NCBI GenBank assembly: GCA_003599865.1
Contig: QZKS01000026.1
Coordinates: 1 to 64,000, forward strand
Reading direction: 5' to 3'
DNA from: Desulfobacteraceae bacterium
GTDB taxonomy: Bacteria > Desulfobacterota > Desulfobacteria > Desulfobacterales > SURF-7
DNA length: 64,000 bases
Shown: positions 1-64,000 of the stretch, piece by piece
Layout: each line of letters begins with the position of its first letter
How positions within the stretch are numbered: the stretch's first letter is position 1
Made by a program: the position numbers and the translations under genes
Notes under the pieces: generated by a model
Databases searched by the model: none
The model's input: only the letters and a program-made list of their open reading frames with translations
Told to the model about the DNA's origin: nothing

Positions 1-608
1 AGCAGCTGCTTGATCGTCCCGGCAGACAGTTGCCGCTGATCTTTGCGGGAAGAGGTGCATTGGGAGCAGAGGATTCCACCTTTTGAAAAATCAATATAAA
101 TCCCGTTGTCATGGAACTGTTCCAGGATCGTCCTGCATTTCCCGCACTCTGCCAGGTTGGGGGAAAGGCCGGAAAGGGACAGAAAACGAATCTGAAAAAT
201 AATGCTCAATTCTTCTCCGGAAAGAACCTGCCGATCCAGGAGGTGAAGCACATATTCCAGCAGCAGATACAAATCTTTCTGCGGCTTGCCCTCCTCGACC
301 CATATGTTGACCACTTCTGCAAAGTAACTGGCATATGCGGTTTTGAGGATATCGGACCGGATTCCGGTATATGGATGAACAAGGCTCGCCTCCATTAATA
401 CCGGCAGTTTACCCCGCCCTTTTTTTCCGACAATATCAAGGGCGGAAAACAATTCCAGAACCCCGGAAAAACGCTTGATGCTCTTTTTGGCATTTTTGGC
501 AATCAGGGAAAGTTTTCCATACTCCTTTGTCATCAATGTAACGATCAGGTCATAATCCCCGTGATCAATACGCCGGAGAAGAATGGCATGGGTTGAAAAA
601 TCGGACAT
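1..608 (-). CDS. recO: DNA repair protein RecO (C-terminus cut by window edge)
   Basis: RecO acts in RecF-pathway recombinational repair, loading RecA onto SSB-coated single-stranded DNA. The reverse strand reads from ATG at 608 through the left edge with no stop, giving about 202 residues of a family that is usually 240-260. The N-terminal OB-fold is recognisable (start MSDFSTHAILLRR, then YGKLSLIAKNAKKS), followed by the helical domain and two CxxC pairs (CGKC and CSQC) that form the zinc site seen in many RecO proteins. It starts 3 bases after the mgtE stop, so the two are probably co-transcribed. Identification is by recalled family pattern. Confidence 0.9.
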   Translation of the reverse strand, partial: MSDFSTHAILLRRIDHGDYDLIVTLMTKEYGKLSLIAKNAKKSIKRFSGVLELFSALDIVGKKGRGKLPVLMEASLVHPYTGIRSDILKTAYASYFAEVVNIWVEEGKPQKDLYLLLEYVLHLLDRQVLSGEELSIIFQIRFLSLSGLSPNLAECGKCRTILEQFHDNGIYIDFSKGGILCSQCTSSRKDQRQLSAGTIKQL

Positions 609-611
609 CTG

Positions 612-1964
612 CTACACACCCAGAAGGATCGTAGCAATTTGAAAGTAGAAAAAGACACTGATGATATCAATGGATGTGGTAACGAACGGTCCTGTTGCCA
701 CGGCAGGATCGATATTGAGTCTGGCAAAAATCATCGGCACAAGGGAACCCACCAGTGCTGCAATGGACATGGAAGAGATCACGGCAAGGCTGACGGATAC
801 GGCCAGTTCCACCCGGTTGTAATGAATGTGCGCGACCAGACCGATCATGGTACCGTAAACAAGACCAAGTATAATCCCCACAGACAGTTCTTTAAAAACC
901 ACCGGCCAAAGATCCCGGATATTCAGCCGGCCGGTTGCAAGACCCCGAACCACAATGGTGGATGACTGGGTACCGATATTCCCCCCCATTCCCATGATGA
1001 CCGGTATAAACGCCGCAAGATAGGCATACTTTGCAAGGCTTTCCTCAAAGCTGCCGATAATAAAAAATGCCAGGATGCCGCCGATACAACTGGCAAAAAG
1101 CCACGGAAGACGGATCCTGGTACTCCGTATCACCGACTTGGTCTCGACAAACTCCTCCCCGGCACCGGCCATTTTCAGGATATCTTCGGTGGCTTCCTGC
1201 CGGAAAATATCAATGACGTCATCCACCGTAACAATACCCATCAGGTGCCTGTTTTCATCTACAACCGGAACAGCCAGAATATCATACCGGGCAACGATCC
1301 TCGCCACCTCTTCCTGATCGACTCCGGGCTGCACGGATATAACTTCCGTTGTCATGAATTCCTTCAGCGGTGTATCCGGAGCCACAACCACCAGCTGCCG
1401 GAGTGAAATCACCCCCATCAGACAGTCATTATCATCCGTAACATACAGATAAAACGGCATCTCGACATCCTGATGCTCGGTCTGAAGGGATTCAATCGCC
1501 TGTTTTGCCGTCATTTCCTGATTCAAGGCAATGAACTCCGGAACCATGATACCGCCGGCGGTATCATCGTCATACCGGAGCAGATCCTCCACTTCCTCCG
1601 AATCTTCTTTTTCCATTCTCTCCAGGATGGCACTCGATTTGTCTTCCGGAAGTCTTGCAATCAAATCAGCGACATCATCGGTCTGCATGTTCTCAAGAAT
1701 ATCGACAAGTGAATCCAGATTGATGTCTTCCACAAGGTCTATAAAAGTATCCTCATCCAGCTCGCTGAACAAGACACCTTTCTGATCAATATCATCGATC
1801 ATATTGAACAGCCTTTTCTGATTCTGCAAGGAAAGGGAACGGAATACAACAGACAGGTCTGCGGCATGGGTTTTATTGACAATTTTCCGCAAATGAGAAA
1901 TCGCACCCCGCCGTATCAGACGCTTGATGCTGTCCACCAATATTTTGTTTTTTTCACTCAGCAT
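612..1964 (-). CDS. mgtE: Magnesium transporter MgtE
   Basis: A 450-residue protein with the MgtE layout: an N-terminal helical domain (roughly residues 15-125), a pair of CBS domains (roughly 130-255, containing VISLRQLVV and GIVTVDDVIDIF) and a five-helix membrane domain (roughly 285-450) with the conserved PVIMGMGGNIGTQSS segment of the pore. In this family the cytosolic N and CBS domains sense Mg2+ and gate the channel. It lies 15 bases downstream of the RodZ-like gene and 3 bases upstream of recO on the same strand. There is no room for an Mg2+ riboswitch leader directly ahead, so any control would be at the operon promoter. Confidence 0.95.
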   Translation of the reverse strand: MLSEKNKILVDSIKRLIRRGAISHLRKIVNKTHAADLSVVFRSLSLQNQKRLFNMIDDIDQKGVLFSELDEDTFIDLVEDINLDSLVDILENMQTDDVADLIARLPEDKSSAILERMEKEDSEEVEDLLRYDDDTAGGIMVPEFIALNQEMTAKQAIESLQTEHQDVEMPFYLYVTDDNDCLMGVISLRQLVVVAPDTPLKEFMTTEVISVQPGVDQEEVARIVARYDILAVPVVDENRHLMGIVTVDDVIDIFRQEATEDILKMAGAGEEFVETKSVIRSTRIRLPWLFASCIGGILAFFIIGSFEESLAKYAYLAAFIPVIMGMGGNIGTQSSTIVVRGLATGRLNIRDLWPVVFKELSVGIILGLVYGTMIGLVAHIHYNRVELAVSVSLAVISSMSIAALVGSLVPMIFARLNIDPAVATGPFVTTSIDIISVFFYFQIATILLGV

Positions 1965-1979
1965 ATGGATATATCCATG

Positions 1980-2723
1980 TTACGGAAGTTTTAATGTCAG
2001 AACCTGCCCTTTTTTCCCGGAGATCTGGACCGGTTTTTCGTCCAGGGTTAATTTTACGCCTCCGGCATTTCCGATTAAAATATTAAAGCTTGTCAATGCT
2101 TCCAGTTCCAAGCGATCACCTGATGCCAGGACGTATTCATCCGGTGATTTCCCATCTGTAATCAGTTTTACCCAGGTATCATCCATCGCCTGTATCAGCA
2201 GTTTATGCTTTTGGGGCGAAACTTCCTCTTCCACCGGCGGGGGCGAAACAGCCAATACTTCGATATTTTTCGTTTCATGACCCGGTTCCGGGTTCTCAGA
2301 AACATCCTTTAACGGCTCCGGGAAACTTGCCGGTTCCTGAACATCCGTATCTGAACCATACTGAACGGAAAAGAAAACAATGGAAGCAAAAATACCGAAG
2401 GACAGCAGGAAACGAAACCAGAATTGCAAGCGCTTGCCCAGCAGTCCTCTTTCCGGACCGGAAACCGTATTGTTTTCCAGATGCTCCGTATATAAATTGA
2501 TAAGCATATTGCGGTCTGCGCCGAGACAATCCGCATACAGCCGCAAGAAAGCCCTGACAATAGAAGGACTGGGCAGTTTGGCATGGTCCTCTTTTTCAAT
2601 ATGAGAGAGCACATGCATGGACACCTTTGTTTGCGCAGAAATCTCCTCCAGACGAATCCCCTTTTCGTGCCTGAGTTTTTTCAAATAGTTACCAAAAGAA
2701 ATTGGTTCGTTATTCTCTGTCAT
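1980..2723 (-). CDS. RodZ-like helix-turn-helix membrane protein (DUF4115)
   Basis: 247 residues. An N-terminal Cro/XRE-like helix-turn-helix of the RodZ type spans about residues 9-75 (NYLKKLRHEKGIRLEEISAQTKVS, then VRAFLRLYADCLG). It is followed by one transmembrane segment (RFLLSFGIFASIVFFSV), a Pro/Glu-rich linker and a C-terminal periplasmic DUF4115 beta domain (DTWVKLITDGK, GDRLELEALTSFNILIGNAGGV). RodZ links MreB to the cell-shape machinery; a role here is by homology. ATG at 2723 is preferred over the upstream Met at 2789, because the HTH follows at normal distance and the extension overlaps the surA stop at 2764. The gene sits between surA and mgtE in one transcriptional direction. 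Confidence 0.8.
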   Translation of the reverse strand: MTENNEPISFGNYLKKLRHEKGIRLEEISAQTKVSMHVLSHIEKEDHAKLPSPSIVRAFLRLYADCLGADRNMLINLYTEHLENNTVSGPERGLLGKRLQFWFRFLLSFGIFASIVFFSVQYGSDTDVQEPASFPEPLKDVSENPEPGHETKNIEVLAVSPPPVEEEVSPQKHKLLIQAMDDTWVKLITDGKSPDEYVLASGDRLELEALTSFNILIGNAGGVKLTLDEKPVQISGKKGQVLTLKLP

Positions 2724-2763
2724 ATTGTTTTCTGCCGATCCTTGTTTCAAATGAGTTACCCTA

Positions 2764-3762
2764 CTAAAAGATGATCTTGATATGCGCATCTTTTTTCATA
2801 TCATCAATCCATGCCTTCAAAGCGCTGTCCAGCATTTCGCTGTAAAGCGCCTCTTCGATTTCCGGGGAAGCCTCTTCAAGGGTTTTTCCGGGAATTGTGA
2901 CAATTTTTTCAACAAAAAAAATCTGATACCCACTGTCTGTCTGCAGGATATCGGTAAATTGACCGGCCTGCAAATTCTTCACCGCGGTTTGAATGGGACC
3001 GGAAAGATCCTGAAGCTGAAACAAACCAAGATCTCCGCCATCCTGTGCAAGGGAGGATTCGGAGTACATCTTTGCAAGCATTTCAAATGATTCCCCTTGC
3101 CGGAGGCGTTCATGAATGGTTTTCATTCTGCCTAGGACGGCCTTTTTATCCTCATCACCGGAATACTCGGGAACCTGCAGGATGATGTTCCGGAGATGAT
3201 ACTTGACGATACCGGAATATTTTTCCGGATGGTTCTGGTAATATGCGCTGATATCTTCATTGGTGATAATGATTTTTGATTTTACCTTGTAATCCAGGAG
3301 CCGCGCCCTCTGGATCTGTTTTTTCATCCGCAGACGATATTGTTCCAGGGTCAGACCATCCCGTGCCAGATTCTCCCGCAACTCTTCATCCGTCCAGTAA
3401 CTTCTTTTTTTAATCCGTTCAATCGCGCTGTCGACTTCGCCATCCTCCACTACAATCCCGGCTTTGTTAATCTCCTGATCTGCCAGTTTTTTCTCGACAA
3501 GCTGGTTCACGATCTCTTCCCGGGCGCCGAAAAGCATTTCTTTTTCTTTGTCCGGCAGATATCCATAGGCTCGAATTTTTTCCGCATACGGCTCAAATAC
3601 TTCATTCACCTCTGAAAGCGTAACAATATCATCATTGACAATCGCAACAATGCGATCCACAACCATCCCCTCATCCGTCTCAGCAGACAGGGCAGGAAAA
3701 GCAGTGCCGCCGATCAGGCATATCCACAGGATGATCCATCCAATTTTACGAGATACTTCCAT
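2764..3762 (-). CDS. surA: Periplasmic chaperone/parvulin peptidyl-prolyl isomerase SurA
   Basis: 332 residues with a signal peptide (KIGWIILWICLIGGTAFPALSA), a SurA N-domain (VDRIVAIVNDDIVTLSEVNEVFEPY) and one parvulin rotamase domain (about residues 185-290; YHLRNIILQVP, SLAQDGGDLGLF, DSGYQIFFVEKI). SurA escorts outer-membrane proteins to the BAM machinery. E. coli SurA has two parvulin domains; this has one, as is common in Desulfobacterota. ATG at 3762 is chosen. An upstream in-frame Met at 3816 would read through the inverted-repeat element at 3784-3938 and would displace the signal peptide. The gene is paired with a second SurA_N lipoprotein on the other side of that element. Confidence 0.88.
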   Translation of the reverse strand: MEVSRKIGWIILWICLIGGTAFPALSAETDEGMVVDRIVAIVNDDIVTLSEVNEVFEPYAEKIRAYGYLPDKEKEMLFGAREEIVNQLVEKKLADQEINKAGIVVEDGEVDSAIERIKKRSYWTDEELRENLARDGLTLEQYRLRMKKQIQRARLLDYKVKSKIIITNEDISAYYQNHPEKYSGIVKYHLRNIILQVPEYSGDEDKKAVLGRMKTIHERLRQGESFEMLAKMYSESSLAQDGGDLGLFQLQDLSGPIQTAVKNLQAGQFTDILQTDSGYQIFFVEKIVTIPGKTLEEASPEIEEALYSEMLDSALKAWIDDMKKDAHIKIIF

Positions 3763-3783
3763 TTTTCTGTAATCCCTATTTTT

Positions 3784-3938
3784 TGATGAAACCGTAAAAA
3801 GTCCCAATTCCGTCATGCCGGACCTGATCCGGCATCCAGAAGCTTCTGAAAAACTGGATAGCGCTTCGCTTCACTGCGTGTCCGGGTCAAGCCCGGAATG
3901 ACAAATCTTGATGTTTTCGGCTTTTTACGAAGGCATCA
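3784..3938. mobile_element. MITE-like element with 18-bp imperfect terminal inverted repeats
   Basis: A 155-bp non-coding insert between two SurA-type genes. Its left end (3784-3801, TGATGAAACCGTAAAAAG) and the reverse complement of its right end (3921-3938, TGATGCCTTCGTAAAAAG) match at 14 of 18 positions. Inside are palindromic GC-rich blocks (GCCGGACCTGATCCGGC and GTCCGGGTCAAGCCCGGA) of a kind often seen in intergenic repeats of proteobacteria. No ORF fits inside. It behaves like a non-autonomous terminal-inverted-repeat element or structured intergenic repeat. No clear target duplication was seen. Confidence 0.65.
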
Positions 3939-3942
3939 TTTT

Positions 3943-4638
3943 TTATGATTCGAGGATTTTCTCCCACAGTTTCTTGTTAATTTCAATCTTATACTCATTT
4001 CGGACATCATTTATCCAGCTTTTATAGGCCTCCTCCGCCTTCTTCCTCCGGATACTCCGGACAATCACCTCATTGATATCCGGTGTATCATTCATGGTTT
4101 CCATCTCCAGCTTGTCATCGCCATAATGATCTTTATGATAGCCGGCAATATCGTCCCGGGTGATCTCAATTTTGTCTTCCAGTTCGGCACTGATGACTTT
4201 TTCCATCAAAAGCCGCATTTTCAGCCTGTTTTTCCAGGTCTCATAGGGAACCGCATTTTCCAGAAAGGTTTCGCGGAATTGGTCATCCGGGTAATCCTTT
4301 TTAATCTCATCGACTGCCGCCTGAATTTCCGCCTCGGAAACCACGATATTCAGGTCCCGGGCCTTGCGAACCAGAATCATTTCCTCAATCAGCTGATTCA
4401 TCAGGCGCAATCGGATGGTTTTCAGCACCTCCTTGTTCTGGATCTCATTGTGAGGATAGGCCGTGCTGGAAAATTCCATTGCCTTGGTAAAATCCAGAAA
4501 AGTCATTACCTGATCATCTACGCGGATAAGGTATTCGTTTTCTTTTTCCAATTTGTTATCCGGACATCCGAAAGCCGCGAATAGGGATATTAAAACTCCC
4601 ACCCAAAAAATCAATGGATATTGTTTTGCTCGATTCAT
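3943..4638 (-). CDS. SurA N-terminal domain lipoprotein (no parvulin domain)
   Basis: 231 residues. The N-terminus is a lipoprotein-type signal (LISLFAAFGC, Cys at about residue 25; the lipobox is slightly atypical with Phe at -2). A SurA_N-like chaperone module follows (YLIRVDDQVMTFLDFTKAM, RLRLMNQLIEEMILVRKARDLNIVVSEAEIQAAV). The C-terminal part pairs with the SurA C-helix (AYKSWINDVRNEYKIEI), but no parvulin fold is visible, so it is probably a chaperone without isomerase activity, anchored to a membrane. It precedes surA in the same direction, separated by the MITE-like element, and follows mfd. This is most likely a lineage-specific SurA paralogue. Confidence 0.72.
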   Translation of the reverse strand: MNRAKQYPLIFWVGVLISLFAAFGCPDNKLEKENEYLIRVDDQVMTFLDFTKAMEFSSTAYPHNEIQNKEVLKTIRLRLMNQLIEEMILVRKARDLNIVVSEAEIQAAVDEIKKDYPDDQFRETFLENAVPYETWKNRLKMRLLMEKVISAELEDKIEITRDDIAGYHKDHYGDDKLEMETMNDTPDINEVIVRSIRRKKAEEAYKSWINDVRNEYKIEINKKLWEKILES

Positions 4639-4695
4639 AATAAAACCGGAAATATGAGTTGATGGAACCGTTAAAAAGGGAAAATCATAAACCTT

Positions 4696-7600
4696 TCAGC
4701 TGTTAACATGCATTGCGATTTCTTTCAAAATGTTTCTGATCTCCATCACCACCCCCTGAATCCCTGTCTGGGGTAACAACACTTTCAGCACATGATCCAC
4801 GGTAAACTGAAATTTTTTCGGGTTTGCCGAGACCATATCCACCAAACCAAACGGATGTTTCTGGTGGATCTCTGAAAAGTGCAATGACACATATCGTCCG
4901 GATATATCCAGACGTTTCACCCCTCCCTTGACGGAAAGGATCTTGAGCATGATCTTCAACAGCAGGTTGGCGGCTTCATCCGGAAGAACCCCGTACCGAT
5001 CCGTCAACTCTTCCTTGATACCGGAAATCTCGCTGACCTCCGTCATTCTGGCCAGACGGCGATACACGGATAGCCGCTGATCGATATCCGGAATATAGGA
5101 TTCCGGAATGAACGCAGACAGGGGAATGTTGATCTCCGGTTCCAGGGCATCCACAACCGGTTCGCCCTTCAGTTCTGCAACGGCATTTTCCATCAATTGC
5201 AGAAACATATCATAGCCCACGGCTGCGATATGTCCGGACTGGGAAACGCCCAGGGCCGACCCGCCGCCCCGGATCTGCAGATCACTCATGGCAATCTGAA
5301 AACCGGATCCCAGATCACTGTGCTCCATCAGCACCTTCAGCCGTTTTTGCGCATCCTTGCCGAGATTGGTTTCCTCCGGGATAAACAGATAGGCATAGGC
5401 CTGTTCATCCGCCCGCCCCACACGCCCCCTGAGCTGATAAATCTGGGCAAGCCCGAACCTGTCCGCCCGGTTGATGATAATCGTGTTGGCGGCAGGGATA
5501 TCCAGACCGGACTCGACAATGGTCGTGCATACCAGGACATCCATTTCCTGATTGACAAAAGAGATCATCACCTTTTCCAGCTCATCTTCGCTGAGACGGC
5601 CATGGGCAACACCGATCCTGGCTTCCGGAACCAGCTTTTGGACCAGTTCCGCCATCCTGTTGATCGAATGAATATTGTTATGGATAAAAAATACCTGCCC
5701 GCGCCGCGCCATTTCCTTTTGGATGGCATCGGTAATGATACCATGATTGAATTCCGATATATAGGTAATAATCGCATGACGCTCTTCCGGCGGAGTGGAA
5801 ATGATGCTGATATCCCGTATCCCCATCAGGGACATGTGAAGTGTCCTCGGGATGGGTGTTGCCGTGAGTGCCAGCACATCCACGGTGGTGCGGAGTTGTT
5901 TCAGCTTTTCCTTGTGCTTGACCCCGAACCGCTGCTCTTCATCCAGGACAATCAGACCCAGATCCTTGAATTCAATATCCTTCTGAAGCAGCCGGTGGGT
6001 TCCGATCACAATGTCGATGGCTCCGGATTTCATTTCATCGATAATGGCGCGCTGTTCCTTTGACGAGCGGAACCGGTTCAGACAGGCAATACGCACAGGA
6101 TACCGCTCAAATCGCTGAGAAAACGTTTTATGGTGCTGTTCCGCCAGAACCGTTGTCGGGACCAGCACCGCGACCTGTTTGCTGTCGCTGATGGCTTTGA
6201 AGGATGCCCGGAGCGCCACTTCGGTCTTGCCATACCCTACATCCCCGCAGACCAGCCTGTCCATGGGGGCGGCGGCTTCCATGTCGTTTAACACCTCATC
6301 AATCGTATGCAACTGGTCCGCCGTTTCTTCATAGGGAAAAGCCGCTTCAAAATCCTTGAAATAACTGTCTGCCGCGCCAAAAGCATGTCCCTGTTTCACC
6401 CGTCTTGCCGAATAGAGCTTCAGCAGTTCTCCGGCAATCTTCTCTACCTCTTTCCTGGCTTTGCCCTTGGCCTTGATCCAGGCCTTGCCACCCATTTTAT
6501 CCAGAATCGGCAGAAGATCATTGACGCCGATATATTTTTGGACCATCCCCATCCGATCCACCGGAAGGTACAGTTTGTCTTCATCCTTGTAAAGGATCAG
6601 CAGATAATCGTTGGTCACGCCGTTCAGTTTCAGCTTGGAAAGCCCCTGGTACTGACCGATGCCATGATCAACATGTACGACAAGATCCCCTTTTTTCAAA
6701 TCCTCAAGCGCCAGAAGCTCGGCCCGGGCGGTCTGCCCTCGTTTTTTCCGGCGATGGCTTTTTTTGCCGAAGATCTCATCCTCGGTGATCACCGCAAGAG
6801 ACTCATCCTGCCAGACAAATCCGGAAGAAAGCCGGCCAAGGCAGATATAAACCAGGCCCCTGCCGCGCACCAGGTCCGGGACGCCTTCAAGGACAGCCGG
6901 AGAAATCTGATACGGCCGCAGCAGAGAGCAGAGACGATCTGCCTGTGATTTTCCGCTGCAGACGATGAGCACGGCGCACCCTCTTTTTTTATGGGCCTGA
7001 ATCCAGTCCGTCAGAGGCAGCAGCAGACGATCCTTATCCAGAGGGCTTTGCAGTTCGGCAACCACACCGGCATTGTCCTCAATACCCAGTGGAACCGAAT
7101 CCGCAGAATTCACACTTTCAGGAACGGCCACCGGAAGCATTTTCATATAAACCGGATGAGTGGATTGAATCTGCCCGAGAACATCCGCCCATTTGAGAAA
7201 CAGCTTATCCGGTTCCACCAGAAGGCGCTTTTCCTCCCTGGCTTTTTCAAAATTATCATGGGTCTGATTCTCAACAGCCTGGGCTGCCGCAGCCAGATCC
7301 TGGGGCTCGATCATGACAACCCGACTTTTCTCCGGAATATAATCAAAAAATGACCCGGGTTCCTGATACACAAGAGGCAGCAGGCTTTCCATACCGGGAA
7401 ATATTCCTTCGTCCCGGATACGGTCGATGATCCCCCTGACTTCCGTGACCGGCAGATTCAGTTCCGCAGCCTGTTTTCGAATCCGGCTGATGACCTGGTT
7501 CAAATTTTCTTTACGAAGGATGGCCTCTCTGGCCGGCAAGATGACCGCCTCGGAGATGGCGTTTACTTTCCGCTGGGTGGATGCGGAAAACAAACGGATG

Positions 7601-8208
7601 GATTCGACAATATCCCCAAACAATTCAATCCGGAGCGGATCCGGATACAGCGGTGAAAAAATGTCCAGAATCCCTCCCCGTATGGAAAAATCCCCGGGTT
7701 CTTCCACAATTGCCGTCCGCACATATCCGCCGGAAATCATCCTGCTGACCAGACTGTCCCGGTCCAGGGCCTCATTCACCATGACCAGTTCGGAAAAATC
7801 AATCAGTTCGGGTCTGGGAATCAGCCGGTGCAAAACCGCACTCACCGTGGTGACAATGATCATCGGCTGATCCGTCTGTGTCATGCGGTACAGGGCATTC
7901 AATCTCAAGGCTGCTGTTTCATTGTGATAGGCAAGCAGCTTGAACGGTTGAATATTGTATGCCGGGAACATCAGCAGATTGTTGTCATCCACCGGCAGAA
8001 AAAACTGAAGATCCGCCAGGAACTTTTCCACATCACCCGGAGAGGGAAGGATAACGACAACGGTCTGTCTCAACTGCTGATACAGCTTCGCAACCAGGTA
8101 TGCCCGTTCCGAACCGCACACACCCGTATACTCGATCCCCTGGCCGGATTCGGAATAATGATCAACAAACCTTGAAATCATCTTTTTTTCTTGATTTTGC
8201 TCATTCAT
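4696..8208 (-). CDS. mfd: Transcription-repair coupling factor Mfd
   Basis: 1170 residues. Mfd displaces RNA polymerase stalled at DNA lesions and recruits UvrA. Visible domains are the UvrB-like N-terminal modules ([28 protein letters not shown]), the RNA-polymerase-interacting CarD-like module ([17 protein letters not shown]), the RecG-like translocase with Walker [10 protein letters not shown] near residue 655 and DEEQ near 755, helicase motifs [10 protein letters not shown] and QLRGRVGR, and the C-terminal TRCF domain. ATG at 8208 is chosen. Upstream Mets would run into the tRNA gene. A second candidate at 8181 (MISRF) has an equally poor ribosome binding site. It is divergent from tRNA-Thr by only 21 bases. 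Confidence 0.95.
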
Positions 8209-8229
8209 CACTGTAAATGGACTCGTTAA

Positions 8230-8305
8230 GCCGACGTAGCTCAGATGGTAGAGCAGCTGATTCGTAATCAGCAGGCCCGCGGTTCGATCCCGCGCGTCGG
8301 CTCCA
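8230..8305 (+). tRNA. tRNA-Thr (anticodon CGT)
   Basis: A 76-nt cloverleaf folds cleanly. The acceptor stem is GCCGACG with CGTCGGC, the D-arm is GCTC/GAGC, the anticodon stem is GCTGA/TCAGC around loop TTCGTAA (anticodon CGT, reading ACG threonine codons), and the T-arm is CGCGG-TTCGATC-CCGCG. The discriminator is T and the 3' CCA is encoded. A strong terminator follows within 40 bases. tRNA genes are common integration sites and an accessory region starts right after this one, but no second copy of the tRNA 3' end was noticed in the window. Confidence 0.97.
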
Positions 8306-8340
8306 ATAAAAAATAAAATCAAATTGAATATTTAAAGAGC

Positions 8341-8371
8341 CCCTCAAGATTTTATCCTGAGGGATTTTTTT
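8341..8371 (+). terminator. Intrinsic terminator of tRNA-Thr
   Basis: The stem CCCTCA-A-GAT pairs with ATC-C-TGAGGG around a TTT loop (8341-8363). A run of seven T at 8365-8371 follows on the plus strand. The T run overlaps the stop of the convergent amphi-Trp gene. Confidence 0.85.
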
Positions 8372-8609
8372 ATTCTGTGCAATTACCCCACTTCAACTGA
8401 AATTCCACTTCCTCATGATTGCCTTCCCGTTCATGTTCAATATTGATGATTGCATCCGGTGGTATGGAAATTCTTTCTCCGGCAATCTGAATGCGGAATC
8501 TCCGGCCATTTTCAATACAGTCAGCAAGGCGACGCAGCTTTGCAACAAATTGTAATGCAGGATAACCCTTTTCAATATCTCTTTCTGTCTTTGGCTTACG
8601 ATTTGCCAT
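8370..8609 (-). CDS. Amphi-Trp domain protein
   Basis: 79 residues, matching the small amphi-Trp domain family by pattern: an acidic/aromatic start (DIEKGYPALQFVAKLRRLADCIENG), two beta strands (RFRIQIAGERISIPPD) and the closing ELEVE-type strand ending in Leu-Lys-Trp (VEFQLKWG). The function of the family is not established, although members often lie in archaeal and proteobacterial genomes as short stand-alone genes. ATG at 8609 (MANRKPK) is preferred over ATG at 8633: a GGAGGG motif lies 11 bases before it, inside the alternative start region. It is convergent with tRNA-Thr and lies next to the first REP. Confidence 0.7.
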   Translation of the reverse strand: MANRKPKTERDIEKGYPALQFVAKLRRLADCIENGRRFRIQIAGERISIPPDAIINIEHEREGNHEEVEFQLKWGNCTE

Positions 8610-8645
8610 AACTGTTCTGTCCCTCCTATTCATTATCGATTAATT

Positions 8646-8681
8646 AGCCTGGTAGGATGTGCTTTTAAGCGCATCTTCCTT
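8646..8681 (+). repeat. REP copy 1 (outer, downstream of RAYT remnant 1)
   Basis: Begins AGCCTGGTAGGATG and ends AAGCGCATCTTCCTT, with an internal imperfect palindrome. It is nearly identical to the repeat at 10146-10181 and inverted relative to 8878-8909. It sits at the truncated 3' end of the transposase remnant. Confidence 0.85.
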
Positions 8682-8854
8682 AAGCAATACCCAAGCGCGT
8701 CTATTCGAAACGGATATTTCTCCTGCGTCTGTCGAATGGCCTGGCGAAGAAAAGTACCGCTTTCCGGAAACGTAAGTATTTTTCTCCGGCGGTAAGTTAC
8801 CACAGTGAAAAAGAATGTTCCGCCCGGGTGGTGTGCTCTCCGATAATTTGTCAT
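8682..8854 (-). pseudogene. REP-associated tyrosine transposase (RAYT/IS200-like) remnant 1, N-terminal part
   Basis: ATG at 8854 opens MTNYRRAHHPGGTFFFTVVT and continues to EKYPFRIDA, the characteristic N-terminus of REP-associated Y1 transposases. After about 55 codons the frame shifts: the expected AWVLL continues in another frame. The gene then ends at the REP at 8646-8681, so the HUH motif, catalytic Tyr and C-terminus are missing. It is bracketed by inverted REPs whose 5' spacing to the ATG (24 bases) is the same as in remnant 2. It cannot be active itself. RAYTs normally mobilise or maintain REP sequences. Confidence 0.85.
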
Positions 8855-8877
8855 TAAATTTAAACATCATATTTCAA

Positions 8878-8909
8878 GAAAGATGCGCTTGAGCGCATCC
8901 TACCAGGCT
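8878..8909 (-). repeat. REP copy 2 (upstream of RAYT remnant 1)
   Basis: GAAAGATGCGCTTGAGCGCATCC then TACCAGGCT is the reverse complement of REP copy 1 with a few changes. It carries a perfect GATGCGCTTGAGCGCATC hairpin core and lies 24 bases upstream of the remnant's ATG. Confidence 0.85.
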
Positions 8910-9101
8910 TTTTCAGTATCGACTAGGATAGCTGTGTCTGTTTCTGGTGTAAGCACCTATTTCCCCTATTGTATTTTCAAATTTCTTTACAAAAATCCTA
9001 TTCAAATTTTCATTTTGATTCTGATCATTTAAAATAATTAATCGTTTTTGTTTTTTTATCTCAGATGTTATTTTAGCGAATCACAACGTGGAACTGTTGG
9101 A
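8910..9101. other. AT-rich intergenic stretch after REP copy 2
   Basis: 192 bases, markedly more AT-rich than the flanking chromosome, matching the composition of the two genes that follow. No ORF, clear terminator or repeat was recognised. It is the left part of the segment carried between the two RAYT/REP units. Confidence 0.5.
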
Positions 9102-9587
9102 TCAGAGAGCGGTGCTAAGCTGGCCTAAGGTATCTATTATAGAATTCCAATTTACAACGAACAGATATGTAACACCTATTATCCAAATAATAACAATACA
9201 CCACATTATGAAATTTGTATTTACGCCAATAATCCCAAATTCTTTGGAGTATTTTTTGCCTCTTTCTTCTATCTCTAAATCTTTTTGCAAGATACTCCAA
9301 GTCGGTTCAATACTTTCAGGATTTAGACGTTTAGTTTCTACAGAAATAAATATCTTTCGTAAAAAATATATAGTTTTACATTGATTATGACATACATTTT
9401 CGAGTTGGAGTAGTGTTAGGTAGCCAAGCAAGAAGCCTACAACAATTATAACCTTAATTTGAATAGACGCATCAAGCATAATTACTGACGCTATTAAAAA
9501 TGAAATAATTGTAACAATGAGCAACTGAAAGAAGAAAACCTTAATAAATACATTGTAAAAATTAATTTCTTTATTTTCGTCGTTCAT
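9102..9587 (-). CDS. Hypothetical multi-pass membrane protein (AT-rich cargo gene)
   Basis: 161 residues, not recognised. Hydrophobic stretches near residues 14-37 (FIKVFFFQLLIVTIISFLIASVI), 45-62 (VIIVVGFLLGYLTLLQL) and 126-150 (FIMWCIVIIWIIGVTYLFVVNW) predict three transmembrane helices. A charged central region (ETKRLNPESIEPTWSILQKDLEIEERGKKYSKEFG) probably lies on the cytoplasmic side. Codon use and base composition are strongly AT-biased compared with neighbours, which suggests recent acquisition. The gene lies 20 bases downstream of the 9608-10123 gene on the same strand, and the two may form a unit. No catalytic motif was seen. Confidence 0.7.
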   Translation of the reverse strand: MNDENKEINFYNVFIKVFFFQLLIVTIISFLIASVIMLDASIQIKVIIVVGFLLGYLTLLQLENVCHNQCKTIYFLRKIFISVETKRLNPESIEPTWSILQKDLEIEERGKKYSKEFGIIGVNTNFIMWCIVIIWIIGVTYLFVVNWNSIIDTLGQLSTAL

Positions 9588-9607
9588 GCTTCTCCAGTTT
9601 AATCCGT

Positions 9608-10123
9608 TTATTTCCCTGCGGTCATTATTGCGCGTCTGTCTTCTTGAATCTGCCTTCTTGATTCTTCATCGGCAGCCAAGGCTGAAGTATACTTTTGATA
9701 AAGATTTTGAATTTTCTTATTTAGTTTATGGATTTCAATCAATTTAATTTCAAGCCCTTCCGGATTAAGTTTATCATATTCATCATGTTCATTTGGAAGT
9801 TCTGGTCTTATACTATTTACTGCTTTTTGATCCATGTTATAATTATCTTTCCACTTCTTCATAATGCTTGAGTCTGTAAGGCCTCTTGTTGCGTTCAGTC
9901 TTATTCTTGACTGATTGCTGGTTTCCATTTGTTCAAGCAATTTATTGAAGTCAGAAAGTGCATCTGCAATAGATCGTTTTAATTCAATACGCAAATCAAG
10001 CACTTTGATTTGGTTAACCTTTTTATAACTCTTATAGCTCACTATTGCGCCAGCTATTCCAGTAAATGAACCTATTAATCCAGAACCTAATGCAATTTCG
10101 TTGAACCATTCAGATATAGGCAT
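9608..10123 (-). CDS. Hypothetical membrane-anchored coiled-coil protein (cargo gene)
   Basis: 171 residues, not recognised. The N-terminus (EIALGSGLIGSFTGIAGAIVSYKSYKK) is a single probable membrane segment. The rest is soluble, charged and largely helical (LDLRIELKRSIADALSDFNKLLEQME and KLIEIHKLNKKIQNLYQKY), suggesting a coiled coil. ATG at 10123 is chosen because GAGG lies 6 bases upstream. The longer reading from 10174 begins inside the REP at 10146-10181. It is probably co-expressed with the three-helix membrane gene downstream. Function is unknown; small paired membrane/coiled-coil genes inside mobile segments are sometimes defence or competition genes, but nothing here proves that. Confidence 0.7.
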   Translation of the reverse strand: MPISEWFNEIALGSGLIGSFTGIAGAIVSYKSYKKVNQIKVLDLRIELKRSIADALSDFNKLLEQMETSNQSRIRLNATRGLTDSSIMKKWKDNYNMDQKAVNSIRPELPNEHDEYDKLNPEGLEIKLIEIHKLNKKIQNLYQKYTSALAADEESRRQIQEDRRAIMTAGK

Positions 10124-10145
10124 ATTTACCTCATATATATAAAAT

Positions 10146-10181
10146 AGCCATGTAGGATGTGCTTTTAAGCGCATCTTCCTT
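10146..10181 (+). repeat. REP copy 3 (downstream of RAYT remnant 2)
   Basis: AGCCATGTAGGATGTGCTTT then TAAGCGCATCTTCCTT differs from REP copy 1 at one position. It abuts the stop codon region of RAYT remnant 2 (stop at 10184-10186), the normal position of a 3' REP. Confidence 0.85.
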
Positions 10182-10183
10182 GT

Positions 10184-10394
10184 TCACTCACCATAAAAAA
10201 CTTCTGATCCGGCTCCCACACTTCCGCCCCATTCCTTAGGATAAATACCCATCTTCACATAACGGTGAAATGTTGAATATGGCCATGTTCTTACTTCGTT
10301 AACCAATTCGTGTTTCACTGGGTTAAAGCGGTAAGTTACCACAGTAAAAAAAGAATGTTCCGCCCGGGTGGTGTTCTCTGCGATAATTTGTCAT
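10184..10394 (-). pseudogene. RAYT remnant 2: internally deleted and frameshifted transposase
   Basis: ATG at 10394 starts MTNYRREHHPGGTFFF. An extra base in the T run then shifts the frame relative to remnant 1, and after about 22 codons the DNA jumps directly to the RAYT C-terminus: FNPVKHELVNEVRTWPYSTF, then HRYVKMGIYPKEWGG, ending TGA at 10184-10186. The HUH motif and the rest of the catalytic core are deleted. The first about 75 bases of coding DNA and about 55 bases upstream are almost identical to remnant 1, so the two are duplicate copies of one element that decayed differently. Confidence 0.85.
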
Positions 10395-10413
10395 TAAATT
10401 TAAACATCATATT

Positions 10414-10518
10414 TCAAGAAAGATGCGCTTGAAAGCTCATCCTACCAGGCTCCTCATACCAAACAAACGCGTCATTGATTTCCGCTTCCGCTTCGGGCCG
10501 GATTATCAATTCATGCAT
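10414..10518 (-). pseudogene. ParE/RelE-family toxin truncated by REP copy 4
   Basis: ATG at 10518 overlaps the antitoxin stop by 8 bases (ATGCATGA), the usual arrangement of these modules. The frame reads MHELIIRPEAEAEINDAFVWYEE, the typical first beta strand and helix of a ParE/RelE toxin, then enters the REP and stops at 10414 after 34 residues. A full toxin is about 95-105 residues, so the catalytic C-terminal part is missing. The lost part was not found beyond the other REPs, so it was deleted rather than simply split. Confidence 0.75.
10418..10451 (-). repeat. REP copy 4 (upstream of RAYT remnant 2), interrupting a toxin gene
   Basis: GAAAGATGCGCTTGAAAGCT then CATCCTACCAGGCT is inverted relative to REP copy 3 and 24 bases upstream of the remnant 2 ATG, as in remnant 1. 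Its outer end (10451) falls inside the reading frame of a ParE/RelE-like toxin. Confidence 0.8.
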
Positions 10519-10738
10519 TACGTCTTTTCCCAATTCGTCCGAGAACGATATCCCAAGGCTCGCCCTGATTGGGATCACGGTGATAAGCGTCCAAACGGTT
10601 ATCCAGCTCAATTTTTTGTTCTTTTGATAGCTGAATAGCGTCCGGAATCTGTGCAATACTATCCCAGATATCATCAACCAATTGTATACGTTCAGATATG
10701 CTCAAATTTAAAATGTCTGATTTTGCTAATGTCCCCAT
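10511..10738 (-). CDS. Addiction-module antitoxin (orphaned)
   Basis: 75 residues, complete. The sequence SDILNLSISERIQLVDDIWDS and ELDNRLDAYHRDPNQGEPWD follows the conserved pattern of the addiction-module component/antitoxin family normally encoded just upstream of a RelE/ParE toxin (ILxLSxxERxxLvxxIWdS, then ELdxRLxxxxxxPxxxxxW). Such antitoxins bind and neutralise the toxin and repress their operon. Here the toxin is truncated, so only an antitoxin is left; it may persist as an anti-addiction remnant or be decaying. Confidence 0.8.
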   Translation of the reverse strand: MGTLAKSDILNLSISERIQLVDDIWDSIAQIPDAIQLSKEQKIELDNRLDAYHRDPNQGEPWDIVLGRIGKRRNA

Positions 10739-10807
10739 AATATTACCGCCTTCATAATTTTGGATATAGGCACGAGACCTAAAAAACTTCGAACGATCAT
10801 TAATCCG

Positions 10808-11017
10808 CTATTCAATCGAATCATCCGGAAAAATCGCCTCCCTATCCGCCAGATCCTTTCCAAGCCCCTTGATAATTTTTCGCATGGTCTCCAGTCTGCA
10901 GGGCATCCCATCTTCAATTCGACCAATTGTAATCGATGAAACTTTCGCCTTACGCGCAAGCTCCGCCTTGCTCAGCATGATTTCTTCCCTGAATTTTTTC
11001 AGATTATTTTGACCCAT
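10808..11017 (-). CDS. Small XRE-family helix-turn-helix regulator
   Basis: 69 residues with one Cro/XRE helix-turn-helix (FREEIMLSKAELARKAKVSS then ITIGRIEDG, about residues 9-38) and a short C-terminal tail (IIKGLGKDLADREAIFPDD). ATG at 11017 is preferred over 11074 because GGAG lies 6 bases before it. It is divergent from the HU-like gene, with 132 bases between them. It most likely acts as a DNA-binding autoregulator of this accessory region, but no target or operator was recognised. Confidence 0.8.
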   Translation of the reverse strand: MGQNNLKKFREEIMLSKAELARKAKVSSITIGRIEDGMPCRLETMRKIIKGLGKDLADREAIFPDDSIE

Positions 11018-11149
11018 TTTATCTCCGGAAAAATATTTGATGATAACTATCCAATATTTCTTGACAAAATTCAAGAGATAAAATACCCTGCATCAAAAAA
11101 TATTCCGAGTAAACAACTCTTTATCCGAAAACCAAGAAGGGAATCCAAT

Positions 11150-11428
11150 ATGAACAAGCTGGAACTCATTGACGCATTACGGTCGGAAACCAAAATATCA
11201 AAACCGGAAGCGGCGAAAATCGTCGATCTGTTTTTCAATGAAATATCAGAGGCTCTTGCGAAAGAAGACAGGGTCGAAATTCGGGGGTTGTGTTCTTTCT
11301 TTGTAAAAAAGTATGGTTCATATACCGGTCGGAATCCGAAAACCGGCGAGAAAGTGACCATTGCGCCGAAAAAGCTGCCGTTTTTCAAATGCGGGAAGGA
11401 GTTGAAAGAGCGGGTGGATCATCAATAA
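11150..11428 (+). CDS. HU/IHF-family DNA-binding protein (accessory copy)
   Basis: 92 residues covering the full HU/IHF fold: a helical dimerisation part (MNKLELIDALRSETKISKPEAA), beta arms and the DNA-intercalating tip GRNPKTGEKV, ending KLPFFKCGKELKERV. HU proteins bend and compact DNA. ATG at 11150 follows AAGAAGGG; the upstream extension to 11009 has no family similarity and overlaps the divergent regulator. Its sequence differs clearly from the second HU at 59606-59878, so the cell has at least two HU-type proteins. It lies 40 bases before the Sec-DsbA gene, possibly in the same operon. Confidence 0.9.
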   Translation: MNKLELIDALRSETKISKPEAAKIVDLFFNEISEALAKEDRVEIRGLCSFFVKKYGSYTGRNPKTGEKVTIAPKKLPFFKCGKELKERVDHQ

Positions 11429-11468
11429 TACAGAACATGATTCAGCAGCCGAAAGATAAGAGGAATTC

Positions 11469-12092
11469 ATGACCGGAAAAGCAATCCTTGAAATATTTTC
11501 CGACTACATTTGACCTTGGTGTTATTTCATTACCGGGCGTATTGAAAAACTTCAAAAAGAGTTTGATATTGAAATCCAGTGGGTAGAGTTTCCCTTACAT
11601 CCCCATATTCCAGAGGGTGGGTTAACATTTGATGAACTGTTGGCGGGACGCAATATTGATATACATCAGATGATGACGCACTTAAAGAATGTCGCCGGCC
11701 AGGTGAACCTGCCATTAAATGATCCGAAAAGAGCATATAACACTCGTTTAGCGCAAGAAGTTGGAAAGTGGGCAGGGGCTCACGGGAAAGGCGATGAATT
11801 CCATAATGCCGTATTCAGCGCTTATTTTGTTGATTCGAAAAATATCAGTGATCCATTGATCCTGATTGACCTGGCTGAATCAGTGGGACTTTCCAAAGAT
11901 GATGCCCGGAAAGTAATAGCCAACAGAACATCTAAAGAAGCTGTTGATCAAGATTGGTCTCGTTCGCGTGAAGTGTTTATTTCATCAGTGCCTACATTTT
12001 TAATAAATGAACAAAGACTGGTTGGCGCTCAGTCATATGAAGTCTTGAAACAATTTATGATCAATAACAAGGTAGAAAAAAAACCAGTTTAA
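11469..12092 (+). CDS. DsbA/FrnE-family thiol oxidoreductase, candidate selenoprotein (UPWC active site)
   Basis: One frame runs from ATG 11469 (GAGG 5-8 bases upstream) to TAA at 12092, interrupted only by TGA at 11511-11513. Reading TGA as selenocysteine gives 207 residues: EIFSDYI-U-PWCY places Sec15 exactly at the first position of the family's CPWC motif, with resolving Cys18. The rest is a complete DsbA-family domain with the helical insert (FPLHPHIPEGGLTFDELLAG) and the cis-Pro loop SSVPTFLIN (Pro175). Downstream of TGA lies a SECIS-like hairpin (11521-11550). There is no signal peptide, so it is cytoplasmic. Known: Sec-containing DsbA-like proteins occur in anaerobic deltaproteobacteria. 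Inferred: Sec insertion here. The alternative is a nonsense pseudogene or TTG start at 11640, which would lack the active site. Confidence 0.85.
11521..11550 (+). promoter_or_regulatory. Bacterial SECIS-like stem-loop
   Basis: It starts 8 nt after the UGA. GTT-(A)-TTTCA pairs with TGAAAAAC (8 bp with one bulged A), then a U-U mismatch, then UAC/GUA closes a 5-nt apical loop CGGGC. The loop begins 21 nt after the UGA and has a G in its first two positions. These are the properties known for bacterial SECIS elements bound by SelB. Folding was done by eye only. Confidence 0.7.
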
Positions 12093-12150
12093 GAAATGGT
12101 TCGAATCGGTCTGTATCATCGTAAACACATTCAAATAAAGGATACTTATA

Positions 12151-12795
12151 TTGTTTTTCAGCTTCTTGCAAAAGATTTTTGTTTCAGAAAAAATATTGCC
12201 CTATATTTTTGTTGCCGGTATTCCCGCATTGTTGTTCTATGCTTTTTCCCTGATCGGTTTATCCTATGCAGGGTTTGGTATTATGGAGATCATAAAGGAT
12301 CCCGCACAGCAAACCGGGCAATCCAGTTTTCTTGGATTCCTATCCAATATCGGAATTTGGCTGTGGGTTTCCGCGGGCGCAATCAGTTTGTTTCACGCCT
12401 TGACTTATGGCTTGCAAACCAATGCCGCCCGTAAAGAGTTACTCCTTTTAGCAGGCGTGTTATCCATGATTCTGGCCATTGATGATTTCTTCATGATTCA
12501 TGATCGATATGTCAATCAAAACATTTGCTATCTTGCATACGCTGTTTGTGCAGGGCTTTTACTTTTGCGTCATTTTAAACAGATAATAGAGATTGACGGT
12601 TTTTCATTCCTTCTATTTGGGTCATTGCTCGCGCTATCCATTTTAACGGACTTACTGGACGGGTATATCCCGTTCCGATATAAATACGTCCAAATATTTG
12701 AAGAAGGTTTTAAATTTGTTGGTGCAGCTACGTGGTTATATTTCAGCTGCCGCATCGTATGCTTTCAATCGCTACCTTCTGCAGCAAAACAATAA
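12151..12795 (+). CDS. Hypothetical six-helix membrane protein with DDFFMIHD motif
   Basis: 214 residues, not assigned to a family. Six hydrophobic segments are visible: IFVAGIPALLFYAFSLIGLS, LSNIGIWLWVSAGAISLFHA, LLLLAGVLSMILAI, YLAYAVCAGLLLL, FLLFGSLLALSIL and FVGAATWLYFSCRIVCF. Helix 3 runs into an acidic/His motif (AIDDFFMIHDRY), and a second acidic patch (TDLLDGY, FEEGFKFVG) follows helix 5, a pattern that could form a membrane metal site. The start is TTG at 12151 with AAAGGA 8-9 bases upstream; a stop lies just above it. It is 58 bases after the Sec-DsbA gene on the same strand. Confidence 0.7.
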   Translation: MFFSFLQKIFVSEKILPYIFVAGIPALLFYAFSLIGLSYAGFGIMEIIKDPAQQTGQSSFLGFLSNIGIWLWVSAGAISLFHALTYGLQTNAARKELLLLAGVLSMILAIDDFFMIHDRYVNQNICYLAYAVCAGLLLLRHFKQIIEIDGFSFLLFGSLLALSILTDLLDGYIPFRYKYVQIFEEGFKFVGAATWLYFSCRIVCFQSLPSAAKQ

Positions 12796-12869
12796 TGAAA
12801 CCCGATAATTGATCAAACAACCGCAGAGAGCGAATACAAGCACCATTCCGGCACCCCGGCATCAAATAT

Positions 12870-12909
12870 AAAAAGGATATCAAATCATTACGAGTTGATA
12901 TCCTTTTTT
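12870..12909. terminator. Bidirectional terminator between convergent genes
   Basis: AAAAAGGATATCAA (12870-12883) pairs with TTGATATCCTTTTTT (12895-12909), a perfect 14-bp stem with A/T tails on both sides. It ends the plus-strand membrane gene and the minus-strand GIY-YIG gene. Confidence 0.9.
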
Positions 12910-12963
12910 ATTTTTTTCAAACCAACCGGAAATTCGCTTTTTTCGGTCTTGTTGAAACGGTCG

Positions 12964-13476
12964 CTATTCCTCTTTTTTCTCAGGAGTCTTCTGTACCGCT
13001 TTTTTCCCTGCTTTCGCTTTGCCGGAAGCCTTTTTCACAGTGGCTTTCCTTTTCGCAGCTTTCTTTTTTGAGACTGACTTTTTCTTGGTCGCTTTTTTCC
13101 CGGCTGCCTTTTTGGGTTTGGCATCACCGTTGATCATTTTTTCGATTGCATTGGTGAGTCCTTTAATCTGCTTCAATACCGCATCTACCAGCTCTTTTCT
13201 GATGGACATGATCGTTTCATCCTTTCTGTTGGTAAGTTCAAGTTTTTTTCGACTGGAAGGGACCTGTTTCACCCTGTATTCCAGTTTCAGTGCCTGGCTC
13301 ATTGTCATTTCGGAACTGACACCGACCAGCGTTACCGGCCTTCGGGATCTTGTATATTTTGCCCCCTTTCCTGCGTTATGTACCGCCAGTCTGTTGTTCA
13401 GGTTATTGGTTATTCCGCAGTACAGGGACTGATCGGAACATTGCACCAGATACACCAGCCATTTCCGTTCACTCAT
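12964..13476 (-). CDS. GIY-YIG nuclease-like protein with histone-H1-like Lys/Ala tail
   Basis: 170 residues in two parts. Residues 1-85 are a small UPF0213-type GIY-YIG domain (WLVYLVQCSDQSLYCGITNN, HNAGKGAKYTRSRRPV, ALKLEYRVKQ); the GIY and YIG positions read VYL and YCG. After a short helical linker (MSIRKELVDAVLKQIKGLTNAI), about the last 50 residues are a Lys/Ala/Ser tail (KKAAGKKATKKKSVSKKKAA, KRKATVKKASGKAKAGKKAV), like bacterial histone-H1 proteins. At 13209 an in-frame ATG has AAAGGA 10 bases upstream, so the linker plus tail could also be made as a separate 80-aa protein. Start 13476 is chosen over 13479 by spacing from GGA. Confidence 0.82.
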   Translation of the reverse strand: MSERKWLVYLVQCSDQSLYCGITNNLNNRLAVHNAGKGAKYTRSRRPVTLVGVSSEMTMSQALKLEYRVKQVPSSRKKLELTNRKDETIMSIRKELVDAVLKQIKGLTNAIEKMINGDAKPKKAAGKKATKKKSVSKKKAAKRKATVKKASGKAKAGKKAVQKTPEKKEE

Positions 13477-13549
13477 CATTCCGGGCTCTCATGGATCGGG
13501 AAAACAATCATCGATCTTGCCGATTCGTTAGCTTCCGCAAAAGCACCCC

Positions 13550-15268
13550 CTATTCCGCCACATCCTCAACAACGACCTGGGCGGTCTTTTTCCCGTTCCA
13601 GTGGTTCCATCGCAGACGAAACGCCATTTTACCGAACCTTTCAATATTCATGGTCTCCGGAGCGGCATTGAAATGAATGCCGTTCAACAATGGTCCGGTT
13701 GTGTGTCCGATGCGCATGCGCCGATGATGGTTGCCGACCAGCGAAGAGAATCGAACCCGGACATCCCGCGCCATGAACAAAGGCTCCCGGTTTTTTTTGC
13801 CGAATGGCTGCAGAGAGTCCAGCTCTTCCATGATCCGGTCCGAAACCTGATTCAGGTTCAGCTCCTTGTCAATCAGAATGGTCGGCCTTGCGGTTTCCGG
13901 CTGAATCATTTTTTCCGCGATATTTTCAAATTCCTGCCGGAAGGCATCAAACCGTTCCGGCAGCACGCTCAATCCGGCCGCCATTTTATGCCCGCCAAAG
14001 GCCTCCAGCAGATCGGAACAGGAAGAAAGGGCCTGATACAGATCAAACTCCGGGATACCTCTGGCAGAACCCTTCCAGGGTAACTGTTTTTCCGAAAACA
14101 GGATGACCGGACGGTAAAACTCTTCCGCGACCCTGGATGCCACAACCCCCAGCAGACCGACATGCCAGTTTTTATGCGATAAAACAATGGTTTTTCTTTC
14201 CAGAATCTTTGGATAATCTTTAATGAAACGATGAATATCGTCCAGGATCTCTTTTTCAATGATCTGCCTGCTGCGGTTCAATTCTCCTAAATTTCGTGCA
14301 GCCTCTTCCGCAGATCCAGGGTCCTGGGCCAGGAGGAGCTGAACCGCCAGATCCGCGTGGCGCATTCTTCCGGCCGCATTCAAACGGGGAGCCAGTCGGA
14401 ACGCAATATCGCCGGGCTCCACAAACTGTTTCCCCAGGTTGCAGGTATCGATGAGCGCCTTGATCCCCACCCGTTTTCCGGAATTGATCACTTCCAGACC
14501 TTTTTTTACCAGAACACGATTTTCCGCAATCAGGGGAACCAGATCGGCAATGGTACCCAGGGCAACCAGATCGCACATCTCTTTCAGATTCGGCTCCGGA
14601 TAATGATTCCAGTGATTCATATCCCGCAGATGCTTCCGGACCGCTGCAAGAAGATAAAATGCCACCCCGACCCCTGCCAGATGTTCCAGACCGGATTCAC
14701 AATCCATCCGGTCCGGATTGATCACCGCCAGCGCATTGGGCAGAGAATCGGTGATCCGGTGGTGATCGGTTACGATCACATCAATATGGGAATGGTTTGC
14801 CGCTTCGACCGCCTCATGGCTGGAAATGCCGCAGTCTACGGTAATGATCAATCGGATCCGGTCCGGAACGGCAATACCGGAAATATGCTGCAACCGCATT
14901 CCATATCCTTCCCGGACGCGATGGGGAATGTAATAGGAAACATCGGCTCCTGCATTTTTCAGGAACTGAAATACCATGGTGACGGCGGTAATCCCGTCCA
15001 CATCATAATCCCCAAAAACCAGAATCCTTTCCTGGTCTTTTACGGCAGCAGCAATTCTGGCTGCGGCAATTTCAATGTCCTGAACACAAAAAGGAGAACT
15101 GATCCGCTGAAAGGAAGAATCAAAAAATGCAGAGAGCTCCTCGGATGACAGGATATTCCGATTGGCGAGTACCGTCGCCATAATCGGGCTGCATTTCAGG
15201 CAGCGGCAAATGCGTTTCACCATTCCCTCATCCGGGGTCAGGACTTTCCATTGTTTATCCATACACAC
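13550..15268 (-). CDS. recJ: Single-stranded-DNA-specific exonuclease RecJ
   Basis: 572 residues, typical for RecJ, a 5'-3' exonuclease of the DHH family acting in recombination and mismatch repair. Metal-binding motifs are clear: DYDVDG at residues 87-92, ITVDCGISS at about 142-150, VTDHH at 166-170, and the DHHA1 GGHKMAAG motif in the second domain, followed by a C-terminal OB-like domain. The start is taken as GTG at 15268 because AGGA lies 7 bases upstream; ATG at 15262 is the alternative. It is divergent from the DUF4911/miaB operon across 209 bases and is followed on the same strand by the GIY-YIG gene. Confidence 0.95.
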   Translation of the reverse strand: MCMDKQWKVLTPDEGMVKRICRCLKCSPIMATVLANRNILSSEELSAFFDSSFQRISSPFCVQDIEIAAARIAAAVKDQERILVFGDYDVDGITAVTMVFQFLKNAGADVSYYIPHRVREGYGMRLQHISGIAVPDRIRLIITVDCGISSHEAVEAANHSHIDVIVTDHHRITDSLPNALAVINPDRMDCESGLEHLAGVGVAFYLLAAVRKHLRDMNHWNHYPEPNLKEMCDLVALGTIADLVPLIAENRVLVKKGLEVINSGKRVGIKALIDTCNLGKQFVEPGDIAFRLAPRLNAAGRMRHADLAVQLLLAQDPGSAEEAARNLGELNRSRQIIEKEILDDIHRFIKDYPKILERKTIVLSHKNWHVGLLGVVASRVAEEFYRPVILFSEKQLPWKGSARGIPEFDLYQALSSCSDLLEAFGGHKMAAGLSVLPERFDAFRQEFENIAEKMIQPETARPTILIDKELNLNQVSDRIMEELDSLQPFGKKNREPLFMARDVRVRFSSLVGNHHRRMRIGHTTGPLLNGIHFNAAPETMNIERFGKMAFRLRWNHWNGKKTAQVVVEDVAE

Positions 15269-15324
15269 CGATCTATCCTATTCAGGGTTTTCGGACAACC
15301 ATAAAATGAATGCCTTTTTTTGTG

Positions 15325-15354
15325 TTGAAAAGACAAAGATGTTAATGCTATATT
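15325..15354 (+). promoter_or_regulatory. Candidate sigma-70 promoter for the DUF4911-miaB operon
   Basis: TTGAAA (15325-15330) and TATATT (15349-15354) are separated by 18 bases in the AT-rich gap between recJ and DUF4911. The expected transcript would carry a leader of about 115 bases. No experimental support is available. Confidence 0.35.
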
Positions 15355-15477
15355 TTTTTTAAGACAAAAGATTTTCCTGTTTTTCAGATGCAGTCCTTTG
15401 AGAAGCTCTTCAGAACCACCAACGCAATGAAGTGCAAGCCCGGTCTTACATGCTTTCGATAAAAGGAAAAGAATAGT

Positions 15478-15723
15478 TTGAAAACGACCAGACAGTATTA
15501 TCGTATCAACCGGCGGGACATATCGTTCCTCCGTTTTATCTTTGAAGCATATGACGGACTTGCCGTGATCAGTACGGTGGACCCGCAACAGGGAATCATT
15601 TCCGTGACAACGGCTCCCGGATGCCGGCACGAAACCGAGGCAATCATCCTGGGACTGAAAGATGAAATCATGATCGAAAAGGTTGATTTCCTGTCACCTG
15701 AAGGGTATGAGTTGGCCCTATGA
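15478..15723 (+). CDS. DUF4911 domain protein
   Basis: 81 residues with the DUF4911 pattern: an N-terminal strand (YYRINRRDISFLRFIFEAYD), then GLAVISTVDPQQGIISVTTAP and a C-terminal helix (EAIILGLKDEI). The family is short, of unknown function, and in anaerobes is often encoded just before miaB or related genes, as here. The start is TTG at 15478 with AAAAGGAAAA about 8 bases upstream. Its stop overlaps the miaB start by 4 bases (ATGA), which indicates translational coupling. Confidence 0.75.
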   Translation: MKTTRQYYRINRRDISFLRFIFEAYDGLAVISTVDPQQGIISVTTAPGCRHETEAIILGLKDEIMIEKVDFLSPEGYELAL

Positions 15724-17135
15724 AACATAAATATCTATACATCAATACCATTGGATGCCAGATGAACGTGTATGATACCCGACGGATCATCGCAGGCCTT
15801 CAGGCCATCGGCTATCATCACACACCGGACATGGAACAGGCGGATCTCATCATTGTCAATACCTGCTCGATCCGCGAAAAGGCGGAACAAAAAGCCTTCA
15901 GTTTTCTGGGCCGCCTGGCATCTTTCAAGAAAAAAAAGCCCGGTCTGATCGTCGGCGTCGGAGGCTGCGTGGCCCAGCAGGAGGGAAAGGCCATACTAAA
16001 AAGGGTTCCTTTTGTGGATATTGTCTTTGGAACCCATGCTGTGGGCAGGCTGCCTGCCCGAATTTCCGAAATGGAGAAACACCATCAGCAGATTGTTGAT
16101 ATCGAATTTGCCGATACCATTGAACCGATCCGGCCGTCGATAACAGACATGAACCCGCCTGTCAGCGGTTTTGTGACCATCATGCGCGGATGCGACAACT
16201 TCTGCACCTATTGCATTGTCCCCTATGTCAGGGGCAGAGAGATCAGCCGCAAACCCGAAGAAATCCTGAATGAAATCAAGGCATACGCAGACTCCGGAAT
16301 GCGTGAGATCACCCTGCTGGGCCAGAATGTAAACAGTTATGGAAAAAAGGAAGGCCTGTGCTCGTTTTCCGAACTCCTGGAAAAGGTGAACCGGATCGAT
16401 GGCATCTCCCGCATTCGGTTCACCACATCCCATCCAAAGGATCTTTCCGATGAGTTGATTCAATGTTTTGCAGCGCTGGACAAATTGTGCAGTCATATCC
16501 ATCTTCCGGTCCAGTCCGGCTCGAATACAATCCTGAAAAAAATGAACCGCCGATATACGCGGGAACGGTATCTGGAAAAAATTGAAAAACTGCGCGCCGC
16601 CTGCCCGGATATTGCGATCACATCAGACATGATTGTCGGCTTTCCCGGTGAAACCGATTCTGATTTCGAAGACACCCTGGATCTGATGAAAACCGTTGCA
16701 TTCGATGGACTGTTTGCCTTTTCCTATTCGGACAGACCCCATGCTCCGGCTGTTCATTTCACGGAAAAAGTCAGTGAAACAGATAAAAAAGCCCGTCTGC
16801 AGAAACTCCTGGATCTTCAGGAAACCTATACAAGAGCCGGAAACACAAGCCTTGTGGGAAAAATCGAATCCGTTCTGGTGGAAGGCCCCGGCAAAAAGCA
16901 ACCGGCAACCGATTCCAGTGTTGACGTTGATGAAAATCAATGGACCGGAAGAACATCGACCAACAGGATTGTCAATTTTATCTGGAAAGAGAATACCCTG
17001 CACGGTACGCCCTTGACTCCCGGTGAAATCATCCTTATTAAAATCAACAGAGCTCTTTCCCATTCCTTATGGGGAGAGCCGGTTCATCCCGGGATATCAT
17101 CTCAGAACATAAAAGGAGAACATTATGCTGCATGA
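15720..17135 (+). CDS. miaB: tRNA-2-methylthio-N6-dimethylallyladenosine synthase MiaB
   Basis: 471 residues. MiaB is a radical SAM methylthiotransferase that converts i6A37 to ms2i6A37 in tRNAs reading UNN codons. It has the UPF0004 domain with three cluster-binding Cys (Cys13 in NTIGCQMN, Cys49 in NTCS, Cys83 in GGCVAQQ), the radical SAM CxxxCxxC (Cys158, Cys162 and Cys165 in RGCDNFCTYCIVPYVRG), and a C-terminal TRAM domain (residues about 375-450). It is coupled to DUF4911 upstream and overlaps the DUF151 gene downstream by 11 bases, so the block is one operon. Confidence 0.96.
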   Translation: MKHKYLYINTIGCQMNVYDTRRIIAGLQAIGYHHTPDMEQADLIIVNTCSIREKAEQKAFSFLGRLASFKKKKPGLIVGVGGCVAQQEGKAILKRVPFVDIVFGTHAVGRLPARISEMEKHHQQIVDIEFADTIEPIRPSITDMNPPVSGFVTIMRGCDNFCTYCIVPYVRGREISRKPEEILNEIKAYADSGMREITLLGQNVNSYGKKEGLCSFSELLEKVNRIDGISRIRFTTSHPKDLSDELIQCFAALDKLCSHIHLPVQSGSNTILKKMNRRYTRERYLEKIEKLRAACPDIAITSDMIVGFPGETDSDFEDTLDLMKTVAFDGLFAFSYSDRPHAPAVHFTEKVSETDKKARLQKLLDLQETYTRAGNTSLVGKIESVLVEGPGKKQPATDSSVDVDENQWTGRTSTNRIVNFIWKENTLHGTPLTPGEIILIKINRALSHSLWGEPVHPGISSQNIKGEHYAA

Positions 17136-17622
17136 AGTCAACATTGCAGGTCTAACCCTGGATCAGGCCACCAACACCCCCATTCTGATCCTGAAGTCTG
17201 TTGATGATCATCACTCCATCCCGATCTGGATCGGTCTGCTGGAAGCAACCGCCATTGCATCCGTGCTGCAGGAAATCAATTTTGACCGCCCGATGACCCA
17301 TGATCTGTTTAAAAACTTTATCCGGCTCATGAAAGCGGAAATCGTCAAAATTGAAGTCTCGGATCTCAAGGAAAATACCTTTTACGCAAAAATCCACTTC
17401 ATGTCCGGTGACAAAAATTTTGACATGGATGCGCGGCCCAGCGATGCCATTGCCCTTGCGTTGCGTTTTAAAGCGCCGATCTTTATTGATGACAAGGTCA
17501 TTGAAAAATTCGGGGCGGGAGACATCCGGCATGAGGCGGTTGACGAGAGTGAAGAGGGGAAAAAATGGGCGGAATACCTGGAAAAACTGAACCCGGACGA
17601 TTTTGGCAAATACAAAGTATGA
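17125..17622 (+). CDS. Bifunctional nuclease domain protein (DUF151)
   Basis: 165 residues spanning the BFN/DUF151 domain: VNIAGLTLDQATNTPILILK, IPIWIGLLEATAIASVLQEI, RPMTHDLFKNFIRLM, and DARPSDAIALALRFKAPIF, the most conserved segment of the family. Thermotoga members have been structurally characterised; plant BFN proteins have DNase and RNase activity, but the bacterial role is unclear. The ATG has AAAGGAG 6 bases upstream, inside the end of miaB. The stop overlaps the next start (ATGATGA), so the genes are translationally coupled. Confidence 0.9.
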   Translation: MLHEVNIAGLTLDQATNTPILILKSVDDHHSIPIWIGLLEATAIASVLQEINFDRPMTHDLFKNFIRLMKAEIVKIEVSDLKENTFYAKIHFMSGDKNFDMDARPSDAIALALRFKAPIFIDDKVIEKFGAGDIRHEAVDESEEGKKWAEYLEKLNPDDFGKYKV

Positions 17623-18290
17623 TGAAACCAAAACAAACAAAAGCGAGTAATGACATGATCGACCTGCATACCCATTCCCTGTTCAGCGACGGCGTCCTCA
17701 TCCCCTCTGAACTGGTGCGCCGTGCCCAGACAGCCGGCCTGCGCGCAATCGGTCTGACAGACCATGGAGATTTATCCAACATTGATTTTATCATCCCGAG
17801 AATTGCCGAGGTTGCCGTACATCTCAATCAAACCATGGATATACAAGTCATTCCGGGCATTGAAATCACTCATGTGCCTCCGGCACATATCGCGATGGTT
17901 GCCCAAAAGGCCCGGGCTCTGGGCGCAAAAATCATCATCGTTCACGGCGAGACCATCGTCGAACCGGTTGCCCCCGGAACCAACCGGGCGGCGCTTGAGT
18001 CAGACATCGATGTCCTGGCCCACCCGGGACTGATTTCCGAGGAAGACGTCATCCTTGCCAGGGAAAAAGGAATATTTCTCGAAATCACCGCCCGGAAAGG
18101 GCATTCCCTCACCAACGGTCATGTTGCCAAACTGGCCCGGAAACACGGCGCAGGAATGGTCATTGATACAGATACCCATGAACCCGGAGATCTGATCAAT
18201 CAGGACCAGGCACTCCGGGTGGTTCTGGGGGCGGGTTTGTCGGAAAATGATTTCCAGGCCATGCAGAAGAATGCTTCAACATTTCTGTAG
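17619..18290 (+). CDS. PHP-domain phosphoesterase (histidinol-phosphatase-like)
   Basis: 223 residues forming a PHP fold. Metal-ligand motifs are DLHTHSLFSDG near the N-terminus, GLTDHGD, PGIEITH, IVHGET, LAHPG and a final DTDTHEPGD. Family members hydrolyse phosphate esters with a trinuclear metal centre; the annotation used in Desulfobacterota is 'histidinol phosphate phosphatase domain-containing', but its substrate cannot be inferred from sequence. ATG at 17619 overlaps the DUF151 stop. ATG at 17655 (MIDLHTHS) is an equally plausible start that begins exactly at the domain. It is the last gene of the DUF4911-miaB-DUF151-PHP block. Confidence 0.85.
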   Translation: MMKPKQTKASNDMIDLHTHSLFSDGVLIPSELVRRAQTAGLRAIGLTDHGDLSNIDFIIPRIAEVAVHLNQTMDIQVIPGIEITHVPPAHIAMVAQKARALGAKIIIVHGETIVEPVAPGTNRAALESDIDVLAHPGLISEEDVILAREKGIFLEITARKGHSLTNGHVAKLARKHGAGMVIDTDTHEPGDLINQDQALRVVLGAGLSENDFQAMQKNASTFL

Positions 18291-18302
18291 CCATAAGCGT
18301 TG

Positions 18303-18357
18303 CCCGTTGTCCGGTTATCCGGTTATCCCGTTATCCGGTTGTCCGGTTGTCCGGTCA
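18303..18357. repeat. Six imperfect copies of a 9-bp tandem repeat
   Basis: A unit of type CCGGTTATC/CCGGTTGTC repeats about six times with single substitutions between the convergent PHP gene and lipoprotein gene. It is too short and continuous for CRISPR and has no T run for termination. It may be a slippage-prone microsatellite-like tract. Confidence 0.8.
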
Positions 18358-18382
18358 GCCTGTGACAATAAGCCGCCCACTC

Positions 18383-18874
18383 CTATCTTTGCCCGGAGAG
18401 CAGCAGATCGATTTCCCGGGTCAGCCTGTCCACAACATCATCTTCCTGCGCAGGAACGGAAGCGGACGTGATGGCGTCAACGCCTTTGTAACTGTAAACC
18501 GACTCCGGATCACCGGCTGTAAAAAATACCACAATCTTCCGGCTGTCCTGCCGGGAATCGATAAATCTTTTAACTTCCCGGTTGAATCCGCCCCAGGCCA
18601 TTAATGTATCCATGATCAATACGGCATCGTATTGATCCTCATCAATACCCTCAAGCTTATCCAGATTGACGACATCGATATGACAGATATGCTGATAGTT
18701 ATTCATCAGCCTTTCCCGGATGCTGTCCTTGAACTCACTGGAATCACCCGCAATGACCAGACGATAGGATGCATCCGGATTCTCCACGGTGGTTTCCCGG
18801 ATATTTTTGCTGCATGCGGTAGCCAGCAAGACAATCATGAAAAAAAAGAAAAAATCGTTCCATCGGGTGCGCAT
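18383..18874 (-). CDS. Putative lipoprotein with flavodoxin-like alpha/beta region
   Basis: 163 residues from ATG at 18874, which has AAGGAG 6 bases upstream. The signal FFFFMIVLLATAC ends in a good lipobox, so the protein is likely membrane-anchored through Cys21. The mature part alternates strands and helices (YRLVIAGDSSEFKDSIRERL, YDAVLIMDTLM, RKIVVFFTAGDPESVYSYKG), resembling a flavodoxin-like or response-regulator-like Rossmann fold, but no cofactor motif is certain. It lies downstream of the pseudo-phosphatase/barrel gene in the same direction, with 119 bases between. Function is unknown. Confidence 0.7.
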   Translation of the reverse strand: MRTRWNDFFFFFMIVLLATACSKNIRETTVENPDASYRLVIAGDSSEFKDSIRERLMNNYQHICHIDVVNLDKLEGIDEDQYDAVLIMDTLMAWGGFNREVKRFIDSRQDSRKIVVFFTAGDPESVYSYKGVDAITSASVPAQEDDVVDRLTREIDLLLSGQR

Positions 18875-18993
18875 ATTCATCTCCTTGAAAACCCATTGTA
18901 GTGTTCGGTCCGGTGCTGCCGGAAATGACGGGACTGAACATCTCTACCAAATTCACAGCAAAGTTTCAATGAGGAGTAATTCCTGCCCGGCAA

Positions 18994-21117
18994 TTAAAAC
19001 ATCTTGAAATCCGTCTTGAGATCAAGAGAAAGGATAAAATGGGATTCCGTATATTTCTGTTCATAATCCATGGAGTCGAAAAACGACCATTTGTGTTTGG
19101 CGGATACCCCCAGAAAGGAATTCAGCTTAAAGGAAAGGGCATTGACGATTTCTGTCCGCAACTGGCGGTTATCCGGTTTCAATCGCTCAAAACCGTAGAA
19201 GGCATCCAGGTTGAATATATAGAATATATTCTGCCATAGTTCGATTTTGGAATCCGCCAGACATTCAAAACCGGCAACCAGTTCATTGGCAGGATCCCGG
19301 GTTTGCTTTTCAAAACCAAGCCCCAGTTTCCCATTCAGATATCGGGTCTCGAACAGGGCGCCTGCCGTTTCCCGGAACATCAACGGCCTTTTGCCGTCTA
19401 CGTCCTGAACCACCGTGTCTGCTTGTGATTTATGGTACGGTTTGACATTCGGATAGAGGTTATAGGTGTAAACCAGCGTTCCCCGCAACTGGTTCTGCAG
19501 GTAGTCGTCATCCTTGCTGACAAAATAAATATAAGGTGTCAGAATCAACTGGTGATAACGGTTATAGATCGTAAAATCGATTTTATCTTCAATACCCCAC
19601 TTGGTATAGGAATCTGTTGGTTTTCCCGGGGGCACATCATCCATGCTGCCGCGGGATACATCGGACTGTTCAAAAAAATTGGACAGCGATACATCCACCA
19701 GCAATCCGAATCGCCGGTCCAGATAATGAAAATCATTTTTGGCAATCACCTGATCCGTTTTCAAGTCCTCACTGATCATGTCGGAAATGGATTTCCATGA
19801 ATTGGTATAGCTGATCACCCTGTCCGATTGTTTTTCAATCCGTTCAAAAACCTTCTGTGTTGAACAGATCCGGTATGTTCTCTTGTCATTGATCGGATAT
19901 CCCTGCACCTGACCGTTATCGATTCCGGCGGCCAGGAGATTTCCCTGATCACGGATTGCATTTTTCAGTTCCTTTCCGGAAATACGATAGGTAAAAAGGG
20001 GAAAGTCATCATTCACAATGAAAAGAATATCCGAGTAGGTCACTCGTCCTGAAAGCACTCCGGGCGAGATTGCCTTTTTGTCCAGCAAAACAACCTCAAC
20101 CCCGAAACGGTGACGCAGGAGTTCTGCCGTTTTATGACCATTCAGAGACAACTCTCCGGAAAAATTTTCGGTCACGGCCTGATTCCCTTCTGATGCGAAC
20201 TGGGATTTCCAAAGTGTCAGCCGTTTGATAAAATCAAGATAGTTCTGGGAAGGAGTCGGGGAAGGAGAAGGAGCGGCAAACTGAAGTGTGCGAACCTCCA
20301 GTTTTTCCCCCATGGCCAGTGTCAGGCTGTAGAATCCATCCGGTTTCGTCAGGGTAACCAGGGATCTGCCGGAATCGATATCCACCCGGGAGGCCCTGGT
20401 CGTGAACAGCTTCCCTTCGGAATCACCGCCGCTGATGCAAAGTGAAATGTCCGGATGCTTTTCCATGAGATCGAAATTTTCCTCATAGGAAAGGCCGGAC
20501 AATACGACAATGTAATCTGTTTTCTCGGCCTTGAGCCTGTCGATATGGATAGACAGGATTTGATGAATATCGCAAAAGCTGGCTTCAAAAAGCTGTTTTT
20601 CCGCAACATCCAGAAAACCTTTTGGGGATGTGATACCGATAAAACCGAATTGCTTTCCTTTAATGATGGATGTGAAATAGGGCGAGAACACCGTCTGGCC
20701 GTTTTTCTCAATATTTGCCGATAATAAGGTAGTCTTCTTGCTCTGGGCCAGAAATGTCAGATTCCCCAGGCCGATATTCAGGTCATTGGAAGAAACCAGC
20801 GTAGCTGCAAAATCAAAATAATCCAGATAGTCCATCATCACGGACCCATAGGAAAACTTGGAAAGAAGCCCCGGATAAAAGGCATTGCCCAGATCGATCA
20901 TGAGATCGCCTGATTTTTTCTCCTTTTCCTGAATCAGCGCCTGGGCCATGACCAGCATGGGATCTTCCTGGTCCTGATTTTCCGCTGAAGTGCTGAAATT
21001 CCCCTGCAGATTGGCGGTAAGAAGAATCGTTGCGGTCGGATCCGGAGGCCCTGCAAACATGATCGTCGGAAACAGCCATATCAGTACTGATACAAAAAGA
21101 ATCCCGGCTTTTTTCAT
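18994..21117 (-). CDS. 5'-nucleotidase-like pseudo-metallophosphatase with C-terminal beta-barrel
   Basis: 707 residues. A signal peptide (AGILFVSVLIWLFPTIMFA) precedes a calcineurin-like/UshA domain (about 25-290), a 5'-nucleotidase C-domain (about 310-470; ELSLNGHKTAELLRHRFGVE, GRVTYSDILFIVNDDFPLFT) and about 230 residues of amphipathic beta strands ending in Phe (LSLDLKTDFKMF), like an outer-membrane barrel. The usual metal motifs are altered: the DxHG region reads TANLQGN, GDxxxG reads LGNAFYPG, and GNHE reads SNDLN. It is therefore unlikely to hydrolyse phosphate esters. ATG at 21117 is the signal-peptide start; the Mets further upstream overlap the coiled-coil lipoprotein gene. Confidence 0.7.
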   Translation of the reverse strand: MKKAGILFVSVLIWLFPTIMFAGPPDPTATILLTANLQGNFSTSAENQDQEDPMLVMAQALIQEKEKKSGDLMIDLGNAFYPGLLSKFSYGSVMMDYLDYFDFAATLVSSNDLNIGLGNLTFLAQSKKTTLLSANIEKNGQTVFSPYFTSIIKGKQFGFIGITSPKGFLDVAEKQLFEASFCDIHQILSIHIDRLKAEKTDYIVVLSGLSYEENFDLMEKHPDISLCISGGDSEGKLFTTRASRVDIDSGRSLVTLTKPDGFYSLTLAMGEKLEVRTLQFAAPSPSPTPSQNYLDFIKRLTLWKSQFASEGNQAVTENFSGELSLNGHKTAELLRHRFGVEVVLLDKKAISPGVLSGRVTYSDILFIVNDDFPLFTYRISGKELKNAIRDQGNLLAAGIDNGQVQGYPINDKRTYRICSTQKVFERIEKQSDRVISYTNSWKSISDMISEDLKTDQVIAKNDFHYLDRRFGLLVDVSLSNFFEQSDVSRGSMDDVPPGKPTDSYTKWGIEDKIDFTIYNRYHQLILTPYIYFVSKDDDYLQNQLRGTLVYTYNLYPNVKPYHKSQADTVVQDVDGKRPLMFRETAGALFETRYLNGKLGLGFEKQTRDPANELVAGFECLADSKIELWQNIFYIFNLDAFYGFERLKPDNRQLRTEIVNALSFKLNSFLGVSAKHKWSFFDSMDYEQKYTESHFILSLDLKTDFKMF

Positions 21118-21160
21118 TCCTGAGAATACAATCATCACCAATATCTTTTTCCGGAGGTGC

Positions 21161-21913
21161 TTATTGTTTGGGCGCCTGTTGCACTGTCTCGGGCGCAGGC
21201 TCTGACTTATCAGAGCTGTTGCCGACCAGAGCCCTGTATTCATCAATTATTTTTTGCATGCTCTCCATCTTTATCTGGGCCTCTGCAATGGTGTTTTTCA
21301 GACCCTCAATCTGACTCCCGGCCTGGGTCAAAGCGGTATTCAGGGATTCCAATTCCGCTTCTTTTTCCGATAATTCCTTTGTCAAGGCATTCAAACGGTT
21401 TTCATATTCCTTTGTTTTCTCTGAAAAGCCTGCTTTTAATGCCTCACGTTCCTCCCTGAACTCGGCTTTCTGTTTGTTTAACGCCAGATTGAACGCTGCG
21501 GTTTCTTCAGCAAGCTGGTTCCGGATCTGGGTATTCAAACCGGTCAACTCCTGTATCTTTGCATGGCTTTGTTCTTCCAGCATTTTGTACTGGATTTCCA
21601 GGGTGCCATATTGTTCCTGCATCCTGGCCATATCCTGTTCATAATTCTGATTCAAGGTCACAATATCCGCGCGTAACCCTTTGGCCTCTTTTTTCAGCTG
21701 TCGTATTTCCGTCCTGCAAATCCGATTTTCCCCTTTGACCACCTCGTTTTCACGCATCGCAAGACTCAGATTGTTCTTCATGAGGTGGTATTCGGCCCTG
21801 ATCTGTTCATTGGTCTTGGGTATTTCCCCATTTGGGGGGGTATTGATATTGCGCAAGGCTATACAGGAAATGGTTGTTGTGCAAATCATCAGTAAAATCA
21901 ATAATCTTTTCAT
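21161..21913 (-). CDS. Coiled-coil lipoprotein
   Basis: 250 residues from ATG at 21913. A short signal with a lipobox-like end (LLILLMICTTTISC, Cys near residue 17) is followed by almost continuous heptad-rich helix from about residue 40 to 230 (LKKEAKGLRADIVTLNQNY, KALKxxF-type repeats, LNALTKELSEKEAELESLN), and a short Pro-rich tail. It is likely an envelope-anchored coiled-coil spacer. It lies 43 bases upstream of the pseudo-phosphatase/barrel gene, so the two probably act in the same envelope function. No enzymatic domain was seen. Confidence 0.75.
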   Translation of the reverse strand: MKRLLILLMICTTTISCIALRNINTPPNGEIPKTNEQIRAEYHLMKNNLSLAMRENEVVKGENRICRTEIRQLKKEAKGLRADIVTLNQNYEQDMARMQEQYGTLEIQYKMLEEQSHAKIQELTGLNTQIRNQLAEETAAFNLALNKQKAEFREEREALKAGFSEKTKEYENRLNALTKELSEKEAELESLNTALTQAGSQIEGLKNTIAEAQIKMESMQKIIDEYRALVGNSSDKSEPAPETVQQAPKQ

Positions 21914-22073
21914 GTTTCTATCATCTCTGGCGGTAATGGGCAAAAAAAAATGGAATCATAACCTGTTCCTGCAAATTGTTCCCGCGACCCGGGAACGTCA
22001 GTTTGAGCAGGGGTGAACTATGCCGAAAAAGCATTTCCGTGTCAATCATCATTTGCCTGCTAAGGCTATGGCA

Positions 22074-22520
22074 TCATTTCGGTTGATCGCATCCAAGCGT
22101 ACGAACCAGCTTAAGGATCTCAATATCGATTTTCGGCAGGGCAATCTCCGGAGGTTCCACATCAATGTCATGAATATGCCAGTAGGTGATCCTTTCCGCC
22201 CAATCCGGAAATAATTGTTTCATCATCTCAAAATGTTCGGCCTGTTTCAGGGCAATGGTCAGATCTGCTTTTTCCAGATCTTTTTCTGCCATCTGAAGGG
22301 GATATCGATGGTCGTTTCCCGTGCGGATCCCCAGATATTCCAGACGGTCTGTCACAACAGAATAGATCGGCCCCGGATTGTTGTGCTGCGAGGCAAGGAT
22401 ACCCCGGGAATCCGCCCTCCAGTTCAATCCGCACTCACCGGCATAATGATTGAACAGCAGCTCGGAATAGCGGCTGCGGTAATAATTGGCCGTACAGAAA
22501 AAAAGAATTGTTTTTGGCAT
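22074..22520 (-). CDS. Low-molecular-weight protein-tyrosine-phosphatase-like protein
   Basis: 148 residues. The N-terminal strand and P-loop read ILFFCTANYYRSRYSE, giving the C-x5-R motif of LMW phosphatases and arsenate reductases (Cys9, Arg15). The usual general-acid loop DPYY is replaced by a HIHDIDVEPP segment, so it is a divergent subfamily; substrate is unknown. ATG at 22520 has AGGTG 5 bases upstream; ATG at 22532 is an alternative. It sits 48 bases after the GMC oxidoreductase gene on the same strand. Confidence 0.8.
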   Translation of the reverse strand: MPKTILFFCTANYYRSRYSELLFNHYAGECGLNWRADSRGILASQHNNPGPIYSVVTDRLEYLGIRTGNDHRYPLQMAEKDLEKADLTIALKQAEHFEMMKQLFPDWAERITYWHIHDIDVEPPEIALPKIDIEILKLVRTLGCDQPK

Positions 22521-22568
22521 GGTCACCTGCATTCCAACTTGTTTTTTTGAACTCCCGGAATAACAAAA

Positions 22569-24140
22569 TTATTGATCCGGTATCAGGCTCATGGCCCTTT
22601 CCGCCAGCGCCGTAATGGTCAGACTGGGATTTGCCCCGATATTGGCGGATACGGCAGAGCCGTCCACAATGTAAAGCCCTGGATAGCCGAATACTTCATG
22701 GCTGGTACTGATCACCCCGTTTTCTGCGGAACTTCCCATATGGCATCCTCCCAGGATATGGGCGGTGGTCGCGGTGTTGCCGATGCTCTCGGTCAGGATA
22801 TTGAGCGGCTGTCCATTACAGGCTTCCGCCAGTTTTTTGGCTGCTTCATTTGCCACCGGCAGGAACGTGGGTGCTTCCTTTCCTTTCACAATCCTGGATT
22901 TTAAACCCCTCCGAAACAGAAAAGAGGCCTTTCTGCCATATTCCAGGGAAAGCTGGTTATCCAGGTGCTGCATCACCGTCAGCACGGTCACCCGCTTGTG
23001 CCAGTTTCCGGCTGTCCAGTTTTTATAGATGGATGAAGGCCGGAGCAGCATCATACCCAGTGTTTTCAAGGAACGGATGATCGGGTTGGGATGATCCACC
23101 AGCGGTCCGGTAAAAAATTTCATATAGTCATAGCCGTGGGGAAAACGGTTCTGGGTGATATGGGTATGTTCATCCGGATAAAAATGGGAAGAAATGGCCG
23201 TGCCGTATGTAAGATCCAGATTTTCGTCCGATGCCAGGGCGCCGACAATGGCCTCACTATTGGTGCGCACGATCCTGCCAAGCCGGCCGGATATTTTCGG
23301 AAGAGATTTTTTCACTTCCCGGCAGTGAAACAGCAGCTCGAGGGTTCCCAGAACCCCGGCAGAGATGATCAGTTTTTTGGCCTGAATGGGCGGGTATTTT
23401 CGAAACGGATTGATGGGATGCCGGGCTTCCACCTGATATCCGCCGTTTGCCAGCGGCAGGATATTGGTAACTTTTCGGAACGGCAGAATTGATGCGCCCA
23501 GACGCTGCGCAAGGTAAAGATAATTTTTATCCAGGGTATTCTTGGAACCATGGGGGCAACCGGTCAGGCATCTTCCGCACAAATGACATCCGGGCCTGTT
23601 GGGCCCCTTGCCGTTAAAAAACGGGTCCGGCGACATGACTTCCGGTGTTCCAAAATAAATACCGTTGGGTGTTGGACCATAGGTGTCGGCCGCACCCATT
23701 TTCTCGGCTGTCTTTTTCAGGAATTCGTCCTGAATATCAACGGTAGGGTTGTTCACCACTCCCAGCATGGTCGAAGCTGTTGCATAATGCTGCGCAAGCT
23801 CTTCCTTCCAGTCAATCCCCAGCGATGACCATGCCGGATCTTTGTAGAATTCATCCTTGGGCTTCAGGAGAACGGCGGCATACACATGGCTTCCACCGCC
23901 CACACCGATGCCGCGTACCAGGGTCATATGCTGAAAAAAGTCCTGAGAAAAATACCCGGTCAAACCAAGGGCCGGCATCCAGGTTAAACGATGGATGCGG
24001 GCATCCCCCTCTTCCATATCCTCGGGCGTAACCTGTCTGCCCTGCTCCAGAACGACAACCTTATATCCTTTTTCAGACAGACGAAGAGCGGACACGCTTC
24101 CGCCAAAGCCGCTGCCGATGATCGCATAATCATAATTCAT
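22569..24140 (-). CDS. GMC-family FAD oxidoreductase with CxxCxxCxxxC motif
   Basis: 523 residues. The FAD-binding start reads MNYDYAIIGSGFGGSVSALR and the C-terminal GMC segment reads GGCHMG then GLYIVDGSAVSANIGANPSL. A Cys motif (CHLCGRCLTGCP, near residue 185) resembles those in cholesterol-oxidase-like GMC enzymes and could hold an iron-sulfur cluster, though it is not proven to. The substrate is probably an alcohol of a lipophilic compound (inference from homologues). ATG at 24140 has GGAG 6 bases upstream. It is the last gene of the liv/ligase cluster, 141 bases after the PaaK-like ligase. Confidence 0.85.
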   Translation of the reverse strand: MNYDYAIIGSGFGGSVSALRLSEKGYKVVVLEQGRQVTPEDMEEGDARIHRLTWMPALGLTGYFSQDFFQHMTLVRGIGVGGGSHVYAAVLLKPKDEFYKDPAWSSLGIDWKEELAQHYATASTMLGVVNNPTVDIQDEFLKKTAEKMGAADTYGPTPNGIYFGTPEVMSPDPFFNGKGPNRPGCHLCGRCLTGCPHGSKNTLDKNYLYLAQRLGASILPFRKVTNILPLANGGYQVEARHPINPFRKYPPIQAKKLIISAGVLGTLELLFHCREVKKSLPKISGRLGRIVRTNSEAIVGALASDENLDLTYGTAISSHFYPDEHTHITQNRFPHGYDYMKFFTGPLVDHPNPIIRSLKTLGMMLLRPSSIYKNWTAGNWHKRVTVLTVMQHLDNQLSLEYGRKASFLFRRGLKSRIVKGKEAPTFLPVANEAAKKLAEACNGQPLNILTESIGNTATTAHILGGCHMGSSAENGVISTSHEVFGYPGLYIVDGSAVSANIGANPSLTITALAERAMSLIPDQ

Positions 24141-24281
24141 AGCCTGCTCCATTCCATGATTGAAAAAAATTTTATCCATTATTAGCCGAACAGGCGGAAG
24201 AATCCAACAGATTTCTGAAATTCGGATTAAAAAACAGATAACATCTTTATTTAATAGTCTATATATGGGCAGGATGGGGAA

Positions 24282-25568
24282 CTACTCCCACTTTCGCCGG
24301 TCGTCGATTTTGGAAAATTTCTCCGGCAGGGTTCCACGGTCTATAAACTCCACTTTTCCGCGGACGCGCATGCTTTCAGGAATGGCGGATTCGATCCGTT
24401 TGGCAAGATCATTGGAGGGTAAAATGCCCTTTGCAAGAATCACCTTAAGGGTCATCTGGTCCACATGCCCTTCTCTGGTGACGACCACCTGACAGTCCTC
24501 AATCTCATCAAATTTGGCAGCCACATTGTCAACATTGCCCGGATGGATGAACATGCCTTTGACCTTGGTGACCTGATCCAGCCGCCCAAGTATTTTGACA
24601 AGACGACCTGTGGTCCGGCCGCAAGGACAGGGTTCATCCGTATAATAGGAAAGATCGCCGGTTCCAAAACGAATCATGGGATAGACTTCATCAAATACGG
24701 TGGTGACAATCTCTCCGGTTTCCCCGGGTCCAAGCTGCTTTCCGGTTTCCGGGTCAACGATTTCCACAATGCAGTTATAGGGAAAATGCATCCCGTTTTT
24801 ATGGAAGCATTCATACCCCATGCATCCCACATCAGCGGTTCCATATCCCTGTCGTACAATCATGCCAAAGGTTTCTTCCAGCTCGGACCGAAGGGATTCG
24901 GGAAGCATTTCGCCGGAAACAAAACCGACTTTGAGACAAAGATCCTTTTGGGGATGATAATGGAATTCCTGTGCTTTTTTGGCAACAGCCATGAGAAAAC
25001 TGGGTGTTCCGATATATCCGGTTACGCCCAGGTCGTGCATCATTTTCACTTGCTGCTCCGTGTTTCCGACACCACCGGGCGTGGCAATGCAGCCCAGCCG
25101 GTGAAGGGCGTCCTCAAACCAGAAAGCCGGAGGTACCAGATGATAGCTGAAGGTCACCTGGCCGATATCCCCCCTGCGGAACCCGGCGGCAAAAAATGCC
25201 TGGGTCCATCGGTCATTTTTGCTTTCCGTATCCTCGGGTTCATAAATGGGTCCGGGCGACATGCAGATTCGTTTCAGTCTCTCCATCGGAACTCCCAAAA
25301 AACCGCCGAATGGAGGGTCTTTCTTCTGAAGCGATGCCAGTTCATGTTTGTGCGTAATGGGAAGCTTTTCAAGATCCTTTACGGTCCGGACATCCTGGGG
25401 TTTCAGTCCCGCAGACGCAAACTTTTTTTGAATGGCCGGAGCATTCCGGAAGGCATGGGAGACAATTTTCTGAAGCTCTTTTGAAAGATATTGATTTCTT
25501 TCATCAGAAGACATGGTTTCAAGGGTCTGATGATAAAATCCTTTGCTGCGATCCGTTTCCGATGCCAT
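24282..25568 (-). CDS. PaaK-like AMP-dependent CoA ligase
   Basis: 428 residues with the phenylacetate-CoA ligase architecture: RQGYGTADVGCMGYEC, the adenylation motif IVTTVFDEVYPMIRFGTGDLSYY, CPCGRTTGRL, and a C-terminal domain ending RGKVEFIDRGTLPEKFSKIDDRR with the catalytic Lys (in KFSK). Enzymes of this family activate aryl or short carboxylic acids with ATP and CoA. It differs from the fatty-acid-type ligase in the same cluster, so two substrates or two steps are implied. It lies 48 bases downstream of the universal stress gene. The substrate is not predictable from sequence. Confidence 0.85.
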   Translation of the reverse strand: MASETDRSKGFYHQTLETMSSDERNQYLSKELQKIVSHAFRNAPAIQKKFASAGLKPQDVRTVKDLEKLPITHKHELASLQKKDPPFGGFLGVPMERLKRICMSPGPIYEPEDTESKNDRWTQAFFAAGFRRGDIGQVTFSYHLVPPAFWFEDALHRLGCIATPGGVGNTEQQVKMMHDLGVTGYIGTPSFLMAVAKKAQEFHYHPQKDLCLKVGFVSGEMLPESLRSELEETFGMIVRQGYGTADVGCMGYECFHKNGMHFPYNCIVEIVDPETGKQLGPGETGEIVTTVFDEVYPMIRFGTGDLSYYTDEPCPCGRTTGRLVKILGRLDQVTKVKGMFIHPGNVDNVAAKFDEIEDCQVVVTREGHVDQMTLKVILAKGILPSNDLAKRIESAIPESMRVRGKVEFIDRGTLPEKFSKIDDRRKWE

Positions 25569-25616
25569 AAATACACTCTCCCGTATTAATTGATGTATTC
25601 CGCCTTCCGTTTCCGA

Positions 25617-26009
25617 CTATTTTGTCGTTGTTACCGGACACGGAGCCTTGAGAATCAGATACTGGGCGGTAGACCCCAGAAGGAGTTTCTGGGTTTTTGA
25701 TTTTTTTTCAACGCCGGCGAATATATGATCCACAGCCTTGTCTTTGGCAAACTTGACAAGATCCTCTCCCGGTGTCATACCTCTTGCCATCTGGTGGATT
25801 TCGCACACCAACCCCTCCGCTTCCAGTTTTTTCCGGGCCTCTTCCAAAGCCTGTTCCGCTTTGCGCACCTCGTCGATTCTTTCCCGGCTTCCGCCTTCCA
25901 TGGAAGTCACAAGGTAAACCTTTGCGTGAAAGGCCTTTGCATAATCCTTGGCCAGATCCAGAGCGGCATTGGAAGCAGCAGATCCGTTATATCCAACCAG
26001 TATATTCAT
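25617..26009 (-). CDS. Universal stress protein (UspA family)
   Basis: 130 residues with a UspA fold: the opening strand MNILVGYNGSAASNAALDLA, the helix with KAEQALEEARKKLEAEG, and a C-terminal HIFAGVEKKSKTQKLLLGST segment. The usual ATP-binding motif G-2x-G-9x-G-S/T is only partly recognisable (GVEKKSKTQKLLLGST). RBS AGGGAG lies 6 bases before ATG. In this cluster it sits between livF and the PaaK-like ligase, a common arrangement with unknown purpose, perhaps regulatory. Confidence 0.88.
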   Translation of the reverse strand: MNILVGYNGSAASNAALDLAKDYAKAFHAKVYLVTSMEGGSRERIDEVRKAEQALEEARKKLEAEGLVCEIHQMARGMTPGEDLVKFAKDKAVDHIFAGVEKKSKTQKLLLGSTAQYLILKAPCPVTTTK

Positions 26010-26065
26010 GGTTATCTCCCTGTCAGAGGTTTGTGCCTCATCGTTTCGTCTTCTTGGTTTGTTAT

Positions 26066-26887
26066 CTACATCCAGCGCTTGCGGCGTTTGTAGGATTTGA
26101 TTTCCTTGAAAGATTTCCTGCCGCCGCCCTGAGTCACGCCCAGGTAGAACTCTTTCACATCCGGATTGTTTCTCAACTCCTCTGCGGTGCCTTCCAGAAC
26201 GATCTTCCCCGATTCCATGATATAGGCGTAATCCGCAATCCCCAGCGCGATCTTTGCGTTCTGTTCCACAACAAGAATGCTTGTGGACAATTCACGGTTC
26301 ACGGTACGGATATTATCAAAAATCTCCTTGACCAGAAGCGGTGCCAATCCGAGAGACGGTTCATCCAGCATCAGCATGATCGGTGATGCCATCAGGGCTC
26401 TTGCAATGGCGATCATTTGCTGTTCACCTCCGGAGCAGTAACCGGCCATACGGTTTGTCACCTTTGCCAGCCGTGGAAAATGATCATACATGAGTTTGTG
26501 GTCCGCCTTGATCTTTTGTGCTCCGTCCTTCCGGGTGATGGAACCAACCCGGATATTTTCATCCACGGTAAGATGCTTGAACACCCTCCGGCCTTCGGGC
26601 ACCATGACCGCTCCCATCCGGACAACATGGGTTCCCATGACATTCGTAATATTGTTCCCATGAAAAGTGATCACGCCATCCTTGATGAATCCGTTCTCCG
26701 GCTTTAAAAGGCCGCTGACGGCTCGAAGGGTAGTTGTTTTTCCCGCCCCGTTGGTTCCCAGAAGCGCCACAATACTCCCTTTCGAAACATTCAAACTCAC
26801 ACCCCTCAGCACCTGGATAATGTCATTATAGACAACCTCAATATTGTTTACATCCAATAGAATCTCTGTTGTATTTTGCTTTGTCAT
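26066..26887 (-). CDS. livF: Branched-chain-type ABC transporter ATP-binding protein LivF (cluster 1)
   Basis: 273 residues of LivF type. Walker A is ALLGTNGAGKTTTLRAVSGL, the signature is YCSGGEQQMIAIARAL, Walker B is MLMLDEPSLGLAPLL, and the H-region is ILVVEQNAKIALGIADYAY. The C-terminus has a basic extension (KSFKEIKSYKRRKRWM) that E. coli LivF (237 aa) lacks and that is typical of copies linked to acyl-CoA ligases. Together with LivG, H and M it would energise uptake of the ligand held by the binding protein encoded 172 bases upstream. A 13-bp stem-loop separates the two. Confidence 0.9.
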   Translation of the reverse strand: MTKQNTTEILLDVNNIEVVYNDIIQVLRGVSLNVSKGSIVALLGTNGAGKTTTLRAVSGLLKPENGFIKDGVITFHGNNITNVMGTHVVRMGAVMVPEGRRVFKHLTVDENIRVGSITRKDGAQKIKADHKLMYDHFPRLAKVTNRMAGYCSGGEQQMIAIARALMASPIMLMLDEPSLGLAPLLVKEIFDNIRTVNRELSTSILVVEQNAKIALGIADYAYIMESGKIVLEGTAEELRNNPDVKEFYLGVTQGGGRKSFKEIKSYKRRKRWM

Positions 26888-26915
26888 CTTTTTCCTTATG
26901 GGGAAGTGGAGACAT

Positions 26916-26954
26916 CAGGGATTGGGCGCTTGATCATGTTCCGCCCAATCCCTG
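26916..26954. other. Stable stem-loop between binding-protein gene and livF
   Basis: CAGGGATTGGGCG (26916-26928) pairs perfectly with CGCCCAATCCCTG (26942-26954). There is no T run on the minus-strand downstream side, so it is more likely an mRNA stability or attenuating hairpin that raises the amount of binding protein relative to LivF than a full terminator. The remaining bases of 26888-27059 show nothing else. Confidence 0.7.
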
Positions 26955-27059
26955 TTTAACCGAAATGTTACAAAACAGACATCACCTTGAATATCATTCT
27001 TTCATGCTGTATCATATCCATCGATAGCTGCCGGGTAACCGTTTCCGGACAGATCGTTC

Positions 27060-28283
27060 CTAAATCTTCTTGATATACTCACATAAAAACGGGGTACCCA
27101 CGGATCGGAATACACCGCCGTCAACCCTGTAAAGCTGAAGGGTATCAACCCCGGCATGATCGGTTTTTGAGTATGTAACCGGCCCCACGGTGGTATCCGG
27201 TTGAAAAGCCTTGGCCCCGTTCATCTGGTTCAACTCATCATACAGTGTTTTTCGGTTTACCTTCAGGCCTTGTTTCTTGACGCGTTTAATGACTTCGGTT
27301 GCAACCTGGGCCACCATGATTCCATTGGTGTAGTTATGGGAATTCGCTGCTTTCTCATCGCGTCCATACCTTGCGGCAAGCGCGAGCTGTGCATCCGCAC
27401 CGGCGGATTTTTCCGAAGTGAGCTTATAGGAAGTGGTCCAGAAAAAATTCTCCGCCGCAGCACCGGCCAGTGCGATCAGGTCGTTTCCACCGGTATAATG
27501 AGCTCCCATAAACGTGATTTTTCCGGCCTCTCCGAAAGTTTTTGCCGTATATCCGAGCCGGGCGGCATCTTTCAGCATGGTAGCAACCGGGGACTGTACG
27601 GTCTGGGAAATCACATACTGAACCCCTTTGCTTTTCAGTCTTTTCAACATGGCGGTATTGTCCAGATCCTGACCATGCTCCACTACCTCAACCACTTCGA
27701 TATTCAAGCCGGCCTTGGCAGCCTTTTCCACATCCTCCACCGGTCCGCGGCCGAACGCAGAGGGATGAACGAACAGCGCGACCTTGGGTTTGTCTCCCTT
27801 ATGATTGTTGGCAACATATTCCGCAAGGCCGATGGTCTGTTCCGAATAGGAAGCAATGGGAAGAAAAATGTAATTGGAATCGACCAGGTTTCCTGCGTGG
27901 AAAGAAGCCGGAATCACCGCAATTTTTTCTTCTTCAAAATCCCGTTTGAGGCCCATGGTGCTGCCGGTGGAATAATTCAGATACAACACGATTCCCTGAT
28001 CCAGAAAATCTTCGAAATTCCGTTTGGTCACATCGGTTTTATACTGGTCGTCCCGGATGGTGCACTCAATCCTGTCATCGCCCAGCATTTTGGTGTCATT
28101 CACAAATCGGAAATAATCCTCCACTCCTTTTGCATACGGATTTCCCGCATCCGATGTCGGACCGGTGATGGCCAGAGAAAGCGCCAGTTTATATACTTCT
28201 CCGGCCTGCAAATTGGCGGCAAAAAACAAAACGGCTATGAAACTCATCAAAATCGGAACAAACATCATTTTGTGATTCCTCAT
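27060..28283 (-). CDS. ABC transporter substrate-binding protein (LivK-like, cluster 1)
   Basis: 407 residues. A signal peptide (FVPILMSFIAVLFFAANLQAG) leads into a periplasmic-binding fold type I of the Leu/Ile/Val class: YKLALSLAITGPTSDAGNPYAKGVEDYFRF with the YAKGV pattern, VVEVVEHGQDL and the C-terminal YSKTDHAGVDTLQLYRVDGG. RBS GGGGGAAAT precedes ATG. The ligand is not predictable; with two CoA ligases beside it a carboxylate or hydrophobic acid is likelier than an amino acid (inference from context). Spacing to livM upstream is 94 bases. Confidence 0.88.
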   Translation of the reverse strand: MRNHKMMFVPILMSFIAVLFFAANLQAGEVYKLALSLAITGPTSDAGNPYAKGVEDYFRFVNDTKMLGDDRIECTIRDDQYKTDVTKRNFEDFLDQGIVLYLNYSTGSTMGLKRDFEEEKIAVIPASFHAGNLVDSNYIFLPIASYSEQTIGLAEYVANNHKGDKPKVALFVHPSAFGRGPVEDVEKAAKAGLNIEVVEVVEHGQDLDNTAMLKRLKSKGVQYVISQTVQSPVATMLKDAARLGYTAKTFGEAGKITFMGAHYTGGNDLIALAGAAAENFFWTTSYKLTSEKSAGADAQLALAARYGRDEKAANSHNYTNGIMVAQVATEVIKRVKKQGLKVNRKTLYDELNQMNGAKAFQPDTTVGPVTYSKTDHAGVDTLQLYRVDGGVFRSVGTPFLCEYIKKI

Positions 28284-28377
28284 ATTTCCCCCTTTTCTTT
28301 GATTGTTTTTGATCGCAATACCAGAGGCAGACCTTCCCGATTTTTTTCTGCCTGAGCCAAACGCACACCAATCGAAA

Positions 28378-29472
28378 TCAATATCTGAACGGCCATAGTT
28401 TAAAATAAGAACGGATGATACGCCACCAGTTGGCGATCCCCCGTGGTTCGAACATCAAAAAAAGAACGATCACCAGGCCAAAGGTGAGCGGTCTCAAAGC
28501 GGTTGCCAGGTTCATACTGGCCGGCATCATATCACCGGCATGCTCTGCAATTTTTTCAACCTGGAGTTCCAGCATTTTAATTGCCGCCGGTCCCCAGAAA
28601 GAACCGTTCAGGGTGCCCAGACCGCCCACGATAGCCATGGCAAGATACGTTATGGACTCATGAAGGGTAAAGGATTCAATTCCGACACCCCGGTACAGGT
28701 ATGCATGAAGCGCTCCGGCGATTCCGGCAAAAAACCCCGCCAGTCCGAATGCATAGACTTTGGTCAACCCCGGATGCATTCCCATGGCATCCGCGGCCCG
28801 GTCATTATCCCGGACAGCGATCAGACACCTTCCAAACCGTGTCCGGAGAAGATTCCGCACCATAAATCCCAGAAGAACCAGAATGATCAGAATCACGTAA
28901 TACCAGAATATATAATGTTCGTTCCGGCCTACTTCTCCGTTTAACCAGAATATGCGCCCCACAAAAATGGTCTGGCCCTGGTTAAAAAATTCCATAAAAT
29001 TGATTGTCCACTGAAAAATCATCTGAAAGGAAAGGGTTGCGATTGCCAGGTACAGATGTTTCAGCCGGAAAGCCGGCAGACCGACCATCGCTCCGAAAAC
29101 CGCCCCCACCAGACCGGAAGCCAGAATCATTGCCGGCCATGCATGGGTCAGCAAAATATAGTCGTCTCCCATTACCCGGGAAACAGAGGCCACGGTATAG
29201 GCCCCCACACCCACAAAAGCGGCATGCCCGATGGAAATCAGCCCTGCAAACCCGGTGACAAGGTTCAGGCCCAGCACCGCAATCATGGCAATCAATATAT
29301 TATCCACAACCAGCATGGATTTGTTGTTGGTTTCAAAAACCAGGGGCCAGACAAAAACACAAACCAGAAAAAAAGAAAAGATCAGCCGGTCCGTATGGGT
29401 AAGAAAGATCCGCTGCTCTTCTTTATAGGTGGTAAAGTAGTTACCGGTTGCTAACCAACGATTTGCCGACAT
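28378..29472 (-). CDS. livM: ABC transporter permease LivM (cluster 1)
   Basis: 364 residues with about 9-10 hydrophobic segments and the family motifs GLNLVTGFAGLISIGHAAFVGVGAYT and GIAGALHAYLYRGVG, followed by SITYLAMAIVGGLGTLNGSFWGPA. It forms the inner-membrane translocation pathway with LivH. ATG at 29472 follows the livH stop by 3 bases. Its N-terminus (residues 1-40) is cytosolic and charged before the first helix. Nothing unusual was seen in it. Confidence 0.93.
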   Translation of the reverse strand: MSANRWLATGNYFTTYKEEQRIFLTHTDRLIFSFFLVCVFVWPLVFETNNKSMLVVDNILIAMIAVLGLNLVTGFAGLISIGHAAFVGVGAYTVASVSRVMGDDYILLTHAWPAMILASGLVGAVFGAMVGLPAFRLKHLYLAIATLSFQMIFQWTINFMEFFNQGQTIFVGRIFWLNGEVGRNEHYIFWYYVILIILVLLGFMVRNLLRTRFGRCLIAVRDNDRAADAMGMHPGLTKVYAFGLAGFFAGIAGALHAYLYRGVGIESFTLHESITYLAMAIVGGLGTLNGSFWGPAAIKMLELQVEKIAEHAGDMMPASMNLATALRPLTFGLVIVLFLMFEPRGIANWWRIIRSYFKLWPFRY

Positions 29473-29475
29473 AGT

Positions 29476-30369
29476 CTACACCCGTTCAATTTCATGTATT
29501 CCAAACAGTCCGTGCGGCTTGAACAGTAAAATAATCAACAGGATAATATATGGCAGCACGGTTCCCGTTCCATTCAGACCCCAGTTGCCATCCAGATATC
29601 CGCTGGCAAACTGCTGAATCAATCCCATAATGATCCCTGCCACGACAGCCCCCAGAATCGAATCCAGTCCGCCCAGAATCACGACCGGAAAGACCGTGAT
29701 CCCAAATGCGTGAAGGGTGTCAAAATTCAATCCGGTAATATTGCCGATAATACCGCCGGCCGCAGCTGCACTCAAACCCGCGGTTGCCCAGGCCAGTCCA
29801 AACACCCGGGGAACCGAAATGCCGATGGACATGGACGCAAGCTGATCATCCGAAACCGCCCGCATGGATATTCCAACCGTTGATTTTTTAAAAAACCATG
29901 AAAACGCTCCGATCATGGCAAACGTAATAATCACTCCCACCAGTTGCGTCCAGGAGATGGATACCCCGGCCATTGAAATGGGTTCCTTGGGAAGGAACCG
30001 GGGGAACGAAAAATTTTCAGATCCAAAGGGCGTAAGGTAGATCAGACCGTCCAGAATGGACATCAGGCCGATGGTAACCATGATCACGGAGATAATGGGT
30101 TCCCCGATCAGACGCCGCAGGAATATTCTCTCCACGCTCATGGTCAGAAAAAAAGTAAGCACCATGCTGATAAAGAAAGAGAGATAGATGGGTATGCCGA
30201 CCCATACTGTCAGGGCGTAGGCAATAAATGCGCCGGTTGCGATCAATTGTCCATGAGCGATGTTCAATACCCGGCTGGACTTATAAATCAGCACAAACCC
30301 GAGGGCAGACAGGGCATAGATGGAGCCGACAACGACTCCACTTAAAACCAGCTGAAAAAAATAGGTCAT
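29476..30369 (-). CDS. livH: ABC transporter permease LivH (cluster 1)
   Basis: 297 residues, the usual length of LivH. The typical start LVLSGVVVGSIYALSALGFVLIYKSSRVLNIAHGQLIATGAF is recognisable, and the C-terminal VVILGGLDSILGAVVAGIIMGLIQQFAS and IILLIILLFKPHGLFGI are canonical. It overlaps the acyl-CoA synthetase stop by 4 bases (ATGA), so it is translated from the same mRNA. It pairs with LivM as the inner-membrane channel. Confidence 0.94.
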   Translation of the reverse strand: MTYFFQLVLSGVVVGSIYALSALGFVLIYKSSRVLNIAHGQLIATGAFIAYALTVWVGIPIYLSFFISMVLTFFLTMSVERIFLRRLIGEPIISVIMVTIGLMSILDGLIYLTPFGSENFSFPRFLPKEPISMAGVSISWTQLVGVIITFAMIGAFSWFFKKSTVGISMRAVSDDQLASMSIGISVPRVFGLAWATAGLSAAAAGGIIGNITGLNFDTLHAFGITVFPVVILGGLDSILGAVVAGIIMGLIQQFASGYLDGNWGLNGTGTVLPYIILLIILLFKPHGLFGIHEIERV

Positions 30370-32294
30370 GACCCCCCTTCCATTGTATAAAATGAAATTT
30401 TCGTTTTTACGTTGGTTGTCTGGCCGTCCTGGTACTGGAAAAAGGCTTCCACCTCTTTTTCCGTAACACTCTCATCATATAAGGCTTCGTATAAATTCCG
30501 ATACTTTTCCCCAACAAACTTCCGCCGGATTTTTCCGGTTTTGGTCAACTCTCCATCATCCGTATCCAGCAGTTTATACAGGATCGCATACCGTTTGATA
30601 CGGAAATGCTCCTTTTCTGCATTCTGATTGATTTTAACGATCTCTTCCCGGATCAGTTTTGCCACTTCCGGTTTGGCGGACAAATCCATAAAGGTGGTGT
30701 AGGAGATCCCCCGGTCTTCCGCCCATTTTCCGACGACAATGGGGTCGACGTTGATCAGTGCGGCGACAAAAGCCTGCTGATCTCCGAATATAACGGCTTC
30801 TTTGATATAGGGACTGAATTTCAGCTTGTTTTCCAGGAACATGGGGCTGAACATCTCGCCGTTCTTGTTATGCATGACGTCCGATACCCGGTCGATCACG
30901 ACCAGATGACCGTTTTCGTCAATATAACCCGCATCGCCGGAATGCAGCCATCCGCCTTCCAGAAGCTCTTCTGTTTTTTCCGGAAGCTTGAAATAACCGA
31001 CACATACGGAAGGCGATTTGGAGAGAATCTCTCCTTTTTCCGAGATCCTGCACTCGGTTTCCGGAAGGGGTTTGCCGACCGTATCCGGACGGACATCGCC
31101 ATCCCGATGCATATAGGCGATACCGACAATTTCCGTCTGTCCGTAAATCTGTTTTAAATTCACACCAATGGCCTGATAAAAGGTAAACAGTTGCGGACCG
31201 AGAGCCGCACCGCCGGTATAGGCTCTTCGCAGCCGGAGGAATCCGATCTGATTAATCAGGGGCCGGGTAACCAGAACCCTTCCCAGCCAGGAGAGGATGC
31301 CCAATGCCGGCGGCATTTTTTTGCCGGTCATGCGATACCGGGCAGCCTGTTCCCCAATCTTGATAAAATATTCATAAAAAATTCGATTCAACCGATAGGA
31401 TTCATCAATCTTGAGCCAGATCTGGGAACGGATATTTTCATAAATGCGGGGGGCTCCGAACATAAAATGGGGTCCGACCTCTTTCAGATCGTCCATGGCT
31501 GTTTCCACCGACTCCGGAAAGTTAATGGTAATACCGGTCGCCATGGCAACGCCAAAGGAGTTCATCTGTTCACCAATCCATGCAAACGGAAGAAAAGACA
31601 AATACTCGTCTGTCGGTTCCAGATGATCCACCTTGGTGAGCTGAATTCCCATATTGATAAAATTTCGATGGGTAAGCATGGTTCCCTTGGGAAGGCCGGT
31701 GGTTCCGGAAGTCAGACAGAGATGACAGACATCATCCGGTTTTCCCCGATGAATCAACTCCTCATAGTAATCCGGATTCTGCTTTTCCTTCTCTTCTCCC
31801 AGTTTATAAAGATCCTCGATAAACATGAACCAGTCATCCTTCCGATAACTGCGCATACCCCTTGGATCTTCATAGATCACCTTGATGACGCCGGGTATCT
31901 TCCGTCTGACTTCAACCAGCTTGTCCACCTGCTCCTGATCGTCACAGAACACAATCCGGACACCCAGATAATTGATAATATCCGCAATCTCATCCGGCAG
32001 GCTGGTCTGGTATATCGCAGCGGAGTGGGCGCCAATCGATTGAGCTCCGATGGCCACGTAAAGCATTTCCGGTATATTGTCTCCAATCAGCGCAAGAACT
32101 TCCTCCTTGCGCAGACCGATTTTTTCCAGGCCCAAGGCGACCTTCTGAACATACGAATAATACTTCCGCCAGGTAATGCTCTGCCAGCGTCCGAAATCTT
32201 TTTCCCGAAGAGCGACCTTTTCAGGCGTTTTCTCGGTTCTCCACCGAAGCAATTGAGGAATGGTATAACGAACTAAATGGTCTGTATTTTCCAT
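30366..32294 (-). CDS. Long-chain fatty-acid-type AMP-dependent acyl-CoA synthetase
   Basis: 642 residues, the size of long-chain acyl-CoA synthetases of the FAA1/FadD15 type. Motifs are the AMP-binding loop HLCLTSGTTGLPKGTMLTHRN, FMFGAPRIYENIR, QIYGQTEIVG, GDAGYIDENGHLVVIDRVSD, and a C-terminal LTKTGKIRRKFV with the catalytic Lys. It makes acyl-CoA from a carboxylic acid, ATP and CoA. Sitting between livG and livH, it suggests the transporter brings in the acid that it activates. The exact chain length or ring structure cannot be read from sequence. Confidence 0.9.
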   Translation of the reverse strand: MENTDHLVRYTIPQLLRWRTEKTPEKVALREKDFGRWQSITWRKYYSYVQKVALGLEKIGLRKEEVLALIGDNIPEMLYVAIGAQSIGAHSAAIYQTSLPDEIADIINYLGVRIVFCDDQEQVDKLVEVRRKIPGVIKVIYEDPRGMRSYRKDDWFMFIEDLYKLGEEKEKQNPDYYEELIHRGKPDDVCHLCLTSGTTGLPKGTMLTHRNFINMGIQLTKVDHLEPTDEYLSFLPFAWIGEQMNSFGVAMATGITINFPESVETAMDDLKEVGPHFMFGAPRIYENIRSQIWLKIDESYRLNRIFYEYFIKIGEQAARYRMTGKKMPPALGILSWLGRVLVTRPLINQIGFLRLRRAYTGGAALGPQLFTFYQAIGVNLKQIYGQTEIVGIAYMHRDGDVRPDTVGKPLPETECRISEKGEILSKSPSVCVGYFKLPEKTEELLEGGWLHSGDAGYIDENGHLVVIDRVSDVMHNKNGEMFSPMFLENKLKFSPYIKEAVIFGDQQAFVAALINVDPIVVGKWAEDRGISYTTFMDLSAKPEVAKLIREEIVKINQNAEKEHFRIKRYAILYKLLDTDDGELTKTGKIRRKFVGEKYRNLYEALYDESVTEKEVEAFFQYQDGQTTNVKTKISFYTMEGGS

Positions 32295-32300
32295 TGATAT

Positions 32301-33062
32301 CTATTCTTCTCCGATATAGGCTTCAATTACTTTGGGATCGGAAGCAACTTCTTTCGGAGTGCCTGAACCGATCAGTTCTCCGAAATCCAGCACATAGATC
32401 TGATCCGAAATATCCATGACAACGCCGAGGTCGTGTTCCACGAGAACCACGGTTATATTTCGTTCCTTCTGAATATCCATGATGAAACGGACGATATCCT
32501 CCTTCTCCTCAATATTCATTCCGGCCATGGGCTCGTCCAGCAGGAGTATTTTGGGTGCAAGAGTCAAGGCCCTGGCGACCTCTACCCTTTTCTGCACACC
32601 GTAACTGAGATTGCCGACAAGCCTTTTCCGATAGGGTTCAAGCTCCATAAAATCAATGATTTCTTCGACATACTGCCTGTTCTCCGCCTCTACCCGGGAC
32701 GTTTTTCCATAAAAAAAGACTGCCTGGAAAAAATTATATTTCAAATCCTTATGACGCGCCAGCAACAGGTTATCCAGCACCGACAATCCTCTGAAAAGCT
32801 CCAGATTCTGGAATGCCCTGGCGATACCCATTTTGGAAACCTGGTGCGGTGAGGCCTGCGTGAGCCGCTGACCGCCGAAATGAATTTCTCCGGACGTCGG
32901 ATGGTAAAAGCCGGAAATACAGTTCAACATGCTGGTCTTTCCCGCACCATTGGGTCCGATGATGGAAGTAATCAGGTTGGGTTGGATTTTGATGTTAACA
33001 TTGGATAACGCTTTCAGACCGCCAAAGGAGAGGGTTACATCGGAGACTGTGAGATATGTCAT
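32301..33062 (-). CDS. livG: ABC transporter ATP-binding protein LivG (cluster 1)
   Basis: 253 residues. Walker A is SIIGPNGAGKTSMLNCISGF, the signature is LSYGVQKRVEVARALTL (the livG-type signature), Walker B is KILLLDEPMAGMNIEEKED and the H-loop is VVLVEHDLGVVMDISD. ATG at 33062 has AGGA 7 bases upstream; the longer reading from 33089 has no such site. It is the first gene of the minus-strand liv/ligase cluster, so the promoter must lie in the 483-base gap to the divergent CoA-transferase fusion. Confidence 0.93.
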   Translation of the reverse strand: MTYLTVSDVTLSFGGLKALSNVNIKIQPNLITSIIGPNGAGKTSMLNCISGFYHPTSGEIHFGGQRLTQASPHQVSKMGIARAFQNLELFRGLSVLDNLLLARHKDLKYNFFQAVFFYGKTSRVEAENRQYVEEIIDFMELEPYRKRLVGNLSYGVQKRVEVARALTLAPKILLLDEPMAGMNIEEKEDIVRFIMDIQKERNITVVLVEHDLGVVMDISDQIYVLDFGELIGSGTPKEVASDPKVIEAYIGEE

Positions 33063-33545
33063 AGAAAATCCTGAAATCAGCAAAAACAATCTGGTTCATA
33101 CCTGGATTTTTGTCACACCCGGACTTAAAAATCCCTACGAAATCTTACCGGAATTCCATCCCGTTTTACTTCGGGATGATGACAATCAAAACCCGGTAAA
33201 ATTGCATGGCCGGGCATTCCAAAATGTACTGATCATTAGATGTTCGTAAAACAGATGTCCGTAACACTTCTGTGCTGACATTGGGTAAATTCCCTGTTGC
33301 CGGATGCCTGTAAACTTGATAGGGTTATGTAAACAACTACCTGCGGCAAACAAATTTCCATGTCATGTCGGTAATCGATATTTTTGTATTGATGAAAATG
33401 TTCAACATGTGTGCAATGTCTTTGATTGAGCGCTCGTTCGTACTGATTACTACGCCTACCGGTCTTTGTCAAGCTTTTTTCAGGTTCCGGATGAAACCGG
33501 TATAACACATAGTAGCAGGTCTTGAAATGAGATAAGGAGTCTCCG
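33063..33545. promoter_or_regulatory. Divergent control region with a palindromic operator candidate and direct repeats
   Basis: This 483-base gene-free gap serves both livG (minus) and the CoA-transferase fusion (plus). It contains a hairpin at 33157-33178 (CATCCCG/CGGGATG), a near-direct repeat GATGTTCGTAAAAC / GATGTCCGTAACAC (33239-33252 and 33254-33267), and GAGCG-CT-CGTTC at 33428-33439, which is one mismatch from the GAACG-nn-CGTTC palindrome seen for some TetR-family operators. No regulator gene lies beside it. The promoters themselves were not placed with confidence. Confidence 0.4.
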
Positions 33546-35423
33546 ATGGCAACCGCAAAATACTGGCCGGATAACTATATTGAAAAGAAAAAAAGTGTTT
33601 CCGAAGCGCTCAGCCTGATCCGACCCGGCCAGCGGATCTTCATCAGTTCATCCTGTGGAGAACCCCAATATCTGGTAAGAGAACTTTCCAGAGCCGCATC
33701 CAATTTTACCGATATTGAAATTGTCCGGCTTCTCAGCCTGGAGACAATACCCCTGACCATGATTGCCACGCAAACCAAGAGCCAGAATCTGAACATCCGG
33801 TCTTTCTATTCCGGATCTGCCGCCTCCAAAGAATTGGCAAAAAACATCCGGTTTATCACCCCGATCAATCTTTCCGCAATCCCCGGTTTGTTTAAAACCG
33901 GTCGCCTTCCGATCCACGTTGCCCTGATCCAGGTCACGCCTCCGGATGATTTCGGATGGATGAGTCTCGGCGTCTCCGTTGATGTCTCACAGGCAGCGGC
34001 AGCGGCAGCAGACATTGTCATTGCCCAGGTCAATGAAAAAATGCCCCGTGTTCTCGGCAGAAGCTTCATCCATGTGGATGATGTGGACGTCATCGTTGAA
34101 CACAATGAAGACATCCTTTCCATCAAGGATTATCCGGAACTGGCGTCAGATGAAAAAATTGCCCGTCATATCGCAAGATTGGTGGACGACGGCTCCACGA
34201 TCCAGATCAGCCTGGGAGCGACGCCGAACGCCACCCTGCTGGCCCTTGCCAATAAAAACGACCTGGGCGTTCATACCTATTTTTTAACGGATGGTATCAT
34301 GAACCTGTTTTCACGCGGCGTGATCACCAACCGGAAAAAAGGATTCAATGACGGCAAGATCGTTGCCAGCAGCGCCGTCGGGACCCGGGCTCTATATGAC
34401 TTCATGGACAACAACCCGGCCATTGAATTCCATCCCTCCGATTATGTGAACAGTCCGTCCATCATCTCCCGGCACAACAAGATGGTGTCCATGAACATTG
34501 CCATGGCCATGGACCTTACGGGTCAGGCAGCGGTTGACGCCCTTCCGTACAACCTTTTTTCCGGCGTTACCGGAATGCTGGATTTTGTCCGCGGCGCTTC
34601 GGAATCCACCGGAGGAAAGTCCATTTTAATGCTGGCCGCAACCGGTCTGCATGGCAAAAAAAGCCGGATCGTCCCCATGATCAGCGACATGGCTGTCGTG
34701 ATCCCCAGGAGTGATGTTCAGTATGTGGTAACCGAATACGGATCCGTCAATCTCGCCGGCAAAAGCATTCAGGAACGGGCCATGGCCATGATCAGTATCG
34801 CGCACCCGGATTTTCGGGATGAGCTTTTTGATCAGGCCAAAAAAAGGGGCCTCCTTGGCCCGGAAAGAACCCTCACGGAATCGATTCACGGTATTTATCC
34901 CATTGCCCTGGAAGAAGTGCTGACCATCGATTATGAATCCGTTACCATCCGGCCGGCAAAACCGGTTGATGAAAGAAGGATACAGGAGCATTTCTACAAT
35001 CTTGACAAGGATGACATCATTGCCCGATTTTTTCACAAAAAAACCAGTTTTGTTCATGATGAAGTGGAAGGAATATCTCAGATTGATTATATCAATGATC
35101 TGACAATCCTGGCCGTTGTCGGTGAAATCGGTTTCGGTAAGGTGGTTGCCATCGGCGAATGCCTGCTGAACCAGTCCGACAATATGGCGGAAGTTGCCTT
35201 CTCGGTAAGCAAGCCCTATCAGGGAAAAGGACTCGGACGTGTGATCCTGAAAAAACTGACCGATTCCGCCAGAGAAAACGGAATATCCGGCCTGTTTGCC
35301 TACACCTCGCCGCAGAACAGGGGGATGATCAATCTTTTCAAAACGCTGCCTTACAAAGTCAAAATCCTTCTGGAGGATGACATGCTGCATCTGAGCTGCA
35401 AGTTTGAGGATCCGGTCTCCTGA
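33546..35423 (+). CDS. Acetyl-CoA hydrolase/transferase fused to a GNAT acetyltransferase
   Basis: 625 residues. Residues about 10-440 form an acetyl-CoA hydrolase/CoA-transferase (the 4-hydroxybutyrate CoA-transferase class): RPGQRIFISSSCGEPQYLVR, QVTPPDDFGWMSLGVSVD, SLGATPNATLLALANKNDLG with a catalytic-type Glu region EYGSVNLAGKSIQERAMAMI. Residues about 465-620 form a GNAT domain (IRPAKPVDERRIQEHFYNL, AFSVSKPYQGKGLGRVILKKL). Such fusions are annotated in many anaerobes; the GNAT part is thought to acetylate Lys, perhaps of an acyl-CoA enzyme, but this is not established here. ATG has AAGGAG 7-8 bases upstream. A TCCGGTC/GACCGGA hairpin spans the stop codon. Confidence 0.9.
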   Translation: MATAKYWPDNYIEKKKSVSEALSLIRPGQRIFISSSCGEPQYLVRELSRAASNFTDIEIVRLLSLETIPLTMIATQTKSQNLNIRSFYSGSAASKELAKNIRFITPINLSAIPGLFKTGRLPIHVALIQVTPPDDFGWMSLGVSVDVSQAAAAAADIVIAQVNEKMPRVLGRSFIHVDDVDVIVEHNEDILSIKDYPELASDEKIARHIARLVDDGSTIQISLGATPNATLLALANKNDLGVHTYFLTDGIMNLFSRGVITNRKKGFNDGKIVASSAVGTRALYDFMDNNPAIEFHPSDYVNSPSIISRHNKMVSMNIAMAMDLTGQAAVDALPYNLFSGVTGMLDFVRGASESTGGKSILMLAATGLHGKKSRIVPMISDMAVVIPRSDVQYVVTEYGSVNLAGKSIQERAMAMISIAHPDFRDELFDQAKKRGLLGPERTLTESIHGIYPIALEEVLTIDYESVTIRPAKPVDERRIQEHFYNLDKDDIIARFFHKKTSFVHDEVEGISQIDYINDLTILAVVGEIGFGKVVAIGECLLNQSDNMAEVAFSVSKPYQGKGLGRVILKKLTDSARENGISGLFAYTSPQNRGMINLFKTLPYKVKILLEDDMLHLSCKFEDPVS

Positions 35424-35447
35424 CCGGACCGGTCAACCGGGATGTAA

Positions 35448-37349
35448 TTACGGATTTTTAGACAGCGCTTTCCGGATGGCATCTGCCATCTCCTGCCGGA
35501 TAAAAGGTTTCATGATATATGCCTGAATCCCCATTTCCGAAGCAATCTCCGCAGAAATCAGTTCGCTGAATCCCGAACAGACAATGATCGGCAAGTCCGG
35601 TCTGACCGCATGCAGCTCTTTGGAGAGTTCAATTCCCGTCATATTCGGCATGGTGGTATCGGTGATCACCAGATCAAAACTTTCCGGATTCCGGCAGAAC
35701 AGTTCATGGGCTTTCATGCCGCTTTCCGCGGTAATCACTTCATAGCCCAATCGCTGCAAAAGCCGTTTTCCGGCATCGATCAGCGCCGGCTCATCATCCA
35801 CAAACAGGATTTTCCCGGTTCCCGCAAGTTCATCCGCCATTTCCTGTTTCACGGACATTTCCATCTCTTTTACCCGCGGGAAAGACACGGAAAAAACCGT
35901 TCCGATCCCTTCCTCATTATCCACCTTGATGAACCCGTTGTTCACGGAAACAATACCGTGGACCACGGAAAGTCCCAGGCCGGTCCTGTTTTCCGATTTT
36001 CGTGTGGTAAAAAAGGGATCAAAAATCCGTTTCAGGTCTTTGGGCCGGATTCCCTTTCCCGTGTCTTTGATCCTGAGCTGGATATACTCGCCCGGTTCCA
36101 CATCAAATCCGGCCGGGGATTCTTCCACTTCAATCTGCCCCAGCGTAATTTCAAGGTCTCCCCCGTTTTCTTTCATGGCATCCACGGCATTGTTGATCAG
36201 ATTCACCACCATTTGCTGCAACTGAGCCGGGTCCGCCATGACCATTCCGATATCCGTCGGAATGTATTGTGTGATATTGATCGTCGCCGGAATGACGGAC
36301 CGGAGCATTTTCAATGTTTCCTTAATAATAATCCCGAACTCAAGCGGCTTTTTCTCCGTAATGGCCTCCCGGCTGAACGTGAGGATCTGATCGACCAGCC
36401 TCTTGGCCCGCTGGCTGGATTTGAGGATCTGCTGAATGGAGTATTCGGCTTCCGTATCCTGTTCGACATCATCGAGCGCCATCTCGGCATTCAGCACAAT
36501 GGCACCCAGAATATTATTGAAATCATGTGCGATTCCGCCGGATAATGTACCGATAGCTTCCATTTTCTGTGTCTGCATGACCCGGGTCTCATATTGTTTT
36601 TCTGCGGTAATATCCCGCAGGAAAACAAGACCGGCAGGCTTTTCCTCCCATTCTATTTCCACAATTTTTGCCTGAACAATGATTTCCTTCTCGTGCTTAT
36701 GCCAGCCTTTAAATGAGATGGTTTTTATGGTTTTATGGCTGCTCACCAGCTCCCGGAACTGCCGGATCACGTCCTCCCGATTATCGGTAACAATAAAGTC
36801 CGCAAAATGTCCATTCACGAATTCTTCTTTGGAATATCCGGTCATCTCCACCATTCTGGAATTGGCGAACCTGATCACATCATCCTGGACAATTATGATT
36901 CCATCGGTTGCACTTTCAATTAAAAACCGGTATTTTTCCTCTGATTTCCGCAGGGCGGCCTCGGTCTGTCTTCGATGGGTGATATCCCGTCCAATCCCCA
37001 GAATCGCGCACGGCTTTTCATCCTGGTAGATTAGAATCCCCTTTGTCTCCATATAGATTGTCTCACCGTTCCGGGTGACCAGCTCATACTCGGTAACACC
37101 ACTTTCATATCCTTTTTCAAGGATTTCACGGATCGCTTTTAAGGCCCGGTCGATTTGCGATTCTTTCAGCAAGGATGAAAAATTCATGGCCGCCAGTTGA
37201 TTTTTTGTCAATCCGAGCAAATCCAGTGCCGCAAGGTTTGCATCCAAAAAATTACCTTTCAGATCATGCAGATAGATACAGTCCGGTGAACGGTCCAGCA
37301 GATTTTTATCGATTGTTTCAATTGTCAGTTCCTTGAATTTTTCCGGCAT
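35448..37349 (-). CDS. PAS-PAS hybrid histidine kinase with C-terminal receiver
   Basis: 633 residues. Two PAS domains (about 15-130 and 140-255) precede HisKA with the phospho-acceptor His275 (LSGGIAHDFNNI), HATPase_c with N and G boxes (NLINNAVDAM, DTGKGI, GLGLSVVHGI), and a receiver domain with the conserved acid pair (FVDDEP) and the phospho-acceptor Asp564 (LVITDTTMP). No transmembrane segment was seen, so it is a cytosolic sensor. ATG at 37349 has AAGG 8 bases upstream; the ORF extends upstream to 37427 without supporting features. It is convergent with the CoA-transferase fusion and divergent from the MBL gene. The signal is unknown. Confidence 0.9.
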   Translation of the reverse strand: MPEKFKELTIETIDKNLLDRSPDCIYLHDLKGNFLDANLAALDLLGLTKNQLAAMNFSSLLKESQIDRALKAIREILEKGYESGVTEYELVTRNGETIYMETKGILIYQDEKPCAILGIGRDITHRRQTEAALRKSEEKYRFLIESATDGIIIVQDDVIRFANSRMVEMTGYSKEEFVNGHFADFIVTDNREDVIRQFRELVSSHKTIKTISFKGWHKHEKEIIVQAKIVEIEWEEKPAGLVFLRDITAEKQYETRVMQTQKMEAIGTLSGGIAHDFNNILGAIVLNAEMALDDVEQDTEAEYSIQQILKSSQRAKRLVDQILTFSREAITEKKPLEFGIIIKETLKMLRSVIPATINITQYIPTDIGMVMADPAQLQQMVVNLINNAVDAMKENGGDLEITLGQIEVEESPAGFDVEPGEYIQLRIKDTGKGIRPKDLKRIFDPFFTTRKSENRTGLGLSVVHGIVSVNNGFIKVDNEEGIGTVFSVSFPRVKEMEMSVKQEMADELAGTGKILFVDDEPALIDAGKRLLQRLGYEVITAESGMKAHELFCRNPESFDLVITDTTMPNMTGIELSKELHAVRPDLPIIVCSGFSELISAEIASEMGIQAYIMKPFIRQEMADAIRKALSKNP

Positions 37350-37602
37350 AGGGAAACCTTTTTCTAAAAAATTTTCGGTGATTCTGAAGGAGATAAATGA
37401 TGTCCATGACTTTGGCCATATTGCCACAGAACCCTATACAGGGCAAGCGTTACATTTTCCGGCTTGAAAAACCACATACGATTGTTCATATCTTCAAGGG
37501 TCTTATCCTTCCCTCTTGGGTTGATTTATGATACGGTTGTCCGGGAATGCCGTCATGATGGTATCAAAAATAAACCAGTCATCTACAAACAAAGGACAAG
37601 AC

Positions 37603-39183
37603 ATGTATATTACCTTTTATGGTGCTGCACGGGAAGTAACCGGGTCCATGCATATGGTTTCAGCGGAAACAGACCGAATCCTGTTTGACTGCGGAATGTT
37701 TCAGGGACGCAGACAGGAGTCGGAAGAAAAAAATCGGGTGATTCCATTTGATGCGGGAATCCTGTCCGGAGTCATCCTCTCCCATGCCCATATCGATCAT
37801 TCCGGTCGAATCCCCTGCCTGACCAAAAAATCATTTCATGGTCGCATCGTCTGCACCAATGCCACAAAAGATACCTGCGAATATCTGCTGCCGGACAGTG
37901 CAAAAATACAGGAATCCGATGCCAACTATTTAAATTACAAGGTCGTCCGAAATTTTTTGAGCCAAATGAAATCATCCACCAAACAAAAATCTCCGTCCCC
38001 GCAAGAAATCAAAAACATGAAAAAACTTCTCAAGAGGGAGGGCCAGAAACTCGACCATGAAACCATCAACACGCTGATTGACCGATACAACCTGAAAAAG
38101 GTTACCCCCCTGTACACACAAGCCGATGCACAGCAGGCATTGGGATATTTTGACGGCTACCCCTATGAAAGCCGCATTACGGTTGGCCATGGAATGACCT
38201 GCAAATTCTATGATGCCGGCCACATTCTCGGTTCGGCGATCTGCATGCTCAAGGTTCAGGAAAACGGAAAAGACCGCAATATCTGCTTCTCCGGAGATTT
38301 TGGAAGATTTGACAAACCCATCCTGGAAAACCCCACACTGGTGTTTGACCGGGAGGATCAGGATGTAGACCTTCTGATCATGGAAAGCACCTATGGAAAT
38401 CGAGAGCACGGACCGGTATCGGATGTCAAAGAGCAGCTGAAGGCCATCATCAATGAAACCGTTGAACGCGGCGGTTCGATACTGATTCCTTCTTTTGCGT
38501 TCGGCAGGGCCCAGGAACTGATTTATGTGCTGCATGAACTGTACGATGCAAAAGAAGTACCCCGCATCCCCGTCTACCTGGACAGCCCGCTGGCAACCAA
38601 CCTGACCCATGTGTTTGGGGAGCATCCTGAGGTTTATGATCGGAAAACCCATGAAACCTTTCTGGAAAATGGCAAAAATCCGTTTTCTTTCAAAAAAATG
38701 AATTTTATCCAGTCCGTGGAGGAATCCATGGCACTGATGAGGGACAATAAACCATCCATCATCATTGCCTCTTCCGGCATGTGTGAGGCCGGCCGGATTC
38801 TTCACCACCTGCGATATAAAATTCATAATGAAAAACACACGATCCTCATTGTCGGATTTATGGCACAACATACATTGGGACGCCGGATACTGGAACAAGG
38901 ACAGCAATACGAACAATCGGGCCGCAAAGGAGAGCCGCCCCTCTTAAAATTCCTGAACAAGGCGTATCCGTTAAAGGCCCATGTGAAGCAGATCGGGGGA
39001 TTCAGCGCGCATGGCGACAAAAACGAATTGATGCGGCTGGTGAAAGAATCCAACCTGAACATCAAAAAAATAGCAGTCGTTCATGGAGAGGAAACCCAGG
39101 CCTTGTCCTTTGCAGACACGCTGAAGCAGAATGGCTTCTCCACCTTTGTACCCAGAAGAGGCGAGTCCGTTCAGATACAATAA
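37603..39183 (+). CDS. Metallo-beta-lactamase/beta-CASP RNase-like protein
   Basis: 526 residues with an MBL fold, beta-CASP insert and RMMBL tail, as in archaeal-type CPSF73 homologues. Metal motifs are SHAHIDHSGRIP, CFSGDFGR, DAGHILGSA and a C-terminal VKQIGGFSAHGDKNEL, with a further His in IAVVHGEETQ. Family members cut or degrade RNA 5'-3'. It belongs to the YbaX/YsmA-like MBL group that bacteria use without a clear role. ATG at 37603 has AAGGA 6 bases upstream; upstream frame extension from 37528 is not supported. It is followed 18 bases later by the adenosine-kinase-family gene. Confidence 0.88.
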   Translation: MYITFYGAAREVTGSMHMVSAETDRILFDCGMFQGRRQESEEKNRVIPFDAGILSGVILSHAHIDHSGRIPCLTKKSFHGRIVCTNATKDTCEYLLPDSAKIQESDANYLNYKVVRNFLSQMKSSTKQKSPSPQEIKNMKKLLKREGQKLDHETINTLIDRYNLKKVTPLYTQADAQQALGYFDGYPYESRITVGHGMTCKFYDAGHILGSAICMLKVQENGKDRNICFSGDFGRFDKPILENPTLVFDREDQDVDLLIMESTYGNREHGPVSDVKEQLKAIINETVERGGSILIPSFAFGRAQELIYVLHELYDAKEVPRIPVYLDSPLATNLTHVFGEHPEVYDRKTHETFLENGKNPFSFKKMNFIQSVEESMALMRDNKPSIIIASSGMCEAGRILHHLRYKIHNEKHTILIVGFMAQHTLGRRILEQGQQYEQSGRKGEPPLLKFLNKAYPLKAHVKQIGGFSAHGDKNELMRLVKESNLNIKKIAVVHGEETQALSFADTLKQNGFSTFVPRRGESVQIQ

Positions 39184-39201
39184 TGAAAAGGAGGCATTGC
39201 T

Positions 39202-39684
39202 ATGGAACTGATAACCGTTACAATCGATAATCCGGATGGTTTAAACCTGATACTCGGCCATTCCCATTTTATCAAAACCGTGGAAGATGTTTTTGAGGCC
39301 ATGGTCAATGGCGTTGCGGGTGCCAAATTCGGGATCGCATTCTGCGAGGCTTCGGACAAATGTCTGGTGAGATACACCGGCACAGACCCCGAGCTGATCG
39401 AGCTGGCCCAAAAAAATGCATATGCCCTGTCAGCCGGCCACAGCTTTATCGTCTTCATGAAAGATATGTTTCCGATCAATGTTCTGAATGCCATCAAAGC
39501 CGTTCCTGAAGTCTGCCGTATATTCTGTGCAACGGCAAACCCGGTGGAAGTGATCATTGCCCGGACCGAACAGGGAAGAGGCATTCTCGGCGTCATTGAC
39601 GGTTTTGCATCCAGAGGGATTGAAACCAAAGAAGACATGGAAGCCAGAAAAGGACTTCTGCGGGCAATCGGATACAAACAGTAA
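39202..39684 (+). CDS. Adenosine-specific kinase family protein (DUF355)
   Basis: 160 residues matching the DUF355 family: VEDVFEAMVNGVAGAKFGIA, SAGHSFIVFMKDMFPINVLN, RIFCATANPVEVIIARTEQG, RGILGVIDGF. The founding member was structurally characterised from Pyrobaculum and bears an adenosine-binding site, hence the 'adenosine-specific kinase' name, but its real reaction is poorly known. The start follows AAGGAGG by 6-8 bases. It probably belongs to the same operon as the MBL gene upstream and aroB downstream (35 bases away). Confidence 0.9.
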   Translation: MELITVTIDNPDGLNLILGHSHFIKTVEDVFEAMVNGVAGAKFGIAFCEASDKCLVRYTGTDPELIELAQKNAYALSAGHSFIVFMKDMFPINVLNAIKAVPEVCRIFCATANPVEVIIARTEQGRGILGVIDGFASRGIETKEDMEARKGLLRAIGYKQ

Positions 39685-39719
39685 TTTCGTCTTTTGGGAT
39701 TGTAAAAGACAAGAAAAAT

Positions 39720-40745
39720 ATGAAACGAATCGACATTCAAGGAACAACGAGACGTTCATCGATTTATATCGGGGAAAGCCTGAAAAACCTGGCCCGCTAT
39801 ATCCCTTCCCGGGATGTGGTCCTGATCACCGATGATAGGGTTTCCCATTACTACAAACATGATTTTCCGCAATTCCGGACCATCACCATTGGAACCGGCG
39901 AACGCATCAAAACCATGGAGACAGCGGCTGATATCTATCAGGAACTCCTTGCCATGAATGCCCAGCGATCGACATTTCTGGTGGGGATCGGCGGAGGGAT
40001 CGTATGCGATATTACCGGCTTTGTCGCATCCACATTTCTCCGCGGCGTTCCTTTCGGATTCGTTTCCTCTACCCTGCTTTCACAGGTGGATGCCAGTGTG
40101 GGAGGAAAAAACGGGGTCAATTTCCAGGGGTTCAAAAATATGGTCGGTGTTTTCAACCAGCCGGAGTTTGTCATCTGCGACCCGGATCTCCTGCAGACAT
40201 TGCCTGAGCGGGAATTACTTTGCGGATTTGCCGAGGTAGTAAAACATGCCGTGATTGAAGATCCGGAACTGTTTGCTTTCATGGAAAACAATACGTCGGA
40301 AGCACTTGCACTCAACCGGCAGGTCATTGAACGGTTTGTTCATGACTCCGTCGTGATCAAATCTACCATTGTCAACCGGGATGAAAAGGAAAAGGGGGAA
40401 AGAAGGAAACTCAATTTCGGGCATACATTCGGCCATGCCATTGAGAAAACAACCGGTATCCCCCATGGTGAGGCTGTCAGTATCGGGATGGTGTTCGCCG
40501 CCGCCCTCTCTGTCCGGAAAGCCATGCTTTCCGAAGAGGAGTTCCATCGAATCATTCGGCTCCTGAACAATTTCAAACTTCCCACATCGCTCGATCATGA
40601 CAAACAGCAGGTAATGGATGCCCTGAAAAAGGACAAAAAAAGAGAAGGTGACCATATTCACTTTGTCCTTCTCCACAGGATCGGCAAATCGGCTGTGGAA
40701 AAAATTGCCATTTCAGAATTGGGCCGGATAATCGATATCACATAA
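39720..40745 (+). CDS. aroB: 3-dehydroquinate synthase AroB
   Basis: 341 residues. The NAD-dependent enzyme converts DAHP to 3-dehydroquinate in the shikimate pathway. Typical motifs are GGGIVCDITGFVASTFLRG, STLLSQVDASVGGKNGVN, CGFAEVVKHAVI, DEKEKGERRKLNFGHTFGHAIE with the metal-binding His pair, and HGEAVSIGM. Its length is slightly below the 350-370 of most AroB proteins; the N-terminus looks compact but all catalytic motifs are present. It stands apart from other aro genes and next to the adenosine-kinase-family gene and a ThDP enzyme. Confidence 0.93.
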   Translation: MKRIDIQGTTRRSSIYIGESLKNLARYIPSRDVVLITDDRVSHYYKHDFPQFRTITIGTGERIKTMETAADIYQELLAMNAQRSTFLVGIGGGIVCDITGFVASTFLRGVPFGFVSSTLLSQVDASVGGKNGVNFQGFKNMVGVFNQPEFVICDPDLLQTLPERELLCGFAEVVKHAVIEDPELFAFMENNTSEALALNRQVIERFVHDSVVIKSTIVNRDEKEKGERRKLNFGHTFGHAIEKTTGIPHGEAVSIGMVFAAALSVRKAMLSEEEFHRIIRLLNNFKLPTSLDHDKQQVMDALKKDKKREGDHIHFVLLHRIGKSAVEKIAISELGRIIDIT

Positions 40746-40760
40746 AACCAAGGAGGAAAC

Positions 40761-42497
40761 ATGTCCACAAGCGGCGGCCAAGTCATCGCTCAGGTCCTGC
40801 GCGATCATGGTGTTCAATATCTGTTCACATTGTGCGGAGGACACATCTCCCCGATTCTGGTCGGATGCGATAATCTGGGGATAAACATCATCGATGTCCG
40901 GGATGAAGCCAACGCGGTGTTTGCCGCCGATGCGGTCTCCCGCGTAACCGGTATTCCCGGCATCGCCGCGGTAACCGCCGGTCCCGGCGTAACCAATACC
41001 ATCACGGCATTGAAAAATGCCCAGATGGCGCAATCTCCATTGATTCTATTGGGCGGGGCAGCGGCCACCATTACCCGGGGCCGTGGTTCCCTTCAGGATA
41101 TCGACCAGATGGCGGTCCTCAAATCCATTGTCAAAGCCGGTCTGGCCATTCGCCGCAACTGTGATATTCTTCCGGTCATGGAAAGGGCCTTCCAGGAAGC
41201 CCGGTCCGGCATTCCCGGCCCGGTCTTTGTGGAATGCCCCATTGATCTATTATATGAAGAATCCCTGGTCCGGGCATGGTACAGCGCATCCGGGGAAAAA
41301 CACAAAACAGCCGGCCTGAAAAGCAAACTGTTTCAATTTTATCTGAACCACCATGTGGATAAAATGTTTGCCTGCGATCTGGACGCCATGGAAGCCGTTC
41401 CTCAGGAAATCAACACACCGGAATGGAAGCAGCAGAAGCGGGAAGCCGCCCTGAAACTGATCCGGAAGGCCGTAAAACCGGTCCTGATTATCGGCAGCCA
41501 GGCCATGCTTCATCCACACGAAACCGCACCCCTTGCAAAAGCGGTTGAAAAAATAGGCATGCCGGTTTTCCTGACCGGAATGGCCAGGGGCTTACTGGGC
41601 GCCTCCAGCCGCCTTCAGATGCGGCACAACCGGAAAGATGCGCTTCAGCACGCCGATCTGGTCATGATTGCCGGGATGCCCTGCGATTTCAGACTCGGAT
41701 ATGGGAAAGCCATCTCTTCCAAGGCAAAACTGATTTCCGTCAATCTCAGCAAATCCGATCTCACCCTGAACCGGACACCGGATCTGGGCATTCATGCCGG
41801 TCCCTGTGAATTTATTTGTGCGCTGGGTGAAGCCGGACTGTTTCAGGATAACGCTGAATGGATCCGTTCGCTCCAGGACGCAGACAAACGCCGGGAGGAA
41901 AAGATCCATTCCCTTGCGCAGAAAAAAACCGAATATGTCAATCCATTGTTGTTTCTGAAAAAACTCGATGCGTTTCTGGATGACGGAAGCATCATTGTCG
42001 CCGATGGCGGGGACTTCGTAGGAACAGCCTCTTATATCCTGAGGCCCCGCGGCCCGCTGACATGGCTGGACCCCGGCGTATTCGGAACACTGGGAGTCGG
42101 TGCGGGATTTGCCATGGGCGCCAAATTAAGCCGGCCGGATTCGGAAGTCTGGCTGATCTACGGGGACGGTTCCGCCGGATACAGCCTTCAGGAATTCGAC
42201 ACCTGTGTCCGCCATAACATCCCCCTGATTGCCGTAATTGGAAATGACGGAGGGTGGGCACAGATCGCCCGCGATCAGGTAGAAGTCTTGAAATCCGATG
42301 TGGGCACCCGCCTGAACCGGACCGATTATCATAAGGTTGCGGAAGGATACGGCGGAAAAGGATTTCTGATCGACCGGGAAGACCAGATACTGCCCACGCT
42401 GGAACAGGCAAGAGAAACAGCGAAAAGAGGTATCCCGGTTTGTATCAATCTGCTGATCGGCGCAACGGATTTTCGCAAAGGATCGATATCTATGTAG
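40761..42497 (+). CDS. Thiamine-diphosphate-dependent enzyme, acetolactate-synthase/2-hydroxyacyl-CoA-lyase-like
   Basis: 578 residues with the three domains of ThDP decarboxylases. The N-terminal PYR domain has the catalytic Glu ([19 protein letters not shown]), the central domain is present, and the C-terminal PP domain carries the ThDP motif [20 protein letters not shown] then NDGGWAQI. The overall pattern, including [21 protein letters not shown], resembles mammalian ILVBL/HACL and bacterial oxalyl-CoA decarboxylase-like enzymes more than true acetolactate synthase, so an amino-acid biosynthetic role should not be assumed. RBS AAGGAGG is 5-6 bases before ATG. A strong dyad follows at 42512. 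Confidence 0.88.
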
Positions 42498-42511
42498 GAT
42501 TAAAATCGTCT

Positions 42512-42560
42512 CATGAAAGAGCCGGCAATGCGCAATGCAACGGCGGCTCTTTCATGAAAA
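42512..42560. terminator. Strong hairpin between the ThDP gene and nrdJ
   Basis: CATGAAAGAGCCG (42512-42524) pairs perfectly with CGGCTCTTTCATG (42544-42556). On the plus strand AAAA follows; on the minus strand the stem is preceded by few T. The long stem between convergent genes suggests bidirectional termination or mRNA protection. Termination efficiency is uncertain because a proper T run is missing. Confidence 0.55.
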
Positions 42561-42577
42561 ACGCGAAATGACATTTC

Positions 42578-45064
42578 CTATCCGCACTTGGTATACCCGC
42601 ATATATGGCATGTCATGCATCCTTCTTCAAAACTGATGATCTGGCCGCATTCCGGGCATTCATTCCCTTTCAGGGTATTGCCGGGGCGTTTTGACAGGCC
42701 GTTTGCATTCTTGACATAGCGCTGCTCCAGAATCTGACCGATGGCATCCGGGATGGAAAGAACCAGCTCTCCGTTGTGGAAAACCGTGTGTTCTCCGCGT
42801 ATTCCCTTCACCTGTTCCACAATATTGTCAACGGTAACACCGGATCGAAGTGCCAGAGAAATCAGGCGGCCGATGGCCTCTGTCTTGGCCATGGTGGATT
42901 TTCCGGATTTGCCGATGGTTGCGAAAACCTCAAACGGCCGGCCGTCATATTCGGTAACCGTGACATAGAGGTGGCCCATTCCGGTTTTAATTTTGGTGGT
43001 GAACCCTTCCAGGGTTTCCGGCCGATCCTGGACAATGGTCATAAAGCTGTCCTCTGTAACCTTTTTGGCCGGAAAGGAAAGAACCTGATTCTCCTTACTC
43101 CCGTCGCGATATATGGTAACGCCTTTGCAGCCCAGTTCATAGGCCATGTCATAAATTTTCCGCACATCCTGTTCTGTAGCGTCTCTGGGGAGATTCACGG
43201 TTTTGGATACGGCATTATCGGTATACCGCTGAAAAGCAGCCTGCATCCGGACATGCCATGTGGCGGAAATATCATGTGCCGTAACAAATATCCTTCTGAC
43301 ATCGACCGGAATTTCTTCCATATCCCGTATACTTCCCTTTTCCGCGACCTTCTCCATTAACTCCCGGCTGTAAAAACCTCTCTGTCTGGCAACCTGTTCA
43401 AAGCAAGGATTCACTTCCACCAGCTTGTCATTATCCATCACCGTCCGGACAAAACTGAGTGCGAACAACGGTTCCACCCCGCTGGAACAGCCGGCGATAA
43501 TGCTCAGGGTTCCGGTGGGAGCGATGGTGGTAGTGGTTGCATTCCGGTAACGGCAATCCGCCTGATCCTTGAAAATACTCTTATTAAAATTTTTGAACAC
43601 GCCGCGCTCTTCGGCAAGCTGCCGGGAGGCCGCATGGGATTCCTCCTGGATGAACTTCATCACCTCCTCCGCAACAGACAACGCCTGTTCCGAATCATAG
43701 GGGACTCCGAGATGAAAAAGAAGATCCGCAAAACCCATCACTCCCAGACCGATTTTCCGATTCCCCTTGACCATTTTTTCGATTTCCGGAAGAGGATATC
43801 TTGACTGGTCAATGGTATCATCCAGGAACCGGACGGAATGCCGGACCAGCTTCTTCAATTCCTCATAATCAATCTCCGGTGCCTGACCCTTATAACGGAC
43901 GAACTTCGCAAGATTGATGGAACCAAGGTTGCAGGCTTCCATGGGCAGCAGCGGCTGCTCTCCGCAGGGGTTTGTGCTCTCAATCTCGCCCAGTTCCGGA
44001 GTGGGATTGTCCTGGTTGATGCGATCCAGAAAAATAATGCCCGGATCTCCGTTTTTCCATGCATGCCGAACCAGAATCCGATAGGTTTCTTCCGCATTCA
44101 GCTCACCGGTTTTTTCCCGGTTGGCCGGATTGATCAGGTCAAAGGATTCCTTTTCCTGTACCGCTTTCATGAACTTTTCAGTGACACCGACCGATATGTT
44201 GAAATTGTTAAGTGCCTTGTCATCCTGCTTGCAGGTGATAAACTCCATGATGTCCGGATGATCGATGCGAAGAATCGCCATATTGGCGCCTCGCCTGGTT
44301 CCCCCCTGTTTCACCTGCTCGGTTGCCGTGTTGAATACCTTCATAAAGGAAACCGGTCCGGATGCCACACCACCTGTGGTTCCGACACGGCTGTTGGCAG
44401 GACGGAGACGGGAAAACGAAAAACCGGTTCCGCCGCCGGACTTATGAATCAGCGCCGCATTCTTAATGGAATCAAAAATATCATCCATGCTGTCGTCAAT
44501 CGGCAGCACAAAACAAGCGGCAAGCTGTCCCAGCCGGCGCCCTGCATTCATCAGCGTCGGCGAATTGGGAAGAAACTCAAACCGGGTCATCATCCTGTAA
44601 AACACTTTTTCCATCTCTTTTACACGGGATTCATCACCATATTTTTTTTCCGCTCTGGCAATGAATCCGGCAACCCGGCTGAACATCTGTTCCGGTTTTT
44701 CAATGACCTTTCCCTGGACATTCTTTCGCAGATACCTTCGCTCCAGGACCACCCTTGCATTATCGGAGAGAATCAGACCATTTTTCACAAAAACCGATTT
44801 GTCCAGCCGGACGGGTGACGGCTTTTTCAGCCCGTATTCAAGGAGTTTAGCTTCAATCATTTTTTCAATAACGGGCATGGTGATGGTCAGCGTCTCCATT
44901 TTGGCGATCTCTTCCCGGACAAACCGGCTGATGGCCATTGCCTGCTCCGGTTTGATGGGATTTTCCCTTGCCAGAATATCGGAGAACCGATGATCATCCC
45001 ACTGATATGTTGCCAAATCAAATCGGCCATCCTCTGTGATTAAAATCTTTCCTCTATGGCCCAT
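42578..45064 (-). CDS. nrdJ: Vitamin-B12-dependent ribonucleotide reductase NrdJ (class II)
   Basis: 828 residues. It reduces ribonucleotides using adenosylcobalamin, independent of oxygen. Visible are an N-terminal part, the RNR fold with FLPNSPTLMNAGRRLGQLAACFVLP, STNPCGEQPLLPMEACNLGSINL (catalytic Cys loop), TIAPTGTLSIIAGCSSGVEP, and a C-terminal zinc ribbon (CPEC ... CMTCHICGYTKCG). ATG at 45064 has AGGAGG 5-6 bases upstream; the ORF's earlier Met at 45079 is in front of that RBS. Tandem NrdR-box candidates lie 119-165 bases upstream, pointing to repression by NrdR when dNTPs are sufficient. Confidence 0.95.
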   Translation of the reverse strand: MGHRGKILITEDGRFDLATYQWDDHRFSDILARENPIKPEQAMAISRFVREEIAKMETLTITMPVIEKMIEAKLLEYGLKKPSPVRLDKSVFVKNGLILSDNARVVLERRYLRKNVQGKVIEKPEQMFSRVAGFIARAEKKYGDESRVKEMEKVFYRMMTRFEFLPNSPTLMNAGRRLGQLAACFVLPIDDSMDDIFDSIKNAALIHKSGGGTGFSFSRLRPANSRVGTTGGVASGPVSFMKVFNTATEQVKQGGTRRGANMAILRIDHPDIMEFITCKQDDKALNNFNISVGVTEKFMKAVQEKESFDLINPANREKTGELNAEETYRILVRHAWKNGDPGIIFLDRINQDNPTPELGEIESTNPCGEQPLLPMEACNLGSINLAKFVRYKGQAPEIDYEELKKLVRHSVRFLDDTIDQSRYPLPEIEKMVKGNRKIGLGVMGFADLLFHLGVPYDSEQALSVAEEVMKFIQEESHAASRQLAEERGVFKNFNKSIFKDQADCRYRNATTTTIAPTGTLSIIAGCSSGVEPLFALSFVRTVMDNDKLVEVNPCFEQVARQRGFYSRELMEKVAEKGSIRDMEEIPVDVRRIFVTAHDISATWHVRMQAAFQRYTDNAVSKTVNLPRDATEQDVRKIYDMAYELGCKGVTIYRDGSKENQVLSFPAKKVTEDSFMTIVQDRPETLEGFTTKIKTGMGHLYVTVTEYDGRPFEVFATIGKSGKSTMAKTEAIGRLISLALRSGVTVDNIVEQVKGIRGEHTVFHNGELVLSIPDAIGQILEQRYVKNANGLSKRPGNTLKGNECPECGQIISFEEGCMTCHICGYTKCG

Positions 45065-45182
45065 TGTGCCTCCTGACATGATGATATGATTAGATATGCT
45101 TGGTTGATGATGTTATCATCCATTCCGAACCGGTATACCATAAAGAGTGTCCGGACTATTTCCCGTTTGTGCAGGATTTTTT

Positions 45183-45229
45183 AATCTATATATTGTATGT
45201 CAAGATAAAATCACCGCAATATCTTATAC
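45183..45229 (-). promoter_or_regulatory. Two tandem NrdR-box candidates upstream of nrdJ
   Basis: The minus strand reads CAATATATAG in box 1 (plus-strand 45186-45195, CTATATATTG), an exact match to the NrdR core CWATATATWG. Box 2 (CAATATCTTA, 45217-45226) starts 31 bases away, three helical turns, with two mismatches. A weaker third CAATATAAAA lies at 45249. NrdR boxes normally come in such pairs in nrd promoters. Whether the cell encodes NrdR is not visible in this window. Confidence 0.65.
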
Positions 45230-45265
45230 AATTTGTCATTCAGGTGTGCAATATAAAAAAACAGA

Positions 45266-46690
45266 TCAATCTTCATGCCCGATCCGATGAATTTTAATGG
45301 AATTGGTAGACCCTTTTTTCAATCCCATACCAATGACAATGACAATCAGGTCATCCTTGTCCACCAGTTTTTTATCCAGCAAAATGTTTTCACTGGCCTG
45401 AACCAGGCGGGTTGGGTCACTGATGTTGGAAATATGCATCGGGGTTACTCCCCAGCATAATGCCAGGCGGTTGTAAGTGACGATATTGGGTGTAAACGCA
45501 TACACCGGCATGGACGGCCGCTGTTTTGAAATCAGCTTTGACGAACTCCCGGAAACGGAGAAGGAGACGATCCCTCTTCCGCTCACCTCATGCAGAATGT
45601 TCACGGCCGATTGCGCCACCGCATGGGGGACAAGATCCTTCATGTCTTTTTCATATCCCATATTGTATCGCATAAAAGGAGATTTTTCCATCTGGCAGGC
45701 AATCCTTGCCATCATTTGAACAGCCCTTACCGGATATTTTCCGGATGCGGTTTCTCCGGAAAGCATCACGGCATCGGTTCCATCCAGAATGGCGTTTGCC
45801 ACATCCGAAGCCTCGGCTCTGGTTGGAATGGGATTCAGGCTCATGGTTTCCAGCATCTGTGTTGCCGTAATGACCGGTTTGTTTTTCTTCATGGCCGAAC
45901 GGATAATATGCTTTTGAATGGCCGGAACCTGTTCCGGCCGCATTTCCACGCCCAGGTCTCCCCGCGCCACCATGATTGCATCGGTCACATCCAGGATCTC
46001 ATCAAGATTTTCCACTGCTTCCGGTTTCTCGATTTTGGCAATCACCGGAATATCCTTTCCCTGCTTTCTGATAATCTCCTGTATCTGCTTCAGGTCATCT
46101 GCGGTCCTGACAAAGGACAAGGCAAAATAATCAACGCCGACCTTGATGCCAAAGTTTAAATCCTTTTTATCCTTTTCCGTAAGAGACGGAGCGGTTACCT
46201 TGACGCCCGGCAGATTGATGCCTTTATTCTCTTTTAAGATCCCTCCATTCAAAATTTTACATTTCACCGTATCCTTTGTTTTGGACATGACCTTCAATTC
46301 GATCAGGCCGTCATCAATCAGAATCGTATCGTTTTTTTTCACATCCCCGGGCAAATCCTTATATGTCGTTGAAACAATCTCATCCGTACCGGGAACCTGT
46401 TGAGAGGTGATGGAAAAGACATTGTTCTTCTTCAGCATAACCGGCTCTCCGTTTGCCAGCTTACCGGTACGGATTTTCGGTCCCTGCAGGTCCAGAATGA
46501 TTCCGACAGGTGTGTTCATCTCCCGTGAAAGAGACCGGATGATCTTGATGACTTCTCCATGTTCTTCATAGCTTCCATGGGAAAAATTCAGCCGGGCCAT
46601 ATTCATTCCCTCTGAAATCAGTTCTTTCAGGACAGCGCGCGTATTGGATGACGGACCGATTGTGGCCACGATCTTTGTTTTTTTGATCAT
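45266..46690 (-). CDS. pyk: Pyruvate kinase
   Basis: 474 residues, the usual length. It converts phosphoenolpyruvate and ADP to pyruvate and ATP. Motifs are the N-terminal KIVATIGPSS, ARLNFSHGSYEEH (substrate/metal loop), DLQGPKIRTG, IAKIEKPEAVENLDEIL (catalytic Lys and metal Glu), MVARGDLGVE, and the C-terminal regulatory domain ending in GLKKGSTNSIKIHRIG. RBS GGGAGG is 10 bases upstream of ATG. It sits alone, with 200 bases to nrdJ and 317 to the protease gene, and appears monocistronic. No allosteric-site prediction was made. Confidence 0.97.
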   Translation of the reverse strand: MIKKTKIVATIGPSSNTRAVLKELISEGMNMARLNFSHGSYEEHGEVIKIIRSLSREMNTPVGIILDLQGPKIRTGKLANGEPVMLKKNNVFSITSQQVPGTDEIVSTTYKDLPGDVKKNDTILIDDGLIELKVMSKTKDTVKCKILNGGILKENKGINLPGVKVTAPSLTEKDKKDLNFGIKVGVDYFALSFVRTADDLKQIQEIIRKQGKDIPVIAKIEKPEAVENLDEILDVTDAIMVARGDLGVEMRPEQVPAIQKHIIRSAMKKNKPVITATQMLETMSLNPIPTRAEASDVANAILDGTDAVMLSGETASGKYPVRAVQMMARIACQMEKSPFMRYNMGYEKDMKDLVPHAVAQSAVNILHEVSGRGIVSFSVSGSSSKLISKQRPSMPVYAFTPNIVTYNRLALCWGVTPMHISNISDPTRLVQASENILLDKKLVDKDDLIVIVIGMGLKKGSTNSIKIHRIGHED

Positions 46691-47007
46691 ACCGGTAAAC
46701 CCTCCCGGCCCCGAATTCCGGATACAGGAAAAGGAATCGGAACCCGATGAATAGTTTTATTTGTCCATTGATTTTTTTCTATTGCCTGAGAATAATTTAG
46801 GATTTTTGTTTGTTGTGCGGAAAAAATTATGACACTGCGCTGTATTTTTGTCAATCCTCATTATGATGGATCGGATGGATCGGAACAGGACATCCTGAAA
46901 CAGAATCACCCCGTTGGTCTCCGGAAACCGGAGCCCGCCGGGGTGACTGCATTCGCCCTTATGAAGCGGATCAAGGAAAAAACGGCTCTGTTTGATCCGG
47001 TATCGAT
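46691..47007. other. Intergenic region between the HtrA gene and pyk with hairpins
   Basis: 317 bases without a credible gene. It contains a compound hairpin at 46907-46945 (CACCCCG/CGGGGTG enclosing CTCCGG-AAA-CCGGAG) and a dyad GGATCAA/TTGATCC at 46968-46999. The T run inside the latter lies in its loop, not after the stem. These may help end or protect the htrA transcript. Toward pyk there is an AT-rich stretch that probably contains its promoter, but no clear -35/-10 pair was identified. Confidence 0.5.
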
Positions 47008-48468
47008 TTATTCTTTTTTAATCTTGACTACCATGAAGCCGCTGCCTGCCCGTTTAATGAACAGCTGAATCATCTCGCCTTTTTTAACCTTCCGGATTTC
47101 CGTGCCGTATGCCTTCACACTGTCAACAGCATTCCGGTTCACTTCCAGGATAATATCCCCGGCAGCAACACCGGCCTTTTCCCCCTCACTGCCCGGCTCC
47201 ACTCCGGTTACAATCACGCCTTTTGATGATTCCACTTTGAACTGCCTGGAAATTTCAGGGGTGATTTTGGAAACCATAATGCCCAACTCATTGCTGGACT
47301 GATTGACCCTGCCATCCGCCGCGAGGTTTTCCTCCCGTTTGGATATGACTACCGTGAACGTTTTTTCTTCTCCCTTTCGGAGAACCTTGATATCCACTTT
47401 TTCTCCCACACCGATATTGGCGATGATACCGGTGAGATCATGACTGGACGTTACCGGCTGCCCGTTCACCGCAATGATAATATCCTTTGCCTGAATACCG
47501 GCCTTGTCTGCGGGATCACCCGGGAATGCTTCCATGACCATTGCACCGGACTGGTTATCGACCCCGTAGTAATCGGCAATTTCTTCCGTCAGATTCTGAA
47601 TGCCGACTCCAAGCCAACCGCGGGTGACACTTCCCTTCCCTTTCAACTGTTCAATGATTCCCCTGGCCAGATCAATGGGAATGGCAAAACCAATCCCCTG
47701 CCCGCCGGCGACAATCGCCGTATTGATGCCGACAACCATGCCTTTCATGTCCAGGAGAGGCCCGCCGCTGTTTCCCGGATTGATGGATGCATCTGTCTGA
47801 ATAAAATCATCATAGGGTCCGGAGCCGATAACCCGGCCTTTGGCACTGACGATCCCGGCCGTAACCGTATGCGCCAGACCAAACGGACTCCCAATGGCAA
47901 TAACCCATTCTCCCACCTTGATCTTATCGGAAGATCCAAGCTTAAGAACCGGCAAATCGTTTTCCGGCTTGATTTTAATCAGCGCAATATCCGTAGATGG
48001 ATCACGTCCGATAATGGTAGCATCATATTCCTTGCCGTCCTTCAGGCTGACTTTTATCTGATCCGCATTTTCAATCACATGGTTATTGGTGACAATATAC
48101 CCGTCCTTGTCAATGATAAAGCCGGACCCCAGGCTCCGCTGTTTGAAATCCCTGTTGGGCATTCCACCAAAAAACCGTTCCAGCAGATCATCTCCGGGGT
48201 TGTTGTTGCCAAACGGATTCCGGGAAAAATGGCGAAAGACCCGTCCTCCTCCCGTGATGATTTTTTCCGTTCTCACATTGATAACTGCGGCACTCTTCCC
48301 CTCTGCCAGGGTACTGAAACTTTCGGGAACCATTCGAACCGCTGCGGGTTCATTATCCGCCATGACGGACCGGGAAGAAAATACCAGGCCCAGAATCATG
48401 AGCGTTCCTATTGCCATCGTTTGAATCGCCTGTTTTCTGCTCTTGCCGATCAATCGTAATGATTTCAT
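47008..48468 (-). CDS. degP: Do-family periplasmic serine protease HtrA/DegP
   Basis: 486 residues. A signal peptide (TMAIGTLMILGLVFSSRSVMA) is followed by a trypsin-like domain with the catalytic triad His130 (VTNNHVIE), Asp160 (STDIALIKI) and Ser234 (INPGNSGGPLLD), and two PDZ domains (about 290-380 and 390-480). It removes or refolds damaged envelope proteins. It is divergent from the ZraSR-like sensor pair across a 443-base gap, so it is a plausible target of that system or of an envelope stress response. The N-terminal LA-loop is long (residues about 75-110), as in DegP. Confidence 0.93.
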   Translation of the reverse strand: MKSLRLIGKSRKQAIQTMAIGTLMILGLVFSSRSVMADNEPAAVRMVPESFSTLAEGKSAAVINVRTEKIITGGGRVFRHFSRNPFGNNNPGDDLLERFFGGMPNRDFKQRSLGSGFIIDKDGYIVTNNHVIENADQIKVSLKDGKEYDATIIGRDPSTDIALIKIKPENDLPVLKLGSSDKIKVGEWVIAIGSPFGLAHTVTAGIVSAKGRVIGSGPYDDFIQTDASINPGNSGGPLLDMKGMVVGINTAIVAGGQGIGFAIPIDLARGIIEQLKGKGSVTRGWLGVGIQNLTEEIADYYGVDNQSGAMVMEAFPGDPADKAGIQAKDIIIAVNGQPVTSSHDLTGIIANIGVGEKVDIKVLRKGEEKTFTVVISKREENLAADGRVNQSSNELGIMVSKITPEISRQFKVESSKGVIVTGVEPGSEGEKAGVAAGDIILEVNRNAVDSVKAYGTEIRKVKKGEMIQLFIKRAGSGFMVVKIKKE

Positions 48469-48757
48469 AACACGTCCTCTTTACCGGTTTTTGTTCTGAT
48501 TTTTTCCTGCCTTCCCATGGAATACCCAAGTTGTACCCATCCCGAAATAGCAAACTTGATGCCAGACCCGAAGGAGCATTCCTCTTTATCCGCTTAAAAC
48601 CAGAAAAATCCATTCTTATTTGGATCACAATGTTGTGCGGTTCATTTTTTTTGGATATGATCAGGCTGACAAATTGGATACAAAATATCCAGATGACCGA
48701 CTCAACCGGGTATAAAATATCCACATTCGGCCTGTTGTCAATGGGTGCCCCGGCATG

Positions 48758-48774
48758 GTCAAAACGATTTTGAC
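48758..48774. promoter_or_regulatory. Perfect 7-3-7 palindrome, candidate activator (UAS) site
   Basis: GTCAAAACGATTTTGAC is a perfect inverted repeat about 90 bases upstream of the sigma-54 promoter and 290 bases from the divergent htrA start. That distance suits a bacterial enhancer-binding protein site. It may bind the regulator encoded at 50704. The surrounding gap (48469-48911) also has CACAATGTTGTG at 48626 and two TA(C/T)AAAATATCC repeats near 48680-48725. Confidence 0.45.
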
Positions 48775-48863
48775 AAATTGCACGATGGGAATCCCCTGAA
48801 ACACGGACTCCGGATGCAATCGGAACCCCGAAAGGTCTTCCGATACCATACCAGGGAAGATCA

Positions 48864-48879
48864 TGGCATGGGAATTGCT
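48864..48879 (+). promoter_or_regulatory. Sigma-54 (RpoN) -24/-12 promoter for the sensor kinase operon
   Basis: TGGCATGGGAATTGCT matches the consensus TGGCAY-N5-TTGCW, with the invariant GG and GC separated by 10 bases. Transcription would start near 48890, about 22 bases before the ATG at 48912. The operon encodes a sigma-54 activator, so autoregulation is likely. Confidence 0.7.
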
Positions 48880-48911
48880 GAAAAATCATGCCGATATTCA
48901 GGAGAAGAAAC

Positions 48912-50678
48912 ATGGAAAACAACCAGCAGCCGCCCCGAATCCGGATCACCATTCCACCCTGGATTCTGATCGGAGCCACGATCATTCTCCTCCCCCTGTT
49001 TACCCTGATGACCTTTGCCAACATCCGCCGTCATCAGGAAGCCGGTACCAGGCTTCTGGTTGAAAAAGGCGCCGCCCTGATCCGGTCCTTTGAGGCCGGC
49101 ACCCGGACCGGTCTGATGGGGGAGCATTTCAGCGGCCGTCACCTGCAGCAGCTTCTCTCGGAAACCGCCATGCAGAAAGATATTGTATATCTGACGGTTG
49201 TGGACACAAACGGCATCACGCTGGCGCACAACCAGGTGTCCCGAATCGGATCTCCCTATGGATCGGAGCTGGACCTCTACCGACTCTCCCGATCCAATGA
49301 TGTCCGCTGGCGTATCCTCCAGAAACCGGGCGAACAGCAGGTCTTTGAGGTGTTCCGCCGGTTTTCCCCGTCCGGAGGACTGCAGCGGGAACCGGACCTA
49401 CTCCGGCTTTTCCGGCAATTATACCGGCCCCATACAGCGAACCGGGCCGGCCTCGATCCCTCTGATCCGATCATTTTTATCGGGCTGGACATGACTTCCC
49501 TGCAGGAGGCCGGACGGAATGATATCCGGCAGGCGGTGATTATCGCCGGTGTCATGCTCCTGATCGGCCTGACAGGAATCATCCTTTTGCTGATTACCCA
49601 CAGCGTTCGGGAGACACGGGCCACCCTTTCCAGAATCAAAGCCTTTTCCGACAACCTTGTCGAGAACATGCCCATCGGCCTGATCGCGATAGACAGCCAT
49701 AAACAGATCACCTCATTTAACCAGGTGGCGGAATCCTTTTTCGGTCTCCTTACCGAAACCAGCATGGGAAAGGATGTTGCGCAGATTCTTCCCAGAGAAC
49801 TGTGGGAGCTGATCGAACATCCTGATATTCAAAACGGCATCGTGGAAAGGGAAATCGATTGCCCGGTCAAGGATGGAAGGGTCATTCCCCTTGCAGTCAG
49901 CGCCACCCTTCTGCATGACCGGGACGGGGACTTTCACGGGTATATCCTGCTGTTCAAAGACCTCACGGAAATCCAGTCTCTGAAAAAAAATCTGGCCCGG
50001 AACCAGCGGCTGGCATCTGTCGGCAGGCTGGCGGCAGGTGTGGCCCATGAAATCCGGAATCCGTTAAGTTCCATCAAAGGGTTTGCCACCTATTTCAAGG
50101 AACGGTTTCAAGACCATCCCGAAGACAAAGAGACGGCGGAAATCATGATCCAGGAGGTGGACAGGCTGAACCGGGTGGTGAGTCATCTGCTTGAATTTTC
50201 AAGACCGGTATACGTGTCCGGAAAACCCGTTGACTTGAAAAAACTCATTCATGACTCCCTGAAACTGATTGAACAGCAGGTCCGGGAAAAATCCATCAAT
50301 ATCACCGTCAACCCGCGTGACGAAATTGGTGACATGATTCTGGACGGGGACAAAATCAGCCAGATTCTGCTGAACCTGTACCTGAATGCCATGGATGCCA
50401 TGGAACCCGGCGGTTCTCTGGCCATCTCCTTTGGCAGGCATCCCTGGAAACCGGGAATCGAAATATCGGTCACCGACACCGGAAGCGGGATAGCGGAAAC
50501 GGATCTGCCGCATATTTTCGACCCCTACTTTACCGGAAAACCAAATGGTACAGGCATCGGGCTGGCCATCGTTTATAATATCGTTGAAGCGCACCACGGG
50601 GAAATCAAGGTGAAAAGTCAGGTTGGCCAAGGAACGACATTTACCGTTTTTCTGTCGGAACTTCACGAAAATGACTGA
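48912..50678 (+). CDS. Sensor histidine kinase, ZraS/NtrB type
   Basis: 588 residues. Two transmembrane segments (about 16-35 and 207-230) enclose a periplasmic sensing domain. A cytoplasmic PAS domain (about 245-355) follows, then HisKA with phospho-acceptor His379 (AAGVAHEIRNPLSSIKGFA) and a HATPase_c domain (NLYLNAMDAM, DTGSGI, GIGLAIVYNIV). The architecture is that of ZraS-like kinases paired with sigma-54 regulators. ATG at 48912 has AGGAG 7 bases upstream; an earlier Met at 48888 would precede the RBS. It lies just after the sigma-54 promoter; the regulator gene follows. Confidence 0.92.
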   Translation: MENNQQPPRIRITIPPWILIGATIILLPLFTLMTFANIRRHQEAGTRLLVEKGAALIRSFEAGTRTGLMGEHFSGRHLQQLLSETAMQKDIVYLTVVDTNGITLAHNQVSRIGSPYGSELDLYRLSRSNDVRWRILQKPGEQQVFEVFRRFSPSGGLQREPDLLRLFRQLYRPHTANRAGLDPSDPIIFIGLDMTSLQEAGRNDIRQAVIIAGVMLLIGLTGIILLLITHSVRETRATLSRIKAFSDNLVENMPIGLIAIDSHKQITSFNQVAESFFGLLTETSMGKDVAQILPRELWELIEHPDIQNGIVEREIDCPVKDGRVIPLAVSATLLHDRDGDFHGYILLFKDLTEIQSLKKNLARNQRLASVGRLAAGVAHEIRNPLSSIKGFATYFKERFQDHPEDKETAEIMIQEVDRLNRVVSHLLEFSRPVYVSGKPVDLKKLIHDSLKLIEQQVREKSINITVNPRDEIGDMILDGDKISQILLNLYLNAMDAMEPGGSLAISFGRHPWKPGIEISVTDTGSGIAETDLPHIFDPYFTGKPNGTGIGLAIVYNIVEAHHGEIKVKSQVGQGTTFTVFLSELHEND

Positions 50679-50703
50679 ACCGGAAATAGAAGGACAAATC
50701 GAT

Positions 50704-52086
50704 ATGACTCCCAAAAGCAGCCTGCTGGTAGTAGATGACGACAAGGCCCATCGGACCATGCTCTATACACTCTTACGGGGATGGGGATATGATGTTGCCC
50801 AGGCGGATGACGGCTCCACCGCCATTGAACGCGTTCATGAATCCTTCTATGATGTCATCCTCATGGATATCCGCATGCTGAAAGTTTCCGGTATTGAGGC
50901 CCTGGAAACGATCCGGTCCTATAATCCTGCAATCCCCGTCATCATCATGACCGCCTATTCTTCCATTGAAACCGCCGTGGAGACCCTGAAAAAAGGCGCA
51001 TACGACTACCTGACCAAACCCCTTGACTTTGACAAGCTCCGCATTACACTGGAAAAGGCCATGGAACACCGGCGCCTGAAAGAGGAGAACCGGATGCTGC
51101 GGGAAACTGCAGGCCGGCATTTCAGCAGACGGAACATCATCGGCAGCAGTCAGGCCATGGAAAAACTCTTTGAAACCATCGCCCAGGTTGCCCCCAGCGA
51201 AGCAACCGTTCTGATCCACGGAGAATCCGGAACCGGCAAGGAACTGATTGCCGGTGCGGTTCATTATAACAGCGATCGAAAAGACAGGCCCTTTATCAAA
51301 ATCAATTGTGCGGCTATCACCGAAACCCTTCTGGAATCCGAACTGTTCGGGCATGAAAAAGGCGCCTTTACCGGAGCGGACAGACAAAAGCAAGGCAAAT
51401 TCCTTCAGGCCGACCATGGCAGCCTGCTCCTGGACGAGGTCGGCGAAATGCCTCTTTCCATGCAGGTAAAGCTGCTCCGGGTTCTTCAGGAAAGGGAAAT
51501 CACCAGGGTCGGCGGAGATACGGTTGTGCCGGTCGATGTCCGGGTGATTGCCGCAACCAACAAGAATCTTCTGGAAATGACGGAAAAGGGGAAATTCCGG
51601 GAAGACCTTTTTTATCGGCTCCATGTGGTGACGCTTGAAGTTCCTCCACTCCGGAACAGGGAAGATGACATTCCCCTTCTGGCAGCACATTTTCTGACGT
51701 TGTTTTCCGAAAAAAACCGGAAAATCATCAACGGATTCACCCCGGCGGCAATGGACTGCCTGATCCGGTACCGCTGGCCGGGCAATGTCCGGGAGCTGAT
51801 GAATACGGTTGAGAGGAGCGTCGTGCTGGCACGATCCGATTATATTGACGTGGAAGACCTTCCCGTGATACAAAGGCAGCCTTTGCTGAAAAACGGCATT
51901 TCGATTCAGCATCATGAACCGACATCCGGTGAAAATGAAGGCGCCTTCCTGGAAACGATCGAAAAAGCAGCCATTGTCAATATGCTTGGTGCCGTAAACA
52001 ACAACAAGAGCGAGGCAGCAAGAAGACTGGGTATTACACGGAAAACGCTGCACAAAAAGCTGAAAAAATACGGCTTGATGCCGTAA
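50704..52086 (+). CDS. Sigma-54-dependent response regulator, ZraR/NtrC type
   Basis: 460 residues. The receiver domain (1-120) has the acid pocket DDD and phospho-acceptor Asp55 (ILMDIRM). The AAA+ domain has Walker A GESGTGKE (173-180) and the sigma-54-contacting GAFTGA loop (220-225). The C-terminal Fis-type HTH reads NNKSEAARRLGITRKTLHKK. ATG at 50704 has GAAGGA 9 bases upstream and starts the receiver at the usual place; ATG at 50671, overlapping the kinase stop, is the alternative. With the kinase it forms a two-component system that probably responds to envelope or metal stress and activates its own sigma-54 promoter. Confidence 0.93.
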   Translation: MTPKSSLLVVDDDKAHRTMLYTLLRGWGYDVAQADDGSTAIERVHESFYDVILMDIRMLKVSGIEALETIRSYNPAIPVIIMTAYSSIETAVETLKKGAYDYLTKPLDFDKLRITLEKAMEHRRLKEENRMLRETAGRHFSRRNIIGSSQAMEKLFETIAQVAPSEATVLIHGESGTGKELIAGAVHYNSDRKDRPFIKINCAAITETLLESELFGHEKGAFTGADRQKQGKFLQADHGSLLLDEVGEMPLSMQVKLLRVLQEREITRVGGDTVVPVDVRVIAATNKNLLEMTEKGKFREDLFYRLHVVTLEVPPLRNREDDIPLLAAHFLTLFSEKNRKIINGFTPAAMDCLIRYRWPGNVRELMNTVERSVVLARSDYIDVEDLPVIQRQPLLKNGISIQHHEPTSGENEGAFLETIEKAAIVNMLGAVNNNKSEAARRLGITRKTLHKKLKKYGLMP

Positions 52087-52098
52087 GGGGGAATACGT

Positions 52099-52677
52099 AT
52101 GAAGGAAACGCCGGACCAACAGTATATCAAAAAAGAAACCGCACTGCTGATCGCGCTTGTCGCGCTGGTGATCGGATTTCTGGGGGGCGTGGTATTCGGG
52201 GCCTTCAAGTTTACGAACGCAGATCCCATTGCCGACAGCCACACTGCCGAACCTGCGCAGAATGAGGCCCTTACGCATGCAAAAGCCGAAGCCCTGAAAA
52301 ATCCCGGGAGTTTTACCGCATGGGTCAATCTGGGCAATCTCTATTTTGATCTGGGGCAGGGCAAAGACGCCATCGAGGCCTATCAAAAGGCGCTCGCCAT
52401 CCAGCCGGACAATGCCGATGTCCTTACGGATCTGGGTGTCATGTACCGCCGCAACGGGAACCCGGAAAAAGCCATTGAATCATTTGACAAGGCGATTGCG
52501 CTTGACCCGAAGCATGAGCAATCCCGTTTTAACAAGGGGGTTGTTCTGCTGCACGATCTGAACCGGAAAGAGGAGGCCATCAACGTCTGGAAAGAACTGA
52601 TCGGGATCAACCCCATGGCAATGGCCCCGAACGGTCTTTCCGTGGACGAACTCATTCGAAAAGTTAACAGCATGTAA
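52099..52677 (+). CDS. Membrane-anchored TPR protein
   Basis: 192 residues. One N-terminal transmembrane segment (TALLIALVALVIGFLGGVVF) precedes three tetratricopeptide repeats from about residue 75 (WVNLGNLYFDLGQGKDAIEA, DVLTDLGVMYRRNGNPEKAI, and a third near residue 145), with a short C-terminal extension. TPR domains mediate protein-protein contacts. The gene starts 12 bases after the regulator's stop with AAGGGGG 8-9 bases upstream, so it is likely in the two-component operon. The partner is unknown. Confidence 0.88.
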   Translation: MKETPDQQYIKKETALLIALVALVIGFLGGVVFGAFKFTNADPIADSHTAEPAQNEALTHAKAEALKNPGSFTAWVNLGNLYFDLGQGKDAIEAYQKALAIQPDNADVLTDLGVMYRRNGNPEKAIESFDKAIALDPKHEQSRFNKGVVLLHDLNRKEEAINVWKELIGINPMAMAPNGLSVDELIRKVNSM

Positions 52678-52713
52678 AAAACAATACCTGTTTAACCGGT
52701 ATCAAAACCTGTC

Positions 52714-53469
52714 ATGTTTACCTTTCTTAAAATTCTGGAATCTGTTGTACTGCCGCCGGGTATATTTGTCCTCATCCTGACGGTCATCGGATTCATGCTG
52801 TTCCGAAAGGGAATTTACCGGATCGGCATGGCAAATCTGCTGGCCGGATGCTGTATCTGGGTGCTCTCCATTTCTCCGGTTTCCCATTTTCTGATGAAGG
52901 GGCTCGAGGCCCCCTTTTCCATTCCCCCGGAAATCAACGGAGATGTCATTATCCTCCTTGGCGCAGGGCTGCGGGAAGATGTAAGGGATTTTTCCGGCAC
53001 CGGTTTCCCGGACGGGGATATGCTCGGCAGAATCGTCACGGCGGTTCGTCTCCACCGGCAATATAAACTCCCGATCCTGATCACCAGCGGAAAGGTATAT
53101 GAGCAGGGGCAAGCCGGATCGCCGGTTGACCGGCGAATCCTGACCGACCTGGGAGTTCCCCCGGAATGTATCATGATTGAAACCAAAAGCCGCAACACTT
53201 ATGAAAACGCTCAACAGGCATTCAACATCTGCCGAAGCCTGGGATACCGGAAACCGATCCTCCTGACCGCTGCCTATCACCTGAGGCGCGCCCGGATGGC
53301 ATTTGAAGCGGCCGGCCTCTCCGCCATCCCCTATCCTGCCTACCGGAACGCTTCCGAAAACCCCTCATTTTTCTGGAAAAGCTATCTTCCCAGCCATCAT
53401 GCCTTTCAGACATCCTGTGTGGCCATCCGGGAGTATCTGGGCATTGTGTATTATATAATAAAGTTTTAG
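52714..53469 (+). CDS. YdcF-family (DUF218/ElyC-SanA-like) membrane protein
   Basis: 251 residues. Two N-terminal membrane segments (LESVVLPPGIFVLILTVIGFM and MANLLAGCCIWVLSISPVSH) are followed by a DUF218 domain with the typical DVIILLGAG opening, LPILITSGKVYEQG, ESKSRNTYENAQ-type segment (ETKSRNTYENAQQAFNICR) and YRKPILLTAAYHLRRARMAF. E. coli relatives ElyC and SanA affect envelope integrity, but the reaction is unknown. It is downstream of the TPR gene by 36 bases in the same direction. Confidence 0.85.
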   Translation: MFTFLKILESVVLPPGIFVLILTVIGFMLFRKGIYRIGMANLLAGCCIWVLSISPVSHFLMKGLEAPFSIPPEINGDVIILLGAGLREDVRDFSGTGFPDGDMLGRIVTAVRLHRQYKLPILITSGKVYEQGQAGSPVDRRILTDLGVPPECIMIETKSRNTYENAQQAFNICRSLGYRKPILLTAAYHLRRARMAFEAAGLSAIPYPAYRNASENPSFFWKSYLPSHHAFQTSCVAIREYLGIVYYIIKF

Positions 53470-53487
53470 AAGGAGCCTGCGAACAAA

Positions 53488-53667
53488 ATGAATCTCGGAA
53501 CCGCATATCTTCTGTTGTCACTCCTGGCGTTTGCATTCTCCGGTCTCGGTTTTTCCGGACTGCTGGGCCAGGGAGCGGTGAATGAAAACCAGTCCCTTTA
53601 TCTGGGCATCATGTTTCTGTTTGCCGGAATTTTTCTGGTAAGCTGTTTTTTCAAGAATCGAAAATAA
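53488..53667 (+). CDS. Small two-helix membrane protein (59 aa)
   Basis: ATG at 53488 opens 59 codons to TAA at 53667: MNLGTAYLLLSLLAFAFSGL, a Gly/Asn-rich loop, then YLGIMFLFAGIFLVSCFFKN. Two transmembrane helices with a short connector are predicted. AAGGAG lies 12-13 bases upstream, a little far. It follows YdcF by 18 bases and is probably part of the same transcript. No family was recognised. Confidence 0.65.
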   Translation: MNLGTAYLLLSLLAFAFSGLGFSGLLGQGAVNENQSLYLGIMFLFAGIFLVSCFFKNRK

Positions 53668-53898
53668 AATCATGCCCGGATGAACGTTTAAGGGCCTGAG
53701 TTTACCATTGCAAAATTGCCACTCCCGTGATATTGGCCGTTACGAGACTCCGAATTTCGTTTATCAATAATATTTTTCAAATCAAGGGATTGTGCGGAAA
53801 TATTGTTCCTGCACTTTCCGAAAAGAAACCCGCAGCTTTTATAATTCCTTTTTGGGATGATAGTGAATCTAACCGTTCAAGCCGTAAAGGAGGAAACA
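53668..53898. other. Leader region before the second Liv operon
   Basis: 231 bases without a gene except the last 42, where frame continues upstream of the chosen start. The region likely contains the promoter for the binding-protein gene, but no good -35/-10 pair or repeat was recognised. Confidence 0.4.
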
Positions 53899-55089
53899 AT
53901 GCGAAAAAGTATCAATCTGGCTCTTGTATTCTGTATGGTGGGACTGTTTTTTTCGGCCAATGCCTTTGGATTCAAATGGCCGTGGGAAAAGGAAAAATCC
54001 ATTAAAATCGGAATCAATGCTCCGATCACAGGCGATATCCCCAAGGTCGGCGAGGGTACGAAATTTGCCGCCCAGATGTGGCTGGAGGATATCAATGCTG
54101 CCGGCGGGATTGATGTGGGAGGAATTAAGTATAAGGTGACGCTTGTGATCGAGGACAACGAGTCCAAAGCCGAATCCGCGGTAAAGGTCCAGACTAAAAT
54201 GATTACCGAGGATGAAGTACTGGCCATTGTAGGCCCCCAATCTTCAAAGCAGGCGATTCCGGCCGGCGGCGTGGCGGACAACTACAAAACCCCCATGATC
54301 AGTCCGTGGTCCACCAATCCGGATACCACAAAAGACCGGCCCTATGTTTTTCGCGGATGCTTTCTGGACCCCTTTCAGGGACCGGTGGTGGCCAATTTCA
54401 TCACCGAAGAATTTCAGTTCACCAAGGCTGCGGTTTTATATGATGTAGCCAGTGATTATCCCAAAGGGCTTGCCGAGTTTTTCAAAAAATCCTGGGAAGG
54501 AATGCATGGGCCGGGTTCCGTGGTTGCCTATGAAAGCTTTACAACCAAGGATGCGGATTTCAGTTCGCAACTGACCAATATCATCAATTCCGGCGCACAG
54601 GTTCTGTTCACCCCCCAGTACTATAACGAAGTCGCCCTGATCGTTCAGCAGGCTCATGAACTCGGATGGAAAGGCCCCATTGTCGGAAGCGACAGCTGGG
54701 GTTCGGCTGAAACCGTCAAGCTTTGCGGAAAAGACTGTTACGGACTGTTCTTCAGCACCCATTACGCGGCAGCCGGTGCCACCGGCGCCACCAAGGAATT
54801 TATTGAACGGTACCAGAAGGCACACGGCTATGTTCCGGATGATGTGGGCGCCCTGACCTGGGATGCCTTGAGAATTGTCCAGCAGGCCATCCAGGATTGC
54901 GGCTCTCTTTCAGGGGACATTGAGAAAGACCGGAAATGCGTTCGGGATGCCCTTGCCAAGATAAAAGAATTTCAAGGCATTACCGGCAAAATGACCTTTA
55001 CGGAAGAGGGTGACCCCATTAAGTGTGCGGTCATTGTGAAAATCAGTGAAACCGGAGAATATGAATTCTACAAATCCGTCTGTCCGTAG
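53899..55089 (+). CDS. ABC transporter substrate-binding protein (LivK-like, cluster 2)
   Basis: 396 residues. A signal peptide (INLALVFCMVGLFFSANAFG) leads into a Leu/Ile/Val-class binding fold: IKIGINAPITGDIPKVGEGT, AAQMWLEDINAAGGIDVGG, AIVGPQSSKQAIPAG and a C-terminal GKMTFTEEGDPIKCAVIVKI. RBS AAAGGAGG is 7 bases before ATG 53899, so the longer ORF from 53857 is not used. It belongs to a full LivHMGF set downstream, from which it is separated by a 326-base gap holding the second MITE-like element. The ligand is unknown; it lacks any ligase neighbours, so a true amino acid is plausible. Confidence 0.92.
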   Translation: MRKSINLALVFCMVGLFFSANAFGFKWPWEKEKSIKIGINAPITGDIPKVGEGTKFAAQMWLEDINAAGGIDVGGIKYKVTLVIEDNESKAESAVKVQTKMITEDEVLAIVGPQSSKQAIPAGGVADNYKTPMISPWSTNPDTTKDRPYVFRGCFLDPFQGPVVANFITEEFQFTKAAVLYDVASDYPKGLAEFFKKSWEGMHGPGSVVAYESFTTKDADFSSQLTNIINSGAQVLFTPQYYNEVALIVQQAHELGWKGPIVGSDSWGSAETVKLCGKDCYGLFFSTHYAAAGATGATKEFIERYQKAHGYVPDDVGALTWDALRIVQQAIQDCGSLSGDIEKDRKCVRDALAKIKEFQGITGKMTFTEEGDPIKCAVIVKISETGEYEFYKSVCP

Positions 55090-55163
55090 TCAGCAATAGA
55101 GGAAGCGTTGTTTTATTTTGTATAAAGATTGTTTCTGCAATCCCCCCTTTATAGGGGGGTACG

Positions 55164-55383
55164 CCCCATAAGCGCTCAGTTAACAATTTACTATTAATCA
55201 TTGATTATTAATTATTATAATATGATAGATCTATATTTACAAAATTAGCAAAACAAAAATAATGAATTCCGTCACTCCGGTGCAAACCGGAGCCCAGAAT
55301 CTGCTGACATTAATGAAAAAATAATATTCAATAATCAATTGTTAATTATTAATAATTAATTCAACTTAGCGCTTATAGGGGGG
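55164..55383. mobile_element. MITE-like element 2 with long imperfect terminal inverted repeats
   Basis: In the 326-base gap 55090-55415, CCCCATAAGCGCTCAGTT (from 55164) and the AT-rich tract that follows it are mirrored at the right end: the reverse complement of the segment ending 55383 reads CCCCCTATAAGCGCTAAGTT and then a similar AT-rich tract (about 55 bases, imperfect). The middle contains CCGGTGCAAACCGG, a palindrome similar in kind to that inside the first MITE. No ORF is present. A CCCCCC-TTTAT-AGGGGGG hairpin lies at 55142-55158 just outside the left end. It is probably a non-autonomous element inserted inside the liv operon. Confidence 0.6.
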
Positions 55384-55415
55384 AATTATCTGATGCTGCG
55401 TGAGGAGTTGGCAAG

Positions 55416-56339
55416 ATGACCTTTTTTCTGCAGAACCTGGTAAATGCACTTCAATGGGGCAGTTTTTATGCCCTGATCGCATTGGGTTATTCAATGGTTT
55501 ACGGCGTTCTGATGCTGTTCAACTTTGCCCACGGCGATATCTTTATGGTAGGTGCCTATATCGGGTTTGGCGTGGCAACCGGAATCGCCGCCCTGGCATC
55601 ACTCGGCATGATTGCATTGCCCGGCTGGATTACCCTGGTCCTGACCATCATCATATCCATGATTCTGACATCCTTTGTCGGAATTCTGGTGGAACGGATC
55701 GGATACCGTCCCCTGCGCGAAGCGCCCAGAGCATCGGCAGCCATCACGGGCCTGATGATCGGGATCATCCTGGAAACCGGGAACCTGGCACTGCTGGGTG
55801 CCCGGAGAATCAGCTTTCCGCCGATGATCGAATCCGTGACTTACAATCTCGGCGGGGTATTTGTCACCAACAAAAAAATCATGATCGTTGCCGTATCCAT
55901 CTCCCTGATGATTGCCCTTTCCCAGTTCATCAAAAAAACCAAATGGGGTATGGCCATGCGTGCAATGGCATATGATTATGCGGTGATTCCGCTGATGGGG
56001 GTTCCCCTGAACACGATTGCCGCGCTTACCTTTGCCCTGGGTTCCGCACTGGCGGCAGCAGCAGGAATTCTTTTTGGCGTCGCCTATCCGGTGCTGGACC
56101 CGTATATGGGAATCGTGTTTGGATGGAAGGCATTTGTCGCCGCGATACTCGGAGGCAGGGGTTCCATCCTCGGAGCGACCCTTGCCGGATTCCTGCTGGG
56201 ATTTATTGAAATCTTTGTGGCCATGATCTTTCCTTCCACCCTGCGCGATCTGATTGCCTACTCCATTATTCTGATGATACTGGTATTCCGGCCTCACGGA
56301 TTTTTTGGCGAACCCTACAGCGCAAAGCTCCGTCTCTGA
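55416..56339 (+). CDS. livH: ABC transporter permease LivH (cluster 2)
   Basis: 307 residues with the LivH pattern: LVNALQWGSFYALIALGYSMVYGVLMLFNFAHGDIFMVGAYI, a C-terminal FVAAILGGRGSILGATLAGFLLGFIE and ILMILVFRPHGFFG. GAGGAG lies about 9 bases before ATG. It forms the channel with LivM. The insertion of the MITE-like element directly upstream may affect its expression relative to the binding protein. Confidence 0.93.
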   Translation: MTFFLQNLVNALQWGSFYALIALGYSMVYGVLMLFNFAHGDIFMVGAYIGFGVATGIAALASLGMIALPGWITLVLTIIISMILTSFVGILVERIGYRPLREAPRASAAITGLMIGIILETGNLALLGARRISFPPMIESVTYNLGGVFVTNKKIMIVAVSISLMIALSQFIKKTKWGMAMRAMAYDYAVIPLMGVPLNTIAALTFALGSALAAAAGILFGVAYPVLDPYMGIVFGWKAFVAAILGGRGSILGATLAGFLLGFIEIFVAMIFPSTLRDLIAYSIILMILVFRPHGFFGEPYSAKLRL

Positions 56340-56382
56340 TCCTCCGGCGGTAAATCAAATGGTTGTCGGTAAAAGGAAAAAT

Positions 56383-57690
56383 ATGGAAAAAGAGAAAGAC
56401 AGAGAAATCTCCAAAAGAAAAAAAGTGACGGATAAAATCCGATTGTGGTTTTCCCATGTTCCCTTCATCGGGTGGCTTTTGGGATGTCTGCTGGCAGTTG
56501 TCGTTGAGCAGATTTTCGGCTCCATGGTTGCGTCCATGATCGGACTGCCGAAAATTCCGGCTCTTTTCGGTTTTGTCATCATTCTCAAAGAACCATTTCT
56601 GACCCCCAGCGCTATAATCTATGTATTGATCATTTACCTCCTGCCTGTTTTTCTGATTGCGCGATTCGGATCCGCATGGCTGAATGCCCTTGCCCGAAAA
56701 CTGCTATCCCTTCCCGGCTGGATGACTACACTTCTTTATCTATTACTGATGTACGGCATTCTCCATATCTGGTCCGATATCAGCGCCTACCGGGTGCTGA
56801 CCATGAAATTAATGATGATTGCCGTTATCCTGACCTTAAGCCTTAACGTGATCAACGGGTATATGGGCGAATTTTCATGCTCCCATCCCGGTTTTATGGC
56901 AATCGGCGCCTATGTATCTTCGGCACTGACCGTCATGCTGTTTGCCGATGACAAACTCTTTGGACCGGCACTTCTTCCACCGGCTCTCGGGCCGTATCTT
57001 TTTCCGCTGGCCCTGATTGCAGGAGGCGCTGCCGCATCAATCGGGGCGCTGGTCATCGCCATTCCCTCCTTCCGGACAAGGGGAGATTATCTGGCCATTA
57101 TTTCCCTGGCATTCATGTTCATCGTGAAAAGCATTATTGAAAACCTGGAAGTTGTCGGAGGCCCCAGAGGCATGGGAAGCCAGCCGGACTATGCGAATCT
57201 TCCCACGGTGTTTATCTGGACCGTGGCATGCATTTGGATCATCAATAACTTTGTCACGTCCACAAGGGGCAAGGCGCTGAACGCCATACGAGACGATGAA
57301 CTGGCTGCCGAAGCCATGACGGTCAATACCCGACAAACCAAAATGACCGCCTTCCTGTTCTCCGCTTTCTGGGCCGGAGTGGCAGGAGGCCTCTTTGCCC
57401 ACGTCCTCCGGTACGTGAATCCCGGCACATTCGGCATTCAGAAACTGGCGGAAGTTCTGGCCATGGTGTATTTCGGCGGACTGAATTCCGTATACGGCTC
57501 CATTTTTGGAGCGGTCAGCCTCAGCCTTCTGGAAGAATTTCTAAGACCCCTGGAATTGTTCAAATGGATTATTATTCCCCTCCTCTTGATATTTGTCATG
57601 ATTTACCGACCAACAGGATTGATTGCCTTTCGGGAATTCAATTTTCAGAAAATGATCCAGCCCAGAAAAACACCGGACAAAGAGGTTTAG
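56383..57690 (+). CDS. livM: ABC transporter permease LivM (cluster 2)
   Basis: 435 residues. The N-terminal part is longer than in cluster 1, with extra membrane helices (SHVPFIGWLLGCLLAVVVEQI and AIIYVLIIYLLPVFLIARFG), as in E. coli LivM (425 aa). Core motifs are LSLNVINGYMGEFSCSHPGFMAIGAY, IPSFRTRGDYLAIISLAFMF and GGLFAHVLRYVNPGTF. ATG at 56383 has AAAGGA 6 bases upstream; earlier Mets at 56305 and 56359 extend into the end of livH. The pore partner is LivH. Confidence 0.92.
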   Translation: MEKEKDREISKRKKVTDKIRLWFSHVPFIGWLLGCLLAVVVEQIFGSMVASMIGLPKIPALFGFVIILKEPFLTPSAIIYVLIIYLLPVFLIARFGSAWLNALARKLLSLPGWMTTLLYLLLMYGILHIWSDISAYRVLTMKLMMIAVILTLSLNVINGYMGEFSCSHPGFMAIGAYVSSALTVMLFADDKLFGPALLPPALGPYLFPLALIAGGAAASIGALVIAIPSFRTRGDYLAIISLAFMFIVKSIIENLEVVGGPRGMGSQPDYANLPTVFIWTVACIWIINNFVTSTRGKALNAIRDDELAAEAMTVNTRQTKMTAFLFSAFWAGVAGGLFAHVLRYVNPGTFGIQKLAEVLAMVYFGGLNSVYGSIFGAVSLSLLEEFLRPLELFKWIIIPLLLIFVMIYRPTGLIAFREFNFQKMIQPRKTPDKEV

Positions 57691-57691
57691 C

Positions 57692-58462
57692 ATGCCGCTT
57701 CTAGAAGTCAAAAACATGACCCACTATTTCGGGGGACTGCGCGCTGTCCACAATTATAACCTTGCGATCGAACCCGGCCAGATCCGGGCGCTGATCGGCC
57801 CGAATGGAGCCGGGAAAACAACCGTTTTCAATCTCCTGACCGGAATCTACACACCCACCCAGGGAAGCATCCGCCTTTTGGATGAAGAAATCTCCGGCCT
57901 GATGCCCCACCAGATTGCGGCCAGAGGACTGGGCAGAACCTTTCAGAATCTTTGCCTCTGGCGGCATATGACGGTGCTGGAGCATGTCAAGATGGCACGC
58001 TACTCCCGAATTTCCTACGGCCTTACCGGCGCTTTTTTCGGAGGCGCAAAACGGCGGGGTCAGGAAGCGGAAATTGAGGAAAGGGCCTACTCTCTGCTGG
58101 AACTTCTCGGCATCCGGCATCTTGCCGATCAGGTGGTTGTCAACCTGCCGTATGGCGCGCAAAGAAGGGTGGAAATCGCCAGGGCTATTTCGCTGGAGCC
58201 TAAAATTCTGTTTCTGGATGAACCGACTGCGGGAATGAACCCTGAAGAACTCTCGAAGACAATGGATATTATCCGTAAAATTCACGGCGAACTGGGTTTT
58301 GCCATTTACCTGATTGAACACCGGCTCAAAGTGGTCATGGAGCTCTGTGAAAAAATTCAGACGCTTGTTTTCGGTGAGGTGATCGCCGAAGGGACGCCCG
58401 AAGAGATCCGGGAAAACCCGAAAGTAATCGAGGCTTACCTGGGCAAGGAGGTCATTCATTAA
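57692..58462 (+). CDS. livG: ABC transporter ATP-binding protein LivG (cluster 2)
   Basis: 256 residues. Walker A is ALIGPNGAGKTTVFNLLTGI, the signature is LPYGAQRRVEIARAISL, Walker B is KILFLDEPTAGMNPEE and the H-region is AIYLIEHRLKVVMELCE. It starts 1 base after the livM stop and overlaps the livF start by 1 base, so livHMGF is one tightly coupled unit. Confidence 0.95.
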   Translation: MPLLEVKNMTHYFGGLRAVHNYNLAIEPGQIRALIGPNGAGKTTVFNLLTGIYTPTQGSIRLLDEEISGLMPHQIAARGLGRTFQNLCLWRHMTVLEHVKMARYSRISYGLTGAFFGGAKRRGQEAEIEERAYSLLELLGIRHLADQVVVNLPYGAQRRVEIARAISLEPKILFLDEPTAGMNPEELSKTMDIIRKIHGELGFAIYLIEHRLKVVMELCEKIQTLVFGEVIAEGTPEEIRENPKVIEAYLGKEVIH

Positions 58463-59175
58463 TGCTGAATGTAAAAAACCTTACGGTTTCCTATGACAGA
58501 ATCAAGGCCCTTCACGGCATTGACTTTCAGATCAATGAAGGAGAGATTGTCTGTATCATCGGTGCCAATGGTGCGGGTAAAAGTACGACGCTCCGGGCCA
58601 TATCACGGCTTGTTCCTGTGGGAAAAGATACGACAATGACCTATGACGGAAAAAACCTTCTTGCCTATCCTCCGGATAAGGTCGTCAGCGAACTGGGCAT
58701 TACCCATGTACCGGAGGGCAGGCGGCTGTTCGGCAATCTCACGGTTCTGGAAAACCTTCAGCTCGCAACCTTTTCCGTCAAGGATAAACAGAAGATCGAA
58801 CAGGATCTTCAAAAGGTTTTTTCCATCTTTTCCCGACTGGAGGAAAGGAAACACCAGAAAGCCGGGACACTGAGCGGCGGCGAGCAGCAGATGCTGGCCA
58901 TTGGACGGGCATTTATGAGCGGCCGGAAAATCATGCTTCTGGATGAGCCTTCCATGGGACTTGCCCCGCTTCTCATGATAGATGTTTTTGAGGCCTTAAG
59001 GGAGATCAATCAGCAGGAAGGAACCGCCATTCTTCTGGTGGAACAGAATGCAAGACTGGCCCTTCAGTTTTCGCAACGCGGCTATGTGCTGGAAAGCGGA
59101 AATCTTGTACTGGAAGGAAACTCAGACGAACTTCTGAAAAATCCTGAAGTACGAAAAGCCTACCTTGGCGGATAG
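58462..59175 (+). CDS. livF: ABC transporter ATP-binding protein LivF (cluster 2)
   Basis: 237 residues, exactly the classical LivF length and without the basic C-terminal extension of the cluster 1 copy. Walker A is CIIGANGAGKSTTLRAISRL, the signature is LSGGEQQMLAIGRAFM, Walker B is IMLLDEPSMGLAPLL, and the H-region is ILLVEQNARLALQFS. It is the last gene of the second Liv operon. Confidence 0.95.
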   Translation: MLNVKNLTVSYDRIKALHGIDFQINEGEIVCIIGANGAGKSTTLRAISRLVPVGKDTTMTYDGKNLLAYPPDKVVSELGITHVPEGRRLFGNLTVLENLQLATFSVKDKQKIEQDLQKVFSIFSRLEERKHQKAGTLSGGEQQMLAIGRAFMSGRKIMLLDEPSMGLAPLLMIDVFEALREINQQEGTAILLVEQNARLALQFSQRGYVLESGNLVLEGNSDELLKNPEVRKAYLGG

Positions 59176-59265
59176 TTTTTTACATGTGCCGGTGCAGCTG
59201 TTTTCCGGTTCACTATTAGCCGGAAATAATAATTCGATACGGGAAAGACAAAGGTACGGTGGAGC

Positions 59266-59547
59266 ATGGAAGAAAAAATACGTGCCCGGGCCACCATTAT
59301 CGGCCGGGTTCAGGGTGTGTTTTTCAGAATGGAGACCCAAAAAGCAGCGGAGCGCTATGGTGTTACCGGATGGGTTCGAAACAAGATGGATGGAACGGTC
59401 GAAGCCCTGTTCGAAGGAGACAAGGAAGCGGTGAACAACGCACTCGACTGGTGCGAGCACGGTCCGCCGCTATCACGTGTAGAAAAAGTGATGATCGTTC
59501 ATGAACCGTATTCCGGCGAGTTCAATGACTTTCATATCCGGTACTAA
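59266..59547 (+). CDS. acyP: Acylphosphatase
   Basis: 93 residues, the normal size. It hydrolyses acyl-phosphate bonds such as that in 1,3-bisphosphoglycerate. The active-site pattern GRVQGVFFRMET carries catalytic Arg21, and VTGWVRNKMDGTVEALFEG carries Asn39. GGTGGAGC is directly before the start. It lies 90 bases after livF and ahead of a bidirectional terminator. Confidence 0.95.
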   Translation: MEEKIRARATIIGRVQGVFFRMETQKAAERYGVTGWVRNKMDGTVEALFEGDKEAVNNALDWCEHGPPLSRVEKVMIVHEPYSGEFNDFHIRY

Positions 59548-59550
59548 AAA

Positions 59551-59587
59551 AAAGGCGGCCGGTTATCTGAAGAGACAACAGGCCGCC
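59551..59587. terminator. Bidirectional terminator between acyP and the HU gene
   Basis: GGCGGCC (59554-59560) pairs with GGCCGCC (59581-59587). On the minus strand the stem is followed by seven T; on the plus strand by T5 after a short spacer. It ends the convergent HU gene efficiently and probably also acyP. Confidence 0.8.
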
Positions 59588-59605
59588 ATGCTTTTTATAA
59601 AGGGA

Positions 59606-59878
59606 CTAAACGGATTCTTTTAAGCTTTTGCCGGGTTTGAATTTCACAACGTTTGCTGCTTTAATTTTGATCACTTCGCCGGTCTGGGGATTGCGGCCTT
59701 TACGGGCGTTTCGACGTACTTTTGAAAATGTTCCGAATCCAACCAGTGTTACCTTGCCATCTTTTTTCTTCAATGTTTTTGTAACCCCATCAATAAATGA
59801 TGCCAATGCTGCTCCGGCTGCGACTTTGGAAATTCCGGCATCTTTCGCCATCTGCTCGACCAATTCTGCTTTTGTCAT
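59606..59878 (-). CDS. hup: HU family DNA-binding protein
   Basis: 90 residues with the standard HU layout: a helical body (TKAELVEQMAKDAGISKVAAG, FIDGVTKTLKKKDGKVT), LVGFGTFSKVRRNARKGRNPQTGE with the DNA-intercalating arm, and a basic C-terminus (VVKFKPGKSLKESV). It is the chromosomal architectural HU of the organism. It differs in sequence and size from the accessory HU at 11150-11428. AAAGGGGGG lies 5-6 bases upstream of ATG. It stands alone, terminated by the hairpin at 59551. Confidence 0.95.
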   Translation of the reverse strand: MTKAELVEQMAKDAGISKVAAGAALASFIDGVTKTLKKKDGKVTLVGFGTFSKVRRNARKGRNPQTGEVIKIKAANVVKFKPGKSLKESV

Positions 59879-60092
59879 AATACTTCCCCCCTTTTAAAGT
59901 TGATATCAGCAAAAACTATTATTTACAGGTCATTACAAGAGGAAATCACCAATGTCAACTGATTTTACAGGGTTTTATCATTTTTCTTTTAAAAAAAGCC
60001 CATAGATACCCTGTTATAGGACCCAAATAGGATGATTTGAAGCCGAAAACCGGATGGATCGGGGCTGCCGGTCCATAGTAAAGCTAAATTGC

Positions 60093-61367
60093 CTAAAATA
60101 GCGCCTCCACAAACTGCTCGGGCTGAAACTCCTGTAAATCATCGATTTTTTCGCCCACCCCGATATAATTAAGGGGTATGTTCAGGGCATCGCAAATGGC
60201 AATGACAATTCCGCCCTTGGCGGTCCCGTCCAGTTTTGTCAGGGCGATACCGGTCAACCCGATGGCATCATGAAACAGCTTTGCCTGGGTCAGGGCGTTC
60301 TGCCCTGTTGTCGCATCCAGAACCATCAGGATCTCATGGGGTGCATCCGGCAGTTTCTTTGCAATCGTCCGTCGGATTTTTTTCAGCTCTTCCATTAAAT
60401 TGACTTTTGTATGAAGCCTTCCTGCCGTATCGACCAGTACCACATCCATTCCGCGGGCAATGGCCGCCTCAACGCCATCATAGGCCACGGAAGCCGGATC
60501 GGCGCCATCCCGGTGCCGGACAATCTGCGCACCGGATTTCTCCGCCCAGATGGCAAGCTGCTCACCGGCAGCGGCCCGGAAAGTGTCTGCCGCAACAATC
60601 AGCACCTTCTTCCCTTGCTCCCTGAACCGGGCGGACAGTTTCCCAATGGTTGTCGTCTTTCCCACGCCATTCACGCCGACCACCATAATCACTTCCGGTT
60701 TTGCCCGTTCCATATTCCCGTTGCGGGTCTGCCCCTTCCGGATCACCGCAAGGATCTCTTCCCGAAGGGCTCTCTTCAAAGAATCCACATCCGAAATACC
60801 GGAGGTTTTTTTTCGGATTTTTTCCACCAGACTCATGGTGGTCTTTACACCGACATCCGATGTGATCAGAAGCTCCTCGATCTCCTCCAGCAGTTCTTCG
60901 TTCATTTTCTGCGAACCGGAAAAAATCCGATCCAGACCGCCGGAAAAGGTATTCCGTGTCTTGGACAACCCGTTTTTCAAACGGGAAAAAAATCCTTCCG
61001 GCGCAGGTTCGTCCGCAATTTTTTCCGCAGCCGGTTGTGTCGTCTCCTCTTCCGGTTCCGATATTTCCGCATCCCTCACTTCCACGAATGCCGGAAGAGT
61101 AACGTTCTCCGGTCCAACGGACTGCGCTTCCTCAAATGAAGCGCCTTTGTCTTCTGCTGCATCATCCGGTCTGAAATCCGGTTCTTTTTCTCCGGCCTTT
61201 TTCCCTTTACGGCCGAAACGAATCACCTGAACCAATATCAGGATAACGGTGAAAAAACCGGCAACTCCCCATAAAATCCCGGATGGAGCGGTCTCAAGAT
61301 AACGATTCAAATCGCTGAGTATGAGGGACCAATATTGAATTACTGCATCGAGTATCTGTTTCATCAT
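60093..61367 (-). CDS. ftsY: Signal recognition particle receptor FtsY
   Basis: 424 residues. An N-terminal membrane segment (LWGVAGFFTVILILVQVIRF), an acidic linker (about 50-115), the NG domain with GTPase motifs GVNGVGKTTTIGKLS, VDTAGRLHTK, and TKLDGTAKGG. It receives ribosome-nascent-chain-SRP complexes at the membrane. The clear transmembrane helix is more typical of some Deltaproteobacteria and Gram-positives than of E. coli. Three consecutive ATG (61370, 61367, 61364) follow AGGA; the middle one is chosen for its spacing of 6-7. It lies downstream of smc in the same direction. Confidence 0.95.
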   Translation of the reverse strand: MMKQILDAVIQYWSLILSDLNRYLETAPSGILWGVAGFFTVILILVQVIRFGRKGKKAGEKEPDFRPDDAAEDKGASFEEAQSVGPENVTLPAFVEVRDAEISEPEEETTQPAAEKIADEPAPEGFFSRLKNGLSKTRNTFSGGLDRIFSGSQKMNEELLEEIEELLITSDVGVKTTMSLVEKIRKKTSGISDVDSLKRALREEILAVIRKGQTRNGNMERAKPEVIMVVGVNGVGKTTTIGKLSARFREQGKKVLIVAADTFRAAAGEQLAIWAEKSGAQIVRHRDGADPASVAYDGVEAAIARGMDVVLVDTAGRLHTKVNLMEELKKIRRTIAKKLPDAPHEILMVLDATTGQNALTQAKLFHDAIGLTGIALTKLDGTAKGGIVIAICDALNIPLNYIGVGEKIDDLQEFQPEQFVEALF

Positions 61368-61453
61368 CATTTTTCCTGTCAACAAAAAATTGCCCCGTAA
61401 ACAACCTGCACAGCAGACGGAGGCCCGTTACAATGCCATAAACCGTTGCGCAT

Positions 61454-61500
61454 AAAAAAAGCGCCCGGATATCATATCAAAATCATATCTGAACGCTTTA
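61454..61500 (-). terminator. Intrinsic terminator of smc
   Basis: On the minus strand AAGCG-N4-GATAT pairs with ATATC-N4-CGCTT around an AT-rich loop, and a run of seven T follows (plus-strand A7 at 61454-61460). It separates smc from ftsY transcriptionally. Confidence 0.7.
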
Positions 61501-61551
61501 TGATAAATCTATCCGGATTTGTAAATAGTTTCTATTCCGGAACCGCAGTTT

Positions 61552-64000
61552 TTATTGCACCTGAGCCCGTTCAAAATTGACGGAAACGATTTTCGATATC
61601 CCCTTGGTTTCCATGGTCACACCGAACAAGGTATCCGCATATTCCATGGAACGCTTGTTGTGCGTGATCATCACAATCTGGGACTGGTCGCCGATAATTT
61701 TTACCAGTTCGTTGAATCTTTCCACATTGGCTTCATCCAGCGGCGCATCAATCTCATCCATCAAACAAAAAGATGCCGGCTTGATTAAAAAAATGGAAAA
61801 AATAAAGGCAATGGCGGAAAGCGCTTTTTCACCGCCGGAGAGCAGGCTGAGCCGTGTCAGTTTTTTTCCGGGAGGATGGATCAGGAATTCAACACCGGTT
61901 TCAAGCGGTTTATCCGGTTCCGTCAGTACCAGTCTGGCGGTCCCGCCATTAAACAGTTTGGGAAAAACCTCCCCCAGTTTTTCATTCACCAGTTCAAAGG
62001 TTTTCATAAACCGGTCCTGGGTGATCCGGTTGATCTTCCGGATCACCTTTTGCAGGTCATCCAGCGCTTTGACCAGATCCTCCTGCTGACCGGTCAAAAA
62101 TTCAAACCGGGTTTTCAGTTCCTCATATTCACGAATGGCTCCCAGGTTTACATCTCCAATCCGTTCAATTTTTTGTCGGAGATCTTCCAGCTCTTTTTCC
62201 ATTTTAACGACATCAGGAGGATTCTGTTCGCTGCCGGATGCATTGATTTCCGCTCGATAATCATCAATGCTGCGATGATATCGTTCCACTAAACGAGCGG
62301 CGATATTCTCCTGTTTGATCCGCCTCTGGGACTGTTCAATTTCAAGATACCGGCGTTTTTCCAGGATCTCTTCCCGTTCACTTTTAATGGTTGAGACAAT
62401 CGTATCGTTTTCCTGCAACCGCTGATCGATGCTGCGATAATCGGTCTCATTGTTTTCCAGTTCCATTTCCAGCTTCCGGTATTCCTCATACATGTTTGGA
62501 AGAACTTCATCATACTGTCCGATTTTCTCCAGGCTCTCCGATTTTCTGGCTTTTTTCAGAGAAATCTCCTGGGATAACTGTTCCAGCCGCCGGATTCCAT
62601 CATCCTGAAACTCTTTTAACCGCCGCAGTGTATGATTGCTGTTGTCGTATTTTGCGCCAAATGACGTCAGACGAAGCTTAATCTCCACAACACGCTGATG
62701 AAACGCCTGCATCCTCTGAGAAACCGTGCTGATCTGTTCCGTTGTCCTTGCCACTTCATTCTGGGAAGCCCGCACTTCCGCCTCTATATTGGCAAGTGCC
62801 TTGTTGTAGTTCTCCATCTCATCGTCAATGTCGCTTTCCTCTCCCAGAAGCTGTTCCTGTTCCAGGCGGACGATTTCCAGATGACGTTTTGCATGTTTGA
62901 GCTCTTCCGTTGCCTTATACAACTGCTTCTCGGCTTCTGTTTCATCCCGGACAGCGCTGTTTTTATCCTCAATCAGCTTTTGCAGATCCGTCTCATATAT
63001 CCGGACTGCAGACTCCAGTTCCTGCTGAACATGGTGGGCTTTTTCCAGTGCTTCTGCAAAATCCGCCGACTCCTTCTCCAGATTCCGGATTTCCTGTTTT
63101 TTGGCCAGAATTCCGGTCAGCTTGTCCTGGCTGCCGCCGACCATGATTCCCTCATATGAAATCATGTCTCCATTTTTGCTGACAATCATTTGAGGACCGC
63201 ATCCGTTGCTGTTGTTCCGGATGGTTACCGCTTCCGAAAAATCATCGGCCACCACAATATGCCCCAGAAGCGTTCCGGCAATATCCTCATAGCCTTTTTT
63301 GACCTCAACATAATTCAGCAGAAGATTGGTTTTCAACGGATCATGTTCTGCATTCCCGTTCCGGTTCTTCAACGCGGAAACCGGTATGAAGCCGCCTCTG
63401 CCGGAGCTGCTTTCCTGAAGATATTCAATCGACTGAACACCGGCCTGCTGGTCTTCCACCAGGATATACTGGAGCGACTCACCCAAAACGGCTTCCACGG
63501 CGGTTTCATATCCGGGCTTCGGCGAAATGATATCCGCTGTCAGCCCGATCACACCGGCGGCCTCTCTTTTCATGATCGCCCGGACACCATCCCGGTACCA
63601 CTCAAAATTCTTATCCATTTTGACCAGGGCGGAATGACGGGATTTGATTTTGCTGTGTTCAAACTCCAGGGTTTGCACATGCTTGACCTGCTGCCCCAGT
63701 GCCCGGCTCTTTTCCGCCAGCAGGGTTTTCATCTCCTCTATGCGGCCGGTCAGCGCTTCCACCTCTTCCCGGATGGACTTCATTCCTTCGGCCGCTTCTT
63801 TTTCCTTTCGCTCCAGTTCGGAAACCAGTTGTGCTGCCTTGAGTTCTTCCTCATCCGTCCGTTTGAGCCGTCTTTTCAGATTTTCCTTGTTATTGGAGGC
63901 ATTCTGATAAATGTTTTTATAACGTGCCTCGTCTGCAATCAGATCCATCAGGCGTTTCTTTTCCCGTTCCAGATGCTGATTCATGGACGAAAGCTCCTGC
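61552..64000 (-). CDS. smc: Chromosome segregation protein SMC (N-terminus beyond window edge)
   Basis: About 815 residues are visible, with no stop before the right edge; the N-terminal ATPase half (Walker A) lies outside. Present are coiled-coil, the hinge domain (FEWYRDGVRAIMKREAAGVI to about 180 residues further, with a Gly-rich turn), a long return coiled coil, and the C-terminal head with the ABC signature LSLLSGGEKALSAIAFIFSI, Walker B ASFCLMDEIDAPLDEANVERF and D-loop. SMC condenses and segregates the chromosome with ScpA/ScpB. The Met at 63984 is internal and not the start. Confidence 0.95.
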   Translation of the reverse strand, partial: QELSSMNQHLEREKKRLMDLIADEARYKNIYQNASNNKENLKRRLKRTDEEELKAAQLVSELERKEKEAAEGMKSIREEVEALTGRIEEMKTLLAEKSRALGQQVKHVQTLEFEHSKIKSRHSALVKMDKNFEWYRDGVRAIMKREAAGVIGLTADIISPKPGYETAVEAVLGESLQYILVEDQQAGVQSIEYLQESSSGRGGFIPVSALKNRNGNAEHDPLKTNLLLNYVEVKKGYEDIAGTLLGHIVVADDFSEAVTIRNNSNGCGPQMIVSKNGDMISYEGIMVGGSQDKLTGILAKKQEIRNLEKESADFAEALEKAHHVQQELESAVRIYETDLQKLIEDKNSAVRDETEAEKQLYKATEELKHAKRHLEIVRLEQEQLLGEESDIDDEMENYNKALANIEAEVRASQNEVARTTEQISTVSQRMQAFHQRVVEIKLRLTSFGAKYDNSNHTLRRLKEFQDDGIRRLEQLSQEISLKKARKSESLEKIGQYDEVLPNMYEEYRKLEMELENNETDYRSIDQRLQENDTIVSTIKSEREEILEKRRYLEIEQSQRRIKQENIAARLVERYHRSIDDYRAEINASGSEQNPPDVVKMEKELEDLRQKIERIGDVNLGAIREYEELKTRFEFLTGQQEDLVKALDDLQKVIRKINRITQDRFMKTFELVNEKLGEVFPKLFNGGTARLVLTEPDKPLETGVEFLIHPPGKKLTRLSLLSGGEKALSAIAFIFSIFLIKPASFCLMDEIDAPLDEANVERFNELVKIIGDQSQIVMITHNKRSMEYADTLFGVTMETKGISKIVSVNFERAQVQ

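Follow-up and report, generated by a model that had tools for sequence, protein, structure and literature searches.

One group of bacterial selenoproteins falls in COG2761, which we take to be the FrnE group. A 2005 Sargasso Sea study (PMC1088965) reported DsbA-like selenoproteins of COG2761 with a UxxC motif, and DsbA-like selenoproteins recur in a 2006 genome survey that names two Deltaproteobacteria among their holders (PMC1794560). The family is listed as 'DsbA 1' in the GOS survey (PMC2398784) and as 'DsbA-like protein form 1', with PF01323 and UxxC, in a 2026 review (PMC13188914); the main text of a 2021 paper that assigns 34 putative selenoproteins to a marine deltaproteobacterium is silent on DsbA. 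A Sec-containing FrnE oxidoreductase has also been named in green algae (Mamiellophyceae, M. viride; PMC6627142). FrnE proteins are described in a review as predicted cytoplasmic DsbA-family oxidoreductases, some of which lack a C-terminal CXXXXC. For the Deinococcus protein a role as cytoplasmic disulfide reductase has been proposed, and its mutant shows increased sensitivity to cadmium as well as diamide (PMC8945050).

The window, by which we mean the whole 64,000-nucleotide stretch of DNA analysed here, very probably encodes an enzyme of this kind: we read 11469-12092, with high confidence, as the gene of a FrnE-type DsbA-family thiol-disulfide oxidoreductase that has a Sec-Pro-Trp-Cys site, Sec being inserted at the UGA (Table 1). 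A first-pass annotation had proposed that readthrough of the TGA yields a full-length DsbA-family protein, that the TGA falls on the first Cys of a CPWC motif, and that the frame is intact for 192 more codons and includes the cis-Pro loop SSVPTF. Each part of this proposal holds. The frame has a single internal stop, the TGA at codon 15, and then runs through 192 sense codons to the TAA; no other inactivating change is seen in the window copy. The peptide across the TGA is IFSDYI-U-PWCYF, and U15 and C18 are the only Sec or Cys residues of the product. The DSBA domain PF01323 spans residues 7-195 of the readthrough product (E 2.9e-34); an NCBIfam search returned two matches only, both far under their cut-offs. 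A mechanical ORF call begins at TTG 11640 and so misses the first 57 residues and the active site, a loss that had been foreseen for standard annotation. The product is a well-supported selenoprotein that such a call truncates. TGA is not reassigned throughout, since it terminates 12 of the 45 mechanical ORFs of at least 150 aa in the window.

Table 1. Coordinates of the predicted selenoprotein gene and its features in the window
Feature	Position	Strand	Remarks
GAGGA, likely Shine-Dalgarno	11460..11464	+	4 nt 5' of the ATG; read from the sequence
Predicted FrnE/DsbA-like selenoprotein gene	11469..12092	+	207 residues with TGA as Sec; stop TAA
In-frame TGA, predicted Sec15, the U of the UPWC active site	11511..11513	+	
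TGT, Cys18, presumed resolving Cys	11520..11522	+	
Predicted bacterial SECIS hairpin	11527..11545	+	+14 to +32 past the UGA; 7-pair stem, loop CGGGC 11534-11538
CCT, Pro175, cis-Pro of the thioredoxin fold, SSVPTF loop	11991..11993	+	cis geometry presumed from the family

The TGA is conserved among relatives. At a threshold of E 1e-20 or better, homologues are present in 77 of 395 phylum genomes, a sample drawn evenly from a larger group. They occupy 78 places, where the codon aligned to residue 15 is TGA in 64, TGC in 7, TGT in 5 and not covered in 2; TAA or TAG stands at this codon in none of the 78 (2 of them uncovered). The Sec form is thus the commoner among the phylum homologues found (64 of the 76 places with the codon covered), a share obtained with the Sec-form protein as query, so that distant Cys forms may be missed. 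Another scan, genome_contigs, covered 45 relatives and gave TGA in 9, TGC in 25, TGT in 10 and GGA in 1, counts that lean to Cys copies because one of its search patterns, a peptide, held Cys at the site; the single GGA copy (L053) is a broken frame. Where a homologue has Cys, it aligns exactly to the TGA, at 12 of the 78 phylum places and in 35 of the 45 relatives of the Cys-leaning set. All 73 TGA copies retain Cys18, and 72 retain Pro175, which is uncovered in the other copy; columns 15, 18 and P175 are invariant in a 40-sequence alignment in which TGA was written as C. The nearest relative (L022, 90% identical, from a MAG titled Desulfocicer vacuolatum) retains the TGA. It differs from the window copy by 14 synonymous and 19 non-synonymous codon differences over 197 (dN 0.046, dS 0.157; dN/dS ~0.3), and the FrnE gene is, judging from this comparison, under purifying selection.

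A SECIS element was sought past the TGA, and a candidate emerges there: TGA copies form a 7-pair stem with a 5-nt loop at +14 to +32 after the UGA, and a conserved apical-loop G at +22 (position 11535 in the window) is G in 72 of 73 of them. The window copy forms 6 of the 7 stem pairs, U17.U29 being mismatched, and 2.3% of random synonymous recodings of its peptide reach 6 pairs. When 63 nt surrounding and following the UGA of this copy are folded to minimum energy, other stems form and the hairpin is absent (z -0.52). Because the window copy alone makes a weak case, the family alignment was taken as the basis for judging the hairpin. Among 71 distinct TGA sequences, 466 of 497 stem cells are paired; codon-preserving shuffles, which exchange synonymous codons among sequences and keep the encoded peptides, have a mean of 439.3 (sd 2.35), and none of 1000 reaches 466. 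By comparison, 46 distinct Cys homologues have 187 of 322 cells paired against 188.6 in shuffles, 697 of 1000 of which reach the observed value. A separate covariation count over 72 sequences (70 distinct) finds that 6 of the 7 pairs have changed on both sides, a result matched by 4 of 500 shuffles, and the covariation score in the 72 sequences is 0.454 as against 0.177 in shuffles, with 0 of 500 reaching it. Sliding the partner column by 1-3 lowers pairing from 93.7% to 21-50%. Further pair types show no excess over shuffles in the 72 sequences (12 versus 11.5; 254 of 500 reach it), and 19 of 70 sequences lack pairing at +17/+29.

These counts leave out L053, with its GGA at codon 15 and broken frame, and L152 and L162, in which position 15 is uncovered. 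L034 and L144, whose letters are identical and whose contigs are equally long, look like one record and were counted once among distinct rows. An Rfam scan of 301 bases at the locus gave no SECIS match. A match there to a cyanobacterial sRNA lies on the opposite strand, under the gathering score (E 0.4), and was rejected. Rfam SECIS_1 has no match in the source genome, but it also has none in 14 control genomes, and this genome-wide silence is therefore uninformative. On the family alignment rather than the single copy, then, a covarying SECIS hairpin is present 3' of the UGA, and this clean covarying set could help to train SECIS finders.

The Sec machinery, whose presence the first-pass annotation had proposed checking, was found in the source genome (5.01 Mb, 100 contigs): tRNA-Sec with anticodon UCA on contig C11 (74 bits), SelB on C23 (381 bits), SelA on C4 (639 bits) and SelD on C17 (373 bits), the last with an in-frame UGA of its own. 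Among the matches listed, 54 of the 63 TGA-bearing genomes have a tRNA-Sec of at least 69 bits; no match in that list falls between 69.2 and 64.2 bits, and weaker matches are unspecific, as 10 of 14 control genomes match and 5 pass the cut-off. In the remaining 9 TGA-bearing genomes none reached 48 bits with laxer tRNA-Sec filters, and 8 of these 9 have SelB over the cut-off; the other, G198, has neither tRNA-Sec nor SelB over the cut-off. A tRNA-Sec scoring 69 bits or higher is likewise present in at least 9 of the 12 genomes whose copy has Cys, and the Cys form therefore does not track loss of the machinery. Frames of 402-414 aa that resemble the SelB N terminus (185-194 bits) occur in G047:C20, G185:C238, G077:C220, G198:C138 and, twice, G232:C33, besides a full SelB in each genome except G198, which has none. 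They may represent GTPases that resemble SelB but lack its SECIS-binding part.

A second UCA tRNA of the source genome, at C38:23737-23828, is of the selC* type: it has U73 and G1:C72, and by eye its acceptor is 8 bp long and its T stem contains a bulged A. SelB* begins directly 3' of it, so that the pair spans C38:23737-25766 (L096 5738-7770). With the canonical SelB, SelB* shares 30% identity, and 24% over the presumed SECIS-binding C-terminal stretch, whose limits were set by eye. Reviews describe a selC*/SelB* pair in Desulfobacterales, one of them positing that it serves under selenium scarcity, and trace the selC*/SelB* (CysRS*) UGA-to-Cys system to Mukai et al. 2017 (PMC7609411, PMC9437257, PMC11415595). 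Features in common with that system, as these reviews present it, are the tRNASec-like tRNA, U73, the UCA anticodon, the bulged T stem and a second SelB directly 3'. The source genome differs in having G1:C72, where a review gives A1:U72 for Desulfobacterales, and in the second CysRS, of which none was found: one ordinary CysRS is over the cut-off and nothing else exceeds 41 bits. The pair is a companion system in this genome and not part of the FrnE gene.

A search of 242 genomes of the order with the source-genome SelB* as query gave 21 places of at least 400 bits, including the source genome; the next matches listed are two partial ones (364 and 356 bits), with full-length matches following at 334 bits and less. 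Three genus mates (G583, G614 and G474, with completeness 97, 85 and 89) have no SelB* match of 400 bits. Of 23 fetched SelB* loci (L208-L230), 19 carry a UCA tRNA of the selC* kind according to ARAGORN, all with U73, and 4 carry none; A1:U72 is found in 14 of the 19, with two copies in L212, and G1:C72 in 5, including the source genome. A CysRS-type motif is found in 2 of the 23, and the SelB* matches of L209 and L212 (G072, G593) each contain one in-frame TAA. Among the 77 homologue genomes the pair is shown in five, with anticodon UCA in G000 (the source genome), G132 and G231 and with GCA in G162 and G187. Eight second-tRNA loci of 50 to 64 bits were inspected. L182 and L184 (G187 and G162, of one genus) have the GCA tRNA, of selC* type, beside SelB*, and this tRNA would therefore read Cys codons through SelB*. 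The stretches L179, L180 and L185 are without SelB: L179 (3002-3095) and L185 (4005-4095) have UCA tRNA-like sequences that score 64 and 51 bits as tRNA-Sec and have no encoded CCA, and L180, at 62 bits as tRNA-Sec, contains no tRNA by ARAGORN.

How the UGA is read can be weighed against these observations. If the TGA were an inactivating mutation, the truncated frame of the mechanical ORF call would be accounted for, but a nonsense pseudogene would sit poorly with a codon that is TGA at most of the 78 places and never TAA or TAG, with the apparent purifying selection relative to L022, with a hairpin that covaries in TGA copies and with a genome that has the Sec machinery; we regard it as vanishingly improbable. 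A functional gene could still have its UGA read as Cys and not as Sec. The selC*/SelB* pair does make Cys possible at some UGA codons of the source genome, and selC*(UCA) and SelB* could in principle serve the FrnE gene exclusively. That is very improbable as well, as the canonical tRNA-Sec, SelB, SelA and SelD are all over their cut-offs and the identical 19-nt hairpin letters recur in other copies, among them L081, L082 and L090, for whose genomes selC* is not among the matches listed under strict filters. Selenocysteine at codon 15 is, on this comparative evidence, very strongly supported, and the earlier proposal that Sec is inserted there gains from the conservation of the TGA, the covarying hairpin and the machinery alike.

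Sec need not be the sole product. The UGA might be decoded as Sec when selenium is available and otherwise as Cys, by the selC*-type tRNA(UCA) with SelB*. The second UCA tRNA and the SelB* just after it, the described use of such pairs in Desulfobacterales, possibly under selenium scarcity, and the Cys found at position 15 in 12 of 78 homologues all speak for this reading, which we nevertheless find doubtful. SelB* may read other hairpins, given its distance from SelB, although the low C-terminal identity would fit binding of the FrnE hairpin as well as failure to bind it. The source genome has its single ordinary CysRS, with no other match above 41 bits. Further, from the pairs shown in five genomes, two of them with GCA, the FrnE gene evidently does not follow the occurrence of selC*/SelB*. 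Sec therefore stays the default for the FrnE gene, since the pair is shown in five of 77 genomes and the UGA gene is found in 63. We think it rather unlikely, in particular, that one UGA yields Sec through SelB or Cys through selC*/SelB* according to selenium supply, with the G1:C72 selC* charged by the ordinary CysRS, an assignment made because no second CysRS was found. If this were true, the cell would switch its active-site nucleophile with the gene unchanged, and it is possible that some FrnE molecules would then contain Cys instead of Sec. With its two UCA tRNA/SelB pairs, the source genome offers a natural test bed for asking if Cys could replace Sec at a catalytic position under low selenium.

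For the preferred reading, Sec at codon 15, a mechanism can be proposed. SelB carrying Sec-tRNA-Sec would bind the hairpin 14-32 nt past the UGA and insert Sec at codon 15, as the conserved, covarying hairpin and the machinery in the genome suggest. The product itself is best matched in the PDB, by sequence, by Deinococcus FrnE 5CNW (E 2.3e-16). An AlphaFold2 model built on the 40-sequence alignment (pLDDT 96.0) places residue 15 immediately before helix 16-20 and P175 immediately before strand 176-179. The top VIA-align match of the model is Deinococcus radiodurans FrnE 5COH (Z 27.3, rmsd 1.8, 202 residues, 28% identity), followed by further FrnE entries, SCO1869 (3GL5, Z 25.8) and a Nitrosomonas protein (2IN3, Z 21.9) and, lower, by YjbH, HCCA isomerase, GST kappa and DsbM. 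Deinococcus radiodurans FrnE (DR_0659; 5CNW, 5COH), closest by both sequence and fold, likewise has a CPWC-type site. In contrast to it, the window protein has Sec in place of the first Cys, one Cys only, and no C-terminal CXXXXC (DR_0659 residues 239-244). Judging by fold and family, the attack would come from Sec15, which lies immediately ahead of helix 1; the selenenylsulfide would be resolved by Cys18, and Pro175 would sit next to these two residues. The enzyme, probably cytosolic given that no signal peptide is apparent by eye, would work as a disulfide reductase/isomerase, and with the CXXXXC absent another partner would have to re-reduce it.

No conserved neighbour gene was found among 71 TGA loci and the window, many with short flanks. 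Of the 18 neighbourhood clusters listed, the first is the FrnE gene itself (71 of 72 loci); the next three (37, 10 and 6 loci) have median places that fall within it and seem to be overlapping frames, and the others are each seen in 3 or 4 loci. Since no cluster but the first has a window ORF, synteny yields no hint of a substrate. In the window, the HU-like gene just upstream (11114-11428) and the XRE gene, both named in the first-pass annotation, are confirmed by PF00216 (E 2.4e-30) and HTH_3 (E 1.9e-7). An Unstab_antitox addiction-module component (PF09720, 6.3e-18; 10511-10738, minus strand) adjoins the XRE gene, the 214-aa ORF at 12151-12795 has no Pfam match, and a GIY-YIG domain (9.8e-17) is joined to a Lys/Ala-rich tail at 12964-13479 on the minus strand. 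A tblastx match (31%, E 3e-15) links 11114-11428 to L026 2136-2450, just downstream of the L026 FrnE gene, and may be chance.

Eukaryotic Sec insertion is of another kind than bacterial insertion. The green-algal FrnE (PMC6627142), likened here by name only, is likewise Sec-containing but eukaryotic. The DsbA-like selenoprotein family (PMC1088965, PMC2398784, PMC13188914), as described, shares with the window gene PF01323 and a UxxC motif with Sec first; widespread Cys homologues and a predicted SECIS past the UGA belong to it, as they do here. We see no difference of kind from the published DsbA-like selenoproteins, a likeness drawn from their descriptions. Because DsbA-like UxxC selenoproteins have been published since 2005, and an algal Sec-FrnE has been named, we count the window gene as a further member of a selenoprotein family known since that year and conserved in many related bacteria.
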